Shown: piece after piece, positions 1 through 64,000 of the stretch | How the letters are laid out: every line of letters begins with the position of its first letter | Numbering within the stretch: position 1 is the stretch's first letter | Assembly: GCF_000355905.1 (NCBI RefSeq) | Contig: NZ_APLF01000005.1 | Span: 248,001 to 312,000 of the forward strand | Reading direction: 5' to 3' | DNA: 64,000 bases | Source: Psychroflexus gondwanensis ACAM 44 | GTDB taxonomy: Bacteria; Bacteroidota; Bacteroidia; Flavobacteriales; Flavobacteriaceae | Made by a program: the position numbers and the translations under genes | The notes under the pieces: model-generated | Seen by the model: only the letters and a program-made list of their open reading frames with translations | The model's database searches: none | What the model was told of the DNA's origin: nothing

Positions 1-533
1 ACCCCTGTGTAAAAGCTATCTCGCTTTAAATAGTCCAAACGATCTATGTCTAACTGACTTGAAATGAGTTGACATAAAAATTTCTTATCGTGATTTCCTC
101 TGAAAATATTAATAGCTAAAGTGAGCTGTCCTTGAAACTCTATATTTAATCTATTCATAAATTCCAAGGAGAGGTATTCATGACTTAGATCACTAACTAT
201 AGAATGCTCTAAAGCATGAGAAAAAGGTCCGTGACCTATATCATGGAGTAAAATAGTAATAAGTACGCCTTCCTCCTCTTCTTCTGAAATATCAACACCT
301 TTAAACTTTAAAATATCGACAGCCTTCTTCATGAGGTGAAGACATCCTAAGGCATGATGAAATCTAGTATGATTAGCTCCTGGATAAACAAGGTGAGATA
401 ACCCCATTTGAGTAATTCTCCTCAGCCTCTGAAAGTATGGATGCTCAATGAGGTCGAAAATTAAGGGGCTTGGTATCGTAATAAATCCATAAATTGGATC
501 GTTTATTATTTTAAGTTTGTTCCTTTGGTTCAA
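1..533 (-). CDS. HD superfamily phosphohydrolase (partial, C-terminus off the window)
   Basis: The reverse strand is open from a TTG at 533 to the window edge, giving about 177 residues that begin LNQRNKLKIINDPIYGF. It contains the HD metal-binding signature HDIGHGPFSHALEHS (about residues 98-112) and the upstream FHHALG histidine, as in the COG1078 family of HD phosphohydrolases (dGTPase/SAMHD1-like, acting on nucleotides or nucleotide signals in the cytosol). No ATG lies in frame near the conserved N-terminus, so TTG is the best start. The start lies only 36 bp from that of divergent porX. The family call is firm; the substrate cannot be told from the sequence, and the C-terminal part is missing. 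Confidence 0.8.
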   Translation of the reverse strand, partial: MNQRNKLKIINDPIYGFITIPSPLIFDLIEHPYFQRLRRITQMGLSHLVYPGANHTRFHHALGCLHLMKKAVDILKFKGVDISEEEEEGVLITILLHDIGHGPFSHALEHSIVSDLSHEYLSLEFMNRLNIEFQGQLTLAINIFRGNHDKKFLCQLISSQLDIDRLDYLKRDSFYTG

Positions 534-552
534 ATCAGTTTTTTTTATACCA

Positions 553-560
553 CAAATATA
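553..560 (-). promoter_or_regulatory. Possible -7 element for the HD phosphohydrolase gene
   Basis: On the reverse strand TATATTTG matches the Bacteroidetes -7 consensus TAnnTTTG and ends 19 nt before the TTG start. A TTG further upstream is only 13 nt away, short of the usual 19-20, so the -33 element is not convincing. Confidence 0.35.
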
Positions 561-569
561 AAGCTATAT

Positions 570-2120
570 ATGTCAAAGATAAAAGTACTATGGGCAGATG
601 ATGAAATAGATTTGCTAAAGCCACACATTTTGTTTCTTAAAAAAAAATCTTATGCAGTGACAACTTGTAAAAGTGGGTCTGAAGCTGTAGATGAAGTGAA
701 GCAAAATAGATTTGATATTGTGTTCTTAGATGAAAATATGCCAGGGCTTACTGGACTGGAAACACTTAATGAAATAAAGGCCATCAGAACAGATCTTCCT
801 GTGATTATGATTACCAAAAGTGAGGAAGAATATATCATGGAAGAAGCCATTGGTTCTAAAATAGCAGACTACCTAATTAAACCTGTCAATCCAAACCAGA
901 TTCTCCTAAGTCTAAAGAAAAATCTAGACCATACTCGGCTAGTTTCAGAAAAGACAACACTCAATTACCAACAGGAGTTTAGAAAAATATCTATGGAATT
1001 GACTGACGTGGATTCCTTTCAAGAATGGGTAGACTTATATTTGAAATTGATTTATTGGGAATTAGAGTTAGAAAATGTCGAAGATACAGGGATGTTTGAA
1101 ATTCTTGAATCTCAAAAAAATGAAGCTAACATCGAATTTTGCAAATTTATAGATCAAAATTATCCAACATGGTTCGAAAAAGGTGTTGAAGCTCCTACTC
1201 TATCTCACACTCTTTTCAAGTCGAAAATACTACCTGAAATATCAAAGCAACAGCCTACACTATTAGTCGTGGTTGATAACTTAAGGTACGACCAATGGAA
1301 ATCGTTCGAGCCTATTATAGCAAATCACTATAAGAAAATTAAAGAGGAACCTTTTTACAGTATTCTCCCCACTGCAACACAATACGCGAGAAATGCTATT
1401 TTCTCGGGTCTTATGCCTTCCGATATGGAAAAAATTTATCCAGAATATTGGTTGAATGATACAGAGGAAGGAGGAAAAAATCAATATGAAGAGGAATTTC
1501 TGAGAGCTCAACTAAAACGACTTGGAAAAGATTATAAAACTCAATACCATAAAATCACCAATGTTGCTAAAGGGAGAAAGTTAGCTGATAATTTTAGAAG
1601 TCAAAAAGACAACGACCTGACCGTTTTGGTGTATAATTTCGTCGATATGTTATCGCATTCTAAAACAGAATTGGAAGTCATAAAAGAATTGGCCTCTAAC
1701 GATAAGTCTTATAGATCTCTAACTCAAAGTTGGTTTAAAAACTCTCCTTTACTGGATATCATTCAACAAGCTCAAAGCTTAGGTTTCAAATTGATTTTGA
1801 CGACAGATCATGGAACGATTAACGTCAAAAATCCTTCTAAAGTAGTTGGTGACAAAAACACAAGTTTAAACTTAAGATACAAAACAGGAAAAAGTCTAAC
1901 TTATAATGAAAAGGATGTTGTTGTTGCAAAAGATCCTAAAAAAATACATTTGCCCAGTATCAATATGTCTAGTTCTTTTATTTTTGCAAAAGAGAATTAC
2001 TTTTTAGCCTATCCTAATAATTTCAACTATTACGTGAATTATTACAGAAACTCCTATCAACACGGAGGTATTTCATTAGAAGAAATGATCATTCCTTTTG
2101 CAGTATTAGAACCTAGATAA
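570..2120 (+). CDS. porX: PorX, type IX secretion response regulator with alkaline-phosphatase-like output domain
   Basis: A 516-residue protein. Residues 1-120 form a receiver domain with acidic residues D10/D11, a phospho-acceptor Asp54 in FLDENMPG, and a Lys in YLIKP. A helical linker follows. Residues from about 220 to the end form an alkaline-phosphatase/PglZ-superfamily domain with LLVVVDNLRYDQW and LTTDHGT metal-site motifs. This layout is that of PorX, which in Porphyromonas and Flavobacterium is phosphorylated by PorY and controls type IX secretion and gliding genes. The open frame extends upstream to 525, but the ATG at 570 (MSKIKVLWADDE) fits the family N-terminus. It sits 4 bp before tsaE and is probably co-transcribed with it. 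PorY is not in the window. The length matches the family. Confidence 0.93.
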   Translation: MSKIKVLWADDEIDLLKPHILFLKKKSYAVTTCKSGSEAVDEVKQNRFDIVFLDENMPGLTGLETLNEIKAIRTDLPVIMITKSEEEYIMEEAIGSKIADYLIKPVNPNQILLSLKKNLDHTRLVSEKTTLNYQQEFRKISMELTDVDSFQEWVDLYLKLIYWELELENVEDTGMFEILESQKNEANIEFCKFIDQNYPTWFEKGVEAPTLSHTLFKSKILPEISKQQPTLLVVVDNLRYDQWKSFEPIIANHYKKIKEEPFYSILPTATQYARNAIFSGLMPSDMEKIYPEYWLNDTEEGGKNQYEEEFLRAQLKRLGKDYKTQYHKITNVAKGRKLADNFRSQKDNDLTVLVYNFVDMLSHSKTELEVIKELASNDKSYRSLTQSWFKNSPLLDIIQQAQSLGFKLILTTDHGTINVKNPSKVVGDKNTSLNLRYKTGKSLTYNEKDVVVAKDPKKIHLPSINMSSSFIFAKENYFLAYPNNFNYYVNYYRNSYQHGGISLEEMIIPFAVLEPR

Positions 2121-2124
2121 AATT

Positions 2125-2535
2125 ATGACTTTCACTTACCGATTAAGCGATATAGAACCTACTGCTTCTCAAATTCTGAAGTATGTAGAATCTAAGAATA
2201 TTCTTTTTTCAGGAGAAATGGGCTCTGGAAAGACAACGTTAATCAAAGAGCTTGTAAAACAATTGGGAAGTAAAGACCGTGTTTCGAGCCCCACATTTTC
2301 TTTGGTCAATGAATATGAAGGCATAACCAATTCTGTTTATCATTTTGATTTTTATAGAATTGAAGACGAACAAGAAGCTTATGATATGGGTTTTGAAGAA
2401 TATCTTGACTCCTCTCACCAAGTTTTTATAGAATGGCCTGAGAAAATCCCAAATTTGTGGCCACAACACTACAGCTTGCTAAAATTTACAGCTAAAGATG
2501 AACAAACAAGAACTATCGTATTGACTGAGTTTTAA
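2125..2535 (+). CDS. tsaE: TsaE, tRNA threonylcarbamoyladenosine biosynthesis ATPase
   Basis: A 136-residue P-loop ATPase with Walker A GEMGSGKTTL near residue 32, the family strand SPTFSLVNEY, and HFDFYRIED. TsaE works with TsaB and TsaD to transfer the threonylcarbamoyl group to A37 of ANN-decoding tRNAs. It is short and single-domain, as usual. The gene begins 4 bp after the porX stop and is followed 57 bp later by ald, suggesting one transcript. Neither tsaB nor tsaD lies in this window. Confidence 0.92.
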   Translation: MTFTYRLSDIEPTASQILKYVESKNILFSGEMGSGKTTLIKELVKQLGSKDRVSSPTFSLVNEYEGITNSVYHFDFYRIEDEQEAYDMGFEEYLDSSHQVFIEWPEKIPNLWPQHYSLLKFTAKDEQTRTIVLTEF

Positions 2536-2592
2536 AGATTAAACGAGAGTTTCCGATTAATTTTAATTATTTTAGCCCTAGCAATCATCATA

Positions 2593-3798
2593 ATGAATCA
2601 ACACTCTTCAAAATCTCCTTTCACAACCTCAGAATTGCTTCCTCAGGAAGAAATGCTAGAAATAAAGCGCTCTAAAGGAGAGCTATTTATAGGTTTACCA
2701 AAAGAAACGTCTTATCAAGAAAAACGAGTTTGCCTTACTCCAGATGCAGTGAACGCTCTTACAGCAAATGGCCACCGGGTTCTAATTGAAAGTGGAGCTG
2801 GAAACCAAGCTAATTTTAACGATAAGGATTATAGTGAAGCTGGGGGAGAAATTACTAAAAGCACTCAGAAGGTTTTTGCCTGTCCAATAGTTTTGAAGGT
2901 TGCACCTCCATCTGAAGAGGAGCTGGAGTTGATGAAACCTCAATCTATACTTATTTCAGCCTTACAACTAAAAACCAGAAAAAAATCATATTGTGAAACT
3001 TTAGCAAATAAAAGAATCACAGCATTGGCGTTTGAATTTATAAAAGATCAATTTGGAGGTTATCCCGCGGTAAGAGCTTTGAGCGAAATTGCAGGAACAT
3101 CTTCCATTTTAATTGCAGCAGAATATTTATCCAATATGTCTGGAGGCAACGGACTTATGTTTGGAAACATAAGTGGGGTGCCGCCTATAGAAGTTGTTAT
3201 TCTTGGGGCTGGAACAGTAGGAGAGTATGCTGCAAGAAGCGCTATGGGATTGGGTGCGGGTATAAAAGTTTTTGACAGTTCCCTTACTAAACTGCGCTGT
3301 TTACAAAGTAATGTTGGAAGACCCTTATTTACCTCCACTCTTCAACCTAAAATCTTACTTAAAGCTCTAAAAAGAGCCGATGTAGTTATCGGTGCCGTAA
3401 GAGGACAAAATAGAGCTCCTGTAATTGTGACTGAAGAAATGGTGAAAAAAATGAAGAAAGGAGCGGTTATTATTGATGTGAGTATTGATATGGGAGGGTG
3501 TGTAGAATCTTCATCAATTACAACTCACGATCAACCTACTGTGGAAAAACACGGAGTGATACATTATTGTGTTCCCAATATACCTTCAAGATATTCTAGA
3601 ACAGCCTCGCTATCTATCAGCAATATTTTCACTCCTTACTTGCTTCATATTGGTGAAGAAGGAGGCTTAGAACACGCTTTAAGAACAGATGCAGGCCTTA
3701 GGAATGGGTTGTATTTTTATCATGGAATTCTTACCAATAAATCTGTAGCAGATTGGTTCGACCTGAATCACAGAGATCCTAATTTACTTATTTTCTAA
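2593..3798 (+). CDS. ald: Alanine dehydrogenase
   Basis: A 401-residue NAD-dependent dehydrogenase that interconverts L-alanine and pyruvate plus ammonia. The N-terminal AlaDh_PNT domain shows GLPKETSYQEKRVCLTPD and the Rossmann domain VVILGAGTVGEYAAR (about residues 202-216). The stretch AGTSSILIAAEYLSN links them. It is about 30 residues longer than the roughly 370-residue Bacillus enzyme, because of an N-terminal extension (about residues 1-30) that flavobacterial homologues also carry. The C-terminal motif VPNIPSRYSRTAS supports alanine dehydrogenase over a transhydrogenase alpha subunit, which would be paired with a beta subunit. It is likely co-transcribed with tsaE and the next gene. 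Confidence 0.88.
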   Translation: MNQHSSKSPFTTSELLPQEEMLEIKRSKGELFIGLPKETSYQEKRVCLTPDAVNALTANGHRVLIESGAGNQANFNDKDYSEAGGEITKSTQKVFACPIVLKVAPPSEEELELMKPQSILISALQLKTRKKSYCETLANKRITALAFEFIKDQFGGYPAVRALSEIAGTSSILIAAEYLSNMSGGNGLMFGNISGVPPIEVVILGAGTVGEYAARSAMGLGAGIKVFDSSLTKLRCLQSNVGRPLFTSTLQPKILLKALKRADVVIGAVRGQNRAPVIVTEEMVKKMKKGAVIIDVSIDMGGCVESSSITTHDQPTVEKHGVIHYCVPNIPSRYSRTASLSISNIFTPYLLHIGEEGGLEHALRTDAGLRNGLYFYHGILTNKSVADWFDLNHRDPNLLIF

Positions 3799-3807
3799 AT
3801 TTATTTT

Positions 3808-4182
3808 ATGAAATTTATTCATAGACTTGGCTATTACTTATCAGGCTTTGTTGTTGGTATTATCATGCTGATGTTCTTCTTGGGTGGTAAAAAAACATCC
3901 TGCGACTGGGGCTTGGATTCCAGAGTTTTAAAAAATATTCGGATTAAAGATCGCGTCGTTACTGATGAAGCTTTAGAGTTTTTTAATCAGAAAAAGATAG
4001 ATACATCTGCTATCTCCTATATTTTAAAGTCTGGAGATGTTAACTTTAAAGAAAGTAATATCGAAGCAAAACCTTGCAAAATTTATCAAATTGAAGGTGA
4101 AATTAATGAGGAAAGATTGGGTTTAATTTTCGAAAACTGCGACTCTATAGCTACTTTAAAAAACGTCTTTATTTTAAAGTGA
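3808..4182 (+). CDS. DUF4258 family membrane-anchored protein
   Basis: A 124-residue protein with one N-terminal membrane segment (about residues 8-27) followed by a small soluble domain. The soluble part, with TDEALEFFNQKKI, ISYILKSGDV and an IYQIEG strand, resembles DUF4258, a small alpha/beta fold. It starts 9 bp after ald, so is probably the last gene of that transcript. No catalytic residues are apparent and the function is not known. The orientation of the membrane anchor suggests the domain may face the periplasm. Confidence 0.7.
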   Translation: MKFIHRLGYYLSGFVVGIIMLMFFLGGKKTSCDWGLDSRVLKNIRIKDRVVTDEALEFFNQKKIDTSAISYILKSGDVNFKESNIEAKPCKIYQIEGEINEERLGLIFENCDSIATLKNVFILK

Positions 4183-4239
4183 TTTAGTTTTTTTATGTAA
4201 AGTTTTATTCTATGTTTGTTAGTATAAACTGAATCTAGA

Positions 4240-4536
4240 ATGAAAAGAATCATCATCGATTACAAAAAACTTACACCAGAAATACTCTCTTTATTAGTTC
4301 AAAAGTATCCTGATGGATATGATGACAGAGATGTTCTAGTCTTTAAAAACTCTAAAAAGGAAACTGTAGAGGCTGTTGAAGTTAAAACTGAAGACACCAT
4401 ATATTTGGTGAAAATAAGCACAAGATTGGAAGATACCATGACAAAATTTGATGTGGAAGATTATGAAGATGAAGAAATGGAGATGAATTTTGTAGATTTA
4501 CCTCAGAAAGGAGAAGATGACGAGAATGAAGATTAA
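4240..4536 (+). CDS. Small acidic conserved protein of unknown function
   Basis: A 98-residue soluble protein beginning MKRIIIDYKKLTPEILSLL. The first 70 residues look folded, with alternating strand and helix. The last 30 are very acidic (DVEDYEDEEMEM, then EDDENED). I believe similar short acidic proteins are widespread in Flavobacteriaceae, sometimes mislabelled DNA primase, but I see no primase motif. It is followed by a clear hairpin terminator. Confidence 0.7.
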   Translation: MKRIIIDYKKLTPEILSLLVQKYPDGYDDRDVLVFKNSKKETVEAVEVKTEDTIYLVKISTRLEDTMTKFDVEDYEDEEMEMNFVDLPQKGEDDENED

Positions 4537-4567
4537 ATAATTCATTTTCAGAATATTAGATCAATTT

Positions 4568-4590
4568 AAGCCAGATTTTCTGGCTTTTTT
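4568..4590 (+). terminator. Rho-independent terminator
   Basis: An 8-bp perfect stem AAGCCAGA/TCTGGCTT with a 3-nt TTT loop runs into a T stretch. It lies 31 bp after the acidic protein gene. Confidence 0.85.
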
Positions 4591-4663
4591 ATTGTCATAA
4601 TATTAAGAAAATGCCCTATATCATGGAACTAAATGCCTATATTGAAATCATATTCTAATTAAA

Positions 4664-6085
4664 ATGAAAAAAATATTACTCCTTTTACTGTTGATAAATA
4701 TAGGGTGTCAATCCAATTCCGAAGGCAATAATGAAAAAGAAGATTCGGAAAAATTTTCCAGAGACCTTCAAGACATTAAAGAAAGTGGAAAATTGAAAGC
4801 TTTAACCATTTATTCAGGAACTACTTATTTCTTATACAAAGGTCGCCCGATGGGTTTTGAATATGAACTTTTAGAAAGAATGGCTAAAGACTTGGATGTT
4901 GAACTAGAAATGGTAATAGCCAAAGATGAAAATGACTTAATAAAACTACTTCAAGAAGGAGAAGGCGATCTTTTAGCTTATGGATACACCATTACTGAAG
5001 ACCGGAAAAGAAAAATAAATTTTACAACACCCTTATATCTTTCTCACCAAGTTTTAATTCAGAAAAAACCCGAAAATTGGCGTAGAATGAAATTGCATGA
5101 AATTAAAAATCAATTGGTAACTAACCCCATTGAATTAATTAATGATACTATATCAGTAAAGCGTAATTCTTCTTATGCTTCCAGAATTAAGAACTTATCT
5201 AGCGAGCTAGGAGGTCCAATTATAATTGATACACTCAGAGGAACTTTATCTACAGATAAAATAATTAAGAAAGTCGTAGACGGAGATATTAAGTTCACCA
5301 TTGCAGATGAAAACATTGCATTTATCAACTCTTCCTATTACCCTATCTTAGACATCAGCACATCACTAAGCCTATCTCAGCGTATTGGCTGGGCAGTCCG
5401 CAAAAGAGATACTAATTTACTATCAGCGGTTAATCAATGGCTTGAAAAGGCAAAGAAAACAACAGATTATCATGTGATATATAATAAGTATTTTAAAAAT
5501 AAAAGACTTTATAAAACCAGAGTCGTTAGTGAATTTTACAGCCTCAATGAAAATAAAATAAGCCCTTACGATGATATCCTAAAAGAAAATGCAGAACGGA
5601 TAGAATGGGATTGGAGGCTCTTGGCTTCTGTGGCTTATCAAGAATCTCAATTTAAGCCAAACAGAGATTCTTGGGCTGGAGCTAGTGGTCTAATGCAGAT
5701 TATGCCTGCTACGGCAAGGGAGCTAGGTATTACAGATCCATATAATCCAAATCAAAGCTTAAAAGCTGGAGCGACTTATTTAAAACAGATGTTAGAAAGT
5801 CATAGTAATGTCAAAGACAGCATCCAAAAAATTAAGTTTGCCTTAGGATCTTACAATAGTGGATTATACCATGTAAAAGACGCCCAAAAACTTGCTGAAA
5901 CCCAAGGTCTAGATCCATTGATATGGGATGATAATGTAGAGCTTGCAATGCTCGATCTCAGTTTTCCTGAGCATTACAACAAATCGTTTATAAAGTATGG
6001 ATACGTTCGAGGTGAGGAACCTTATAACTACGTCAAAGAGATTTTTGAAAGGCTTGAGCATTACAAAAGATTTATTGACAATTAA
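4664..6085 (+). CDS. MltF-like membrane-bound lytic murein transglycosylase (lipoprotein)
   Basis: A 473-residue lipoprotein: the signal peptide MKKILLLLLLINIGC ends in a lipobox Cys at residue 15. Residues about 35-275 form a solute-binding (SBP_bac_3-like) domain, with GRPMGFEYELLERMAK and GYTITEDRKRKINFT. Residues about 295-440 form an SLT transglycosylase domain with VAYQESQFKPNRDSWAGASGLMQIMPAT, here split as VAYQESQF (catalytic Glu) and GLMQIMPAT. This is the MltF layout: cleavage of peptidoglycan between MurNAc and GlcNAc at the outer membrane. It converges on the next lipoprotein gene, with the ends overlapping by 4 bp (6082-6085). Confidence 0.88.
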   Translation: MKKILLLLLLINIGCQSNSEGNNEKEDSEKFSRDLQDIKESGKLKALTIYSGTTYFLYKGRPMGFEYELLERMAKDLDVELEMVIAKDENDLIKLLQEGEGDLLAYGYTITEDRKRKINFTTPLYLSHQVLIQKKPENWRRMKLHEIKNQLVTNPIELINDTISVKRNSSYASRIKNLSSELGGPIIIDTLRGTLSTDKIIKKVVDGDIKFTIADENIAFINSSYYPILDISTSLSLSQRIGWAVRKRDTNLLSAVNQWLEKAKKTTDYHVIYNKYFKNKRLYKTRVVSEFYSLNENKISPYDDILKENAERIEWDWRLLASVAYQESQFKPNRDSWAGASGLMQIMPATARELGITDPYNPNQSLKAGATYLKQMLESHSNVKDSIQKIKFALGSYNSGLYHVKDAQKLAETQGLDPLIWDDNVELAMLDLSFPEHYNKSFIKYGYVRGEEPYNYVKEIFERLEHYKRFIDN

Positions 6086-7260
6086 TTTCTGATTTGTTGT
6101 TTCAAAATTGATTTAAGCTTGGCTTTAATATCTTCGGAAGCATCAGAAAGCATTTGTTCGTGAGATGGATAGTTAACTGGTCCTCTTGTTAAAAGGTAAT
6201 TTTCATCTTTATTCAAAACTTTTTTGTCACCTTCAAAATTTGCAAATCTATTTTCGAATATAAAAAGACTTTCCAATGGGTAATTATTTATTTTTTGATC
6301 TGAGATTAAATCAAAGTAATTGACTTCTGCTATAACTTTAACTTCTTTAGATTGAACGGTTTCAAATAAAGTTCCACTAACATTAATAACAATATCTTCT
6401 TTAATTTTATCCCCCCCTTGGTCAAAAATAAAATTACCCGCTCTATCCTTTTTAAATCTCCACCCATCAACCACTGCACGTTCTAATGGGACTTGACGCT
6501 CAAGTAATCGTTCTGGTGAAAACTGTATTGAGGTGAAATTAATATCTATTGCGAAATCATAAGTAAAATCCTCTCTTGGATTCACATGGTATTCCGTCCA
6601 TAAATCATCGAGATCATAAGTATTAAAATTTAATAGTCGATCTTCTAGTAAAGCCGGAATGATTTGCTCAGTATTGTTATAAAGCGATACTAATACAAAA
6701 TCAATTCCATTGATATACGCATCACGCTTCAAACTAGATGTATTCTTATATCCTGGAGCAAGTTTTTCCAGTTCCACAAAACTATTATAAGCTAATCGAC
6801 TATCAATTTTAACTTCTGAATCTAAAAATCGACTTGCTTTCACATACAAGTATTCAGCATAATTCTCCTTTCCAGCTATAATTTCATCTGAAAAATCATA
6901 AAACTCAAACACCACTCTACTCCCATCTTCATTCTCAAGAGGAAGTAGAGGTTTTATTCTATTCTGAATATCTTGAAGCCTTAGGTAGGATTCATAAATA
7001 GGCTTCGCATTATTTTTTAGGGTCTCTTTTTCTAAAAAATCTATGCGCTTTAAATTAGATTCCCTAAACTTTTCGAAAGAAATCTTTAGTAAGTTGGCAT
7101 ACTGATATCCTTTTTTATTGAATTTATTTTTCTGTAGCTGTTTTACAGATCGGTTAATTGCTTCCGTATAATTACCAGAATTTATAGCCTGCTTGGTTTT
7201 TTTAACCGAATTACAGGAAAGAATTAGAAAAATTACAAAAATGGATACAAGTGTTTTCAT
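6082..7260 (-). CDS. Lipoprotein of unknown function
   Basis: A 392-residue protein with signal sequence MKTLVSIFVIFLILSC and a lipobox Cys at residue 16. The first 130 residues after the Cys are helical and TPR-like (KQAINSGNYTEAINRSVKQL). The C-terminal half is strand-rich, with IKEDIVINVSGTLFE. It has no catalytic motif that I recognise. The family seems typical of Flavobacteriia. The C-terminus overlaps that of the convergent transglycosylase gene. Location at the inner face of the outer membrane is an inference from the lipobox. Confidence 0.7.
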   Translation of the reverse strand: MKTLVSIFVIFLILSCNSVKKTKQAINSGNYTEAINRSVKQLQKNKFNKKGYQYANLLKISFEKFRESNLKRIDFLEKETLKNNAKPIYESYLRLQDIQNRIKPLLPLENEDGSRVVFEFYDFSDEIIAGKENYAEYLYVKASRFLDSEVKIDSRLAYNSFVELEKLAPGYKNTSSLKRDAYINGIDFVLVSLYNNTEQIIPALLEDRLLNFNTYDLDDLWTEYHVNPREDFTYDFAIDINFTSIQFSPERLLERQVPLERAVVDGWRFKKDRAGNFIFDQGGDKIKEDIVINVSGTLFETVQSKEVKVIAEVNYFDLISDQKINNYPLESLFIFENRFANFEGDKKVLNKDENYLLTRGPVNYPSHEQMLSDASEDIKAKLKSILKQQIRN

Positions 7261-7375
7261 AAGTGGGTTTAATTGTCAGTTTAAAATGTAAATAAACAAC
7301 CTAAAAGTTAAAACTAAATACTGAACTGGTTTTCAATGCTATGAGAACTTCTATTTGAATTAAATCTAAATAAGC

Positions 7376-7406
7376 TTGCGCAAACTAAAGATTGCCATTA
7401 TTTTTG
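7376..7406 (+). promoter_or_regulatory. Promoter of the TonB-dependent receptor gene
   Basis: TTG at 7376-7378 and TATTTTTG at 7399-7406 are 20 bp apart, close to the Bacteroidetes TTG-N19-TAnnTTTG consensus. The predicted start of transcription is about 30 nt before the receptor ATG. No Fur-like operator was recognised. Confidence 0.6.
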
Positions 7407-7441
7407 CGCCCGCAATTAATATTTAATCCAAATAAACAGGA

Positions 7442-9688
7442 ATGAGGATGAGTACCATTAAAAAACTAATGCTTTCTTTAGTTTTACTTTTTAGCATTAT
7501 AGGTGTAGAGGCACAAACGAAATCAAATAAACAAAAATCTTCGGATTCCATACAAGATTTAAGGGAGGTAACTATCGTTGCTAATAAATTATTGGGAAGT
7601 AAGTTTGAAGTAAAGAATAGAACAGGTTCTGCCTATTTTCTATCCAAAAAAGAACTTCAACAACAAAATTATACCGATATCAACCGAGTTCTAGCTCAAA
7701 TACCAGGGGTTTCTATTTATGAAGAAGATGGATTTGGACTTCGCCCTAATATAAGCTTAAGAGGAACATCCCCAGAGCGTTCTTCTAAAATAAACATCAT
7801 GGAAGATGGAGTTTTAATAGCTCCTGCTCCTTATAGTGCTTCTTCTGCATATTATTTTCCTAATGTTAACAGGATGCAATCTGTAGAGGTCCTAAAAGGA
7901 AGTAGCCAAATTCAATATGGTCCAAATACCACTGGTGGAGCCATCAATTTTATATCTACAGAAATCCCAAATGACTTCAGAGCTAATTTAAGAACAAGCT
8001 ATGGAACATACAATACCTTAAATAGTTATGCTAATGTTGGCGATTCTTTCAAAAACTTCGGCTATATGGTTGAATATAATAAACGGCGTTCAGATGGCTT
8101 TAAAAATCTTGATAATGGAGGAAATACAGGATTTGATACTGATGATTTTGTCGCAAAATTTAGAGTTAATACAAATCCCGAAGCTAGAGTCCAGCAATCT
8201 TTAGACTTTAAGTTTCAGTATTCCGATGAACAATCTGATGAAACTTATCTTGGGCTAACCGATGAAGATTATGGGACAACTCCTTATAGAAGATATGCAG
8301 GTTCACAAAAAGATTTGATGGATACAGAGCACACGCAATTTATGCTGACTCACACTGCAAAATTCTCAGATTATTTTAGAATCACAACAACTGCCTATAG
8401 AAATGATTTTAAAAGAAATTGGTATAAATTAGATGATGTATCCGCCAACGGAAGTTCAGCTAGCATTTCAAATTTAATTGAAAATCCAGAAGACTTTCCG
8501 TTTTTATTTGGACTAGTGAATGGAACACAGAACTTCCAAGGTTCTGCTCTTAATGTAAAAAATAACAATCGAGAATATTATTCACAAGGCATTCAAACTA
8601 AAGCGGATTATCACTTTACCACTGGATCAGTTTTTCACGACATTGAAGTAGGTTTAAGATTTCACCAAGATGAAGAAGACCGCTTTCAATGGGTCGATGG
8701 TTATAACATGATCGGTGGAAATATGAACTTAGTGGAACAAGGGATTCCTGGAACAGATTCTAACAGAATAACCGATGCCGATGCTTTCGCTGCTCACGTT
8801 CTTTATAAATTGAAGTACAAACGTTGGACATTCACTCCTGGGTTGAGATATGAGAATATCACTTTAGAAAGAAATGATTTTGGAACCGAAGATGTCACTA
8901 GAACTGGAACTGACTTAAGTACTAGATCTAATGAAATGAATGAATTTATACCAGGAATTGGGGTTAATTATAAGTTTAACCAAGAATTTTCCTTGTTCGG
9001 TGGAGTTCACAAAGGTTTTTCTCCAGCTGGAACCACAGAAGGAGAAAGCTCCGAGCAGAGTGTGAATTATGAATTAGGAACACGCTTTAGTCACAACGGT
9101 TTCTCTGGTGAAGTCGTCGGTTTTTATAATGACTATAGCAATCTCCTTGGGAGCGATTTAGCGGCAACTGGCGGTGTTGGTACCTTAGATTTGTTTAATG
9201 CAGGCGAAGTGGATGTATCAGGGCTTGAAGTGCTAGGGGGTTATGATTTTCTAACCAATAACGTCAACTTCAGCCTTCCCCTAACGATGACCTATACATT
9301 TACAGATGCAAAATTCCAAAATACCTTTGACAGTAATGTTGGTATTTGGGGAGCGGTGGCTTCAGGAGATGAAGTCCCCTACATTTCTAGACATCAGTTT
9401 AATGCAGGCTTAAGCTTCATAGCTGAAAAATTTGAAGCTCATGCTAATGCTAGATATAGAGGGGAATTTAGAACTCAAGCTGGTTCTGGAGACATTCTAA
9501 CCAATGAAAAAGTAGGAAGTAATTTCATTTTAGATATTTCAGCTAAATACCATTTAACGAATAACTTTAGTTTGACGACTAATGTCATCAATATGTTAGA
9601 TACAGAATACGAAGTCTCTAGGGTTCCTGCTGGTCTTAGGCCAGGTCATCCATTTGGTATCTATGGAGGATTCGAATTTAGATTATAA
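7442..9688 (+). CDS. TonB-dependent receptor, FecA-like
   Basis: A 748-residue outer-membrane receptor. A signal peptide (about residues 1-25, ending VEAQ) is followed directly by the plug domain (about 45-160) with REVTIVANKLL, INRVLAQIPGVSIYEEDGFGLRPNISLRG and SVEVLKGSSQIQYGPNTTGGAINF (here broken up; the last is the classic plug end). The rest is a 22-strand barrel ending GGFEFRL. The plug resembles the FecA (ferric citrate) group of iron receptors. No carboxypeptidase-like N-terminal domain or SusD partner is present, so a siderophore or iron chelate is likelier than a glycan. Alternative starts are ATG 7442 and ATG 7448. It stands alone between a promoter and a bidirectional terminator. 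Confidence 0.88.
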   Translation: MRMSTIKKLMLSLVLLFSIIGVEAQTKSNKQKSSDSIQDLREVTIVANKLLGSKFEVKNRTGSAYFLSKKELQQQNYTDINRVLAQIPGVSIYEEDGFGLRPNISLRGTSPERSSKINIMEDGVLIAPAPYSASSAYYFPNVNRMQSVEVLKGSSQIQYGPNTTGGAINFISTEIPNDFRANLRTSYGTYNTLNSYANVGDSFKNFGYMVEYNKRRSDGFKNLDNGGNTGFDTDDFVAKFRVNTNPEARVQQSLDFKFQYSDEQSDETYLGLTDEDYGTTPYRRYAGSQKDLMDTEHTQFMLTHTAKFSDYFRITTTAYRNDFKRNWYKLDDVSANGSSASISNLIENPEDFPFLFGLVNGTQNFQGSALNVKNNNREYYSQGIQTKADYHFTTGSVFHDIEVGLRFHQDEEDRFQWVDGYNMIGGNMNLVEQGIPGTDSNRITDADAFAAHVLYKLKYKRWTFTPGLRYENITLERNDFGTEDVTRTGTDLSTRSNEMNEFIPGIGVNYKFNQEFSLFGGVHKGFSPAGTTEGESSEQSVNYELGTRFSHNGFSGEVVGFYNDYSNLLGSDLAATGGVGTLDLFNAGEVDVSGLEVLGGYDFLTNNVNFSLPLTMTYTFTDAKFQNTFDSNVGIWGAVASGDEVPYISRHQFNAGLSFIAEKFEAHANARYRGEFRTQAGSGDILTNEKVGSNFILDISAKYHLTNNFSLTTNVINMLDTEYEVSRVPAGLRPGHPFGIYGGFEFRL

Positions 9689-9711
9689 AAATTATTTTTT
9701 TTATTGAAATA

Positions 9712-9743
9712 AAAAGCCTTGATCATAATTGATCAAGGCTTTT
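9712..9743. terminator. Bidirectional terminator between convergent genes
   Basis: A perfect 14-bp inverted repeat, AAAAGCCTTGATCA and TGATCAAGGCTTTT, flanks a TAAT loop. A-rich and T-rich ends on both sides let it work for both the receptor gene and the convergent protease gene. Confidence 0.9.
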
Positions 9744-9764
9744 GAATTAAAGGACAAAGTTTAT

Positions 9765-12041
9765 TTATTTTTTGATAATTTTCTTAGTAATAGAATTTGC
9801 TCCATCGCCTATTTTCACAAAATAAATTCCTGTGGCGTAAGCATTTAAATCAATGGATATATCTCCATTCATTTGAGTTTGGTAAAGTTGTCTACCACTC
9901 ATATCAAATAGCTCCACATTAAATTCTTCATTTGAATTTATTTCTATTTGAACAAAAGCAGAAGCCGGATTTGGATAAATGCTCAAACTAGAGCTAAAAT
10001 CAAATCCAGTTGATGATAAATTATCGATAATTCTAAAACTAGTAGATTCTGATCCTCCAAAATCACCCCCTTCGACTATGAGTTCACCAGAATTTGTCTC
10101 CAAACTGTAAGAGCCATTACCAAATCCGCAACAAATACCATCATTAGCTGTATCTAATATTACAAATTCGTAGCAACTATCAGGGTCAACTTCAAAAGTT
10201 TCAGTATAAGTTGTATCATCAACAAATCCTCCTTGACTTTGGGCTAATAAGTTTCCATCTTGATCGTAAAACTCCCAAGAAGTTTCAGAGGCATATTCAT
10301 CAGTTAATAATGTTAAAACTACTGTTTCTGCATTATAGGTAGCGTCTTGAAAATTGTCTATTGTTCTTGTAATAGAGTTATTATCAGGAAATTCATCTTG
10401 AATACCATCAATTTCTAATGAAGAAATTAATAAGTTTCCATCTAAAAGGGTAAGAGTAGGAGAAATAATTTCTTCACTTTCACCGATTGCTAATGAGCCT
10501 AACCAGTCTACACTTATTTCAGATTGGGTACCTATTTGATAGGTTAATGTAGCATTAGTTACAACTTCATTTCCTTTATTAAGGATACTAAAAACAGGAA
10601 AAGCTTGATCTCCACAGATAGCACTACTTACATTATCTATTACTAATGCCACGTCATTATCAAATACTTGTAAAGGTGGAAATTGATCTAAAACAACAAC
10701 TCCAGTACCTGTAGGATCTAACCACTCTTGTAATCTTGAAGTTGAATTACTTCCAAAATCCCAAGACACATCAAATCTTCCATAATAATCAAAGTCTCCA
10801 TTATTCACAGTACCACTACAAGCAGCACGACCCCCAGCAAGTTGACCAACAATTCTACCATTCTGATCAAAAAGAGGTGAACCTGAGGAACCAGGTTCGG
10901 TTACACCCAATTCCCACTCATCCAAAAACCAATTATCCATATTGCTAATTCCTCCAAAGGGTCTAGAATTTTTTGCAGGAGAATCGTCATCTCTCGAAAT
11001 TTTCATGATGTCTCCTCTAGGATGGTGAATACCCACTGTGAAATTTGGAATATCACCGCTTCGGTCCCAGCCTGCCCAAACTAAATCCCAGTTAAATGGT
11101 AGGGGAGCATTAATTTCCACCAAAGCAAAATCAGATTTAACATTTCTAGCTAAAATAGATCCTCCACTGGCCGTCTGATTAAAAGGACCATTTGTAGAGT
11201 TTGTAGTCGTAGAACATGAAGGGTCTGGGCTTCTCCAATCGAAACGAAAAGCCCAACTGGCGACAGAACTCCCAATACAATGATTTGCTGTTAAAAAATA
11301 CTGTGCACCATCATTATTTGTATTATTTATTAAAGAGCCTGAACAAAAACCACTGCCACCAACAACAACCATAGCCACCGATTTCTTTAATTCTTCTTTC
11401 AAATCATCAAAGTCTGGACCTACAGGACAATCTACGTCTTGATTACAGGGGCCAGAACTATTTAATGCTTTATTTAGTTGGGGAATATCCGTTACACTTC
11501 TGTACCCGTGAACCACTTTAGAAATATGAAGTTGACCTTTAAACTTAGCGTTTGCAGGTTCAAAATATTCTATCCAAATATTATCTCCGTCGATAAGCCA
11601 GCTGCCAAATTGTATATCATCTCTATTTTGAGAAGAGGTATAGGCTCCCAAAAGATCTGTTTTATCTTCATTATAAAAATAAAGTTTAGCTCCCTCAGGA
11701 AGGTGATATTCATCAAATAAAAAATTCAATGTTTTAGCGCCTTTGGAAACAATGTTTAGTAGCCAAACTCTATCTCCATTTTTGAGTTCAGTCCATTTCC
11801 CATCTTTAAAATCTAAACTCACTTGATGTTCATAACCAAACCTGTAAGGCTGATTTTCTAATTCGTCATTAATCTCATCTTCTACTTGCAAAGATTTTAA
11901 ATCAAAACTAGGAAGACTTAAGGTCTTATTTGATTCAAGTTCAAATTCCCAACTCTTTGGTGTACCTTCATTGGTAACTTGAGCTTGACTAAAAGAAAAG
12001 CATAACACAAGAAGAAAAAAAACAATGTATTTGTTTTTCAT
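9765..12041 (-). CDS. Secreted lysyl-endopeptidase-like serine protease with type IX sorting domain
   Basis: A 758-residue protein with a signal peptide ending SQAQ near residue 20. A propeptide-like region runs to about 195. A trypsin-fold S1 domain follows with the catalytic triad His254 (TANHCI), Asp304 (SDFALVE) and Ser388 (GSSGSPL). The HHPRGD and FDWR features resemble Achromobacter/Lysobacter lysyl endopeptidase. After a strand-rich spacer with paired Cys (CYEF, GICCGFGNG), the last 75 residues (SIYPNPASAFVQIEIN to KIIKK) form a type A sorting domain for type IX secretion. It is therefore probably exported to the surface or medium by the system that PorX regulates. The specificity for lysine is inferred from the family only. 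Confidence 0.88.
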   Translation of the reverse strand: MKNKYIVFFLLVLCFSFSQAQVTNEGTPKSWEFELESNKTLSLPSFDLKSLQVEDEINDELENQPYRFGYEHQVSLDFKDGKWTELKNGDRVWLLNIVSKGAKTLNFLFDEYHLPEGAKLYFYNEDKTDLLGAYTSSQNRDDIQFGSWLIDGDNIWIEYFEPANAKFKGQLHISKVVHGYRSVTDIPQLNKALNSSGPCNQDVDCPVGPDFDDLKEELKKSVAMVVVGGSGFCSGSLINNTNNDGAQYFLTANHCIGSSVASWAFRFDWRSPDPSCSTTTNSTNGPFNQTASGGSILARNVKSDFALVEINAPLPFNWDLVWAGWDRSGDIPNFTVGIHHPRGDIMKISRDDDSPAKNSRPFGGISNMDNWFLDEWELGVTEPGSSGSPLFDQNGRIVGQLAGGRAACSGTVNNGDFDYYGRFDVSWDFGSNSTSRLQEWLDPTGTGVVVLDQFPPLQVFDNDVALVIDNVSSAICGDQAFPVFSILNKGNEVVTNATLTYQIGTQSEISVDWLGSLAIGESEEIISPTLTLLDGNLLISSLEIDGIQDEFPDNNSITRTIDNFQDATYNAETVVLTLLTDEYASETSWEFYDQDGNLLAQSQGGFVDDTTYTETFEVDPDSCYEFVILDTANDGICCGFGNGSYSLETNSGELIVEGGDFGGSESTSFRIIDNLSSTGFDFSSSLSIYPNPASAFVQIEINSNEEFNVELFDMSGRQLYQTQMNGDISIDLNAYATGIYFVKIGDGANSITKKIIKK

Positions 12042-12220
12042 GTTAAATATTTTTTGAATTCATACGAATATATCAAAAATATTGTTAAGTAAATTTATTT
12101 TTTTTCAGATGAAATTAATTACATGACAAAATGTTAGTTGAAAGGCTTTTATTACTGCCATAATGGCAATATTTTTTTTAAGGTATATGCTTTGAGTTAG
12201 TATTTTAAAACATAAACATC

Positions 12221-14806
12221 ATGGATTTTAAAAACTTCACCATAAAAACACAAGATGCTATACAAAAAGCTCAGTTACTTGCACAAGAACTTGGACATCA
12301 GCAAATCGAGAACGAACATATTTTTAAAGCTATAACTCAAGTTGATGAAAATGTAACTCCTTTTCTTTTGAAGAAGCTCAATGTCAATACTCAATTATTT
12401 CTTCAAATTTTAGATAAAAATCTAGAGAGTTTCCCAAAAGTAACTGGTGGTGACATTGTATTGTCTAGAGAAGCGGGTAAAACTGTTAATGAAGCTAGCA
12501 TTATTGCAAAAAAAATGAACGATGAATATGTCTCTATTGAGCATTTAATTTTAGCCATATTTAAAAGTAAAAGTAAGGTTGCTCAAGTTTTAAAAGATCA
12601 AGGGGTCACAGAAAAAGCTCTAGAGTCTGCTATACAAGAACTTCGTCAAGGCAATCAAGTAACCTCTCAAAATGCAGAAGATAATTATAATTCTTTAGAA
12701 AAATATGCTAAAAACTTAAACCAACTTGCTGAAGAAGGAAAGTTGGACCCAGTTATAGGTAGAGATGAAGAAATACGAAGAATTCTCCAAATTCTTTCTC
12801 GAAGGACTAAGAATAACCCTATGCTTGTTGGTGAGCCTGGTACAGGTAAAACAGCTATTGCAGAAGGTTTGGCCCACAGGATTATTGCAGGAGATGTCCC
12901 AGAAAATCTCAAATCTAAAAAGATTTATAGTCTTGATATGGGAGCACTAATTGCAGGTGCAAAATATAAAGGAGAATTTGAAGAACGATTAAAATCAGTT
13001 ATCAAAGAAGTGCAAGGAAGTGATGGAGATATTGTCTTATTTATAGACGAAATCCATACTCTTGTAGGCGCTGGAGGAGGTCAAGGCGCAATGGATGCCG
13101 CTAATATTTTAAAACCAGCCTTAGCTAGAGGCGAATTAAGAGCAATAGGCGCTACAACATTAGATGAATTTCAAAAATACTTTGAAAAAGATAAAGCCTT
13201 AGAAAGACGTTTTCAAAAGGTAATTGTGAATGAACCTGATACCGAAAGTGCTATTTCTATCCTAAGAGGGATTAAAGAGAAGTATGAAGCTCACCATAAA
13301 GTCCGGATTAAAGATGAGGCCATCATAGGGGCTGTGGAACTTTCTCAACGCTATATTACCAATAGATTTCTTCCTGATAAAGCTATCGATTTAATGGATG
13401 AGGCAGCTTCAAAATTAAGGATGGAAATAAATTCGAAGCCCGAAGAATTGGATGTACTGGATAGGAAAGTGATGCAGTTGGAAATAGAAATTGAGGCTAT
13501 TAAGCGGGAAAAGGATGAAACTAAACTGAAATCGCTTAGAGCTGACTTAGCAGATCTTAAGGATGAACGCAATACGCTTCATGCCCGATGGAAAAATGAG
13601 AAAGATGTAGTTGATAATATCCAGAAATTAAAAACTGATATTGAAGATTTTAAACTTGAAGCAGAACGAGCAGAACGCGAAGGTGATTATGGCAAAGTAG
13701 CTGAATATAGGTACGGCAAAATAAAAGAAACTCAAGAAAAACTCGGTAAATTACAAGAACAGCTCGAGAGCCAGAAAACCAAAAACACTCTTATCAAAGA
13801 AGAGGTTGATTATGAAGATATTGCAGAAGTAGTTGCTAAATGGACAGGAATCCCAGTGACAAAAATGCTTCAATCTGATCGAGAAAAACTCTTAAAACTT
13901 GAAGATGAATTACACAAAAGGGTTGTTGGACAGGAAGAAGCCATACAAGCAGTCTCTGATGCCGTAAGGCGAAGTCGTGCCGGGCTTCAAGACCAAAATA
14001 GACCTATAGGTTCTTTCCTCTTCCTAGGGACTACTGGTGTGGGTAAAACGGAATTAGCTAAAGCGCTTGCGGAATACATGTTTGACAATGAAAGCTCGAT
14101 GACACGAATAGATATGAGTGAATATCAAGAAAGACACTCCGTAAGTAGATTGGTTGGCGCACCTCCAGGATATGTCGGCTATGAAGAAGGTGGGCAGTTA
14201 ACAGAAGCGGTAAGAAGAAAGCCTTATTCTGTTATACTTTTAGATGAAATTGAAAAAGCGCACCCCGATACGTTTAATATTTTATTACAAGTTTTAGACG
14301 AAGGTCGATTAACCGATAACAAGGGTCGACTCGCTGATTTCAAAAATAGTATTATAGTCATGACCTCTAACATTGGAAGTCATATTATCCAAGAAAAGTA
14401 TGATACGACTAAAGATGTTGAAAGTGCAATGGAAAGTGCTAAAGTGGAAGTTTTAGGCTTATTGAAACAAAGTGTAAGACCAGAATTTCTAAATAGAATT
14501 GATGATGTGGTTATGTTCACTCCATTATCGAAAGACAACATCAAAGAAATTGTTGGATTACAGCTCAAGGGGCTTAAAAAAATGCTGATGAAACAAGGTA
14601 TCACTATAGACGCCACGGAAGAAGCTATCGAGTATATAGCCAAGATTGGCTTTGATCCACAATATGGAGCAAGACCTGTTAAGAGAACGATCCAAAAAGA
14701 AGTCCTTAACATGCTATCTAAAGAGATTTTAGCTGAAAAAATTAAAACCGATAGCATTATACTTTTAGATCAATTTGATGACAAGCTGATTTTTAGAAAC
14801 CAATAA
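12221..14806 (+). CDS. clpB: ClpB disaggregase chaperone
   Basis: An 861-residue AAA+ chaperone that rescues aggregated proteins with DnaK. The Clp N-domain is at about residues 1-145, and the first AAA+ module has Walker A GEPGTGKT at 204-211. The long coiled-coil middle domain, about 410-525, separates ClpB from ClpA/ClpC. The second AAA+ module has GTTGVGKTELAKAL, followed by DMSEYQERHSVSRL and the pore loop GAPPGYVGYEEGG. Length matches ClpB. It is flanked by intergenic DNA and followed by a strong terminator, so it is probably a single-gene unit. I did not see a clear heat-shock operator upstream. Confidence 0.96.
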   Translation: MDFKNFTIKTQDAIQKAQLLAQELGHQQIENEHIFKAITQVDENVTPFLLKKLNVNTQLFLQILDKNLESFPKVTGGDIVLSREAGKTVNEASIIAKKMNDEYVSIEHLILAIFKSKSKVAQVLKDQGVTEKALESAIQELRQGNQVTSQNAEDNYNSLEKYAKNLNQLAEEGKLDPVIGRDEEIRRILQILSRRTKNNPMLVGEPGTGKTAIAEGLAHRIIAGDVPENLKSKKIYSLDMGALIAGAKYKGEFEERLKSVIKEVQGSDGDIVLFIDEIHTLVGAGGGQGAMDAANILKPALARGELRAIGATTLDEFQKYFEKDKALERRFQKVIVNEPDTESAISILRGIKEKYEAHHKVRIKDEAIIGAVELSQRYITNRFLPDKAIDLMDEAASKLRMEINSKPEELDVLDRKVMQLEIEIEAIKREKDETKLKSLRADLADLKDERNTLHARWKNEKDVVDNIQKLKTDIEDFKLEAERAEREGDYGKVAEYRYGKIKETQEKLGKLQEQLESQKTKNTLIKEEVDYEDIAEVVAKWTGIPVTKMLQSDREKLLKLEDELHKRVVGQEEAIQAVSDAVRRSRAGLQDQNRPIGSFLFLGTTGVGKTELAKALAEYMFDNESSMTRIDMSEYQERHSVSRLVGAPPGYVGYEEGGQLTEAVRRKPYSVILLDEIEKAHPDTFNILLQVLDEGRLTDNKGRLADFKNSIIVMTSNIGSHIIQEKYDTTKDVESAMESAKVEVLGLLKQSVRPEFLNRIDDVVMFTPLSKDNIKEIVGLQLKGLKKMLMKQGITIDATEEAIEYIAKIGFDPQYGARPVKRTIQKEVLNMLSKEILAEKIKTDSIILLDQFDDKLIFRNQ

Positions 14807-14823
14807 TAAATTCTAACTCAAAC

Positions 14824-14853
14824 AAAAAGCCCGTTTTTACAAACGGGCTTTTT
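14824..14853. terminator. Bidirectional terminator after clpB
   Basis: A 13-bp perfect inverted repeat AAAAAGCCCGTTT/AAACGGGCTTTTT with a TTAC loop lies between convergent clpB and the gamma-carbonic-anhydrase-like gene. Confidence 0.92.
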
Positions 14854-14874
14854 GCTTATTAGGAGTAGTCAAAA

Positions 14875-15384
14875 TCAATCTATCCAAGTTTGATACATCC
14901 TATAATTGTCTGCTGTTCTTTCTATCATTTCTTTATTTTCTTTGGAAACATCTTTCAGCTTTTTAGCTGGAATACCAGCATAAATTGTGTTTTTTTCAAC
15001 ACGAGTTCCAGAGACAACAATGGCGCCTGCAGCTATGATACTTCCCGTTTCTACAACAACATGGTCCATCACTATAGCGCCCATACCTATCAATACCTTA
15101 TCTTCTATGGTACAACCGTGAAGAATAGCCTTATGCCCTACAGAAACTTTATTCCCGATTTTTGTTGCTGCTTTTTGATAAGTACAGTGAATGATCACAC
15201 CATCTTGTATATTAACTTCGTTTCCAATCTCAATAGAATTAACATCTCCTCGAATAACAGCATTGTACCAAATACTACAATCAGCTCCCATCTTAACATC
15301 TCCTAAAACAGTAGCATTCTCTGCCAAAAAACAAGACTCTGGGATAACTGGTAAAACTCCTTTAACGGATTGAATAAGTGCCAT
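14875..15384 (-). CDS. Gamma-carbonic-anhydrase-like left-handed beta-helix protein
   Basis: A 169-residue protein made almost wholly of hexapeptide repeats (VLGDVKMGADCSIWYNAVIRGD, IGNKVSVGHKAILHG, IGMGAIVMD, given here in part). The three Zn-ligand histidines of the family can be placed at His66, His84 and His89. It belongs to the YrdA/PaaY/CaiE group; some members hydrate CO2 and others act as thioesterases. It starts 2 bp after carB on the same strand, so the two genes are probably co-transcribed. That is suggestive, since carB consumes bicarbonate, but this link is only an inference. Confidence 0.85.
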   Translation of the reverse strand: MALIQSVKGVLPVIPESCFLAENATVLGDVKMGADCSIWYNAVIRGDVNSIEIGNEVNIQDGVIIHCTYQKAATKIGNKVSVGHKAILHGCTIEDKVLIGMGAIVMDHVVVETGSIIAAGAIVVSGTRVEKNTIYAGIPAKKLKDVSKENKEMIERTADNYRMYQTWID

Positions 15385-15386
15385 TT

Positions 15387-18239
15387 CTATTTGCTTAAGT
15401 ACATTTTACGTCTTCCGTATAGTTCATAAAAAGTATCATCTTTTAAGCTATCAATAAATAGTATGCTTTCCCCGGTACTTTTCATCTCTGGTCCTAATTG
15501 CTTATTGACATTATGGAACTTATCAAACGAGAAAACTGGCTGCTTGATTGCATACCCTTCAAGCTGAGGATTAAAACTAAAATCCTTCACCTTTTTCTCT
15601 CCTAACATGATTTTAGTGGCATAATTCACATAAGGCTCTTTATAAGCTTTTGCTATAAATGGAACTGTCCTTGATGCTCTCGGGTTAGCTTCAATAATAT
15701 ATACATTATCATCCTTTATTGCAAACTGCACGTTGAGTAGACCCACTGTATTTAAAGCTAACGCAATCTTCTTGGTATGATCTTTTATTTGTTCTAATAC
15801 CAGATCTCCAAGATTGAAAGGTGGTAATAATGCATTAGAATCTCCAGAGTGGATTCCACAAGGTTCTATATGCTCCATAATTCCTATGATATACACGTCT
15901 TCTCCGTCGCATATCGCATCTGCTTCAGCCTCTATAGCTCCATCCAAATAATGATCTAATAATAGTTTGTTGTTAGGGATTTTCCTTAATAAGTCTACCA
16001 CATGAGTTTCTAGCTCTCTTTTATTAATCACAATTTTCATCCCTTGGCCTCCTAGAACATAGGAAGGTCTTACTAAAATAGGAAAATCGAGTTCTTCCGC
16101 TAAAGCCAAGGCTTCGTCTGCTGTTTCTGCTACCCCAAATTCTGGGTATGGAATATTATTTTGTTGTAGTAATTTAGAAAAACTTCCTCTGTCTTCGGCT
16201 AGATCTAGGGATTCAAAACTTGTTCCCAAAATCTTGACACCGTATCTGCTCAACTTTTCAGCCAGTTTTAAAGCTGTTTGTCCTCCTAGTTGAACTATGA
16301 CCCCTTCAGGATTTTCGTGTTTGATGATGTCGTAAATGTGCTCCCAAAAAACAGGTTCGAAGTATAATTTATCTGCTGTATCAAAGTCAGTGGATACCGT
16401 TTCAGGATTACAATTAATCATAATCGTTTCATAACCACATTCCGCTGCTGCCATTACTCCATGAACACAGCAATAATCGAATTCGATTCCCTGCCCTATT
16501 CTATTAGGTCCAGACCCCAAGACAATAACTTTCTTTTTATCGGTTACCACACTTTCGTTGGCTAGAACTTTTTCTCCATTGGCATCAATAACATCTGCTT
16601 CGAAAGTGGAATAGTAATAAGGGGTTTGGGCTTCAAACTCTGCTGCACAAGTATCGACTAACTTATAAATTCTATTCACATTGAGCTCCTCCCGCTTGGT
16701 ATACACCTCGCTTTCTAAACACTTCAACATGTGAGCGATTTGTCGGTCTGCAAAGCCTTTTTGCTTAGCTTCAAGCATTAATTCCTTAGTGATGCTTTTG
16801 ATATCATACTTTGAAATTTCTTTTTCTAAACTATATAGCTCTTCGTATTGCTTAAGGAACCACATATCAATTTTGGTGATCTCATGAATGCGGCTTAGTG
16901 GGATTCCCAACTGAATAGCGTCATAAATCACAAACACCCTGTCCCAACTCGCATATTCTAGTTTGCTTAAAATTTGATTGTAATCCGTATAGCTTTTCCC
17001 ATCGGCACCAAGTCCGTTTCTTTTTATTTCTAAAGATTGAGTGGCTTTATGCAAAGCTTCTTGGAAAGAGCGTCCAATCCCCATCACTTCTCCTACAGAC
17101 TTCATTTGCAAGCCTAGGGTTCTATCTGATCCTTCAAATTTATCAAAATTCCAACGTGGTATTTTTACAATAACATAATCTAATGTAGGTTCAAAAAATG
17201 CAGATGTAGTTTGAGTGATTTGATTCTGAAGTTCGTTCAAATGGTAGCCTATAGCAAGTTTTGAAGCCACCTTTGCAATAGGATACCCAGTTGCTTTAGA
17301 GGCTAAGGCTGAGGATCTAGACACTCTCGGGTTTATCTCTATGGCAATAATCTTTTCTTTTTCATCTGGACTTACTGCAAATTGTACATTACACCCTCCA
17401 GCAAAATCACCAATGCTCCGCATCATTTTGATGGCCATATCTCTCATTTTTTGATAGGTCCTATCACTAAGAGTCATAGCTGGAGCAACAGTTATAGAGT
17501 CGCCAGTATGGATACCCATGGGATCCATATTTTCAATACTACAGATTATAGTTACATTATCATTGCGATCTCTAAGGAGTTCTAACTCGTATTCTTTCCA
17601 ACCTATCAAGGCCTTATCAATAATGACTTCATGAATTGGAGAGGCTTCGAGCCCACGAGTAAGAAGCTCTTCAAAACTATCTTCTGAATAGACTATAGAT
17701 GCTCCACTACCACCAAGGGTAAAGGAAGCACGAATTACAAGAGGAAATCCAAATTCTTGCGCTACCTCTTTTCCTTGAAGGAAAGACGTAACCGTTTTGG
17801 ACGGAGCCACTCCTATTCCAATATGTTGCATTAATTTTCTGAATTTTTCTCTGTCCTCTGTGATATTGATCGCGTCAATATCTACTCCAATAATTTTAAT
17901 ACCAAAATCTTCCCATATACCTTTATCATCAGCTTCAATACATAAGTTTAAGGCCGTTTGTCCTCCCATAGTTGGAAGAACAGCATCAATATCTGGATGC
18001 ACTTTTAGGATCTCTATAATGGACTTAGTCGTTAATGGCTTCAAATAGATATGATCTGCCATAGAAGGATCGGTCATAATCGTAGCAGGATTGCTATTGA
18101 TTAAAATTGTTTTTATACCTTCTTCACGAAGAGATCTTAAGGATTGAGAACCTGCATAATCAAACTCACAGGCTTGACCTATAACAATAGGGCCTGAGCC
18201 TATGAGTAAGATGGTCTTGATGGAATTGTTTTTTGGCAT
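15387..18239 (-). CDS. carB: Carbamoyl-phosphate synthase large subunit (no C-terminal regulatory domain)
   Basis: A 950-residue enzyme subunit making carbamoyl phosphate for pyrimidines and arginine. It has the two duplicated ATP-grasp halves: the first with LLIGSGPIVIGQACEFDYAG near residue 12 (written in part) and GGQTALNL, the second with VLGSGPNRIGQGIEFDYCC and VQLGGQTALKLAEKL. The last ATP-grasp residues reach about 935 and the protein ends ELYGRRKMYLSK. The roughly 120-residue MGS-like allosteric domain of the 1073-residue E. coli protein is therefore absent. This probably removes UMP/ornithine control. I believe flavobacterial CarB is often this short. carA is not in the window. The gene is followed closely by the gamma-CA-like gene. 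Confidence 0.94.
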   Translation of the reverse strand: MPKNNSIKTILLIGSGPIVIGQACEFDYAGSQSLRSLREEGIKTILINSNPATIMTDPSMADHIYLKPLTTKSIIEILKVHPDIDAVLPTMGGQTALNLCIEADDKGIWEDFGIKIIGVDIDAINITEDREKFRKLMQHIGIGVAPSKTVTSFLQGKEVAQEFGFPLVIRASFTLGGSGASIVYSEDSFEELLTRGLEASPIHEVIIDKALIGWKEYELELLRDRNDNVTIICSIENMDPMGIHTGDSITVAPAMTLSDRTYQKMRDMAIKMMRSIGDFAGGCNVQFAVSPDEKEKIIAIEINPRVSRSSALASKATGYPIAKVASKLAIGYHLNELQNQITQTTSAFFEPTLDYVIVKIPRWNFDKFEGSDRTLGLQMKSVGEVMGIGRSFQEALHKATQSLEIKRNGLGADGKSYTDYNQILSKLEYASWDRVFVIYDAIQLGIPLSRIHEITKIDMWFLKQYEELYSLEKEISKYDIKSITKELMLEAKQKGFADRQIAHMLKCLESEVYTKREELNVNRIYKLVDTCAAEFEAQTPYYYSTFEADVIDANGEKVLANESVVTDKKKVIVLGSGPNRIGQGIEFDYCCVHGVMAAAECGYETIMINCNPETVSTDFDTADKLYFEPVFWEHIYDIIKHENPEGVIVQLGGQTALKLAEKLSRYGVKILGTSFESLDLAEDRGSFSKLLQQNNIPYPEFGVAETADEALALAEELDFPILVRPSYVLGGQGMKIVINKRELETHVVDLLRKIPNNKLLLDHYLDGAIEAEADAICDGEDVYIIGIMEHIEPCGIHSGDSNALLPPFNLGDLVLEQIKDHTKKIALALNTVGLLNVQFAIKDDNVYIIEANPRASRTVPFIAKAYKEPYVNYATKIMLGEKKVKDFSFNPQLEGYAIKQPVFSFDKFHNVNKQLGPEMKSTGESILFIDSLKDDTFYELYGRRKMYLSK

Positions 18240-18273
18240 AGTAAGGATTATAAAAAGTGAGACTATTGGGTAT

Positions 18274-18303
18274 AAAAAAAGGCGTTGCTTAAAGCAACAC
18301 CTT
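18274..18303 (-). terminator. Terminator of rpmH
   Basis: Read on the reverse strand, AAGGTGTTGCTT and AAGCAACGCCTT form a 12-bp stem with one G-U pair, followed by seven T. It lies between rpmH and carB, so carB must have its own promoter or depend on read-through. Confidence 0.85.
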
Positions 18304-18329
18304 ATATTGTGAATTTAATGATTCATTTC

Positions 18330-18491
18330 TTATCGTTTTCTAAGACTCATTTCGGAAGAAACGCTTAATTTTTTTCTTCCTTTTGCTCTTCTTCTTTTAA
18401 GGACTTTACGACCGTTTACAGAGGACATTCTCTCTCTAAAGCCGTGTTTATTCTTTCTTTTTTTATTGGAAGGTTGAAAAGTTCTTTTCAT
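18330..18491 (-). CDS. rpmH: 50S ribosomal protein L34
   Basis: A 53-residue, very basic protein starting [18 protein letters not shown], then [20 protein letters not shown] and ending [13 protein letters not shown]. The N-terminal motif is diagnostic of bacterial L34 in the large ribosomal subunit. The reading frame passes through a run of seven A and stays open to the expected C-terminus, so there is no frameshift. It is monocistronic between a strong promoter and a hairpin terminator. It is not next to rnpA or dnaA here. Confidence 0.95.
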
Positions 18492-18535
18492 TTTTTATCT
18501 CTTTAAATCTATTATCTATTTTTGAAAACTGAGTG

Positions 18536-18565
18536 CAAATATACGTTTCCTTTTTATTTTTGCAA
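18536..18565 (-). promoter_or_regulatory. Promoter of rpmH
   Basis: On the reverse strand, TTG (18563-18565), exactly 19 bp, then TATATTTG (18536-18543) gives a perfect Bacteroidetes primary-sigma promoter. Transcription should start about 35-40 nt before the rpmH ATG. Confidence 0.85.
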
Positions 18566-18599
18566 ACCTAATAATAAAGTTTTTTTCAATTGTTTTTGC

Positions 18600-18607
18600 T
18601 AGATTTG
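18600..18607 (+). promoter_or_regulatory. Possible -7 element for the TPR membrane protein gene
   Basis: TAGATTTG matches TAnnTTTG and lies 17 bp before the ATG at 18625. No TTG sits 19-20 bp upstream, so this is a weak call. Confidence 0.35.
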
Positions 18608-18624
18608 CAATCAAAAATAAAACC

Positions 18625-19140
18625 ATGTTTCATAAAAATTTCAAGCTTATCATTGCAGGCCTTCTTATCGCTTTTGGCATATTCCAAATTGTTGAGGGTT
18701 TTATTGGTAATGGTATTGCTCTTATTCTTTTTTCAGGAATATTTATCTTTCTTTATTTCAAAAACGAAATGATTTTGATGGCATTTTTAAGATTGAGGAA
18801 ACAGGATTTTGAGGGGACTCGAAAATGGTTGGATAGGATTAAAAATCCTGAGACAGCTCTAACTCAAAAACAGCAAGGTTACTTCAATTATATTCATGGT
18901 CTACTACTTTCTCAAACTAATATGACAAAAGCTGAGAAATACTTCAAAAGAGCAATAAAGTTAGGCTTGTCCATGCAGCAGGATTTAGCTATGGCCAAAT
19001 TAAATCTAGCCGGTATTGCTATGACTAAACGCAGAAAGCGAGAAGCACAACTGCTTTTAAAGGAAGCAAAATCACTCGACAAGCATGGAATGCTTAATGA
19101 GCAAATACAAATGATGAAGCAGCAAATGAAGCGCTTCTAA
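18625..19140 (+). CDS. Small membrane protein with TPR-like helical repeats
   Basis: A 171-residue protein with two closely spaced membrane helices (about residues 8-22 and 28-45), then a soluble helical part. The pattern TQKQQGYFNYIHGLLLSQT followed by KAEKYFKRAIKLGLSMQQD and AMAKLNLAGIAMTK looks like two TPR units. The N-terminal half resembles DUF2892-type proteins. It is divergent from rpmH, with its stop 1 bp from the convergent AraC regulator stop. Its role is not known; TPR units suggest a scaffold at the inner membrane. Confidence 0.7.
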   Translation: MFHKNFKLIIAGLLIAFGIFQIVEGFIGNGIALILFSGIFIFLYFKNEMILMAFLRLRKQDFEGTRKWLDRIKNPETALTQKQQGYFNYIHGLLLSQTNMTKAEKYFKRAIKLGLSMQQDLAMAKLNLAGIAMTKRRKREAQLLLKEAKSLDKHGMLNEQIQMMKQQMKRF

Positions 19141-19141
19141 T

Positions 19142-19879
19142 TTACCTACAATATTTTTTTCTAAAACTGGATGGCGAAATTCCTGAGTGTTTTACAAAGG
19201 CATTTGTAAAGCTAGAATTGGATGTATAACCTAAATCAAAAGCTATTTCTTTTATAGACTGATAGGTGTTCTTTAGTTTTGAGGAAGCCAATTTCATTTT
19301 CTCATCAAATATGTATTGGTAAGGCGTTTTCCCTACTTCCTTAGCAAATTCTCTTATAAAATGAAACTTACTCCAGCCTGAAACACGGATAAGCTCATCC
19401 GTTTTAATTTCTTGATTGATGTTAGTATCAATATATTCTAATGCTCTTTTAATAGGTTTAGAGTATTTACTATCTTCTTCAACTTCATGGTTACCAGTAT
19501 CATCAAGAGAGGCTTTTTTGTTATACAAAGCCAATTCAATATTACTTATGATGTCGACATCCCTAAAGGGTTTAGAAAGATAGCCTACGGGCTTAGTCGT
19601 TTGAATGCGTTTAATGGTCTCCAAATCTGTATAGCCTGTGATATAAATAAATGGGATTTTTGACTTCGAATTTAAATACGAGCCTATTTGTATACCCTCG
19701 TATTTTTTACTCAAATCGATGTCTAACAAAATGAGTTCAGGTTTAAAAGTGTCTAAATTTTTAATACAACAATTGTAGCTCTCACAAATATTGGCATCAA
19801 AGCCGTTTTCATTAAGAATAGACTGGATTTCAAAAGAGACCAGTTTGTCGTCTTCTACTATTAGTATTTTTGTTTTCAT
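19142..19879 (-). CDS. Response regulator with AraC-type DNA-binding domain
   Basis: A 245-residue transcription factor. The receiver domain (about 1-125) has acidic residues D10/D11, a phospho-acceptor Asp53 (LILLDIDL), a Thr in FIYITGYTD and a Lys in GYLSKPFRD. An AraC/XylS helix-turn-helix pair (about 145-245) ends with IKEIAFDLGYTSNSSFTNAF. Direct fusion of receiver to AraC output is common in Bacteroidetes. It overlaps the upstream kinase-like gene by 4 bp (ATGA), so the two form a cassette. Its target genes cannot be seen; the divergent thioredoxin-like gene at 20627 is a natural candidate. Confidence 0.87.
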   Translation of the reverse strand: MKTKILIVEDDKLVSFEIQSILNENGFDANICESYNCCIKNLDTFKPELILLDIDLSKKYEGIQIGSYLNSKSKIPFIYITGYTDLETIKRIQTTKPVGYLSKPFRDVDIISNIELALYNKKASLDDTGNHEVEEDSKYSKPIKRALEYIDTNINQEIKTDELIRVSGWSKFHFIREFAKEVGKTPYQYIFDEKMKLASSKLKNTYQSIKEIAFDLGYTSNSSFTNAFVKHSGISPSSFRKKYCR

Positions 19880-20478
19880 AGGATTGGGAATGATAGTCTA
19901 ACAAATTTCCTTTTATAATCGAATTTTCCTTTAAGTTGTTTCACCAACAAATCAAATATCTTAAACTCCTTTTCAAATAAGTTATAAAACTTTTCATGAT
20001 TTTCAATACTAGAATAGGAAAACTTAAGGCTCAAGTTTTTTGTATTGTGACCAAATTCTAAAGACAAACGATCGTTGAGACTCATTCTAAAATCATTCAT
20101 CTCCACCAGAATATAAGCCAGAATTAAAAGGTCATCTACCTCTACTTTTGAAAGCGAAGTGTCTATTAATTCGAAATCTATCTCGGAGGTAGAGCTTTTT
20201 AAATATTGAAGGAATTGCAATAAATAAGATTGCAGAGAAATAAAAGTATCAGTTGGTAAATCTTCTTCTTTATTGGACTTATAAAATAAATCATAAAGAT
20301 AAGTAAGGGCAAAGATTCTATCTACGATTACTTTTCTATCGTCAAAATAGTTTCGGTTTGTAGCCGACTGTATGTTCATCAAACTCAATTGAGTTTGGAG
20401 ATTGTTTTTAAACCGATGAAGTGTTTTGTCTAAAACTTCTCTAAGTTTTTCAGGATGCTCTTGTAGGTTATTTATCAT
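19876..20478 (-). CDS. Degenerate HisKA_2-type histidine kinase-like protein
   Basis: A 200-residue soluble protein. Residues 17-35, with LHRFKNNLQTQLSLMNIQS, match the HisKA_2 dimerisation box, whose conserved form is HRxKNNLQ; His21 is the would-be phospho-acceptor. The second half follows the course of a HATPase domain. In the N-box position, however, it reads ILVEMNDFRMSL instead of the usual NELxTNAxKH pattern. No DxGxG or GxGL glycine motifs are present, although the end LLVKQLKGKF...VRLSFPIL resembles a kinase C-terminus. It probably cannot bind ATP normally. It overlaps the AraC-type regulator by 4 bp. It has no sensor domain or membrane segment, so it may act as a phosphotransfer or docking partner. 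Confidence 0.7.
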   Translation of the reverse strand: MINNLQEHPEKLREVLDKTLHRFKNNLQTQLSLMNIQSATNRNYFDDRKVIVDRIFALTYLYDLFYKSNKEEDLPTDTFISLQSYLLQFLQYLKSSTSEIDFELIDTSLSKVEVDDLLILAYILVEMNDFRMSLNDRLSLEFGHNTKNLSLKFSYSSIENHEKFYNLFEKEFKIFDLLVKQLKGKFDYKRKFVRLSFPIL

Positions 20479-20508
20479 AGAATGAATAACTTAATGTATT
20501 GGTTGTAA

Positions 20509-20516
20509 CAAATATA
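20509..20516 (-). promoter_or_regulatory. Possible -7 element of the kinase-like/AraC operon
   Basis: On the reverse strand TATATTTG lies about 30 bp before the ATG at 20478. I could not find a TTG at the right distance for a -33 element. Confidence 0.4.
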
Positions 20517-20626
20517 AGATAATAAAAATTACTTATTAATAATAATTGCTAAATAGACAGAAAGATTGATTGAGGAGTTGGTAATTAATTTGCTTAAATT
20601 TAAAAATTAACAAATAATGAAGCATA

Positions 20627-21298
20627 TTGATAAATTTTACCTTCTTTTTTATATTTTCATTATCAATTTTTTCTCAACCTACAGAAGAAAATGACAGTCT
20701 TCTATTTTCCCAAATGTTAGCATTACATCACGATGAGTTTCAGACAAAATCAGAGTTTAATTTTAATCACGGAAATCACAATTCTACCGATAATTATTTT
20801 GATTCTTTAGTCAGTCTTAAACTTAAGGGGACACTTCTAGATAACTTTAGAGTTTACAGTATCAACAATAAAATTAACCATCTATATGATTTGAAAAAAC
20901 CTTCGTATCTCATGAGTTATTCGTCTTGGTGTGTGCCTAGTAATGGTGAAGTTGATGCCTTAAATCAACTCATAAGCACCCATGGAGATTGGATGGATTT
21001 TGTACTAATAATGTGGGATACGCGAAGCGATGCTATTCAGTTTTCTAAACAGTTTCACCCTAAAATTAAAGTCTTATATGTCAACGAATTATATAATACT
21101 GAAACCAAAACTATTAAAATGCTGAAGCACAAATTAGGAATTCCTATCTCTATAACCTTAGGTCGGGATAAGACCATTTTAAACATCAGAAAAAATAAAC
21201 AGGTTCATCCTTCAGTAGACGTAAGAATAGCTACTAAAATTTGTCTAGAGGCTATAGAAAAAGATATTTTAGACTTAAAAAGCTATGAAAATCTATAG
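20627..21298 (+). CDS. Exported thioredoxin-like protein with CxxS active site
   Basis: About 223 residues from a TTG at 20627. It has a hydrophobic leader ending SIFSQ, then a TlpA/redoxin-like domain. The active-site region reads SYSSWCVPSNGEVDALNQL at about residues 97-115, with Cys102 but Ser105 where most relatives have the second Cys. The predicted strand VLYVNELYN and cis-Pro region GIPISITLG follow. CxxS proteins can make mixed disulfides but cannot complete dithiol oxidation by themselves. The start is uncertain: an ATG at 20617 in another frame opens a better-looking signal peptide but stops after 25 codons. The gene is divergent from the AraC-type regulator operon. Confidence 0.7.
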   Translation: MINFTFFFIFSLSIFSQPTEENDSLLFSQMLALHHDEFQTKSEFNFNHGNHNSTDNYFDSLVSLKLKGTLLDNFRVYSINNKINHLYDLKKPSYLMSYSSWCVPSNGEVDALNQLISTHGDWMDFVLIMWDTRSDAIQFSKQFHPKIKVLYVNELYNTETKTIKMLKHKLGIPISITLGRDKTILNIRKNKQVHPSVDVRIATKICLEAIEKDILDLKSYENL

Positions 21299-21299
21299 T

Positions 21300-21668
21300 T
21301 TATTTAACGAAAATCATTCTAAATCCAAGGACTACTAATACGACTCCAAAAATTCGTTTTAAGACCTTTTCATCTAAGCTTATGGCTAATTTTGACCCCA
21401 AATATCCGCCAATCACGAACATAAGTGCCATGACCAAAGCATATCTCCAATTTAAACTACCATCTTGGTAATAGTTGTAGGCTGCTGCTAGCGTTACCGG
21501 AACTGCTAAAACTGCAAGGCTCGTTCCTTGAGCTTGGTGTTGTGAAAATCCTAAAAGTAGGACCATAAGTGGAACCATCACTACTCCCCCACCAACACCG
21601 AGAATGCCACTTAAAAAGCCAGCAATTAGGCCAATAACCACCAAGGCTAAAATTATCAATAGACTCAT
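21300..21668 (-). CDS. Half-size TauE/SafE (TSUP) family membrane protein
   Basis: A 122-residue protein with about four membrane helices. It contains the family repeat motif GFLSGILGVGGGVVMVPLM near the N-terminus (residues about 16-34) and QGTSLAVLAVPVTLAAA. Full TSUP permeases have two such repeats in about 250 residues, so this is a single repeat. The ORF has a clean start and stop, and I see no second half nearby. It may assemble as a homodimer. TSUP proteins export sulfite, sulfoacetate or related anions; the substrate here is unknown. It converges with the CxxS thioredoxin-like gene, with 1 bp between stops. Confidence 0.75.
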   Translation of the reverse strand: MSLLIILALVVIGLIAGFLSGILGVGGGVVMVPLMVLLLGFSQHQAQGTSLAVLAVPVTLAAAYNYYQDGSLNWRYALVMALMFVIGGYLGSKLAISLDEKVLKRIFGVVLVVLGFRMIFVK

Positions 21669-21679
21669 ACTAAAGGTTT

Positions 21680-22612
21680 TTATTTTAGAACTTCAATTTT
21701 GTAAACTTTCTTGGAATAATTATCCAAATGTTTATCTCTAAGCCAAGGATTATGAATTTTTAAGGTTTTATAATTCATATTAAACTGTTTAGCGAAATTT
21801 ACGAAATCACTTACAGCGGTATCGACTTCTACCTTTTTTATAGGCTTCATTTCATAAAGATCCTTATCCTCATAATGAAAGCCAAAATCTTCAGCATTGG
21901 ATAGAATATGCTTTAAAGCTACGATTCTAAAAACATACCTGGATGTTTCTGGATTGAGAAGTAGATCGAAATAATCGTCTACCTCTTGTCGTTTTAATTC
22001 TCTAGATATTCCTGCATTACCAGCATTGTAGGAGGCTGCGGCCAATGTCCAAGTTCCAAAACGCTCTTTAGAGTTGTTTAGGTATTGAGAAGCTACTTCA
22101 GTAGCTTTTTCAATATGGTAGCGTTCATCAACATTATTGTTGACTTCAAGACCGTAATCTTGTGCAGTCCCTTTCATGATTTGCCAAAATCCTGTAGCGC
22201 CTGCAGGAGAAACTACGTGTTCTAAACCGCTTTCCGCAACCGCTAAATATTTAAAGTCATCTGGAATTCCATTCTTCTTTAAAATAGGCTCAATAATAGG
22301 AAAGTACTTATGTGCCCTCTTTATCAAAAGCAGAGCATTGGACTGCCAGTAAGTATTGACTAACAACTCACGATCTAACCTTTCTTTGATATCTGGAATA
22401 TCTAAAGGAATTTTTTCTCCTGCAAAATCAATTTGTTCCGGCAAGTCTATCGCAAAAACATTGTAATCATTTTCAAAACTTTTTTCTGGAGAAGTTTTAA
22501 CGTCTTCATCGTAGTTAGCTATAAAACTGGTTATGGCAAAATAACCTCCAAGGGTTAAGGTGGCCACCCCTACTGTAAAAATCGATTTTGTAAAAAAGGT
22601 ATCTAATTTCAT
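21680..22612 (-). CDS. Membrane-anchored lytic transglycosylase, MltD-like
   Basis: A 310-residue protein with one N-terminal membrane or signal segment (about 12-30). Residues about 110-250 form an SLT domain: catalytic Glu in YLAVAESGLEH, then SPAGATGFWQIMKGTAQDYGL and AAASYNAGNAG. The C-terminal 50 residues, ending KHLDNYSKKVYKIEVLK, look like a short LysM-like remnant without a full repeat. It probably cuts peptidoglycan in the periplasm. It lies 3 bp downstream of the alpha/beta hydrolase gene and 11 bp upstream of the TauE gene, suggesting one operon. Confidence 0.85.
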   Translation of the reverse strand: MKLDTFFTKSIFTVGVATLTLGGYFAITSFIANYDEDVKTSPEKSFENDYNVFAIDLPEQIDFAGEKIPLDIPDIKERLDRELLVNTYWQSNALLLIKRAHKYFPIIEPILKKNGIPDDFKYLAVAESGLEHVVSPAGATGFWQIMKGTAQDYGLEVNNNVDERYHIEKATEVASQYLNNSKERFGTWTLAAASYNAGNAGISRELKRQEVDDYFDLLLNPETSRYVFRIVALKHILSNAEDFGFHYEDKDLYEMKPIKKVEVDTAVSDFVNFAKQFNMNYKTLKIHNPWLRDKHLDNYSKKVYKIEVLK

Positions 22613-22615
22613 GTT

Positions 22616-23296
22616 CTAGTTTATTTTTTGATGTTGTAAAATTCCTTCTGAAATTAATCCAGGTAGATTGGCATTAAACCATCTATATTTATTTAAGATC
22701 ATAATATGTGTTCCACTTGGAATACGAATGCAATCACTGATATTCTTTATCGGAAAAACTAAATCTTCCTCTCCATGGATATGAATTATGTCTTCAATGG
22801 GTTGAACTTGCTCCCAACATAACATTTCTTTAATGGCCCATTCCAAATAATTTTTATCATTCACAGAAAGATATTGTTGATAAAGTTTTAAACGCTTTCT
22901 GATGGTACTACCTACAGGCAATTTTTCAATTTGGGTTATGTAATTTAATAAACCAGTAGGTAAAATTTTATAAACTCCACTGTATCTTGCGAGCTTCATT
23001 CGTGCTGGTAATTCTTGTTTTGTCTTTACGCTAGAAATAATAATCAATCGTTTCACCATCAAAAACCTGCTCATTTCCTGAACTAAAACTCCACCAAAAG
23101 AAACTCCTATCAAAACCACAGGCTTATCTTTTTCAATTGGTTCAACCATTCTATGAGCATAAGCTTTTAAACTTTCCTCTTTCTTAGGGATTTTCCAAGT
23201 CAGCCATAACATTTTAAACTCCTCAACTGGCAACTCAATTCTTTCAAAAACTGTTGGATTAGCAGCCATCCCTGGCATCATGTACACATTGATCAC
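22616..23296 (-). CDS. Alpha/beta hydrolase-fold protein
   Basis: A 226-residue protein with a nucleophile elbow GVSFGG (Ser near residue 65) following PVVLIGVSFGGVLVQEMSR (in part), an acid region HIHGEEDLVFP, and a late His in PSGTHIMIL. These give a full Ser-Asp/Glu-His triad of the alpha/beta hydrolase fold. The start is a GTG at 23296; an ATG at 23281 would cut into the first strand. It is the first gene of a probable operon with a transglycosylase and the TauE half-protein. The substrate is unknown. Confidence 0.75.
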   Translation of the reverse strand: MINVYMMPGMAANPTVFERIELPVEEFKMLWLTWKIPKKEESLKAYAHRMVEPIEKDKPVVLIGVSFGGVLVQEMSRFLMVKRLIIISSVKTKQELPARMKLARYSGVYKILPTGLLNYITQIEKLPVGSTIRKRLKLYQQYLSVNDKNYLEWAIKEMLCWEQVQPIEDIIHIHGEEDLVFPIKNISDCIRIPSGTHIMILNKYRWFNANLPGLISEGILQHQKIN

Positions 23297-23447
23297 ACTT
23301 GTTTAATTTGGGTAAGAGTTAATTACAAAAATAAGTTATAAATTTATTGTTTACCTTTGTAAATCGATAAATTATTAGATAAATCTTTACAGGATTTATG
23401 TAATTTTAGTTTTATGGATTTAACGATCCTTCATAAATCATTCAAGC

Positions 23448-23750
23448 ATGAAAACAATAGAATTTGAGGTTATCAAAAATGATTTCCAAAGGCAGTATGA
23501 GGCTAAAATTGAAGGTGAAATATTAACAGCTGAATTTTCTGAACAAGAGCGCAAAATTTTTCTTACCAAATTAACTGTTCCAGACACTTATAAAGATTCC
23601 GAAGTTCAAGATCTTTTCATTTCAAAAATCCTCGATAGCTTTGAAGATACACGCTTTAAGGTGATGCCTACCTCTCCAGAAATCGCGAGGTTTTTCAGAA
23701 AAAACAGATTAAAATACAAAGATTTATTACCTGCTGGCATCACTATTTAG
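23448..23750 (+). CDS. Small GNAT-like (YjdJ-type) acetyltransferase-fold protein
   Basis: A 100-residue protein with strand-helix pattern EFEVIKNDFQRQYEAKIEGEI, ILTAEFSEQERKIFLTKLTV (in part) and a helix DSEVQDLFISKILD. It resembles the minimal GNAT domain family (Gcn5-related, YjdJ-like) in which an N-terminal strand pair binds acetyl-CoA. The usual P-loop RGxGxA is not plain, so catalysis is doubtful. The gene stands alone 118 bp before uvrA. Confidence 0.6.
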   Translation: MKTIEFEVIKNDFQRQYEAKIEGEILTAEFSEQERKIFLTKLTVPDTYKDSEVQDLFISKILDSFEDTRFKVMPTSPEIARFFRKNRLKYKDLLPAGITI

Positions 23751-23868
23751 ACTGTTCTGTCTTATGTCGAATAGGTGTATTCACTTAAGGTTTCAACAAT
23801 ACCTAAGCTAATGGTATTAAACCCAAAAATATCATTTTGTTTACTTAAATTCGCGCGTTGAAATCGCT

Positions 23869-26706
23869 ATGGAAAAAAAAGAAGAGTTTATTGAAGTCCT
23901 TGGGGCTAGAGTTCATAATTTAAAAGACATCGATGTCAAAATACCTAGAAATAAGCTTGTGGTCATCACAGGCTTATCTGGTTCTGGGAAATCTTCATTG
24001 GCTTTCGATACCATCTATGCAGAAGGTCAACGCCGGTATATAGAAACCTTTTCGGCTTATGCTAGGCAATTCTTGGGTGGAATGGAACGTCCAGATGTTG
24101 ATAAAATTGATGGCTTATCGCCTGTTATTGCTATTGAACAAAAAACGACGTCCAAAAGTCCTAGAAGTACCGTAGGAACCATCACAGAAATTTACGATTT
24201 TCTTAGACTTTTATATGCACGTGTTGGTACGGCCTACAGTTACAAGACTGGTGAAAAGATGGTAAGTTTTACCGATGAACAAATTCAAAACAATATAGTT
24301 GAAGGCTTTAAGAATAAGCGAGTAAATATTCTCGCTCCAGTTATACGGTCTCGTAAAGGTCATTACAGAGAACTATTTGAGCAGATTGCTAAACAAGGTT
24401 TTCTAAAAGTAAGAATCGATGGAGAGATAAAAGACATCGAGAAAGGCATGAAAGTGGATCGGTATAAAATTCACGATATTGAAGTTGTGGTGGATCGATT
24501 AAAAATCGATGATGAGATTAACTCCAACAAACGTTTGAGCGATAGCATTTCGACAGCGATGAAGCAAGGCAATAATGTGATGATGATTCTAGAGCACGAC
24601 AAGGAAAAGCCTAAATTCTTTAGCCGTAATTTAATGTGTCCCACTTCTGGTATTTCTTACCCCAATCCAGAACCTAATAATTTTTCGTTCAACTCCCCAA
24701 AAGGTGCTTGTCCTAAATGCAATGGATTAGGTGAGGTTTTTGAAATTAATCTAGACCGCATCATTCCAGATACCAATCTCTCTATTAGAGATGGTGGTCT
24801 TGAGCCTCATGGCAAAGAGAAAAAAAACAACTGGGTTTTCAAACAGCTGAAAGCCATAGCAGAACACTTCAATTTTGATTTAAAAGATCCAATTGAAAAC
24901 ATACCTAAAGAAGCTTTGGATATTATCCTCCACGGAGGAAAAGCAAGATTCGAAAAATATAGCGAAACCTCTAAAGTCAGTAAATCATTCAGTTATAATT
25001 TTGAAGGTGTTGCCAAGTTTATTGAAGATACCTTCAATCAAAAAGAATCTTCGGCATCGCTGAAGCGTTGGTCCAAAAAATACATGGATAAAAAGCCATG
25101 TGAAACCTGTGAAGGAAGCAGGCTTCAAAAAGAATCTTTATACTACAAAATCGACGGTAAAAATATCGCAGATATTGTAAATATGGATATAGACGAATTG
25201 GTTGCCTTTTTTAAAGATTTACTATCTAGACTCGGTAATAGCGAGCAAAAAATAGCTGAAGAGATCATTAAAGAAATAAAAACTAGACTTTCGTTTTTGG
25301 AAGATGTTGGACTAAATTACCTTAACTTAAATAGAGGCTCCAAAACCCTTTCTGGAGGAGAAGCCCAAAGGATAAGACTTGCCACGCAAATAGGCTCTCA
25401 ACTTGTGGGCGTTCTTTATATATTGGACGAACCTAGCATTGGCTTGCACCAGCGTGATAACGAAAAACTCATCAATTCTTTAGTCTCGCTTCGAGATGTA
25501 GGAAATTCTATAATTGTCGTAGAGCATGATAAAGATATGATAGAGCGTGCAGACCATGTCATTGATATTGGTCCTCATGCTGGCAAAAATGGCGGACAGA
25601 TTATAAGCGAAGGCACTCCGAAAACAATTCTCACTCACAACACACTTACAGCAGATTACCTTTCTGGGAAAAAGAAAATTGAAGTTCCGGAAAAGAGAAG
25701 AAAAGGCAATGGAAAGCATCTTCACCTCATGAATGCGACCGGCAATAATCTTAAGGATATCTCTATTAAAATTCCTTTAGGAAAGCTTATTGTAGTGACA
25801 GGAGTATCTGGAAGTGGAAAATCTACACTTATCAATGATACTTTATATCCAGTGTTGAATAACCATTTTTTTAATGGTAAGATGGAGGCTTTACCGCATA
25901 AAACAGTGCGAGGCTTAAAACATCTAGATAAAGTTATTGATATTAACCAATCCCCTATTGGAAGAACACCACGCTCCAATCCTGCAACCTATACGGGTGT
26001 TTTTGGAGAAATACGAAATCTATTTGCTAAAACTCCAGAAGCCTTGATTCGAGGCTATAAGCCTGGGAGATTTAGTTTCAATGTTAAAGGTGGACGGTGT
26101 GAAACTTGTGGAGGCGCAGGCTTAAAAGTTATAGAAATGAACTTTTTGCCAGATGTATACGTGGAATGTGAAACATGTATGGGCAAACGGTTTAACAGAG
26201 AAACTTTGGAAATACGATTTAAGGGTAAATCCATAAGTGATATTCTGCAAATGACAATTGATGAAGCGACAGATTTCTTTGAGCCTATCCCAAAAATATA
26301 TCGCAAACTGAAAACAATAAAAGACGTCGGTTTAGGCTATATCACATTAGGTCAACAGAGCACCACCTTATCTGGAGGAGAGGCACAACGTATAAAGCTA
26401 GCATCGGAACTTTCCAAAATCAGCACTGGAAATACGTTTTATATTTTGGACGAACCTACTACTGGACTTCACTTCGAAGATATTAAAGTCCTTATGGAGG
26501 TTTTACAAAAACTTGTAGATAAAGGAAATTCGGTATTGATTATTGAACATAATATGGATGTGATAAAACTTGCAGATTATATGTTTGATATCGGTTATGA
26601 GGGAGGAAAAAAGGGAGGACAACTCGTTGCAAAAGGAACTCCTGAACAAGTTGCTAAAGACAAAAAAAGCTATACAGCAGAATTTTTAAGAAAAGAACTC
26701 AACTAA
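23869..26706 (+). CDS. uvrA: UvrABC excision nuclease subunit A
   Basis: A 945-residue DNA damage recognition ATPase. It has two ABC modules with Walker [10 protein letters not shown] near residue 34 and GVSGSGKST near 650, and signature motifs LSGGEAQR at both. Zinc modules include CPKCNGLGE with CETCEG in the first half, and CETCGGAG with CETCMGKR in the second. These identify nucleotide excision repair UvrA. A full set of metal and ATP motifs is present. The LOG family gene follows 9 bp later and is probably co-transcribed. Confidence 0.96.
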
Positions 26707-26715
26707 TACTTTAAA

Positions 26716-27402
26716 ATGGTAGATAAGCAAAATAAAAATTGGAACGCAATAAAGACTAACGATAGTTGGGCTTTATTTAAAATCATGAGTGAATTCGTTT
26801 ATGGATATGAACGAATGAGTCAAATAGGTCCATGTGTCTCTATATTTGGTTCCGCAAGGACAAAACCTAAGGATAAATATTATGAACTAACTGTGAAAGT
26901 AGCAAGTAAAATTGTAGAGCAGGGTTATGGGATTATTACAGGCGGCGGACCTGGTATAATGGAAGCAGGAAACAAAGGCGCTAACCTAGGAGGAGGAACA
27001 TCGGTAGGGCTAAATATTGATTTACCTTTTGAACAGCATGACAATCCCTACATCGATGCAAATAAAAGTTTAGATTTTGATTATTTTTTCGTTAGAAAAG
27101 TCATGTTTGTAAAATACTCTCAAGGCTTCGTAGTAATGCCTGGAGGCTTTGGAACTCTTGATGAACTTTTTGAAGCGATTACATTGATACAAACAGGAAA
27201 AATTGATAAATTCCCTATCATATTAGTTGGTAAAGATTACTGGAGTGGACTTATGGACTGGATAAAATCGACTTTGGTTGAAAAATTTAAAACGGTTGGT
27301 GAGGAGGATTTAGACTTGATTAATCTTGTCGATACCGAGGATGAAGTCGTTGATATTTTGGATAAATTTTATAATGAATATGATTTGAGTCCAAATTTCT
27401 AA
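26716..27402 (+). CDS. LOG family protein (TIGR00730)
   Basis: A 228-residue Rossmann-like protein with the family signatures GGGPGIMEAGNKGA (about residues 76-89) and MPGGFGTLDELFEAIT (about 134-149). LOG proteins are phosphoribohydrolases that release free bases from nucleoside monophosphates; in plants and some bacteria this makes cytokinins. In most bacteria the natural substrate is unclear. It starts 9 bp after uvrA. The bacterial branch was formerly annotated as lysine decarboxylase, which is not supported here. Confidence 0.87.
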   Translation: MVDKQNKNWNAIKTNDSWALFKIMSEFVYGYERMSQIGPCVSIFGSARTKPKDKYYELTVKVASKIVEQGYGIITGGGPGIMEAGNKGANLGGGTSVGLNIDLPFEQHDNPYIDANKSLDFDYFFVRKVMFVKYSQGFVVMPGGFGTLDELFEAITLIQTGKIDKFPIILVGKDYWSGLMDWIKSTLVEKFKTVGEEDLDLINLVDTEDEVVDILDKFYNEYDLSPNF

Positions 27403-27649
27403 ACGGTGGTGTTAAAATCCATTTGTTAGACAATTCTTAATTTAATTTTGCTATATCAGCCTTAAATTTGAAATTTACCTACACCTACTATCTAAAAAGG
27501 TATCCATTTTTGATAATTTAGGGCAAGAAGTCAATAATTTTAGCGATTTTGGACATACTTAATAAATTAGATGTTTCTATATTATCTATTAGTTTGTATT
27601 ATTTAAAGATTGAACAAATGCCTCATACAGAAAAATTTATAATATCAAA

Positions 27650-30457
27650 TTGAAAACTACTTACACCTTTCTCTTTCTAGGCCTTACTTCTCTTTTGAGC
27701 TTTTCTCAAAATAAAATTGTTTCTGATATTCAATCGTCTGAGGATTTAAAAACCTTCACCATCCAGCAAACGATCACGTATGAGAATACAAGCGGTAAAG
27801 CCATGGAGACCATTTACTTTTACAATTGGTTGAATGCGTTTTCCGATAAGGAAAGCCCGCTTGCTAAGCGCTACGCTCAAGATTATGTTCGTAGATTTCA
27901 CTTTGCCTCTAGTCTTGAAAGAGGTGGTACACAAATTCACTCGTTATCTACGAATCTCGGAGAATCCCAATGGAGCTATGTTGAAGGGCAAGCCGATTTA
28001 ATTGAGTTAAATTTAGACCAAGCTCTAGCCTCAAAAGCTTCTGTAGAGGTCAATTTCATTTATACCTTGACCATTCCAGATCAAAAATTTACAGGCTTTG
28101 GCTGGAATCAAAGGGAATTATTACTCAAAAATTGGCTAATTGTTCCTGCTGTTTATGAAAAAGACTGGATCTTGTATAGTCATAAAGACCTCAATGATTA
28201 TCCTTCTCAAAAACTGGACTATAACATTACCATACAAATTCCAAATCAATACACCATTCGCTCCAATTTTGATCAAACCCAATCTACTGGAGATCTAACT
28301 GGTTTTCAGAAAATAAAACTCAAGGCCAAGCAAATGGTAGGTTCTCCTCTTTTTGTAAAACGTATTGATAATTTTAAGGTGATACAAACAGACCATGTAA
28401 AGATCTTCACCAATTTAAAAGATAGTGACTTGCGTCCAGAAATTGAAGCACTTATAACCGATAGAATTGTGTACTTTTTAGAGGAAAAATTAGGTGAATT
28501 TGGATTCGAGACTATGCTCATTACCGAAGAAGAATACAATCTTTCTCCTGTATATGGTCTTAACCAACTTCCTAGTTTTATCCGGCCTTTTCCGGATGGG
28601 TTTCAGTATGATATTAAGCTCTTGAAGGCTATAACGGATCAATACTTAAGAAGGTCTTTTTTAATTAATGTAAGAGAAAATCAATGGTTTCTAGACGCCA
28701 TTTTAGTAAAAACCATGATGGATTATGTAGAAACCTATTATCCAGATGTAAAACTATTAGGAAGTTTTTCAAATTTCTTTGGAGTGAAGTGGTTTTACGC
28801 TTCCGACCTCATGTTCAATGATCGATATCAATTTATTCATGAAACTACCATAAGACAAAATTTTGGTCAAGCCGTCGATTTCCCGCAAGACAGTCTACTC
28901 AAGTTCAATCAAAAACTTTCGAACCCTTATAAAGGTGGTATAGGTTTCAAATACTTGGAAGATTATTTAGGTAAAGAAACAGTAAATGAAAGCTTAAATC
29001 TTTACTATGAAAAACATAAATTAAAATATTCAGATCCAGACGATTACTTCGATTTACTTTCTTCATTAACTGATAAAGATATCACTTGGTTCTCTGCCAA
29101 TTATTTAGGAAGCAATAAGGATATTGATTTTAAAATAGATAAGATTACTAAAGTATCGGATTCTATTAAAGTAAGACTTTTAAATAAGACCAGAAATCCT
29201 ATGCCTGTGGCCGTTTATCAACTTAAGGATAAGGAGGTGATTTCTAAAGATTGGGTAAATGCTTTTTATAACGATACTATAATTTATTTAAAAGATCTTG
29301 GAAGTGACCAATTGGCGGTAAATTATGAAGAAATAATTCCTGAATTTGATCAAAGAAATAATTTTAAAAGTAGGGGTAAAATATTAAATAAGCCATTCCA
29401 ATTCAGGGTATTGGAAGACATTGAAGATCCAAAATACAACCAGTTATTTCTGATTCCAGAATTCACTTACAACTTGTATGATGGTTTAGCCTTTGGTCCC
29501 AAGCTATACAATACATCGCTGTTACCCAAACAATTGAGCTACAAAGTCACTCCGAAATATGGCCTAACCAGCAATGCTCTAGTAGGAGGAGCTTCTATAG
29601 ATTACACCCAATTTTTTAAGGGAGAGGATTTATTTGCGGTTAGGTATGGACTCAATGGTTCTAGATTTTCTTACGATCAGGACTTGTTTTATAACCGATA
29701 CTCGAGTTTTATAACCATGACCTATAGACCTCAGGATTTAAGAGATAACAGTAGACATAGTTTATCTGTAAGAACCGTAAATGTAGATCAGGATGAAAGT
29801 GAATTTATAGAAACCGAAGAACCCAACTACAACATATTTAATATTCGTTATAACTTTTCAAACAAAAATTTAGATCGGTTTTTGACCTCTTCTATCGATT
29901 ACCAAATTGCTAAAAAATTCAGTAAAGTCTCTACAACCTTAAGTTTTAGAAAATTATATAATAATAACCGACAAATTAATTTTAGATTTTATGGAGGTTT
30001 GTTTTTATATAACGATACACGAAACTCCAACTACTTTAGCTTTGCTTTAGACAGACCTTCAGATTATTTGTTTGATTATAATTATTATGGACGAAGTGAA
30101 GAAAGTGGGCTATTCAGCCAGCAATTTATTATGGCAGAAGGCGGTTTCAAGTCTCAATTCGATCAGCGTTTTGCAGATGATTGGATAGTCTCTACCAATG
30201 TGAGTACAACTATTTGGAACTGGATATTTGTCTACGGAGATGCTGGCTTTTTTAAGAATAGTTTTAGCAATCCTCGCTTTGTATACGATTCTGGAATCCG
30301 ACTTAATTTTGTTGAAGATTATTTCGAGCTTTATTTACCCGTCTATTCTAGCAATGGTTGGGAATTTAGAGATGAAAACTACGATCAGCGCATTCGATTC
30401 CTTGTTACCTTAGATTTATCCACACTTTTTAAACTCTTCACCAGAAAATGGTATTAA
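27650..30457 (+). CDS. M1 aminopeptidase-like protein lacking zinc motifs, with C-terminal beta-barrel-like region
   Basis: A 935-residue exported protein from a TTG start; the signal peptide ends LSFSQ at about residue 20. Residues about 20-240 match the M1 N-terminal beta-saddle (TIQQTITYENTSGKAMETIYF). Residues about 250-500 follow the M1 peptidase fold, but the HExxH position (around residues 326-330) has KAITD, and the usual WLDEGLAEY motif has become NQWFLDAILVKTMMDYV. Residues about 620-935 are amphipathic strands rich in Tyr and Phe (ALVGGASIDYTQFF, NRYSSFITMTYRP) like an outer-membrane barrel. It is probably an inactive peptidase fold on the cell surface. It stands alone, with a terminator after it. 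Confidence 0.65.
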   Translation: MKTTYTFLFLGLTSLLSFSQNKIVSDIQSSEDLKTFTIQQTITYENTSGKAMETIYFYNWLNAFSDKESPLAKRYAQDYVRRFHFASSLERGGTQIHSLSTNLGESQWSYVEGQADLIELNLDQALASKASVEVNFIYTLTIPDQKFTGFGWNQRELLLKNWLIVPAVYEKDWILYSHKDLNDYPSQKLDYNITIQIPNQYTIRSNFDQTQSTGDLTGFQKIKLKAKQMVGSPLFVKRIDNFKVIQTDHVKIFTNLKDSDLRPEIEALITDRIVYFLEEKLGEFGFETMLITEEEYNLSPVYGLNQLPSFIRPFPDGFQYDIKLLKAITDQYLRRSFLINVRENQWFLDAILVKTMMDYVETYYPDVKLLGSFSNFFGVKWFYASDLMFNDRYQFIHETTIRQNFGQAVDFPQDSLLKFNQKLSNPYKGGIGFKYLEDYLGKETVNESLNLYYEKHKLKYSDPDDYFDLLSSLTDKDITWFSANYLGSNKDIDFKIDKITKVSDSIKVRLLNKTRNPMPVAVYQLKDKEVISKDWVNAFYNDTIIYLKDLGSDQLAVNYEEIIPEFDQRNNFKSRGKILNKPFQFRVLEDIEDPKYNQLFLIPEFTYNLYDGLAFGPKLYNTSLLPKQLSYKVTPKYGLTSNALVGGASIDYTQFFKGEDLFAVRYGLNGSRFSYDQDLFYNRYSSFITMTYRPQDLRDNSRHSLSVRTVNVDQDESEFIETEEPNYNIFNIRYNFSNKNLDRFLTSSIDYQIAKKFSKVSTTLSFRKLYNNNRQINFRFYGGLFLYNDTRNSNYFSFALDRPSDYLFDYNYYGRSEESGLFSQQFIMAEGGFKSQFDQRFADDWIVSTNVSTTIWNWIFVYGDAGFFKNSFSNPRFVYDSGIRLNFVEDYFELYLPVYSSNGWEFRDENYDQRIRFLVTLDLSTLFKLFTRKWY

Positions 30458-30462
30458 ACAAA

Positions 30463-30489
30463 AAACTGCCTCAATCATAAGGCAGCTTT
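30463..30489. terminator. Hairpin terminator between convergent genes
   Basis: CTGCCT (30466-30471) pairs with AGGCAG (30480-30485) across an 8-nt loop, with an A run before and CTTTATTT after. It lies between the M1-like gene and convergent folE. Confidence 0.65.
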
Positions 30490-30512
30490 ATTTGCGGTTA
30501 AAACTGAAATAA

Positions 30513-31097
30513 TTATCCTATAAGTTTCAAAAATTCACTTCGTGTTTCTTGATTTTTAAATTCCCCCCTAAATCCTGAGGTTGTCGTTGCTGAATTCTGT
30601 TTTTGCACTCCTCGCATCATCATACACATGTGCTGAGCTTCGATAACAACTCCTACTCCTTTAGGCTGCAAGGTGTCGTTAATGCACTCCAAAATATCAT
30701 GAGTTAAACGTTCCTGTACTTGTAGCCGTCTTGCAAACACGTCTATAATTCTAGGAATTTTACTTAAACCTACAATTTTCCCATTGGGAATATATCCCAC
30801 ATGAACTTTACCAAAAAAAGGCAACATATGATGTTCACACAAGGAATACAACTCAATATCTTTGATTAAGACCATATCGTCATAAGGTTCTTCAAACATA
30901 GCCCCAAGAAGTATTTCTTTTGGATCCATGTTATATCCCTGTGTCAAAAACTGCATAGCTTTAGCCGCTCTTTCTGGTGTTTTTACAATACCGTTTCTAG
31001 TTGTATCCTCTCCAATATTTTTTAAAATAGACTCATAACTGGATTTGATTTCATCAACGTAAGGTTGAGAATACTCTTCGTAGGTTTTGTAGGACAT
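30513..31097 (-). CDS. folE: GTP cyclohydrolase I
   Basis: A 194-residue enzyme that converts GTP to dihydroneopterin triphosphate, the first step to folate. The zinc and substrate motif [18 protein letters not shown] (about residues 85-102) is complete. It also has [12 protein letters not shown] and [12 protein letters not shown], with the third metal ligand Cys in the latter. Length and motifs match type I FolE. It lies 3 bp after msrA on the same strand, probably in one transcript. folK is elsewhere in the window (48983). Confidence 0.95.
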
Positions 31098-31100
31098 GGA

Positions 31101-31646
31101 TTAGGATTTAAGTTGATGACTGAATTTGTTTCTCAACGTGGCCAATTTAGGTTCGATGATAAGCTGGCAGTATCGGTTTTCTGTATAGTTGTTATAGAAA
31201 TTCTGATGTTCTTCTTCAGCCGAATAAAATTCGGATGCCTTAGAAATTTTGGTCACAATCTTATCCTTGAAAATTTCTTCTGAATCTAATTCAGATATAA
31301 TAAACTTTGCATCTTCTCTTTGTGCTTCAGAATGGAAAAAAATCTCGCTTCTATACTGCTCACCTACATCGTAGCCTTGCCTGTTTAGCGTTGTTGGATC
31401 GTGAGTGGAGAAAAAGACATACAGCAAAGTTTTATAATCAACAACTTTTGGATCGTAAGTAATTTGGATGGCTTCTGCATGACCTGTTCTTCCCATAACG
31501 ACTTCGCGATAGGGTGGATTTTTGATAACACCTCCAGTGAATCCAGATTTTACATCTTTCACTCCTTCCAATCTTTGAAAAACGGCTTCTGTACACCAGA
31601 AGCACCCATTCGCAAAAGTGGCTTTTTGTAAATTTTGATCTGACAT
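31101..31646 (-). CDS. msrA: Peptide-methionine (S)-S-oxide reductase
   Basis: A 181-residue oxidative-damage repair enzyme reducing methionine-S-sulfoxide in proteins. The catalytic motif [16 protein letters not shown] is near the N-terminus with Cys at about residue 13. [11 protein letters not shown] and [21 protein letters not shown] (shortened) are also typical of MsrA. The open frame reaches 31691, but ATG 31646 ([18 protein letters not shown]) fits the family. No MsrB domain is fused. A TAGTTTTG element at 31666-31673 on the reverse strand could be its -7 site. folE follows. Confidence 0.93.
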
Positions 31647-31776
31647 AAATTTAATTTTGTTGAACAAAACTACATCAATATTAAACAACATATTTTCATT
31701 TAAGGAAAAATTAGTAGCTAACGAAATCTTTTTTAATTCAGATTTTATTCTGACTTTTGAATTTCAAATAAATTCC

Positions 31777-32436
31777 ATGATAAAGGCCAAACATATCAGC
31801 AAACATTACGGGGAGCTGAAAGTCCTAAACGATATCAATTTACACATTCAGAAAAAAGAGATCATATCTATAGTTGGACCTTCAGGTGTGGGTAAAACTA
31901 CTTTGTTACAAATTCTTGGTACTTTAGAAAATCCAGATAAATCACCGGATTCTTCTATTGAAATTAACGGTAAAAACATAAATGATCTCAATAAAAAGAG
32001 TTTAGCCCGATTCCGAAACGATAATATCGGTTTTATCTTTCAATTCCATCAGTTGTTACCAGAATTTACAGCTCTTGAGAACATTTGCATTCCTGCATTC
32101 ATCCACAAAACCCCTAAAGCAGAAGCAGAAAAACGAGCTAAGGAACTCCTTGGCTTCTTAGAGCTAAAGCATAGAGCTTCACACAAGCCTAATGAGTTGA
32201 GCGGAGGTGAGCAACAAAGAGTAGCTGTAGCAAGAGCACTTATTAACAAGCCTTCCGTTATTTTTGCAGATGAACCTTCTGGAAATTTAGACACGGCCTC
32301 TGCAGAAAAATTGCATCATTTGTTTTTTAGACTAAGAGATGAGTTCGATCAAACTTTTGTAATTGTAACACACAACAAAGAATTGGCCAATATGGCCGAT
32401 CGGAAGCTAGAAATGAAAGATGGCCAATTTGTCTAA
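31777..32436 (+). CDS. LolD-like ABC transporter ATP-binding protein
   Basis: A 219-residue ATPase with Walker [13 protein letters not shown] (about residues 36-47), Q-loop [15 protein letters not shown], signature LSGGEQQR, Walker B VIFADEP and switch His VTHNKE. The Q-loop and overall form match the LolD/MacB/FtsE group, which drives lipoprotein release or mechanotransmission across the periplasm. No permease partner (LolC/E) is in the window, so the lipoprotein-release role is an inference. The frame reaches back to 31657, but ATG 31777 ([12 protein letters not shown]) is the natural start. It overlaps the next gene by 17 bp. Confidence 0.87.
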
Positions 32437-33196
32437 ATCAAAATTACTTCAGCTTAAGCCTTTTTTAGACGAGAAAGTAGAGTTATACAATCAGTTTAAG
32501 TTTATTGCAACAGATCCTATTTCCATTCCCCACAAGTTTCAAAAAAAGGAAGATATAGAAATTGTAGGCTTTCTTATTGCTACCATAGCGTGGGGAAATC
32601 GCAAAAGCATTTTAAAAAATGGAGAGCAATTGTGCCAAATACTGGAGTTTGCACCCTATGATTTTATTATGAATCATTCTCCAAAGGATCTCGATGCTTG
32701 TCTGGGCTTTGTGCACAGAACCTTTAACGCCAATGACCTAAAGTATTTTATGACAGCTTTAAAACACATCTATAACAATTATGGTGGTTTGGAGGGCGTT
32801 TTTTCTAAACAAGAAGGAACTTTACAGACCTCTATTCATAAGTTTAAACGTATTTTCTTTGAGTTGGAGCATCAGCCACGAACTGAAAAGCACGTGAGTG
32901 ATCCTCTTAAAAATTCAGCTGCGAAACGCATTAATATGTATTTGCGATGGATGGTGAGGCAGGATAAAACTGGGGTAGACTTTGGTATTTGGAAGAGTAT
33001 TTTACCTTCAGACCTCTCTTGTCCTTTAGATGTTCATTCTGGTAGAATAGCAAGAGAATTAGGGCTTTTAAAAAGAACTCAAAACGATGCCAAAGCAGTT
33101 CTTGAACTTGACCAAAACTTAAGAATATTAGATCCTAAAGATCCCGTAAAATATGATTTTGCGCTCTTTGGACTTGGTGCTTTTGAAAGTTTTTAA
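32420..33196 (+). CDS. TIGR02757 family protein
   Basis: A 258-residue soluble protein with family motifs [31 protein letters not shown] and [19 protein letters not shown], followed by [23 protein letters not shown]02757 proteins are common in Bacteroidetes; the fold looks helical and HhH/glycosylase-like, but the function is unproven. It starts within the end of the LolD-like gene (17-bp overlap, frame +2), so the two are translated from one message. No enzymatic residues can be assigned with confidence. Confidence 0.85.
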
Positions 33197-33264
33197 ATCC
33201 AGTTAACAAAATCTATTTTTTGTATATTGCAGATTATTTTGAATATTTGTATATAACATTCTTA

Positions 33265-34476
33265 ATGAAGACCAATCCAAAAACAGAATCTCAACGGCTA
33301 CATGCTCTAAGGTCTTTAAATATCTTAGACACTCTACCGGAGCAAGAATACGACCAAATCACTAAGTTGGTAGCTTCTATATGCGATACCCCTATTGCTA
33401 TGATTTCCTTAATAGATAAAGATAGACAGTGGTTTAAATCTAAAGTAGGAGCAGATTATTGTGAGACCGATAGAAAGTATTCCTTCTGTAATATAGCCAT
33501 ACAATCTGATGAAGAAATCATGGAAATTTTTGACGCTAGGGATGATCTTAGATTCAAAGAAAATCCGATGGTTTATGGAGATAAAAAGGTTATTTTCTAT
33601 GCAGGTGTGCCGTTAAAAGACAAGAATGGGTTTGCTCTGGGGACGTTATGTGTGGTAGATCACCAACCAAGAACCTTATCTGCTAGACAAAAAGAAGCTC
33701 TCATGTTTTTGGCTAACCAAGTGACCAAGTTGTTCGAGCTTCAATCTATCAACGATGGCTTAAAAGAAACTCAGAAACAACTTAAAGAAAAAAATAATCA
33801 GCTCAAGAACTTTGCAGGAGTTGTATCTCACGATATGAAAATGCCACTTGCCAGCATGATTGTAACTATAGACGTGCTCAAGGCAAAATACAAAGATATT
33901 CTAGACAATACAGGCCTAGAGTATCTTAACAACCTCAAGAAGTCTTCTTTTCAGCTGAGTGACTATATCTCAAATATCTTAACCCATTATGAAAGTGATT
34001 CTATTACCAATAATGAAGAATCATTAAAAGAATTTGATGTTCACTCCCTCATAGAAGATATTGTGGAAATGCTAGATATTGGAGATGATTGTGATCTTAG
34101 TTTTCCAGAAGAAAGCATCGATGTTTATACCAACAGGGTTGCATTAGAGCAAATTCTGCTAAATTTGATTGGCAATAGCCTGAAGTACAATGATAAACCT
34201 AGAATTGAAATTGATATCGATTTCAAAAAGGAAACAGACGCCTATAGATTTTTTGTAAAAGACAATGGCATCGGTATTCCTAAAGACAAACAAAAAGAAA
34301 TCTTCAATTTGTTTTCAACAGTTGCAGATAACGATAGAAAAGGAAATAAAGGAAACGGCATTGGTTTGTCAACCGTTAAAAAAATGATACACAATCTAGG
34401 TGGAAAGATTTCTGTAGAATCTACCGAAGGTGAGGGAACTACTTTTGAATTTACTATTGAACGTATCCATAATTAA
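33265..34476 (+). CDS. Soluble GAF-domain sensor histidine kinase
   Basis: A 403-residue kinase with no membrane segment. A GAF domain (about 20-158) has TPIAMISLIDKDRQWFKSKVG and FYAGVPLKDKNGFALGTLCV (shortened) and is the type found after LPEQEYDQITKLV. A short coiled coil precedes the HisKA helix with His189 in VVSHDMKMPLASM. The HATPase has N-box QILLNLIGNSLKY, DNGIGIPKD and GNGIGLSTVKKM, so it should be active. No response regulator is adjacent, making it an orphan kinase. The upstream frame extends to 33220, but ATG 33265 gives the conserved N-terminus. It precedes the BatA-like gene by 8 bp. Confidence 0.87.
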   Translation: MKTNPKTESQRLHALRSLNILDTLPEQEYDQITKLVASICDTPIAMISLIDKDRQWFKSKVGADYCETDRKYSFCNIAIQSDEEIMEIFDARDDLRFKENPMVYGDKKVIFYAGVPLKDKNGFALGTLCVVDHQPRTLSARQKEALMFLANQVTKLFELQSINDGLKETQKQLKEKNNQLKNFAGVVSHDMKMPLASMIVTIDVLKAKYKDILDNTGLEYLNNLKKSSFQLSDYISNILTHYESDSITNNEESLKEFDVHSLIEDIVEMLDIGDDCDLSFPEESIDVYTNRVALEQILLNLIGNSLKYNDKPRIEIDIDFKKETDAYRFFVKDNGIGIPKDKQKEIFNLFSTVADNDRKGNKGNGIGLSTVKKMIHNLGGKISVESTEGEGTTFEFTIERIHN

Positions 34477-34484
34477 AATACCCA

Positions 34485-36407
34485 ATGATTTTTGAAAAGC
34501 CAGATGTCCTCTACTTTCTCTTTTTACTTATCATACCAATTTTAATTCATTTATTTCAATTAAGAAAATACAAAACTACCAAATTTAGCAATGTTGCTCT
34601 CCTAGAAAAAATTAAGTTACAATCTAGGAAAAGTTCAACCATCAAGAAATGGTTAGTCTTAATGACCAGACTTATGGGTCTGGTTTTTTTAATTTTAGCC
34701 TTTTCAAAACCCTATATACCCAACACAGAATCTGCTTTAAAAGACACTGAGGTCGCTATTTATGTGGATAACTCATTTTCCATGGAGTTGCCTGGAAATC
34801 AAGTCAGTTTATTGGAAGAGATCAAGCAAAATTTATGGAACCAACTCGGCGAACAACAGCAATTCTCATTATTTACGAACACCAACAGTTGGAAGCACAT
34901 CACCAAAAGAGACATAAAAAATGATTTTTTCAACATTGAATATGCTCCCGGAAGCTTAGAGTTTCAAGCCATTCTGCTTAAGGCAGAGTCTATGTATAAA
35001 AGCCAGGAGACCAGTAAAAGTTTATTTATCATCACCGATGCGCTTAATTTTGAAGACACTCCAAATCTTAAAACCACCGAAACTATAGACCTCAATTTTA
35101 TACTTAAAGAACCTAAGAGTCTCGAAAATTTTTATATCTCCTCGGCTAAGTTAGAAGAAGGAAATTCTAACTCTATACTACGTGTCGAAGTCAAATCCAG
35201 TCTAAGCACAGATAAAGACATTACGGTGTCGCTGTACGACGGACTTAACTTAATTGCCAAAGCAAGAGCTACTTTTAAGGATAAACTTACTTCCAATGTA
35301 AGTTTTGAATTGGGCGATACAGATTTTAAAAAAGGGCGGCTAGTGCTTGAGACCGACGGAATGTCTTATGATAATACCTTGTTTTTTAGCTTAAATCAAA
35401 ATGATCCTATTCAAATTATCGCACTTAGTTCTAAAGAAAAAGAAAAAAGTTCTTTTCTCTCCTCGATTTATAAGTCGGATCGGTTTGACTTGAATGTCAG
35501 CACTATTACTAATTTTGACTATTCAAAAATCTCAAATACAGATCTTATTATTTTAAATGAGATTGAAAATTTCAGCCCTATTCTTAAAACTAATCTGGAG
35601 GAATTTTATAGAAACGGGGGAACTTTAGTTATCATCCCTAGTGAAAATGCTTCAAAAACTACTTATTCAAATTTTGTGATGAGACAGGCGATCTATGTCA
35701 ATTCAAATTCCAATAAGCGTGATATTACAACTATCAGTTATAACCATCCTTTATTTGCTAGTGTCTTTTCAGAAAATATTCAAAATTTCGATTATCCTTC
35801 AACATTTAAAAGCCTAGAAATCAATCCTTCTTTATCCCCTATTTTAAAATATAGCAATGGTTCCTCTTTTCTTGCGGAACGAGATCGTCTTTATGTTTTT
35901 GCTTCATCTCTGGATACAAGATTTTCCAATTTTATAAACTCTCCGTTGGTAGTTCCTGTGTTTTACAATATTGCTTTACAAAGTAAATCCAACCCTCTCC
36001 TCTATTCTACCGTTGGCGATGCTGAAACTGTTACCGTAAAAACGACTCTGAGTCAAGATGAGATTTTACAGTTAGTCAGTTCAGAACAACAGGTAATTCC
36101 AAAACAAACTAAGCTTGGAAATACTGTACAAATCAATACCCAATACCAACCTGAAATCGCTGGTCATTATGAATTGAAACAGAAAGACTCCACGCTTCTT
36201 AACTTAAGCTTCAATTATAATAGAGAGGAAAGTAATTTACAACCCCTTGATTTTGGAACTCAAAACCTTGTCAAATTCAATACCATCCAAGAGGCGTTTA
36301 ATTCTTACACAGAAGCAAGGAAAATCCTTGAGCTTTGGAAATGGATGCTTATTTTTGCCCTTGGATTTTTTCTTTTAGAACTATTAATCTTAAGATTTTT
36401 AAATTGA
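34485..36407 (+). CDS. BatA-like/VWA-domain membrane protein
   Basis: A 640-residue protein. The N-terminal BatA domain (about 1-85) has two membrane helices, with PDVLYFLFLLIIPILIHLFQLRKYKTTKFSNVALL in two parts here, and a second helix before the soluble domain. A von Willebrand A-like domain starts near residue 90 with MIDAS-like YVDNSFSMEL (DxSxS). A further domain from about 310 has FRNGGTLVIIPS-like glutamine-amidotransferase-like topology (actual text FYRNGGTLVIIPSENAS). A last membrane helix is at about 615-637. Such proteins belong with Bat aerotolerance operons, but no MoxR ATPase is nearby. It overlaps the next start codon (TGATG). Confidence 0.78.
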   Translation: MIFEKPDVLYFLFLLIIPILIHLFQLRKYKTTKFSNVALLEKIKLQSRKSSTIKKWLVLMTRLMGLVFLILAFSKPYIPNTESALKDTEVAIYVDNSFSMELPGNQVSLLEEIKQNLWNQLGEQQQFSLFTNTNSWKHITKRDIKNDFFNIEYAPGSLEFQAILLKAESMYKSQETSKSLFIITDALNFEDTPNLKTTETIDLNFILKEPKSLENFYISSAKLEEGNSNSILRVEVKSSLSTDKDITVSLYDGLNLIAKARATFKDKLTSNVSFELGDTDFKKGRLVLETDGMSYDNTLFFSLNQNDPIQIIALSSKEKEKSSFLSSIYKSDRFDLNVSTITNFDYSKISNTDLIILNEIENFSPILKTNLEEFYRNGGTLVIIPSENASKTTYSNFVMRQAIYVNSNSNKRDITTISYNHPLFASVFSENIQNFDYPSTFKSLEINPSLSPILKYSNGSSFLAERDRLYVFASSLDTRFSNFINSPLVVPVFYNIALQSKSNPLLYSTVGDAETVTVKTTLSQDEILQLVSSEQQVIPKQTKLGNTVQINTQYQPEIAGHYELKQKDSTLLNLSFNYNREESNLQPLDFGTQNLVKFNTIQEAFNSYTEARKILELWKWMLIFALGFFLLELLILRFLN

Positions 36408-37663
36408 TGCCTATGTCTTCCTTTCTCCTTAAGTCTGCAAAAATAATTGATTCTGAAAGTCCATTTCATCTTCAAACAAAAGACATCCTTATTGAAGAGG
36501 GGACTATCACTCAAATTGAAGATAAAATAGATTACGAAGGTAGGTGTGTTGATCTACCCAACTTGCATGTATCCAACGGTTTTTTTGATAGCTCTGTCAG
36601 TTTTGGAGAGCCTGGCTTTGAAGAACGTGAAACCTTGGCCAATGGAGTTAAAACAGCTAGACATTCTGGATTTACAAGCTTTTTACTCAATCCAAAATTG
36701 AATCCTATTACAGATAGTCATTCTGCAGTAAAATTTTTACAACAGCAAATCGACACTCAACTTATAGATATAATACCCTTAGGAGCATTAACTAAAGGTT
36801 TCGATGGAAAGCATCTAGCCGAGTTATACGACATGCAAATGGGAGGTGCTGTAGGCTTTTATGATTTCAAATTGCCAGTAGCAGATTCCAATTTATTCAA
36901 AATTGCTCTTCAATACGTAAAGAGTTTTGATGGTTTAATTTTTTCATATCCACAAGACAAATCTATAGCTGCCAATGCCCAAGTGAATGAAGATGAGTTC
37001 ACCACTTATATAGGTTTAAAAGGAATGCCCAATCTAGCTGAAGAATTGCAGATTGCTAGGGATCTTTATATTTTGGACTATACAGGAGGTAGACTCCATA
37101 TCCCAAATGTTTCAACACAAGGTGCTGTAAAACTGATTGAAATTGCCAAAGCAAAAGGATCGAACGTCTCCTGTAGCGTAGCTATTGCTCACCTTTACTT
37201 CAGCAGTGAAAAACTTGAGGGTTTTGATAGTAAATATAAAGTTTTACCTCCTTTAAGAACCCTAAAAGATCAAGAAGCCTTATTACAGGCTGTAAAAGAT
37301 GGCATTATAGATATGGTAACTTGCGACCACGAACCCATGGATGTGGAACATAAAGACCTAGAATTCGAAAATGCTAGTTACGGGAGTATTGGTTTGGAAT
37401 CCTCATTTTCAGTCTTAAATAAATTATTTGGGGTAGAAAAAGCTGCTGAATTGCTGTCTAAAACTAAAAGGACGTTTAAATTATCTACATCAAAAATTGA
37501 AGTTGGAGCACGTGCAGATTTAAGCTTATTCGAACCCCATTCAGAATACATTTTTAACCTACAACATATTTATTCTAAATCAAAAAATAGCATGTTCTTA
37601 GGAGAAACCCTTAAGGGTAAGGTCTACGGAAGTATCTATAACGACTCTATTTATGAAAAATAA
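36407..37663 (+). CDS. Dihydroorotase homologue without metal-binding residues
   Basis: A 418-residue amidohydrolase-fold protein. Overall sequence, including FGEPGFEERETLANG, IPLGALTKG and the CDHEP region, follows class I dihydroorotase (AllB/PyrC type). The family metal motif DxHxH is DSSVS here (residues 61-65), the HAED-type His is Tyr181 (SYPQD) and the HxxHVST His is Asn234 (HIPNVST). Four of the metal histidines are thus lost, although Asp307 (CDHEP) is kept. It is likely non-catalytic, like the PyrC' proteins that scaffold aspartate transcarbamoylase in some bacteria. The start ATG 36407 overlaps the BatA-like stop. It overlaps the next gene by 11 bp. A true pyrC was not seen in the window. 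Confidence 0.82.
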   Translation: MPMSSFLLKSAKIIDSESPFHLQTKDILIEEGTITQIEDKIDYEGRCVDLPNLHVSNGFFDSSVSFGEPGFEERETLANGVKTARHSGFTSFLLNPKLNPITDSHSAVKFLQQQIDTQLIDIIPLGALTKGFDGKHLAELYDMQMGGAVGFYDFKLPVADSNLFKIALQYVKSFDGLIFSYPQDKSIAANAQVNEDEFTTYIGLKGMPNLAEELQIARDLYILDYTGGRLHIPNVSTQGAVKLIEIAKAKGSNVSCSVAIAHLYFSSEKLEGFDSKYKVLPPLRTLKDQEALLQAVKDGIIDMVTCDHEPMDVEHKDLEFENASYGSIGLESSFSVLNKLFGVEKAAELLSKTKRTFKLSTSKIEVGARADLSLFEPHSEYIFNLQHIYSKSKNSMFLGETLKGKVYGSIYNDSIYEK

Positions 37664-38006
37664 ACCTGAAAGAAGCGGAAAAACCGCAGCCATAGTTGCC
37701 TACTTTACCATTTTTGGAAGTATACTGGCTTTATTCCTTAACTCCGACGAGAATAAGCAAGAATTTGCCAGTTTCCACATACGACAAGCTTTGGGTATCA
37801 ATTTTTTGATCATCTTATTTGGTGTGGTCGTCAATGGACTCTACGATAGTTTTAGTGATTTATCGAACATAATAGTTGGTTCTGCATTTTATCTTTCCTA
37901 TTTTATTTTGTGGATTTATGGTTTTGTAGGAGCAGTTTCTGGAAAAGAAAACAAGGTCCCACTTATTGGAAATTTATGTCAACGTATTTTTAAAAAACTA
38001 ACTTAA
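37653..38006 (+). CDS. Small DUF4870-type membrane protein
   Basis: A 117-residue protein with three membrane segments (about 11-27, 48-64 and 72-93). SGKTAAIVAYFTIFGSILALFLN and FASFHIRQALGINFLIILFGVV (both in part) match small four-helix-like DUF4870 proteins, where FHxRQA is the signature motif. Function is unknown; some are named import component proteins. It overlaps the dihydroorotase homologue by 11 bp, and the next gene starts immediately after its stop. Confidence 0.75.
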   Translation: MKNKPERSGKTAAIVAYFTIFGSILALFLNSDENKQEFASFHIRQALGINFLIILFGVVVNGLYDSFSDLSNIIVGSAFYLSYFILWIYGFVGAVSGKENKVPLIGNLCQRIFKKLT

Positions 38007-38663
38007 ATGACTACAAAAGATTTATCTCTTACGCATTTGGTAAGACCCTCTAGCTTACCGGAAAATGCCCCCCTTATACTAATGCTGCACGGTTATGGCA
38101 GTGATGAGAAGGATTTGTTTTCCTTTGCGAACGAATTGCCAGAGGAATACATCGTTATATCTTTAAAGGCTCCTCATGCCATGCAACCTTCGGGAAACGC
38201 GTGGTATGCCATTAATTTTGATGCTCAAAAAGGAAAATTTAGCGATATCGAACAAGCTATTCTATCTAGAGAGCTGGTCAAAACATTTTTGGAAGAAGCG
38301 ATTGAAGCTTATCCTATCGATAAAAACAAGGTTAGCCTTTTAGGGTTTAGTCAAGGTACTATTTTGAGCTTTGCCCTAGCGCTTTCCTATCCAGAAGTTA
38401 TTAAAAATGTTATAGGCCTATCCGGCTATGTAGACACCAATATGATTGAAGCTGGCTATGAATCAAAAGATTTTAGTCATTTGAAGGTTTATAATTCTCA
38501 CGGAAGTGTAGACCAGGTGATTCCTGTTGAGTGGGCTAGACAAAACAAGCCATTATTGGAGAAGCTGAATATAGATACGGTTTATGAGGAATATCCTGTA
38601 GGGCACGGAATTAATCCTCAAAACTTTCAGAGTTTGAAAAACTGGCTGAAAGCGCAACACTAA
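38007..38663 (+). CDS. Carboxylesterase/phospholipase-type alpha/beta hydrolase
   Basis: A 218-residue serine hydrolase with an oxyanion strand LILMLHGYGSDEKDLF, nucleophile elbow LLGFSQGTILSFALAL (Ser near residue 114), acid in HGSVDQVIPVEWA and catalytic His in YPVGHGINPQ. The GFSQG elbow and length are those of the small carboxylesterase (YpfH/Est-type) family, acting on esters of short acyl chains. It starts at the base after the previous stop. The physiological substrate is not shown by the sequence. Confidence 0.82.
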   Translation: MTTKDLSLTHLVRPSSLPENAPLILMLHGYGSDEKDLFSFANELPEEYIVISLKAPHAMQPSGNAWYAINFDAQKGKFSDIEQAILSRELVKTFLEEAIEAYPIDKNKVSLLGFSQGTILSFALALSYPEVIKNVIGLSGYVDTNMIEAGYESKDFSHLKVYNSHGSVDQVIPVEWARQNKPLLEKLNIDTVYEEYPVGHGINPQNFQSLKNWLKAQH

Positions 38664-38684
38664 ATAAAAATTTAAAATTTCATT

Positions 38685-39293
38685 ATGCTCATAATTGGCA
38701 TTGCCGGAGGGACAGGAAGCGGAAAAACCACAGTGGTAAATCAAATCATCAACGAGTTACAACACGATGAAGTGGATGTGATTTATCAAGACTCCTACTA
38801 CAAAGACTTGTCTCATCTATCCATGGAAGAGAGAAAGAGAAATAACTTCGATCATCCCAAATCTATAGATTTTGATCTTTTGGTAGAACACCTCAAAGTT
38901 TTAAAGACAGGCGCTTCTATTCACCAGCCCGTTTATTCTTTTACAGAACATAACAGAACGGAGGAGACGCTTATTACAAAACCAAGGAAAGTGATGATTG
39001 TAGAAGGAATTCTCATCTTTACCCATCCCGATGTGAGGGAGATGTTCGACATTAAGATTTTTGTACATGCCGATAGCGACGAACGCCTAATGCGCCGTCT
39101 TAAAAGGGATATTAAAGATCGAGGTAGAGATTTAGATGAAGTTTTGAATCGTTATAAAACGACCTTAAAGCCAATGCATCAACAATTTATCGAACCAACT
39201 AAAGAATATGCCGATATTATTATTCCAAACAATCGCTTCAATACGGTAGCCATTGATATCGTTCAAACAATTATCAAAGAAAGACTCCTGTAA
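38685..39293 (+). CDS. udk: Uridine kinase
   Basis: A 202-residue P-loop kinase that phosphorylates uridine and cytidine in pyrimidine salvage. The Walker A is GIAGGTGSGKTTVV at residues 4-17. The uridine-binding region DVIYQDSYYKDLSHLSMEER and FDHPKSIDFDLL (shortened) is present, as is RDIKDRGRDLDEVLNRY in the lid. Length is typical (about 200-215). It lies between the esterase and the FtsB-like gene with short spacings, likely in the long 34-43 kb operon. Confidence 0.93.
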   Translation: MLIIGIAGGTGSGKTTVVNQIINELQHDEVDVIYQDSYYKDLSHLSMEERKRNNFDHPKSIDFDLLVEHLKVLKTGASIHQPVYSFTEHNRTEETLITKPRKVMIVEGILIFTHPDVREMFDIKIFVHADSDERLMRRLKRDIKDRGRDLDEVLNRYKTTLKPMHQQFIEPTKEYADIIIPNNRFNTVAIDIVQTIIKERLL

Positions 39294-39311
39294 TTTTAGT
39301 AAATTTAGCCT

Positions 39312-39644
39312 ATGAAGTATAAAGACCTTAAGCGGAAACCTTGGTTTAAATTTATGAGCAACAAATATGTGTTGGTGCTCACCGTTTTTATGGTATGGAT
39401 GCTATTTCTGGATAGCAACTCATGGTTAATTCATAGTGAACTCAATACAGAAATTGAAGAGATTGAAGATAATAGAGATTATTATATTCAAGAAATAAAA
39501 CAGGACAAAAAGATTTTAAAAAAACTGGACGACAGTATTGAAATTGAGCGTTTTGCCCGGGAAACTTATTTTATGAAACGCCCTAACGAAGAAATTTATA
39601 TTATAGAATACGAGGATAGCCTAAAAACTAAAAGCAATGAGTAA
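39312..39644 (+). CDS. FtsB/DivIC-like septum formation initiator protein
   Basis: A 110-residue bitopic protein with one membrane helix (about 17-34), an 8-residue turn, then a coiled coil with LNTEIEEIEDNRDYYIQEIKQDKKILKKL (heptads; here noted in part). The conserved C-terminal motif IERFARETYFMKRPNEEIYIIE is typical of DivIC/FtsB in divisome assembly with FtsL and FtsQ. Location is at the division site membrane. Its end overlaps the small mutase subunit gene by 8 bp. That arrangement seems common in Flavobacteriaceae. Confidence 0.85.
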   Translation: MKYKDLKRKPWFKFMSNKYVLVLTVFMVWMLFLDSNSWLIHSELNTEIEEIEDNRDYYIQEIKQDKKILKKLDDSIEIERFARETYFMKRPNEEIYIIEYEDSLKTKSNE

Positions 39645-41043
39645 AAAATTATTTGATGACTTTGATCCTGTTTCGGCTAAAGCCTGGAAACAAAAAATAC
39701 AAGTTGACCTTAAGGGTGCAGATTATAACGAAACACTCATCGAAAAAACAGGAGAAGGTATAGATGTTAAGCCATTTTACCACGCAGACGATCATGAAGA
39801 TTCCTATGTTATAAACCCAGCTCAAGATTGGTTGGTGACCGAAAAACTCTACTTAGAAAATATAGAGATTACTATTGAAAATGCTAAGGATGTGATAGAT
39901 CGAGGCGCAGAAAGCCTTTGGATTATTATTCCTGAAGCCGATGAAAAAAAACTGAAGTTTTTTAAAGCCTTAAAAGATTATAACATACCTCTTTATGTAG
40001 AATTTTTATTTTCTGATTTTGATTTCTTTCAGTCTGTAGATACTTTACTTCAAGATCAAGGTCAGACCGTTTTGGTCGGTTATGATCCGATAGGTCAATT
40101 GGCCTCCTCTGGAAATTGGTTTAAAAATCAAAAACAAGATTTTGAAGTCCTGATAAAAACGTTGGAATTAAAGAGTTTCTCTAATGCTATTCACATAGAT
40201 GCGAGAGTGTATCAAAACGCTGGTGGACTTATTATCCAACAGCTGGCGTATACGTTGGCTCACCTCAATGAGTATTTGAATTTGCTACAGAATTCAAGTC
40301 AAAAAACAGAACCTATAGCAGTAAATGTCATTGTTTCTCAAGGCTCCAATTACTTTTTTGAAATTGCCAAATTGAAAGCTTTACGCTTATTGGTAGAGAG
40401 TCTTGCTCAGGAATTAGATATAAGCATAGAGCTTCATATTATCGCCGAGCCAACAAAACGCAATCAAACACTATACGACTACAATATGAACATGCTTCGC
40501 TCTACCACAGAATGCATGAGTGCCATTTTGGGTGGTGCCGATTGGGTCAACAACTTGGCTTATGACGAGATATTTCACAAACGCAATGAGTTTGGAGAAC
40601 GTATTTCCAGAAACCAATTATTGATTTTGAAAAAGGAAAGTTACTTCGATAAGGTGTCCAACCCAGTTGATGGAACTTATTATATTGAGAGTTTAACCAA
40701 AGAATTAGCAGAAAAAGCCCTAGCCATTTTCAAAATCATTGAAGCAGGAAAAGGTTTTATTCAACAACTTTTTGAAGGCAAAATTCAGAAGAAAATTAAA
40801 GAAAGTGCAACTAAGGAAGAAGAAAAGCTCATATCTGGTGATTTTACTTTAGTGGGATTAAATAAATATCAGAACCCAGAAAATAAGATGGCTCAGGATT
40901 TAGAATTGTTTCCATTTTTGAAATACCATCAGCGGAAAACACTTATTGAGCCAATTTTAGAAAAACGCCTATCGGAATCTATAGAGAAAGAAAGATTAGA
41001 CGACGAGAAAAAAAACGTTCAACCTTCAAAAGAAAATAAGTAG
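39637..41043 (+). CDS. mutA: Methylmalonyl-CoA mutase small (beta) subunit
   Basis: A 468-residue non-catalytic partner of the mutase. The N-terminal start [27 protein letters not shown] and barrel region [40 protein letters not shown] and [22 protein letters not shown] (in part) follow the mutase TIM barrel. No DxHxxG cobalamin motif is present and the protein ends at about the barrel. It is shorter than the roughly 640-residue Propionibacterium MutA and probably lacks the B12-binding domain. It overlaps the FtsB-like gene and is followed 1 bp later by the large subunit. Confidence 0.9.
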
Positions 41044-41044
41044 T

Positions 41045-43171
41045 ATGGAACGTAAAGATATACAGCAAATGAGCTTATCCTCTGCAAAAGATCCTATATC
41101 GAAAAAGGAATCTAAATTTGAAACTGCAGAGCAAATCAACTTGAAGTCTACGTATACAGAAAAAGACCTTGATAAAGTAGAACATCTAAATTTTGTGGCA
41201 GGGATTCCTCCTTATTTGCGTGGACCTTACTCTACGATGTATGTTCGCAGACCTTGGACTATCCGTCAATATGCGGGATTTTCAACCGCAGAAGAAAGCA
41301 ATGCTTTTTATAGAAGGAATTTGGCAGCAGGACAAAAAGGACTGTCTGTAGCTTTCGATTTGCCCACACACAGAGGTTATGATAGCGATCACGAGCGAGT
41401 AGTTGGTGATGTTGGCAAAGCGGGTGTAGCAATAGATACCATAGAAGATATGAAAGTCTTATTCGACCAAATACCTTTAGATAAGATGTCTGTGTCAATG
41501 ACGATGAACGGAGCGGTTTTACCTGTGATGGCCTTTTATATTGCAGCAGCTGAAGAAACGGGTGTCAAACAAGAACAACTCTCTGGTACCATACAAAATG
41601 ACATTCTAAAGGAGTTTATGGTAAGAAACACCTACATCTACCCTCCCACTCCTTCTATGAAAATTATTTCTGACATATTTGAGTTCACCTCCAAGAATAT
41701 GCCCAAATTCAACAGCATTAGCATTTCTGGCTATCACATGCAAGAAGCAGGAGCTACGGCAGATATCGAGCTAGCTTACACCTTAGCAGATGGGGTGGAA
41801 TATATCAAAAAAGGCTTAGATGCAGGGATGGATATCGACACCTTTGCACCCCGACTTTCTTTTTTTTGGGGAGTTGGGATGAACCATTTTATGGAAATTG
41901 CAAAAATGCGAGCGGCGAGAATGCTCTGGGCTAAATTGGTAAAGCGTTTTAACCCTAAAAATCCAAAATCGTTGGCCTTGAGAACTCACTCACAAACCAG
42001 CGGATGGACGTTAACGGAGCAAGATCCTTTCAATAATGTTGCTAGAACATGCATTGAAGCTACTGCTGCTGCCTTTGGGGGAACACAAAGTTTGCATACC
42101 AATGCATTGGATGAAGCTATTGCCTTACCTACAGACTTTTCTGCTAGAATCGCTAGAAATACTCAAATATACCTTCAAGAAGAAACAGGAATTACCAACA
42201 CGGTAGATCCATGGGCAGGGAGCTATTATGTCGAAAAACTAACGCATGATGTGGCTCAACGGGCTTGGAAACTTATAGAAGAAGTAGAAGAGCTCGGCGG
42301 GATGACCAAGGCTATAGAAGAAGGTATACCCAAGTTGAGAATAGAGCAAGCTGCTGCAAAAAAACAAGCTAGAATTGATAGTGGTACCGATAAAATTATT
42401 GGAATAAATGCGTATCGCCTAAAGCAAGAAGATCCTATTGTGACTCTTGAGGTGGATAACCAGACGGTGAGAAAACAGCAGTTAGAAAAATTAGTAAAAA
42501 TTAAAGCTTCACGGGATAACGATAAAGTCAAAAAATGTCTAGAAGAGTTGACTCGTATTGCAAAAGAGGAAAATGGAAATCTTTTAGAAGCCGCCGTTAC
42601 CGCAGCAAAAGAAAGAGCTACCTTAGGAGAGATAAGTGATGCTTTGGAAGTAGTTTATGGAAGACATAAAGCCAAAATACAATCCTTTAGTGGTGTTTAT
42701 AGCAAAGAAATGAAAACAGATAAATCCTTTCACAAGGCCAAAGCTTTGGCTGATGAGTTTGCAGAAAAGGAAGGTCGCCGACCTAGAATTATGATTGCAA
42801 AAATGGGACAAGATGGTCACGATAGAGGGGCAAAAGTGGTCGCTACTGGCTATGCTGATGTAGGCTTCGATGTTGATATTGGTCCATTATTCCAAACTCC
42901 TCAAGAAGCAGCAAGACAAGCAGTGGAAAATGACGTTCATATCTTAGGAGTATCTTCCCTAGCCGCAGGTCATAAAACCTTGGTTCCTGAAGTCATTGAA
43001 GAATTAAAGAAATTGGGACGTGAGGATATTATGGTGATCGTTGGTGGAGTGATACCTTCTGCAGATTACAAGTTTTTATTTGATGCTGGAGCCGTAGCTG
43101 TTTTTGGACCTGGAAGTCGAATTAGTGATGCTGCCATTCAAATCCTAGACATATTGAACGATAGCTTTTAA
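41045..43171 (+). CDS. scpA: Methylmalonyl-CoA mutase large (alpha) subunit
   Basis: A 708-residue adenosylcobalamin enzyme that interconverts methylmalonyl-CoA and succinyl-CoA in propionate and odd-chain fatty acid use. The N-terminal barrel shows [24 protein letters not shown] and [15 protein letters not shown] (both in part). The C-terminal B12 domain has [20 protein letters not shown], with the DxHxxG motif (DGHDRG) and the lower-ligand His. Length is as expected. The partner gene mutA is 1 bp upstream. No epimerase or MeaB chaperone is in the window. Confidence 0.95.
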
Positions 43172-43256
43172 AAGTAGACTTAAGTTTTTTTAAAATACAA
43201 TTCAGATAAACAGCTTAGTAAAGTTTTAGATTAGTCACACAAACAATACATTATTC

Positions 43257-44783
43257 ATGGCCATTTTAGGAAATATCATTAAAGGAGTGATCAATTTGAG
43301 AAATTCTATTTCTTCGGAAGCGGATCACGTTCAGAATCAGAAAGAAATACTTGAGTTTTTATTAGAAAAAGCGAAGTCTACAGAGTTTGGGAAACACTAT
43401 GAATTTGAAGAGCTACTCGCTTCTAAAGATCCCTATGAAAATTTCAAGGCAACCATCCCCTATTTTGATTATGATAAAATCCACAACGAATGGTGGTATA
43501 AGCTTCATAAAGGGGAAAAGGATATTACTTGGCCTGGACATCCCGATTATTTTGCCTTGAGTTCTGGCACTACGGGAAAAACAAGCAAGCGTATTCCCGT
43601 CACTGAAGATATGATTGAAGCCATAAGAAATGCAGGGATAAAACAAATACTAGCCATTGAAAACTTTGACTTACCCGCTGATTTTTTTGAAAAAGAAATC
43701 ATGATGCTTGGAAGTTCAACGAACTTAGATCTGAATAATGATCATATTGAAGGCGAAATAAGTGGAATAAGCGCTAGCAGAATTCCTTTTTGGTTTCGTG
43801 GATTTTATAAGCCTGGTGAAGATATTTCCAAAATTGATGACTGGGATGACCGAGTTCAGAAAATTGCAGAGAATGCTAAATCTTGGGATATCGGTGCATT
43901 AAGCGGCATTCCCTCTTGGATGGAGTTAATGATGGAGAAGGTGATAGAGTATCATCAAGTCGAAAATATTCACGATATATGGCCAAACTTAAAGGTATAT
44001 ACCTCTGGAGGGGTTGCTTTTGGACCTTATCAAAAGAGTTTTAAACGCTTAACTGGAGAACCTGTTCATGTTATTGATACCTATTTAGCTTCAGAAGGCT
44101 TTATAGCTTTACAAACTCGACCTGAGACTAACTCAATGCAGCTACTCACAGATAATGGAATCTTTTTTGAGTTCGTTCCCTTTCACCCAGAGTACATCAG
44201 ACCAGATGGATCCTTAAAACCAGATTCACCATGTATAAGTCTTGAGGATGTAGAGCTCGAACAAGATTATGTTCTTATCATCAGTACAGTGAGTGGAACT
44301 TGGAGATACACCATTGGAGATACTATTCAATTTACGGATGTTAAGAAAGCAGAAATACAGATTACAGGGCGAACCAAATTCTTTTTAAACACCGTAGGAT
44401 CTCAACTATCGGTCAACAAAATGGACACCGCCATGAGAGAATTGGAGGACCAATTCGACATCGATATTTTAGAGTATACTATCTGCGCCAAGCGTGCAGA
44501 GGATGGAGAATTTTATCACTTTTGGTATTTAGGGGCTAACCATAAAGATCTTGATACGTCAACTATAGCTAAAGCACTTGATGATAGTTTAAAATCTGCC
44601 AATAAGAATTATGAAGTTGCAAGAACTAAAGCCCTTAACGGCGTTAAAGTTCATCTCATTGATCCCACTATTTTTCATGACTGGAGTGCAAGAAACAAAA
44701 AGAAAGGTGGACAAGTAAAAATGGAACGTGTCATGAATGAAGAAAAATTCTCTGAATGGGAGAATTTTGTAAAAAACCACTAA
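43257..44783 (+). CDS. GH3-like acyl-adenylating enzyme
   Basis: A 508-residue member of the GH3 (auxin-responsive promoter) superfamily, the ANL-type adenylating enzymes known best from plants. Motifs YFALSSGTTGKTSKRIPVTE (P-loop-like, about residue 105) and TFLAS-like VIDTYLASEGF, with GTWRYTIGDTIQFT and ITGRTKFFLNTVGSQLS (ATP/AMP-binding region), are all present. Plant GH3 enzymes conjugate amino acids to jasmonate or auxin; bacterial members have unclear substrates. It stands 85 bp after the mutase and converges on the HELGH gene. Confidence 0.85.
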   Translation: MAILGNIIKGVINLRNSISSEADHVQNQKEILEFLLEKAKSTEFGKHYEFEELLASKDPYENFKATIPYFDYDKIHNEWWYKLHKGEKDITWPGHPDYFALSSGTTGKTSKRIPVTEDMIEAIRNAGIKQILAIENFDLPADFFEKEIMMLGSSTNLDLNNDHIEGEISGISASRIPFWFRGFYKPGEDISKIDDWDDRVQKIAENAKSWDIGALSGIPSWMELMMEKVIEYHQVENIHDIWPNLKVYTSGGVAFGPYQKSFKRLTGEPVHVIDTYLASEGFIALQTRPETNSMQLLTDNGIFFEFVPFHPEYIRPDGSLKPDSPCISLEDVELEQDYVLIISTVSGTWRYTIGDTIQFTDVKKAEIQITGRTKFFLNTVGSQLSVNKMDTAMRELEDQFDIDILEYTICAKRAEDGEFYHFWYLGANHKDLDTSTIAKALDDSLKSANKNYEVARTKALNGVKVHLIDPTIFHDWSARNKKKGGQVKMERVMNEEKFSEWENFVKNH

Positions 44784-44789
44784 TTCCAA

Positions 44790-45404
44790 TTAGCGATCTT
44801 GAACTATTTGCATAATTTCTTCTGGGGATAAATAGTATTGCTTTATCCTCTTTTTATAATCTGGATCAATATCTGCATGATTTAAGATGAAATTTTTGGT
44901 TTTCAAAATATAATCTTCCATCCCTTGATTGACTGCAAAAGTATCTGCCGATCGCTCAGCATCTATGATATGATTCTCCAGATACAAGTATTTTATTCCA
45001 AACCAAACTAGATTGAACGTCCCTCTTTCTTGATAGTCCAAAATATGACCCAATTCATGGCCAATCCATCCCGTAATGATCTCTGAAGGTATATTGACTG
45101 TCTTAAATTCTTTACCAGATATTTTAAACTTTTCACTAATAAATATATAGTATTTACGCTTTTTCATTGGGGTAAGCAGACTTTTAAAATCAGGCTGAGC
45201 TTGCATCGTGGATTTTTTAATATCCGACTTAAATTTAAAAGTAATAGTTACATTTTCCAATTGAGGAAAATAGTCTAGAGCAAGCTCTATTTCTTTTTTA
45301 ATAGAGTCTGGATAGGTATGATACTGATTAGCCTTCATAGAACAAATAGAGTTGAACATTAAAAAGATGATTAGAAATTGCGTTTTATTTTTTATCAAAT
45401 TCAC
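44790..45404 (-). CDS. Exported HELGH zinc-protease-like protein
   Basis: About 204 residues from a GTG at 45404; an upstream GTG at 45419 is also possible. A hydrophobic signal region (LIKNKTQFLIIFLMFNSICS) is followed by a small domain. The zincin motif HELGHILDY lies at about residues 136-144, and the third ligand is probably the Glu in DAERSADTFAVNQGM, the usual ExxxD arrangement of HExxH metalloproteases. I do not recognise the exact family. It converges with the GH3-like gene, and 60 bp separate its start from the AsmA-like gene on the same strand. Confidence 0.65.
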   Translation of the reverse strand: MNLIKNKTQFLIIFLMFNSICSMKANQYHTYPDSIKKEIELALDYFPQLENVTITFKFKSDIKKSTMQAQPDFKSLLTPMKKRKYYIFISEKFKISGKEFKTVNIPSEIITGWIGHELGHILDYQERGTFNLVWFGIKYLYLENHIIDAERSADTFAVNQGMEDYILKTKNFILNHADIDPDYKKRIKQYYLSPEEIMQIVQDR

Positions 45405-45464
45405 TTCAAAATTAAGCACTTATAAAAGCTAAGTAGTTCACTGATAATTCAATAAGTTTCATTT

Positions 45465-48089
45465 TTAATTATCTTTTTTCTTTTTAAGAATACCGCCCAA
45501 GATATCTTTCACTACATCCTTTACATCCTCTTGTTGGGTTTTTGTGGAGTCCTTTTGATTTTCATCGCCACCTAACAAATTATTAATTTCATCGCCAATT
45601 TTATCTTTAATGGCGTTAGTTGCTTTTTCTTTTTGAGCATCCACAATCTTAGAGGTTAGATCTTTAATAGCATTTTGCATATTTAACTGGATCTTTGGAT
45701 TGGAAAAAGTTCCCGTTAATCCAACTGGAACATCAACATTCAATTGGCTAAGATCTGTATTGCTCAATTGAGCAAGCTGACCTCCTACTTCCTTTCCAAA
45801 ATATTTTGCAGGAACATTGAAACTAAGATTGTAATTCATCGTGTTATCAAACGAGTGACTTCCTGAAACATCGACCTTTACATCGTCTAAGTTGAAATCA
45901 AAATCATCTGCATTAATTGCTCCATTTTTGAAATTTAGTTTAGCGACTAGATCCTTTACTTTCAGTTTATCGAAGTTTAACACCTCAAACTGACTGTTCA
46001 ACTTAGAGATTAAAGGCATCTTACCTTCTTCTACCTCTGCACTTAAGATATTCGCGAGAGCACTTCCTGCTAATGAAGTATAAATGGGCATCAAATCTTT
46101 TGTGAGATTTCCATTTAGATTAATTGTTGTACTCGCTACCCCATTTAGGGCTTGTGCAATAGGTGCTAAACCTTTAATCAATTCCATTTGCTGAAAAGCT
46201 TCTATAATTTTGATGGTGTTTAAGCCCAATTTCATATCGAAATTAGGAACGCCTGAAGTCGTCACTTTCCCATCAAGATTTATGCTTCCTCCAAAAATAT
46301 CGGCATTTACATTCTTAAGGATGGCACTTTCGTTTTTTAAGGCTAGACTCCCTTTAGCATTTTTTAAAGTTAAGTTGTCATAAATGACAGTTTTAGCATT
46401 GAAGTTTAAGACAATATCCAAAAAATCTGGAATTTTTATAGCTTCTACTCTGCCTTCAGATCCAGTACTGGCTGTTTCGGTAGCCGAATTTTCAGAATCT
46501 GATGTCTTATCACCAACTTCACTGTCTACCATAAAATCAGCAATATTAAAGTTGGTAGAAGTCGCATTAAAAGTTCCTTGAAGGGGTTTATCTGAAAATG
46601 CAAATCCCATAAGATTACTCAAATCTCCTTTCATCTGAAGGTCTGTAGAGCCTGCTGTCATTTCAAAACTATTCAATTGGATATCATTCGTTGTAAAGTT
46701 GACGGTGGCGACCTCAACATGAATCACTTCAGCTAAGTCTGGAGACTCATAATCAAACTTAGATAGCTTCATAGAACCCTGTGCCTTTACATTTTCGTAA
46801 GCTTCTCGTTCTATGGAGTTCATATCAAAATTAGTCGTTAGATCCGCATCTAAAATCCCACTTAGATCTTGCTCGATATCTACAGGATAGGCTTTTTTAA
46901 GATTTGCTAGATTCAATCTCCCTTTCATTTTGAGATCTACCAACATATTTGTGGTGAGGTTTTTAACCGATCCACTTCCTGCAAACCGGTCTTGATCTAT
47001 TCTGAAGTCAACAGTGTTGAAATTGATAAAGGTATCTTCAACAAGTCCTGTTTCGTTTTGAATTCTGATGTCCAAAGAAATATCCTCAACTTTTTTAGCT
47101 AAATCTGGATATTGGAAAGAGGCATTATCACTAGAAGCAGAGATATCCAAAGTAGGGATATACGTTTCATCTACTTTACCCTTAATAATCCCATTCAATT
47201 GGAAATCACCAGTAGTTGTGACTCCATCAAGATTTGAAGCATAGGTTTCAGGAATTAGTGCTAGAAAATTTTTGAAATCTGAGGATGGCGTAGAGAATTG
47301 TATGTCGATATCATTATAATCATCGAAGGTTTGGACGTAGCCTTCAAATTTGAGCGGTAATTGATTCACAATAGCTTCATTTTCTAAAAATGAAAATTTC
47401 ATGTTTTCCAAATCAATATTCAAGTCGGCATCCAGAACTAGAGAATTATTATTCAAATAGTTGGTTCCGTCAAAATCAAAAGAAACTTTGGAATCTGTCT
47501 GTGTTTTTAACGTAAAAACTGAAGCTTCAAAATTACCATCACCGCTATGGCTAAACTCATTTAGTCTCAAAAATATATTACCACTTTCGTCTAGATAATT
47601 TATTCGAGATGAATTGATTTCGTAGTGACTTAGATTCAATTGAAAGGGTTTACTCTCCGTTTTAGTAGCTGTGGTTTCTTGTTTAGCATCGGTCGATTTG
47701 GCGATATCGTAATTGGCATTCCCCAAGGAATCTACTTTTACATTGATAAAAGCTTCATTCAGATAGATTTCATCTATGCTTAAGCCTTCGTCTTTAAAAA
47801 GTTGCATAACGCCCATTGATATATTGAAATCCTTGGCATACACTAAAGTATCTCCTTCAAAAGGAGCTTGATTAATAAGACTCAAATCTTCGAAGCTTAG
47901 ACTGGCATTAGGAAAATTTCTAAAGAGACTCAAATTGAGAGATGACCATTCCACTTGAGCATTAACATTATCATTGGCTGCTTTCTTTACCATTTTTTCA
48001 AGACTTCCTTTGAATAAAATGGGAGTCAGAAATAAACCAATAACCAGGATTAGAATTACAATGCCTATAATTTTGAATGCTTTTTTCAT
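45465..48089 (-). CDS. AsmA-like outer-membrane biogenesis protein
   Basis: An 874-residue protein with one N-terminal membrane helix (about 6-22), then a very long repetitive beta-strand region. The N-terminal text, such as WSSLNLSLFRNFPNASLSFEDLSLIN, and the C-terminal AsmA_2-like part with FGGSINLDGKVTTSGVPNFDMKL (in part) and LNGNLTKDLMPIYTSLAGSALANILSAEVEEGKMPL are typical. The family includes AsmA, YhdP and TamB, bridge-like proteins that move phospholipids between membranes. The tail is Lys/Glu/Asp-rich (KEKATNAIKDKIGDEINNLL then KKKKDN). It is much like other flavobacterial AsmA proteins. Confidence 0.85.
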   Translation of the reverse strand: MKKAFKIIGIVILILVIGLFLTPILFKGSLEKMVKKAANDNVNAQVEWSSLNLSLFRNFPNASLSFEDLSLINQAPFEGDTLVYAKDFNISMGVMQLFKDEGLSIDEIYLNEAFINVKVDSLGNANYDIAKSTDAKQETTATKTESKPFQLNLSHYEINSSRINYLDESGNIFLRLNEFSHSGDGNFEASVFTLKTQTDSKVSFDFDGTNYLNNNSLVLDADLNIDLENMKFSFLENEAIVNQLPLKFEGYVQTFDDYNDIDIQFSTPSSDFKNFLALIPETYASNLDGVTTTGDFQLNGIIKGKVDETYIPTLDISASSDNASFQYPDLAKKVEDISLDIRIQNETGLVEDTFINFNTVDFRIDQDRFAGSGSVKNLTTNMLVDLKMKGRLNLANLKKAYPVDIEQDLSGILDADLTTNFDMNSIEREAYENVKAQGSMKLSKFDYESPDLAEVIHVEVATVNFTTNDIQLNSFEMTAGSTDLQMKGDLSNLMGFAFSDKPLQGTFNATSTNFNIADFMVDSEVGDKTSDSENSATETASTGSEGRVEAIKIPDFLDIVLNFNAKTVIYDNLTLKNAKGSLALKNESAILKNVNADIFGGSINLDGKVTTSGVPNFDMKLGLNTIKIIEAFQQMELIKGLAPIAQALNGVASTTINLNGNLTKDLMPIYTSLAGSALANILSAEVEEGKMPLISKLNSQFEVLNFDKLKVKDLVAKLNFKNGAINADDFDFNLDDVKVDVSGSHSFDNTMNYNLSFNVPAKYFGKEVGGQLAQLSNTDLSQLNVDVPVGLTGTFSNPKIQLNMQNAIKDLTSKIVDAQKEKATNAIKDKIGDEINNLLGGDENQKDSTKTQQEDVKDVVKDILGGILKKKKDN

Positions 48090-48171
48090 TATATGAATTT
48101 GAAGCTAAAATTAAACATTGCATTCTAAGATATCCTAAAAAAAGAATTAAAATTTAGAAGTGTTTAATCTT

Positions 48172-48870
48172 TCAAAGACTTTCAGAATCAGGTAATTCCT
48201 CACCTTGTTTTAGATTGAATTTCTTTCTAAAAAGATAGACAGACAGATATAAGAGTGGAGTATCTAGCAAAGCAATAAGCGCTTTGAACAAGAAACCACT
48301 GAGGAGCAGTCCACCGAATAAGGACCAATCCAATTCACCAAAAACACTTAAAAGAAAAATCACGGCGAAGGTATCTACAAATTGAGAACAGAAGGTGGAA
48401 AAATTATTTCTCAACCACAGATGCTTTCCTTTAGTCACCTTTTTCCAAAAGTGATAGACATAAATATCAACATATTGAGCAAGCAAATAAGCCATCATAG
48501 ATGCACCTACAGCTATAGCGGTAGCGCCAAAAACATTACTAAACACTTCATCTCCAATTGGTGACCAAGGCACTGAGGGAACGGCATTAGCTAGTAGAAT
48601 AATCAATAGAGAAAACACCGAAGCGAAAATTCCTAGGGTCACCACTTGATTGGCTTTCTTTTTTCCATAAATCTCACTTATAGTATCCGTAATAAGGAAA
48701 GTAATAGGATAAGGAAGTACTCCTACCGATATTTCAAATCTATAAATTCCGAAAAAATCCCAGTAAAAAAACTTCTGGAAGATAAGATTGGAAACCACTA
48801 AAGATGTAATGAAAAGAGCCGCAAGAATAAGATAAATGCGTCCTGCTGAAAGTTTTTGTAATGCTGTCAA
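48172..48870 (-). CDS. Queuosine precursor transporter (YhhQ family)
   Basis: A 232-residue membrane protein with about six helices, starting at a TTG at 48870 (MTALQKLSAGRIYLIL). The family motifs FLITDTISEIYGKKKANQVV and WLRNNFSTFCSQFVDTFAVIF (shortened) match the YhhQ/QueT-like ECF-type transporters of 7-cyano-7-deazaguanine. No ATG lies near the conserved N-terminus. It is divergent from the folK-dNK gene, which also has a TTG start. Queuosine tRNA-modification genes are not in the window. Confidence 0.85.
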   Translation of the reverse strand: MTALQKLSAGRIYLILAALFITSLVVSNLIFQKFFYWDFFGIYRFEISVGVLPYPITFLITDTISEIYGKKKANQVVTLGIFASVFSLLIILLANAVPSVPWSPIGDEVFSNVFGATAIAVGASMMAYLLAQYVDIYVYHFWKKVTKGKHLWLRNNFSTFCSQFVDTFAVIFLLSVFGELDWSLFGGLLLSGFLFKALIALLDTPLLYLSVYLFRKKFNLKQGEELPDSESL

Positions 48871-48982
48871 ATATATTGGATTTGATATTTACCTTTGCGA
48901 CAAATTTAAGCTGCAAATAGATGCTAAAGCACAAAACAAGCAGTAGATTGTTAATTAATAAGTATTAAAATTTTCTTAAAAA

Positions 48983-50128
48983 TTGAATCTTAAAACCACC
49001 ACATATATTGCTTTAGGAAGCAACCGAGGCGATAAACTACATTGGCTCCGCAAAGCGATAGATCGTATATATGATCGCATCGGCGACGTCACAAAAGTTT
49101 CTAAAGTCTACAAAACACCAGCCCTAGGTTTTGAGGGAGATGATTTTTTGAATGCTGTTATAGAAGTTGAAACCAGATATTCTGCAGAAGATACTTTAGA
49201 AGAATTACTCAACATAGAAGTAGAACTTGGCAGAATACGCATAAAAGATAAAGGTTACCAAGCTAGAACTATAGACTTAGACATTATTTTTTATGACGAC
49301 ACAACTATCGAAACAGAAAGCTTAATAATTCCACATCCCAGACTAGCTGAACGAAAATTTGTACTTTATCCTTTGGCGGATATTGCCCCCGAGATAATAC
49401 ATCCCAAATTAGGTCGAAACATCACAGATTTGGTTAAATCTACATCAGATACTACTTCTGTAGAATTGATAACAGGTCAATTAGATACCAAAATATCTAA
49501 ATTCAGGCAAGTTAGCTATCTAACCATAGAAGGAAACATTGGTTCAGGAAAGACGAGCTTAGCAGAAATGATTGCTGAAGACTTCAATGGAAAATTGATT
49601 TTGGAACGTTTTAAAGACAATCCCTTTTTACCAAAGTTCTATGAGGATCAGGCTCGATTTGCTTTTCCTTTGGAAATGTCATTTTTAGCAGATCGCCATC
49701 AACAACTGATGGATGATATATCTCAGTTGGATTTATTTTCAGATTTCGCCATTTCAGATTACAACCCCAATAAATCACTTATTTTCTCAAAGGTTACCTT
49801 ACAAGAGGACGAATACGCACTCTACAAGAAAATCTTTACAATTATGTATAGCGATGTCCCGAAACCCGATGTATACGTATATCTCTATCAAAATACCGAG
49901 CGATTGCTTAAAAATATTCAAAAGAGAGGGAGAGATTATGAGCAAAATATAACTCCAGATTATTTGAGACGTATCCATGAAGGCTATTTGAATTTCTTCA
50001 ACTCTCAAAATAAGATCGATGTAAAAATCATTGATATTTCGGACTTAGATTTCGTCGCTCGTCGAGAAGATTATTTATTTCTTTTAGAAAAAATCTCGGA
50101 AATCAATTCAAAACTTTCAAACCGATAG
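48983..50128 (+). CDS. folK: Fused HPPK (FolK) and deoxynucleoside kinase
   Basis: A 381-residue two-domain enzyme from a TTG start. Residues 1-160 are 6-hydroxymethyl-dihydropterin pyrophosphokinase, with YIALGSNRGDKLHWLRKAI, DLDIIFYDD and LIIPHPRLAERKFVLYPL (in part). Residues about 175-381 are a deoxynucleoside kinase with P-loop TIEGNIGSGKTSLAEMI, ERF, and RDYEQNITPDYLRRIHEGY in the lid. The first domain makes folate precursor, the second phosphorylates deoxynucleosides (deoxyadenosine is the likely substrate in relatives, an inference). I recall such fusions from marine Bacteroidetes. It overlaps the amine oxidase gene by 12 bp, tail to tail. Confidence 0.9.
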   Translation: MNLKTTTYIALGSNRGDKLHWLRKAIDRIYDRIGDVTKVSKVYKTPALGFEGDDFLNAVIEVETRYSAEDTLEELLNIEVELGRIRIKDKGYQARTIDLDIIFYDDTTIETESLIIPHPRLAERKFVLYPLADIAPEIIHPKLGRNITDLVKSTSDTTSVELITGQLDTKISKFRQVSYLTIEGNIGSGKTSLAEMIAEDFNGKLILERFKDNPFLPKFYEDQARFAFPLEMSFLADRHQQLMDDISQLDLFSDFAISDYNPNKSLIFSKVTLQEDEYALYKKIFTIMYSDVPKPDVYVYLYQNTERLLKNIQKRGRDYEQNITPDYLRRIHEGYLNFFNSQNKIDVKIIDISDLDFVARREDYLFLLEKISEINSKLSNR

Positions 50129-51166
50129 GTTCAGCAGAGAATCTGCGACTTCTGTTCCTCGATGCACAGCTCCATCCATATATCCTGAGGTTTGTTGTGC
50201 GGTTTCTGAAGCTGAAAAAAACAATCGATTATCAAATAAAGAGTCTCTGAGTTGAGGGTTTCCATTATTTTGATGTGGCACTAAGCTTTTCGCATTTTTC
50301 GGTATAGTATAAGGTTCATTACGCCAGTTTACATCTGCATAAGCTTTTAGTCGCCTTTCCTTTTCTGGAAAATAGCTTTCTAATAGACGAGTCACCTTTT
50401 CTTTTCTTTCTTCCGAATTTAAATTGGAATAGTTAGAATTTAAAAAGCCAACCAAAGCGTTTTGATCCCCTTCGATAGTGCTGTGATCGTACATTTCTTG
50501 GATAATTTGATGGGGGCTCATTAAAGTGCCAATAAACTGTTGACTTTTCCAAAAAGCATCTTCATAAGCCATGCTGAATTTAATGGAGTCTGACATCCAG
50601 GTATGAGTATTTTGTAGAAGCTGGTTGAAAGTCTCTGAAAGTTTAGGCTTAAACTCTATGCTATCTGAAATCACCTGAGTGGGAATACTTAACACGAGGT
50701 AATCTGCCTCAAAAACACTAGTGCTAGTGGAAACTTTTATAGACTCATCTACAGAAATTGAATCAACAACTTCATCAAAATGAATTTTAGCTCCTGAAGC
50801 TTCTGCCAAAGTCTCTATAAGATGAGAGGTTCCATGATTAAACTTATAGGTGGCTGTACCTTGGGAGGGGATTTGAAAACGTTCTATATTTCCCTTTGGC
50901 CTAAAATCATAAACTGCTTCGGCACCATTATCTTGCGTTTTAAAAGGAATGTTCAATTCTTTTATCAATTGAATTAAACTTGTATGCTGGGGACCAAACC
51001 AGGTTGCTCCCATTTCTAGTTGGCTATTTTCTTTTTCAAGAGTAAAAATACGACCGCCAAGTCTTGGTCTGGCCTCAAGAATTTCGACGTCAAAGTTGGA
51101 ATTTCTCAAGGCATAAGCAGTCGATAAACCACTTAAGCCTGCACCTATGATTAATACTTTAGGCAT
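50117..51166 (-). CDS. FAD-dependent amine oxidase-like protein
   Basis: A 349-residue flavoprotein. The FAD motif VLIIGAGLSGLSTAYALR (residues 4-21, GxGxxG) and LEARPRLGGRI are those of the amine oxidase/monoamine oxidase family. The C-terminal LFFSASETAQQTSGYMDGAVHRGTEVA (shortened) is the FAD-closing segment. It is about 100 residues shorter than typical monoamine oxidases, with a reduced substrate domain. Such flavin oxidoreductases also include phytoene-desaturase relatives. The substrate is unknown. It is convergent with, and slightly overlaps, the folK-dNK gene. Confidence 0.82.
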   Translation of the reverse strand: MPKVLIIGAGLSGLSTAYALRNSNFDVEILEARPRLGGRIFTLEKENSQLEMGATWFGPQHTSLIQLIKELNIPFKTQDNGAEAVYDFRPKGNIERFQIPSQGTATYKFNHGTSHLIETLAEASGAKIHFDEVVDSISVDESIKVSTSTSVFEADYLVLSIPTQVISDSIEFKPKLSETFNQLLQNTHTWMSDSIKFSMAYEDAFWKSQQFIGTLMSPHQIIQEMYDHSTIEGDQNALVGFLNSNYSNLNSEERKEKVTRLLESYFPEKERRLKAYADVNWRNEPYTIPKNAKSLVPHQNNGNPQLRDSLFDNRLFFSASETAQQTSGYMDGAVHRGTEVADSLLNLSV

Positions 51167-51308
51167 TTATTTTTTTGGCAAAGGTCAGGATTTAAATCAT
51201 TTTAATAGATCAAGGACTTATAAAGTAAAATTAAATTTGAAGGATTAAGCCTTGGGAGGTTCTCTATTAATTTCACATTTTTAAAACATAAAGGCATACA
51301 TAAAAGTC

Positions 51309-51316
51309 TAATTTTG
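51309..51316 (+). promoter_or_regulatory. Possible -7 element of cysE
   Basis: TAATTTTG matches TAnnTTTG and lies 18 bp before the cysE ATG at 51335; an earlier match TAAATTTG is at 51232-51239. Neither has a well-spaced TTG upstream. Confidence 0.35.
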
Positions 51317-51334
51317 TGGAAATATAACATCGCT

Positions 51335-52135
51335 ATGCCATTAGTATTAAAACAGGATATTATTGAAGAGATAAAAGCTGAGAAAGCTAAGGTCTGTAAT
51401 ATCTACATGATAAAAAGTAAAACTGGAGAATTCACAAAACAATTGTTTCTGACCTTATTCGATAAAAATACTGATGTTGCTTCAGGTATGGACGAATTGG
51501 AGGAGCAATTTAAAACCTTAGCAGATTTAGTTTGCTTCAAGGAAGAAGACCCGTGCCGGGAAATCTGGACCGACTTTATGAGTAAGCTCCCGGCTATTCT
51601 AAAAAAGTTGAATAAAGATGCTTGCTTTATTAAGGAAAATGATCCAGCAGCCAATTCACTTGAAGAAGTCTACTTGGCTTACCCTGGATTTTACGCCATA
51701 GCGATTTATAGGTTAAGTAATGCACTATTGGAATTTGGGCTACCCTTGGTTCCTAGATTAATGTCTGAATGTGCCCATACCCAAACCGGTACCGATATCA
51801 ATCCTGGAGCTAAAATTGGGAATCCTTTTTTTATAGACCATGCCACAGGAGTAGTGATTGGTGAAACCTGTGTGATTGAAGATCGCGTAAAAGTTTATCA
51901 AGGGGTTACCCTAGGGGCTTTATTGGTAAGTAAAGAGATGAAAAATAAAAAGAGACACCCAACTATTAAAAGCGATGTAACCATATATGCCAATGCCACC
52001 ATTTTAGGAGGAGATACCGTTGTAGGTGAAGGGTCTACGATAGGCGGTAACGTATGGTTAACCAAATCGGTTGCCGAAAATTCTAGAGTAACTCATAAGT
52101 CTATGGATAAAATCAACGAAAATAAAAAAGCATGA
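51335..52135 (+). CDS. cysE: Serine O-acetyltransferase
   Basis: A 266-residue enzyme that makes O-acetylserine for cysteine. A helical N-terminal domain (about 1-130) precedes a left-handed beta-helix of hexapeptide repeats with HTQTGTDINPGAKIGNPFFI, GVVIGETCVIEDRVKVYQG and LGGDTVVGEGSTIGGNVW. The catalytic His lies in FFIDHATGVVIG. The N-terminus is somewhat longer than in E. coli. ATG 51335 (MPLVLKQD) is preferred over the upstream TTG at 51314. Overlaps cysM by 4 bp (ATGA). Confidence 0.93.
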   Translation: MPLVLKQDIIEEIKAEKAKVCNIYMIKSKTGEFTKQLFLTLFDKNTDVASGMDELEEQFKTLADLVCFKEEDPCREIWTDFMSKLPAILKKLNKDACFIKENDPAANSLEEVYLAYPGFYAIAIYRLSNALLEFGLPLVPRLMSECAHTQTGTDINPGAKIGNPFFIDHATGVVIGETCVIEDRVKVYQGVTLGALLVSKEMKNKKRHPTIKSDVTIYANATILGGDTVVGEGSTIGGNVWLTKSVAENSRVTHKSMDKINENKKA

Positions 52136-53019
52136 GTCGAAGTATATTAGAGTTAATTGGGAATACCCCACTAGTGGAAGCCAAAACCTTGGTCAAAAAC
52201 CCAAACGTTAAACTATACCTTAAACTCGAAGGACAAAATCCTGGAGGGAGTGTGAAGGATAGAGCGGCCTACAACATGATAAAATCTGCTTTAGAACGCG
52301 GAGATATCGACAAGACTACGAAACTTATTGAACCCACTAGTGGAAATACGGGTATTGCATTGGCGATGGTTGCTAGTATTTTTGGGTTGGATATAGAATT
52401 GGTCATGCCCGAAAATGCAACAATAGAACGTGTGCAAACCATGAAAGCTTATGGGGCGAAAGTTACCCTTACAGATGGTGAGAAAGGCATAATGTATTCT
52501 AGAGATTATGCCGAAGAAAAGATGAAAACTGGTAATTACTATATGTTCAACCAGTTCGCTAACGAAGATAACTGGAAAGCTCACTACAAGTCAACAGGAC
52601 CAGAAGTTTGGGAAGATACCAACCATAAAGTAACTCACTTTGTGTCTTCCATGGGAACCACAGGAACCATTATGGGGACTTCAAGATTTCTAAAAGAAAA
52701 AAATAAAGACATACAACTCATTGGTGTCCACCCTGCTGAAGGCGCAAAGATTTCTGGAATTCGAAAATGGCCAGATGAATACCTGCCAAAAATCTATGAT
52801 CCTAATCGGGTAGATCATATTTATGAAGTCAGTGAAGAGGAGGCCAAAAAAATGGCGAGGTATCTTGCCGAAAAAGAAGGCATTTTCTCAGGAATGAGTT
52901 CGGGAGGAGCAACTGCTGCGGCTGTTAAACTCTGCGAAAGTTTAGATACTGGGGTTGTGGTTAGCATCATTTGCGATAGAGGAGATCGCTACCTATCTTC
53001 AGACCTGTTCGAATCCTAA
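52132..53019 (+). CDS. cysM: O-acetylserine sulfhydrylase B (cysteine synthase)
   Basis: A 295-residue PLP enzyme. The lysine for the cofactor lies in GGSVKDRAAYNM (about residue 42), the substrate loop is EPTSGNTGIALAM, and the phosphate-binding loop is SSMGTTGTIMG. The product is cysteine from O-acetylserine and sulfide; CysM-type enzymes can also use thiosulfate. CysM is chosen over CysK because of length and the SILELIGNTPLVE start with GMSSGGATAAA. It shares a stop-start overlap with cysE, so the pair is translationally linked. Confidence 0.92.
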   Translation: MSRSILELIGNTPLVEAKTLVKNPNVKLYLKLEGQNPGGSVKDRAAYNMIKSALERGDIDKTTKLIEPTSGNTGIALAMVASIFGLDIELVMPENATIERVQTMKAYGAKVTLTDGEKGIMYSRDYAEEKMKTGNYYMFNQFANEDNWKAHYKSTGPEVWEDTNHKVTHFVSSMGTTGTIMGTSRFLKEKNKDIQLIGVHPAEGAKISGIRKWPDEYLPKIYDPNRVDHIYEVSEEEAKKMARYLAEKEGIFSGMSSGGATAAAVKLCESLDTGVVVSIICDRGDRYLSSDLFES

Positions 53020-53123
53020 GACTTACAGATTAATAAATGTTAAAATAATAAGACTTCTTTTGTTTTTATTTTAAAAAGTGATTAAAAAACTTAATTTCAT
53101 CGTTTAAGAATAAAATCAATTAT

Positions 53124-54095
53124 ATGCCAAACGTATTTATAAGCGGAACTGGGGCTTATGTTCCTGAGAAAGTAGTTCCCAATTCCTTTTTTGAAAAGGT
53201 CGGATCTTCAGATGAGTGGATTTATTCAAAATTAGGAATAAAAGAAAGACGAATTGTAGATGGTGAGGCCACGAGCGACCTAGCTTATAAAGCTGGGCTG
53301 GAGGCTGTTAAAAATGCCAATCTTGAAGTAAAGGATATCGATTTAATTATCGTTGCCACTACCACCCCAGACCGTCAAGCACCGTCTTGCGCTTGTTTTG
53401 TTCAGGAAAAAATGAAAGCCTATAAGGCAGTTGCTTTTGATGTTGCTGCGGTATGTTCTGGAGCTTTGTTTACTATTTCTGTAGGCTATCAATTTGTAAA
53501 AAATAACGTTTATAACAACGTCCTAGTTATAGGCGCAGATACCTTTTCTAATATCATCGATTGGGATCGTCGAGATTCCGTATTTTTTGGAGATGGCGCT
53601 GGTGCTTTAGTATTAAGCAAAACCGATGAAGATAAAGGGTTTATCGACTTCAACTTACATTCTGATGGTCGTGGAAAAGAACACTTTACGGTTCTTGGTG
53701 GTGGCTCAGAAACTCCTGCCTCTAAAGAAACACTAGAAAAGGGTATGCATTATTTTCATATGAACGGTAAAGAGGTTTTCGATACGGCAACTAAGGTAGT
53801 TCCAGAATCTATCCAAGAGCTTCTTCAAAAAACCAATACCTCTATTGACGACGTTAGTTTTATGATCCCCCACCAACCTAGTATTGGTATTTTAAAAACG
53901 ATTGCTAAAAAAATCGATATGCCTTTCGAGAAAGTCATGACCAACATGGATAGGTATGCTAATACCTCTGGAGCAACTATTCCCCTAGTTCTAGATGAAG
54001 TGCACAAGGCTAATCGCTTCAAAAAAGATGATTTACTTCTTTTTGCAGCCGTTGGAGCTGGTTGGACTTGGGGAACTGCATTATACAAATGGTAA
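53124..54095 (+). CDS. 3-oxoacyl-ACP synthase III (KAS III-like)
   Basis: A 323-residue thiolase-fold condensing enzyme with catalytic Cys111 (DVAAVCSGALFT), His near residue 249 (MIPHQPS) and Asn near 279 (RYANTSGAT). These are the FabH-type Cys-His-Asn residues. The first step of fatty acid synthesis, acetyl-CoA plus malonyl-ACP, is the usual reaction. It is followed 18 bp later by a FabI-like gene, and rpmF/plsX, the usual neighbours of the housekeeping fabH, are absent. It may therefore be an additional KAS III with its own starter unit. Confidence 0.87.
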   Translation: MPNVFISGTGAYVPEKVVPNSFFEKVGSSDEWIYSKLGIKERRIVDGEATSDLAYKAGLEAVKNANLEVKDIDLIIVATTTPDRQAPSCACFVQEKMKAYKAVAFDVAAVCSGALFTISVGYQFVKNNVYNNVLVIGADTFSNIIDWDRRDSVFFGDGAGALVLSKTDEDKGFIDFNLHSDGRGKEHFTVLGGGSETPASKETLEKGMHYFHMNGKEVFDTATKVVPESIQELLQKTNTSIDDVSFMIPHQPSIGILKTIAKKIDMPFEKVMTNMDRYANTSGATIPLVLDEVHKANRFKKDDLLLFAAVGAGWTWGTALYKW

Positions 54096-54113
54096 TTTAA
54101 AAAAAAAAATAAA

Positions 54114-54938
54114 ATGCTTACAGGTAAAACCTATCTCATCACAGGAATCGCAGACGAACATTCCTTAGCCATGTACGTGGCTAAAAAGATAAAAGAAAAC
54201 GGTGGACAAGTTATTTGCACTGGACTAGGCGTAAGTCAATTTCACAACAACCTATCCGACAAGGCTAAATCTTTTCTTGATCATACTTTTAAAGATTTTC
54301 AAGATAGTGTCCACCAAGAATTGGGAAAAGACACCATGACGGAAATTTTGGACGTTTCCTTAGAAGCGAGCATCCAAGAGTTTTGCGATAAACTAAAATC
54401 AAAAAACATTAAACTCGACGGGTTCCTTCATGCCATCGCTATGGATAAAACCATCAGAAACAAAGTCGTCAAGCCTTTGCTAGATGTCACTTTTCAAGAG
54501 TTTTGTGATGCTATGGAAGTCTCGGCCTACTCGTTAATAAGCCTAACCAGTCATTTGTTTAAAAATAATTTACTGAATGCCGACGCTTCAATCTGTTCGT
54601 TAAGTTATATCGCAGCTTCCAAAGTGACTTTCCACCCCTATCGAAATATCAGTATCGCTAAAGCTGCTTTAGAACGCATCACTGTGGAACTAGCCGATGA
54701 AATGGGTAGAAAAAATGGCACTCGTGTCAATTGCATAAGGTTTTCACCCTATATGGGAAGCAAAGCAGGAAATGCTACCCTAAATGAAAAAGATGTAGAA
54801 TTTGCTCATCGCAAAAGCCCACTGGGAAATGCTTTGCCTGAAGATCTTGCTTTTGAAGTTTTAAATTTACTAAGACCGAAAGGGCGAACTACTGGCGAAA
54901 TAAGACATGTCGATGGTGGCTATAATATTATGGGTTAA
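54114..54938 (+). CDS. FabI-like enoyl-ACP reductase (SDR)
   Basis: A 274-residue short-chain reductase. It starts MLTGKTYLITGIADEHSLAM, close to the FabI G-x(5)-SxA nucleotide site (GIADEHSLA). The active site region is SLSYIAASKVTFHPYRNISIAKAALE (in part), with Tyr165, Tyr176 and Lys183 at the Y-x6-K spacing of FabI. The end GEIRHVDGGYNIMG is also FabI-like. It acts with NADH or NADPH in the last step of each elongation cycle. The N-terminal region lacks the exact FabI consensus and may be a divergent copy. It pairs with the KAS III gene 18 bp upstream. Confidence 0.82.
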   Translation: MLTGKTYLITGIADEHSLAMYVAKKIKENGGQVICTGLGVSQFHNNLSDKAKSFLDHTFKDFQDSVHQELGKDTMTEILDVSLEASIQEFCDKLKSKNIKLDGFLHAIAMDKTIRNKVVKPLLDVTFQEFCDAMEVSAYSLISLTSHLFKNNLLNADASICSLSYIAASKVTFHPYRNISIAKAALERITVELADEMGRKNGTRVNCIRFSPYMGSKAGNATLNEKDVEFAHRKSPLGNALPEDLAFEVLNLLRPKGRTTGEIRHVDGGYNIMG

Positions 54939-55037
54939 ATAAACTTAATACTTATCAGCCCATAATCTTTAGTTAAGTCTTAATCAAGATCTCTTCACGA
55001 TTAAACAAAGGATGTTATATTTCAAAAAAAGAATTTT

Positions 55038-55211
55038 ATGTTTGGATTATTTAAAAAGAAAACCGATTTAGAAAAACTTCAAGATCAGTATAAAAAGCTT
55101 CAAAAAGAGGCTTTCGATTTATCTAAGAGCAATCGCCAAAAATCGGATGCTAAATTAAAAGAAGCAGATGATGTGGGTAAAAAAATAGACGCGTTAAAAG
55201 CAAAGTCTTAG
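55038..55211 (+). CDS. Lacal_2735 family small protein
   Basis: A 57-residue protein starting MFGLFKKKTDLEKLQDQYKK, entirely helical and charged, with repeats of Lys/Glu/Leu consistent with a coiled coil. The start MFGLFKKK and the SKSNRQKSD region match the Lacal_2735 family, which is restricted to Bacteroidetes. Its function is not known. The stop codon overlaps by 4 bp the end of the convergent holA gene. Confidence 0.8.
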   Translation: MFGLFKKKTDLEKLQDQYKKLQKEAFDLSKSNRQKSDAKLKEADDVGKKIDALKAKS

Positions 55212-56215
55212 CGCATCAACTTAACGAGTAATTCCTTCAACAGGTCCCCAGGTGGGATCTGGTTGGAATTAACTCCTTTACTTTTCATATCGACTTCCCG
55301 TATTAAGGCTATCGCCTGACTCGCCTTTTTCATAGAATACTTTTGGGCCGCAAAACTATAATCTTTTACAAAATAAGGATTGACGCCTAGAGCAGAACTC
55401 GCGGCATATTGCGATTTATCTTTAAGGGCATGGTATCTCAATAATTTACTAAAAAAGGAATTAAGTTGAGCTGTCGTTAATATGATTGGGTGGTTTTTAG
55501 GACTTTGAGAAAAGTAAGCCACTATACGTTGTGCTTTCACTTCATCTTTTATACCTATAGCCTTGGTCAATTCAAAATTATTGAAATCTTTACTTATTCC
55601 TATATTTTCTTCGATTAGCTCTGGTGTTATTTTTGCGCCTTTTGGGAGTATATCCTGGAGCTTTTCGAGTTCTTTATAAATATGAGACAAATTATTTCCT
55701 AAAAACTCAACCAGCATTTCAGAAGCTTTAGGAGCAATAGTATATCCAGAAGTGGAAAGTGTTTCGGAAATCCATTGAGGGACCTTATCGTCATACATGG
55801 GTTTAGTCTCAAAATAGACCGCAGACTTTTTAAGCAATTTGGTAATCTTTTGTCTCCCATCCATTTTTTTATACTTCACACAAAAGACCAAAATTGTGTT
55901 TTGCTGTGGATGCTCTACATAAGACGACAAAGTGTCGATATTTTTCAACAGAGATTGAGCCTCTCTAACAATAATAACTCGATGATCGGCCATCATAGGG
56001 TATTGTTTGGCTTGGCCTACAACATCGTTGATGGTCACATCTTTTCCGTAAAGAATGCTTTGGTTAAAGGCCTTTTCGTCCTCAGTAAGGACTGTGGCTT
56101 CAATTTTCTCAGCAATAAGGTCCACAAAAAAAGTTTCCTTTTCTCCCACTAAGAAATAAATGGGTGCAAACTTACGTTGATCGATATCAGAAATAATAGA
56201 TTTAAAATCCTTCAT
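55208..56215 (-). CDS. holA: DNA polymerase III delta subunit
   Basis: A 335-residue clamp-loader subunit. The N-terminus FAPIYFLVGEKETFFVDLI is typical (the HolA LYFLxGexxxxxxx pattern), followed by VIIVREAQSLLKN and FVEFLGNNLSHIYKELEKL. A non-Walker ATPase-like fold, then a C-terminal helical domain with AQLNSFFSKLLRYH, fits the delta subunit that opens the beta clamp. The length is as expected. The gene is divergent from the HsdR_N-domain gene and converges on the Lacal_2735 gene. Confidence 0.88.
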   Translation of the reverse strand: MKDFKSIISDIDQRKFAPIYFLVGEKETFFVDLIAEKIEATVLTEDEKAFNQSILYGKDVTINDVVGQAKQYPMMADHRVIIVREAQSLLKNIDTLSSYVEHPQQNTILVFCVKYKKMDGRQKITKLLKKSAVYFETKPMYDDKVPQWISETLSTSGYTIAPKASEMLVEFLGNNLSHIYKELEKLQDILPKGAKITPELIEENIGISKDFNNFELTKAIGIKDEVKAQRIVAYFSQSPKNHPIILTTAQLNSFFSKLLRYHALKDKSQYAASSALGVNPYFVKDYSFAAQKYSMKKASQAIALIREVDMKSKGVNSNQIPPGDLLKELLVKLMR

Positions 56216-56258
56216 GCTTGGTTGACTTCAATTTAATTCAATTTTGTTTCTTTGGTCT

Positions 56259-56699
56259 ATGCAAAGATTGAACTTTCCAGACTATTCATTCAAAATCAAA
56301 AGTAAAGAAAATAAACCTTCTATATTTTCGATATTGAGGAAAAGATATTTGATCTTAACTCCAGAGGAATGGGTAAGACAACACTGCGTTCAGTTTTTGA
56401 TTTCAGAAAAAAATTACTCTACCTCTCTCCTCAATGAAGAGCGAAAAATCAACCTAAATGGGATCTCCAAACGCTATGATATCGTTGCCTTTAAAACCGA
56501 TGGAGACATAAAGCTTATTGTAGAATGCAAAGCCCCACATATTAAAATTGATCAAGACACTTTTGATCAAATTGCAAGGTATAATCTAGCCCTTAAAGCC
56601 GACTTATTGATGATTACCAATGGTATGAATCATTATTTTTGCAAGATGGACTACGAACGTCAAACTTATATTTTCTTGAAGGATCTTCCTTCGTTATAA
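56259..56699 (+). CDS. Stand-alone HsdR N-terminal domain (PD-(D/E)xK) protein
   Basis: A 146-residue protein resembling the nuclease domain of type I restriction R subunits. The PD-(D/E)xK triad can be placed at Asp74 (SKRYDIVAFKTDG), Glu89 and Lys91 (LIVECKAPHIKI). No helicase domain or restriction genes are adjacent. The frame reaches 56244 but ATG 56259 gives MQRLNFPDYSFKI. It is divergent from holA and 8 bp upstream of a glycosyltransferase. I believe this gene is a conserved neighbour of holA in Flavobacteriaceae; a DNA repair or replication role is inferred from position. Confidence 0.78.
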   Translation: MQRLNFPDYSFKIKSKENKPSIFSILRKRYLILTPEEWVRQHCVQFLISEKNYSTSLLNEERKINLNGISKRYDIVAFKTDGDIKLIVECKAPHIKIDQDTFDQIARYNLALKADLLMITNGMNHYFCKMDYERQTYIFLKDLPSL

Positions 56700-56707
56700 C
56701 TTCATAT

Positions 56708-57712
56708 ATGGATATTGCTGTTGTTGTTTTGAATTGGAATGGAAAGGCACTTCTCGAAACGTATTTAGCTTCGGTGCTCACCCATTCTGCAGAAGCCAAA
56801 GTCTACGTGGCCGATAATGCGTCTACAGATGGATCACTAGAGCTTTTAACTCAGCAGTTTCCCGAAGTTGTGGTTTTAAAAAACACGACCAATTTAGGCT
56901 TTGCAGGAGGATATAACCAGGCTTTAAATTATGTAGAAGAAGATATTTATGTCTTATTAAACAACGACGTCAAGGTGACTAAAGGTTGGCTGAGCCCGTT
57001 TTTAGAATTGTTTGCCTCCAATCCATCTATTGCTGCAATACAGCCCAAAATAAAATCCATACAACATCCAAAGAATTTTGATTATGCAGGAGCTGCCGGT
57101 GGGTTTATTGATGCGTTGGGTTATCCCTTTTGCAGAGGAAGAATTTTTGATTCCATTGAAGAAGACACGGGTCAGTATGATACTGAGATTGAGGTATTCT
57201 GGGCTAGTGGAGCTTGTTTAGCGATAAGAAAAGAGTGTTTTGAACTTGCGGATGGATTTGATGAAAGCTATTTTGCACACCAAGAAGAAATCGATTTGTG
57301 CTGGAGACTTAAAAACTTGGGGTTCTCCATTATGTATACCTATAAAAGTGAAGTTTTTCATCAAGGTGGAGGCACGCTTTCGAGCTCTAGTTCTTACAAA
57401 ACCTTTTTAAATTTCAGAAACTCTTTAAGTTCCATCTTAAAAAATTCAGATAGAAACCCCTACCCTATTTTATTTGTTAGAATGCTCTTAGATGGGATCG
57501 CAGGACTTCGTTTTTTAACACAAGGAAAATTTTCACATTTTTTTGCTATCTTTAGAGCACATCTAAGTTTCTATTCGAAATTTAGAGATTTGATAGAAAA
57601 GCGCCAACAGCTCCCAAAAAAGAAACAAAATTTTCTTGTTAGGAGCATAGTTTGGCATAGTTTTGTATTAAACATCAAACAGTTTAGCAGGTTAAAAATG
57701 ATTAATAAATAA
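56708..57712 (+). CDS. GT2-family glycosyltransferase
   Basis: A 334-residue protein starting MDIAVVVLNWNGKALLETYL, with the GT-A nucleotide-sugar site VADNASTDGSLELL and the metal DxD-like motif VLLNNDVKVT near residue 83. The acceptor region has GASGA-like VFWASGACLAIRKECF and DESYFAHQEEIDLCWRLK. These mark the rhamnosyl/glucosyl GT2 group (WcaE/RfbF-like). A short C-terminal hydrophobic/basic region is present, but no true membrane helix. It could build surface glycans. It lies 8 bp after the HsdR_N gene. Confidence 0.85.
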   Translation: MDIAVVVLNWNGKALLETYLASVLTHSAEAKVYVADNASTDGSLELLTQQFPEVVVLKNTTNLGFAGGYNQALNYVEEDIYVLLNNDVKVTKGWLSPFLELFASNPSIAAIQPKIKSIQHPKNFDYAGAAGGFIDALGYPFCRGRIFDSIEEDTGQYDTEIEVFWASGACLAIRKECFELADGFDESYFAHQEEIDLCWRLKNLGFSIMYTYKSEVFHQGGGTLSSSSSYKTFLNFRNSLSSILKNSDRNPYPILFVRMLLDGIAGLRFLTQGKFSHFFAIFRAHLSFYSKFRDLIEKRQQLPKKKQNFLVRSIVWHSFVLNIKQFSRLKMINK

Positions 57713-57746
57713 TTGTTAAGCCTACTATTTACTACTTAACAGACAT

Positions 57747-57754
57747 TAAATTTG
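57747..57754 (+). promoter_or_regulatory. Possible -7 element of the OmpA lipoprotein gene
   Basis: TAAATTTG matches TAnnTTTG and sits 24 bp before the ATG at 57779. The nearest TTG is too far upstream. Confidence 0.4.
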
Positions 57755-57778
57755 AATAACTTAATTAAAATTAAACCC

Positions 57779-58621
57779 ATGAAAAAATTATTTGCTATCG
57801 CATTTGCAGGAGTCTTAATGACATCTTGTGTTTCTAACAAGAAATTTGCAGAAATGGAAGGTATGTTTGAGACCACTCAAGATGAGTTGAAAACTGCCGA
57901 AATGAAGCTTTCCGCTTGTGAAGACGAGAAAAAAAATATGATGAGTTCATATCAAAGTCAAATTAAAACACTGGAGAATACAAATTCAGCTTTATTGAAC
58001 ACCACTGGAGATTTTGCTACTATTTCTAAAAAAGGAGCAGAAAATCTAGAACGTTCTTTAGAAAGTATGAAGGAAAAAGATCTTCAAATTAAAACAATGA
58101 GAGATGCTATCAATAAAAAAGATAGCGTAACCTTAGCCTTAGTGACTAGTCTTAAAGGAGCTTTGGGTAACATCAATGATGAGGATATCCAAATCAATGT
58201 AGAAAAAGGTGTTGTTTTTGTTTCAATTTCTGACAAGTTATTGTTTGGAAGTGGACAATTTAAAGTGACCAACGAAGCTAAGAGAGTTTTGGGTAAAGTG
58301 GCCACTGTTGTTAACGATAAAAAAGACTTTGAGTTTATGGTAGAAGGTCATACTGATGATGATCCTATCTCAAGAACCAATATCGAGGACAACTGGGACT
58401 TAAGTACAAAACGTGCTACTGCAGTTGTAAGAATCTTACAAGACGAATACAACGTAGATCCTAAGAGAATGACGGCAGCTGGTCGCGGAGAGTATATTCC
58501 AGTCGCTAATAATGATACTGAAGCTGGACAAGCTAAAAACAGAAGAACACGTATTGTTATTCTTCCTAAACTAGATCAATTCTTCGGAATGATTGAAGAT
58601 GGAATGAAAACTGCAAAATAA
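57779..58621 (+). CDS. OmpA-family peptidoglycan-binding lipoprotein
   Basis: A 280-residue lipoprotein with signal MKKLFAIAFAGVLMTSC (lipobox Cys at 17). A coiled coil with EDEKKNMMSSYQSQIKTLENTN follows (in part). The C-terminal OmpA domain (about 150-275) has FMVEGHTDDDPISR and LSTKRATAVVRILQ, then AAGRGEYIPVANN and AKNRRTRIVI. It links the outer membrane to the cell wall. ATG 57779 is preferred over the upstream 57752 because it begins a clean lipoprotein signal. A terminator follows. Confidence 0.9.
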   Translation: MKKLFAIAFAGVLMTSCVSNKKFAEMEGMFETTQDELKTAEMKLSACEDEKKNMMSSYQSQIKTLENTNSALLNTTGDFATISKKGAENLERSLESMKEKDLQIKTMRDAINKKDSVTLALVTSLKGALGNINDEDIQINVEKGVVFVSISDKLLFGSGQFKVTNEAKRVLGKVATVVNDKKDFEFMVEGHTDDDPISRTNIEDNWDLSTKRATAVVRILQDEYNVDPKRMTAAGRGEYIPVANNDTEAGQAKNRRTRIVILPKLDQFFGMIEDGMKTAK

Positions 58622-58640
58622 GTTTCTTTTAACCTATTTT

Positions 58641-58667
58641 AAAGCCTCACAGACGTGGGGCTTTTTT
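58641..58667 (+). terminator. Terminator of the OmpA lipoprotein gene
   Basis: AAAGCCTCAC pairs with GTGGGGCTTT across an AGAC loop (10 bp with one G-U) and is followed by a T run. Confidence 0.85.
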
Positions 58668-58690
58668 ATTTTAAAAAAAGGAAAGTATAG

Positions 58691-58720
58691 TTGCGTAAAA
58701 GAAGATAATTTCTATATTTG
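58691..58720 (+). promoter_or_regulatory. Promoter of tRNA-Arg
   Basis: TTG (58691-58693), exactly 19 bp, then TATATTTG (58713-58720) is a perfect TTG-N19-TAnnTTTG promoter. It ends 15 bp before the tRNA start. Confidence 0.88.
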
Positions 58721-58735
58721 CACTCGCAAAAATAA

Positions 58736-58809
58736 GGTCGCGTAGCTCAGTTGGATAGAGCATCTGCCTTCTAAGCAGACGGTCACAGGTTCGAATCCTG
58801 TCGCGATCA
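58736..58809 (+). tRNA. tRNA-Arg (anticodon UCU)
   Basis: A 74-nt cloverleaf. The acceptor strands GGTCGCG and CGCGATC pair fully (one G-U), with discriminator A58809 and no encoded CCA. The D arm has GCTCAGTTGGATAGAGC. The anticodon stem TCTGC/GCAGA encloses loop CTTCTAA with anticodon TCT (UCU). The T arm is ACAGG-TTCGAAT-CCTGT. UCU reads AGA and AGG arginine codons. It is a normal gene with a perfect promoter. Its 3' end starts the tandem array described next. Confidence 0.97.
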
Positions 58810-59250
58810 CTTCCTAAATCCCAATCCCTTTATACATAAGGTTTTGGGATTTTTTTTACCTTCGTTTGTCCACATGTTCCCTCGAGGCTTCGGGGCTGTC
58901 GCGATCACTTCCTAAATCCCAATCCCTTTATACATAAGGTTTTTGGATTTTTTTATCTTCGTTTGTCCACAGGTTCCCCCGAGGCTTCGGGGCTGTCGCG
59001 ATCACTTCCTAAATCCCAATCCCTTTATACACAAGGTTTTTGGATTTTTTTACCTTCGTTTGTCCACAGGTTCCCCCGAGGCTTCGGGGCTGTCGCGATC
59101 ACTTCTAACAATCCTAAGCCTATCTTAATTGAAGGTTTAGGATTTTTTTACCTTCGTTTGTCCACACGTTCCCCCGAGGCTTCGGGGCTGTCGCGATCAC
59201 TTTTAACAATCCTAAGCCTATCTTAATCGAAGGTTTTGGGATTTTTTTAT
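58798..59250 (+). repeat. Tandem array of tRNA-Arg 3' ends with terminator hairpins (4 extra copies, 97-98 bp period)
   Basis: Starting at the 3' end of the tRNA gene, the string CTGTCGCGATCACTT occurs five times, at 58798, 58896, 58993, 59090 and 59188, so the period is 97-98 bp. Each unit holds (1) the tRNA T-stem end plus acceptor 3' strand, (2) a hairpin ending in T7-8, (3) the sequence CCTTCGTTTGTCCACA, variably followed by GGTTC, and (4) a perfect hairpin CCCCGA-GGCT-TCGGGG (first copy CCTCGA). Units 0-2 share one terminator sequence and units 3-4 another. The last unit is cut off after its terminator. The strings CACAGGTTC and CTGTCGCGATCAC are both tRNA-derived, so each unit is like a tRNA 3' half with the T-loop replaced. 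No promoter is seen inside the units. Confidence 0.9.
58816..58858 (+). terminator. Terminator of tRNA-Arg
   Basis: AAATCCCAA (58816-58824) pairs with TTGGGATTT (58844-58852), enclosing an inner CCTT/AAGG stem, followed by T8. The same hairpin recurs in the next two repeat units, each with minor changes. Confidence 0.75.
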
Positions 59251-59606
59251 TCTCATACGTGTAGCCCCACGTGTAGCCCTTGGATTTAGTTGACTTTCAA
59301 ATAAACCCCAAGAACGAGCAGATTTGATCTCTATTCCATCGATAACTATTTCTACAAAAACAATCCCCTATTTAAATGACCTATCCCTTATTCTTTTCCT
59401 CTTGGATTTGAATTAAATGATATAGACAGCCTTATTGGTTGAGCTAATAGAGTGTTACACTATTTTTGGGAGAACCCATACCCCTAAACAAAAACATTTC
59501 TGTTGAGTGTGGAGTCAAATGAGGTAAAGGAATAAGATTAACCCCTATCAAGAAGGCTCTCCATTTTAAAAGATAGAATTCTTATTTTCTATTATTCTGC
59601 TTTCCT
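59251..59606. other. Non-coding stretch with decayed coding traces
   Basis: About 350 bp with no intact gene. At its left edge is a 10-bp direct repeat ACGTGTAGCC (59258 and 59270 region). On the reverse strand, frames between stops give a 40-codon stretch with SARSWGLFESQLNP that reads like coding sequence but lacks a start and runs into the array. I could not assign it. It separates the tRNA array from the accessory genes and probably holds remnants of older insertions. Confidence 0.4.
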
Positions 59607-60044
59607 TTATTCTAAAAATCTCCAGCCTGCAACAAGTGCTTTCCCCATGTATTTAGGTAAAGCATTTTTAACTAAATCATCTGAAAATTCTCGTCCAGTC
59701 TCTTTTTTGTAAGTCGAGTTAATTAATCTTGTGCAAGAGCCTGTAGGATAGGTTTTATAGTCAATAGATTGCTTTTCACATTCACTAAGCACTGCAAATT
59801 CCATTCTGACTCTCATTTTTTTTGAGTCATTCCCCCCTTCGCATAAAACAACTCTATCAATATCTTGATTTTGGAGATGTATAGAGAAATTAGTTTGAAA
59901 TTCAATGATGTCTTTTATGGAGCTGTCTGCTTTTGGAATTGATAATAGTTTTCCAAGGTTTATCACAGAATAGGTGCTTTGATCTCCATCTATAATCAAC
60001 ATCCCTGCTGAATTACTCATTATTTCTATTGATAATACTTTCAT
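59607..60044 (-). CDS. DUF3010-like protein
   Basis: A 145-residue protein beginning MKVLSIEIMSNSAGMLIIDG, a strand pattern like an RNase H/actin-type fold, followed by FQTNFSIHLQNQDIDRVVLCEG and a helix RVRMEFAVLSECEKQS. This resembles the DUF3010 family, whose proteobacterial members begin MKVCGVELKGNDAIICLL. The end ALPKYMGKALVAGWRFLE is also helical. The match is from memory of the family and is weak. The function is unknown. It lies in the island region, alone on its strand before the hsdR-abiEii group. Confidence 0.55.
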   Translation of the reverse strand: MKVLSIEIMSNSAGMLIIDGDQSTYSVINLGKLLSIPKADSSIKDIIEFQTNFSIHLQNQDIDRVVLCEGGNDSKKMRVRMEFAVLSECEKQSIDYKTYPTGSCTRLINSTYKKETGREFSDDLVKNALPKYMGKALVAGWRFLE

Positions 60045-60086
60045 GTTTTGTGGTGTCAGGTTGTGTATTAGTTGAAACGAAAATAT

Positions 60087-60245
60087 CTATTTCCGTTGAT
60101 AATTAGCATTTACATTTAAAATAGCACATAATCGTTTAAGGCTATCTTTCGGAGATTCTATGTAGGCAATTTCAGTATAAATACAATTATTTTCATGATA
60201 GTAGTTATAAGTAGATTCAAACTTTTTAACAAGTTTTTCTTTCAA
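60087..60245 (-). pseudogene. Short coding remnant or small gene of unknown function
   Basis: On the reverse strand a 52-codon frame runs from a TTG at 60245 to a stop at 60087, with text such as KKFESTYNYYHENNCIYTEI and DSLKRLCAILNVNA. Amino-acid composition looks protein-like, but the frame is closed upstream by a stop 4 codons before the TTG, and no good start is present. It may be the 3' end of a broken gene or a small gene with an unusual start. It lies 26 bp downstream of hsdR. Confidence 0.4.
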
Positions 60246-60270
60246 TTCCGTCTCAATTTATTTTGAACAT

Positions 60271-63200
60271 TCAATTATACTTCTTAAAATTCTCCGCCTG
60301 TTCAAAAATCTCTTTATAAACTTCATCTCTATCTACAGGTGGGTAACCATTTTCAGCTAATAGAATAATGAGGTCAACTTTCAGTTCTGCTTTGATGTCT
60401 GAGCGTTTACTCCAATCAGTAAATTTGGCCTTATCATCAACCACAGCTTTTACTTTTTGCGCTAGAAGAATGAGTTTATCCTCTGGATAAGTAAAGTCAT
60501 ATTTAGTGCAAAGTTCTTTTAAAATATCATAAAATGCTTTTTCTTCAAAATCAATACCTAGATCCTTAAAAGAGCCTCGTTCTTTTTTTATAGCATGATA
60601 TAAATCTATAATCTCATCGGTAAAGTCTTCTAAAACTTCGCTCCTTAACACATCATCTTCATTACGTTCATTATAGCGTTCGACAAGTGCCTGCATTTTT
60701 TTTGAAAAATCTGTACCCTTAACTTTATTCACTTTTTTTAAATCGCCAATAGCTTTAGCAAGAAGTTGTTGCAAGAGCTTAATTTTTGTGTTAGGTAGTT
60801 TAATTTTTTCGAGTTTTGCTAAGTAAGAATCATCAAAAATGTCATATTCCTTACCATCTTCTTCTCCAAGTTTGAAAATTTCTTCAACGCCATCACTAGT
60901 TAGTGCGTTCTTAATCATTTCTTTTACTTTAGCATTCATCTGTGCTGTATCTGGTGCATCGCCCTTAGTAAGTTTAAAAACAATGGATCTTACCGCTAAA
61001 TAAAAATGGATGTAATCTTTTTCGTCTTCAGAAATTTCACCACTACCCGAGCAAATATCATAAGCCGCCTTTAATCGCTTTACAATAAACATAAAACGCT
61101 TCTCTAAATCTTCTGTGAGTTGGACAAACTCTGCTGCTTTATTTAAAGTATTGAGTTGCTCCAAAGCATTACCAATGAAGTAGCCTTTAGCATCAAACGT
61201 ATGAAATGTCTTATGTAATAAATCGAGATTATCTTTCACCACGATAATGGACTGTTCTATATCCTCGAAGTTTTGACCATCTGCTTTATTATATTGAGCT
61301 AAAGCTAAATTCATTTGCTTTTTAATACCAATATAATCGACAACTAGCCCCTTATTTTTGCCTTTAAATGTTCTATTAACACGTGATATAGTTTGTATAA
61401 GATTATGTTGTTGAATAGGCTTATCGATGTAAATAGTATCTAAAAATGGAACATCAAATCCTGTTAACCACATATCGACAAGAATGGCGATTTTGAAGTT
61501 AGACTTTTCACTTTTAAATTGCCTATCCAGTTCCTTTCGGTAGTCTTTAGTCCCTAGCGCCTCATACATGTCTTTAGGATCATCTTTGCCCCTGGTCATG
61601 ATCATCTTAATTCGTTCTATTGGTTTTATCTCACGCTTCTCCTTATCTGTTAATTCAGCTCCTTCCTCTGCTATTTTAATTTCTGCCCATTCTGGACGTA
61701 AAGCAATCACATTTTGATAAAACTCGTAAGCAATTTGTCGACTACTACACACAAACATGGCTTTTCCTTTCACCGTAGCTCCCTCACTCACTCTACTTTC
61801 ATAATGATTCACAAAGTCTTCTGCCGTGGCTTTTAAACGATCAGGATCGCCTAAAATACTGTTCATGTTTGTTGTCGCCTTTTTACTTTCTTCTATTTGA
61901 TAGTCACTAGCACCTTCTTCGGCTACTTGATTATAATATTCTTCTATCTCATACAGTTTTTCATTTTTAAGAAGCACTTTAGCAGCTCGACCTTCGTATA
62001 CAATACGAACAGTTATTTCATCTCTTACAGATTCCGTCATGGTATAGGCGTCTACAATATCACCAAACACATCTAAAGTAGCATCTATTGGTGTTCCAGT
62101 AAATCCAACGTAGGTTGCATTTGGTAACGAATCGTGCAGGTATTTTGCAAATCCATATGATTTTACTACACCTTTTTCTGTAACTCTTATTTTTTGATCT
62201 AAATTAACTTGACTCCTATGCGCTTCATCAGAAATACAAACCACATTAGTCCTATCGGTTAGCAACTGGGTATCCTCTGTAAATTTATGTATGGTGGTTA
62301 AAAATACACCACCACTTTGGCGGTCTTGTAGAAAAGTTCTTAACTCTGAACGGCTTTCTACACTCTTTATAAAATTATCACCTATAAAACCTTTGGCATT
62401 GGTAAACTGACCTGATAGCTGGTCATCTAAATCTGTTCTGTCTGTTATTAATACAATGGTTGGACTTGAAAAATGAATCGACTTCATCAACAAACGCGTT
62501 AAAAACAACATGGTAAAACTCTTACCACAACCTGTAGCTCCAAAATAGGTTCCACCCTTACCATCTCCCTCTGGCTTTTGATGGGCTATAATATTTTTAT
62601 AAAGTTTATTAGCTGCATAATACTGTGGATAGCGTGCCAAAATCTTCTCATCCTTTTTAGAGGAATCTGGAACGTAAATAAAGTTTTTAATAATGTCTCT
62701 TAAACGATCCTGATGAAACATGCCATTGATTAAAGTAAACATTGAATCTATTCCATCCACCTCAGTTGTTGAGTTTTCTATTTTACGCCAAGCATAAAAA
62801 AACTCATACGAAGCAAAAAAAGAACCTGCTTTAGTATTAACACCATCACTAATAACACAAAATGCATTGTACTTAAATAACTCTGGAATGTCTCTTTTAT
62901 ATCGCACTGTTAATTGCTCAAATGCATTCCATATAGTTACATTTTCTTTAATAGAAGTTTTAAATTCAAATACCACCACTGGTAATCCATTGATATATAA
63001 AATACCATCTGGAATCCGTTTATGGGTCCCTTCAATTTCTAATTGATTGACGATCTTATAGGTGTTGTTATTTTTTTTGCTGTAGTCTATGAGGTATATC
63101 CAAATGTCTTTTTGGCTGCGATCTTCACGTTTAAATTTAAAACCGTTAGACAGTTTGGTCATCACCGCTTTGTTAGTTTCATATAAATCTGAAGCAGGTA

Positions 63201-63408
63201 AGATTTGTAATTCTCTTATAATTTGTTTTACCTCATTAATAGTGAGCTGTTCTTTTTGATAGTGATTGAGCAAAAACGATTGCAAGTCTTCTTTTATTAA
63301 AACGTCTTCTGGTGCTCTTTCAATGGCACTGCCAAAAATATGAGGAATATCCTTTTGTCCTAAAAGTTCTATAAATGCTTGTTCCAATTGTGCTTCGGTG
63401 AATTTCAT
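60271..63408 (-). CDS. hsdR: Type I restriction enzyme R subunit
   Basis: A 1045-residue motor and nuclease subunit that translocates and cuts unmodified DNA. The PD-(D/E)xK nuclease lies near the N-terminus with Asp134 (RIPDGILYINGL), Glu148 and Lys150 (VVVFEFKTS). The SF2 helicase has Walker A GATGCGKSFTMLF near residue 295, DEAHRSQ (DEAH) and TGTPI, plus motif VI HNLIQTISRVNRTFKGKNKG. A long C-terminal helical region contacts the methylase. HsdM and HsdS are not in the window and should lie upstream (beyond 64000). Its start overlaps the AbiEii gene stop by 4 bp (ATGA), so the two are translated together. Confidence 0.93.
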   Translation of the reverse strand: MKFTEAQLEQAFIELLGQKDIPHIFGSAIERAPEDVLIKEDLQSFLLNHYQKEQLTINEVKQIIRELQILPASDLYETNKAVMTKLSNGFKFKREDRSQKDIWIYLIDYSKKNNNTYKIVNQLEIEGTHKRIPDGILYINGLPVVVFEFKTSIKENVTIWNAFEQLTVRYKRDIPELFKYNAFCVISDGVNTKAGSFFASYEFFYAWRKIENSTTEVDGIDSMFTLINGMFHQDRLRDIIKNFIYVPDSSKKDEKILARYPQYYAANKLYKNIIAHQKPEGDGKGGTYFGATGCGKSFTMLFLTRLLMKSIHFSSPTIVLITDRTDLDDQLSGQFTNAKGFIGDNFIKSVESRSELRTFLQDRQSGGVFLTTIHKFTEDTQLLTDRTNVVCISDEAHRSQVNLDQKIRVTEKGVVKSYGFAKYLHDSLPNATYVGFTGTPIDATLDVFGDIVDAYTMTESVRDEITVRIVYEGRAAKVLLKNEKLYEIEEYYNQVAEEGASDYQIEESKKATTNMNSILGDPDRLKATAEDFVNHYESRVSEGATVKGKAMFVCSSRQIAYEFYQNVIALRPEWAEIKIAEEGAELTDKEKREIKPIERIKMIMTRGKDDPKDMYEALGTKDYRKELDRQFKSEKSNFKIAILVDMWLTGFDVPFLDTIYIDKPIQQHNLIQTISRVNRTFKGKNKGLVVDYIGIKKQMNLALAQYNKADGQNFEDIEQSIIVVKDNLDLLHKTFHTFDAKGYFIGNALEQLNTLNKAAEFVQLTEDLEKRFMFIVKRLKAAYDICSGSGEISEDEKDYIHFYLAVRSIVFKLTKGDAPDTAQMNAKVKEMIKNALTSDGVEEIFKLGEEDGKEYDIFDDSYLAKLEKIKLPNTKIKLLQQLLAKAIGDLKKVNKVKGTDFSKKMQALVERYNERNEDDVLRSEVLEDFTDEIIDLYHAIKKERGSFKDLGIDFEEKAFYDILKELCTKYDFTYPEDKLILLAQKVKAVVDDKAKFTDWSKRSDIKAELKVDLIILLAENGYPPVDRDEVYKEIFEQAENFKKYN

Positions 63409-64000
63409 TTATTAATTTTTAAATTCCATTCTACTTCTTTTAATCGGTCTCTTACGGTTAATAAGGTTTTTAAAACATCACTTTCTAAAGGTAATTCACC
63501 GTAAACCAAGTCTTTAAAAACGCTATTGTAAGTTCTTTTTAATTCTTCATTCCAGATGGTCTCTGCATGTTTAAACACTAAAGCATCCTTTGGATGATTT
63601 TCCAACCATTCATTACCAGATTTGAAGCTTATCACATCATCATTACCAACTGTTAACAGCATATTATCAAACGCTGGTGAATGCAAAAACGCATCAATAT
63701 GAGATTGCTTCAAAAGTTGGTGAATATCGTAGGTGTGACGAATTTTATTTCTTAAATCATTAAAAACATCATTACCATAAGAAAACCTAACCAAACTCAT
63801 TATTTTTTCACAAAGGGTTCTTTTTACATCCAATACATGTACTTCAAAAGGCTGCATGTTATACTTTTTTGCTAATTCGAGCTGATTATTAGTGGTCATC
63901 ATCTGATAAATATAAGAACTAATTGTCCATTTATGGTAGGGTTCAAAACGGCCTAACCATGTGGCTTCAACAATAATTACATCTCTTACTTGACCAAAGT
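63405..64000 (-). CDS. AbiEii/AbiGii-type nucleotidyltransferase toxin (partial, N-terminus off the window)
   Basis: The reverse strand is open from the window edge to a stop at 63405, about 198 codons, although an internal Met at 63902 starts a shorter frame. It reads GQVRDVIIVEATWLGRFEPY, then VLDVKRTLCEKIMSLVRFSYGND (in part) and KIRHTYDIHQLL. The KRTLxEKIMxLVR segment is the hallmark of the AbiEii/AbiGii toxin family, a nucleotidyltransferase-like fold. In AbiE toxin-antitoxin systems the toxin blocks growth upon phage infection. Here it overlaps hsdR by 4 bp, so it is part of the restriction operon. The antitoxin (AbiEi) would lie upstream. Confidence 0.75.
   Translation of the reverse strand, partial: FGQVRDVIIVEATWLGRFEPYHKWTISSYIYQMMTTNNQLELAKKYNMQPFEVHVLDVKRTLCEKIMSLVRFSYGNDVFNDLRNKIRHTYDIHQLLKQSHIDAFLHSPAFDNMLLTVGNDDVISFKSGNEWLENHPKDALVFKHAETIWNEELKRTYNSVFKDLVYGELPLESDVLKTLLTVRDRLKEVEWNLKINK

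Follow-up and report, generated by a model that had tools for sequence, protein, structure and literature searches.

The tyrT repeats (rtT RNA) of Escherichia coli are tandem units of 178 bp that are located behind a tRNA gene, each starting with the last 19 nt of that tRNA; to our knowledge, there is no nuclease gene at these repeats. The array analyzed here, from Psychroflexus gondwanensis ACAM 44, resembles them in that tandem units behind a tRNA gene start with the last nucleotides of the tRNA, but differs in unit length and in that its only Rfam match is the tRNA itself. A literature search over titles and abstract openings retrieved no paper on the tyrT/rtT repeats among the matches listed. 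Integrative islands at tRNA 3' ends are another comparable system: the tail carried by the island restores the tRNA gene, the original tail is displaced, and the island encodes a tyrosine recombinase and carries kilobases of cargo. The present array shares the restoration and displacement of the tail with these islands, whereas neither a recombinase nor kilobase cargo was found at the array.

Duplicated gene 3' ends also accompany the mobile ORFs (mORFs) of fungal mitochondrial DNA, namely, at atp6 of Allomyces and at atp6, atp9, cox2 and nad3 of Glomus (PMC3630166); together with phage SegB, these mORFs come closest to the present case among known systems. Like the tRNA-nested elements considered here, the mORFs combine an endonuclease ORF located at a gene end, a carried replacement for this end and a native end that lies downstream of the insert (PMC3630166). 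They differ in residing in mitochondrial protein-coding genes and in that the Glomus cases encode LAGLIDADG endonucleases except for a GIY-YIG enzyme in atp9 (PMC3630166), whereas the tRNA-nested elements occupy bacterial chromosomes and tRNA genes, use either end of the tRNA, and form tandem arrays and hairpin-closed loops. The second nuclease-based parallel is SegB of phage T6, which is a free-standing GIY-YIG enzyme encoded beside tRNA genes that cuts inside these genes (motif RAWTSGAAC at 23/83 sites) and drives tandem amplification, a process that requires both its nuclease residues and phage recombination genes (PMC13096335). Unlike the elements described here, SegB is phage-borne, and its amplified segment holds a full-length tRNA rather than tRNA ends only (PMC13096335).

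The array probably derives, by deletion of the nuclease gene, from a homing element that is directed at tRNA loops and carries a gene end. The array itself is modest; the finding is the widespread element family behind it, to which the array most likely belongs as a decayed member confined to this genome. A search of titles and abstract openings, mostly without subscription papers, returned, among the matches listed, no description of GIY-YIG elements that reside within chromosomal tRNA genes of bacteria; this class of tRNA-nested mobile elements is apparently undescribed.

Anatomy of the array behind tRNA-Arg(UCU)

The window (the whole 64-kb stretch of DNA analyzed) contains a single tRNA gene, an intact tRNA-Arg(UCU) on the plus strand, with the end predicted at 58810 or 58809 (ARAGORN, Rfam) and taken here as 58736-58809. 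TRF detects a repeat at 58798-59202 with a period of 97, 4.2 copies and 92% matches, and the 13-mer CTGTCGCGATCAC from the tRNA tail is found in exact form five times in the draft genome, each time in the window, at 58798, 58896, 58993, 59090 and 59188, i.e., with spacings of 98, 97, 97 and 98. The first-pass annotation had described this tail array with the same five positions and a 97-98 bp period, and the TRF and 13-mer results confirm it; its statement that only the first tail copy belongs to a whole tRNA is likewise borne out (ARAGORN, Rfam and the 13-mer matches). Within a unit, sequence reading gives the order tail, terminator-like hairpin with a T-run, 22-nt spacer, second hairpin or palindrome CCCCGAGGCTTCGGGG, and next tail. 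Thus, the hairpin and T-run assigned to each repeat by the annotation are present, but the next tail does not follow them directly, the spacer and the second hairpin being interposed.

All units lie on the plus strand. Unit 1 comprises the genuine tRNA tail and a terminator-like hairpin with a T-run of type a (58798-58857, the hairpin and T-run at 58816-58857), followed by the spacer (58858-58879), the 3' end of which is the T-arm-like relic GTCCACATGTTC, and by the hairpin CCTCGAGGCTTCGGGG (58880-58895), which contains one G-U pair and, from sequence reading and folding, replaces the T-loop. Units 2 (58896-58992, hairpin at 58977-58992) and 3 (58993-59089, hairpin at 59074-59089) each consist of a tail copy, a type-a terminator, a T-arm relic and a hairpin and are near-identical; unit 4 (59090-59187, hairpin at 59172-59187) has the same layout with a terminator of type b. 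These three units were delimited by the 13-mer matches and by unit comparison. The array closes with a fifth tail and a second type-b terminator (59188-59249). Across the array, the 3' end of the spacer, CACAGGTTC, corresponds to the 5' strand of a T-arm, with one base altered in two of the four copies, and the CCCCGAGGCTTCGGGG hairpin occupies the T-loop position of the resulting T-arm-like relic (CACAGGTTC...CTGTC). Hence the tails recur as the annotation had it, but the tRNA-derived part of each repeat is probably longer than the last 15 nt of the tRNA that it had recognized.

The first-pass annotation had further suggested that the array is maintained and might be a small-RNA array, and its proposed checks included a search for the unit in relatives and a comparison with Rfam. 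The search for the unit across relatives finds the array in 1 of the 27 genomes of the genus, with the unit confined to its own genome; this distribution does not support maintenance. In the comparison of the window with the Rfam covariance models, the tRNA alone reaches the gathering score, and no other RNA family is found. The two array terminator stem-loops (of five) that were folded both fold well (z -4.49 in unit 1 and -2.91 at the last tail), whereas three T-arm hairpin regions fold no better than shuffles (z 1.25, -0.39 and 0.25). A functional small-RNA array released from tRNA read-through, as proposed for E. coli tyrT/rtT, agrees with the tyrT-like anatomy, with the well-folding terminators and with a simple pattern scan that calls no terminator in the array, including that of unit 1, a result compatible with read-through. 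Its presence in a single genome, the shuffle-like T-arm regions, the restriction of Rfam matches to tRNA and the finding of no promoter-like site by the same scan of the array nevertheless make this explanation most improbable. An 87-aa ORF that runs across the array (58963-59226) was also considered as a tyrT-like peptide and rejected because the 97/98-bp units shift the frame. Beyond the array, at 60271-63902, the window contains genes that, by eye, resemble a type I restriction HsdR subunit and a nucleotidyltransferase-type partner.

The relatives provide a candidate for the locus before insertion. The same tRNA occurs in the genome G004, where the region upstream of it is also similar; the sequence that follows the array in the window (59250-59320, the presumed native 3' flank) aligns there immediately downstream of the tRNA terminator. 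G004 thus offers a putative empty orthologous site, by which the units of the window lie between the tRNA and the native flank. The array spacer and hairpin are absent from this presumed flank. By the same comparison and the two terminator types, the window contains both a carried gene end and an original end displaced to the far side of the insert, the fifth tail with its type-b terminator being read as the latter. In G001, a stretch with 78% similarity over the terminator is shared with the window. Pieces of tRNA are found within 700 bp of tRNA-Arg in 10 of the 24 genus genomes examined (including G014; none in G003 and G017), and in G018, G019, G011 and G014 a GIY-YIG ORF lies behind the same tRNA-Arg, with a tRNA copy and its hairpin after the ORF; G005 retains a GIY fragment. 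No GIY sequence was recognized in the window array, and its units have no endonuclease ORF.

Copies of 43-50 nt of the tRNA-Arg(UCU) tail that lie 6.5-21 kb apart in three genomes (G008:C1:225949/246750, G044:C3:629278/636974 and G074:C4:21127/27656) possibly delimit integrase-type islands at the same tRNA, and they are the observation that favors reading the array as remnants of successive tyrosine-integrase islands with the tRNA-Arg 3' end as attachment site. At the window array, this reading is very hard to credit: the only PF00589 match on the contig is about 305 kb away, and the contig ends about 25 kb beyond the array; the exact tail 13-mers are confined to the array, with a single stray hit on another contig added when at most one mismatch is allowed; and units 1-4 share one spacer and hairpin. 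The annotation had proposed successive insertions at an att-like tRNA site; with no nearby PF00589 match and no distant exact tail, the element at work is likely to have been one with a GIY-YIG nuclease instead of an integrase island.

tRNA-end copies and GIY-YIG genes at other loci

Copies of tRNA ends are not limited to tRNA-Arg(UCU). Under a strict test (12 nt exact, within 700 bp), 10 of 36 tRNA genes of this genome have a copy of their own end nearby, against 2/1248 in a control in which tRNAs and flanks were swapped; the 36 genes are those read in the loci examined, the Rfam matches in the genome being 38. This test replaced a looser criterion that had given 14/36 against 5/36 for reversed tRNAs. 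The corresponding figure for the genus, 33/75, comes from loci chosen by tRNA-Arg or GIY hits and is biased as a rate, so that the 10/36 of the own genome is nearer to an unbiased value. In addition to tRNA-Arg(UCU), copies are found at tRNA-Thr, Lys (two genes), Ile (two genes), Pro, Ala(GGC), Ser(UGA) and Leu(UAG), either of the 3' end downstream or of the 5' end upstream, often with a palindrome in place of the loop; copies of the wrong polarity occur at 2 of 111 tRNA loci (own genome and genus together). The 3'-copies start mostly (40/47) at 11-18 nt from the tRNA 3' end, that is, at the edge of the T-loop and T-stem, and 33 of 45 are preceded, within 45 nt, by a stem of at least six pairs (mean stem 5.5, compared with 3.5 in shuffles).

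The same genome also has an array at tRNA-Phe, which appears to be divided between contigs C17 and C18 and shares the hairpin core CCCCGAGGCTTCGGGG with the window array. Its unit encodes HFLYIIYSKQSNEF followed by a stop, and 13 of these 14 residues are identical to the start of a longer GIY-YIG pseudogene at the far end of the array, the start codon having been lost in the unit. Given these GIY codons, at least this hairpin-and-tail unit reads as a nuclease-deleted derivative; from their anatomy and the tRNA-Phe array, the units of the window array, too, would once have held a nuclease gene. In the same assembly, several contigs (C3, C8, C9, C14, C17, C18 and C19) end at most about 400 bp away from a tRNA gene, a tRNA piece or a GIY locus, so that such arrays may break draft assemblies.

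A search of the 27 genus genomes with one GIY protein as the query yields 131 matches in 26 genomes. Of these, 53 are within 500 bp of a tRNA gene, all 53 on the strand of the tRNA, spread over 20 genomes and 13 tRNA labels ('Phe aaa' among these is a misread tRNA-Arg copy); the tRNA is 5' of the ORF in 40 cases and 3' in 13. Among the 78 matches that are more than 500 bp away from a tRNA, 18 have tRNA pieces within 300 bp and 60 have none; the controls for these 78 gave 1/78 (reversed) and 12/78 (700 bp away), the latter value probably reflecting that the displaced position often falls within the same arrays. Direct repeats flank the ORF in 43/53 tRNA-linked loci, 13/18 loci with tRNA pieces and 40/60 others, compared with 0, 0 and 1 in the reversed controls and 0, 2 and 2 in the far controls for the three sets. 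Two layouts recur: the tRNA followed by the ORF and a copy of the 3' part (e.g., Asn, Phe and Met), and a copy of the 5' part followed by the ORF and the whole tRNA (Arg(ACG), Arg(UCG) and Cys). At L217 (G120:C12) and L196, apparently chimeric tRNA copies (Lys/Val and Ile/Val) surround GIY genes, as if elements had switched tRNAs.

Some loci contain two nucleases in tandem. At tRNA-Asn, in an arrangement common to G001 and G008, the two GIY proteins are identical in 26 of 76 positions, and the tandem pair at tRNA-Arg(ACG) of G011 in 34 of 73; each protein of both pairs is nearest to elements at the same tRNA elsewhere. Such unrelated tandem nucleases, together with the putative empty site and the two terminator types, favor insertion at the tRNA, so that the proposal of successive insertions at one att-like tRNA site comes close. 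Eight tandem loci, by contrast, hold neighbors that are 84-100% identical, with up to eight units at G013:C34, which indicates that amplification also acts and that simple duplication explains these neighbors. A plain tandem duplication, in which tail and flank were doubled by slippage or unequal crossing-over and retained through drift, with the nuclease genes elsewhere unrelated, would fit these eight loci and the units of about 97 bp in the window, of which units 2 and 3 are so similar; as an account of the array as a whole, it is unlikely, given the absence of the spacer and hairpin from the presumed native flank, the two types of terminator, the same polarity at many tRNAs, the stems that precede most 3'-copies and the GIY codons in the tRNA-Phe unit.

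The nuclease family in the genus and the phylum

PF01541, the GIY-YIG domain, is detected in all four proteins tested (three from relatives and one encoded at C3 of the own genome); NCBIfam names none of the four, and the nearest solved chain to the nuclease is a UPF0213 protein (E 0.0027). In 68 tRNA-labelled proteins, the catalytic residues are nearly invariant (Y5 68/68, Y16 66/68, G18 66/68, R27 67/68, E63 65/66). A phage origin of the nuclease was considered; one query protein has no match in 50,697 phage records, and no PHROG was found for the four proteins.

A tree of 127 of the 131 proteins (four with fewer than 55 residues were dropped; 79 columns, 47 open forks) requires 16 label changes by target tRNA, compared with 44 by host genome; with all groups taken together, there are 20 changes against a mean of 64.8 after shuffling. 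For some proteins, the tRNA label was assigned from a short piece, and vertical inheritance at fixed loci would likewise produce groups by tRNA. Two clades are split by a supported branch: one of 70 rows, 6 of which have no tRNA label, and one of 57 rows, 4 of which have one. By eye, members of the latter clade are mostly located in intergenic repeats; many of its GIY genes away from tRNAs (e.g., L248, L258 and L189) are embedded in intergenic families of palindromic repeats, flanked on either side by long direct repeats, and they possibly drive such repeats. Rfam searches on 35 GIY loci without a tRNA call gave two trp-leader hits and nothing else. Some GIY-YIG genes are adjacent to protein-gene ends: at L144/L174 (G025:C1:840524-841230), an apparent copy of the 3' end of the upstream protein gene lies between two identical GIY-YIG genes, which, as far as the sequence can be read, suggests the same gene-end logic at a protein gene, and at L183 (G012:C4:90476), the segment between two GIY-YIG genes partly duplicates the 5' end of the protein gene that follows (an epimerase-like start, by eye).

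The association extends beyond the genus. Of 99 sampled Bacteroidota genomes, 64 match profile A3, which was built from 13 sequences; two of the 64 belong to the own genus. The best-scoring locus per genome was taken, not a random draw, and 29 of 30 loci were kept after one own-genus locus was dropped. A tRNA is located within 500 bp in 24 of these 29 loci, always on the same strand (24/24). An exact 12-nt copy of the tRNA's own end is present in 20 of the 24, and still in 20/29 loci when whole tRNAs are masked; the swap control is 0/734, and wrong polarity occurs in addition in two loci. Seven of ten named loci, found by sequence, are next to a tRNA (Psychroflexus, Paludibacteraceae, Pedobacter rhizosphaerae, Balneolaceae, Chitinophagaceae, Fulvivirga lutimaris and Ferruginibacter), and no tRNA is clear at the other three. 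Counting against the association, only 5 of 29 newly examined loci lie next to a tRNA in an order-level survey that used the generic PF01541 model.

The palindromes call for separate consideration. The pattern CCCGANNNNTCGGG occurs at 22 sites of the genome, many of them away from tRNAs, against 0 for the reversed pattern, and four of five PF01797 matches pass the cut-off, as would suit REP-like palindromes that were moved into tRNA loops by RAYT (Y1) transposases, with the GIY genes as passengers. There is, however, no such palindrome within 1.5 kb of the two Y1 loci examined (of five), and the duplicated tRNA ends would be left unexplained, so that this scenario, at best an explanation of the hairpins, is very unlikely to account for the array. 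The CCCGANNNNTCGGG palindrome is also seen, by eye, within apparent other repeat families of the genome (GTCATGCTG...; e.g., L100, L104 and L105), and the hairpin tips look exchangeable.

A proposed cycle of insertion and nuclease loss

The preferred reading remains a gene-end-carrying homing element, from which the nuclease gene has been deleted in the window array. A full element would consist of a copy of one end of the target tRNA, together with the terminator in the 3'-end type; a free-standing GIY-YIG nuclease gene, mostly of 80-130 aa; and the remains of the tRNA arm that was interrupted, in many cases capped by a palindromic hairpin. From the observed anatomy, polarity and association with tRNAs, the putative empty site and the nuclease-gene remnants in the tRNA-Phe array, we infer that such elements cut, home and move as follows. 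The nuclease would cut the tRNA gene in or beside a loop (the T-loop for the type in the window), and repair templated by the element would insert it; the carried end would restore a whole tRNA, while the original end would come to lie beyond the insert. Units would then be stacked by further insertions and by tandem amplification induced by breaks, and deletion of the nuclease gene would leave short ones, such as the 97-bp units of the window. This sequence of events is modelled on the cutting and amplification by SegB and on the logic of the fungal mORFs. The reverse complement of the SegB motif, GTTCSAWTY, matches the T-loop GTTCGAATC, and the tail copies in the window start beside this loop. 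The insertion of hairpins in the loops is left unexplained by this homing-element reading.

On a broader scale, it appears about evenly balanced whether Bacteroidota harbor phylum-wide, undescribed minimal selfish elements (about 300-500 bp) in which GIY-YIG lineages, each loyal to one tRNA species, insert in tRNA loops and restore the gene with a carried end, while a sister clade acts likewise in intergenic palindromic repeats and at protein-gene ends; stem-loop-recognizing GIY-YIG nucleases may then be the source of the tandem and palindromic repeats scattered through these genomes. Genes for tRNAs are indispensable to the cell and difficult targets for insertion. If this is correct, an element a few hundred bases long that disrupts such a gene while supplying the lost end would be among the smallest autonomous mobile elements. 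It would also account for the accumulation of tRNA tails and heads in these genomes, and perhaps for the contig ends found there, and would represent a bacterial counterpart of the mitochondrial gene-end-swapping endonucleases, with the question of whether GIY-YIG enzymes read stem-loops becoming testable.
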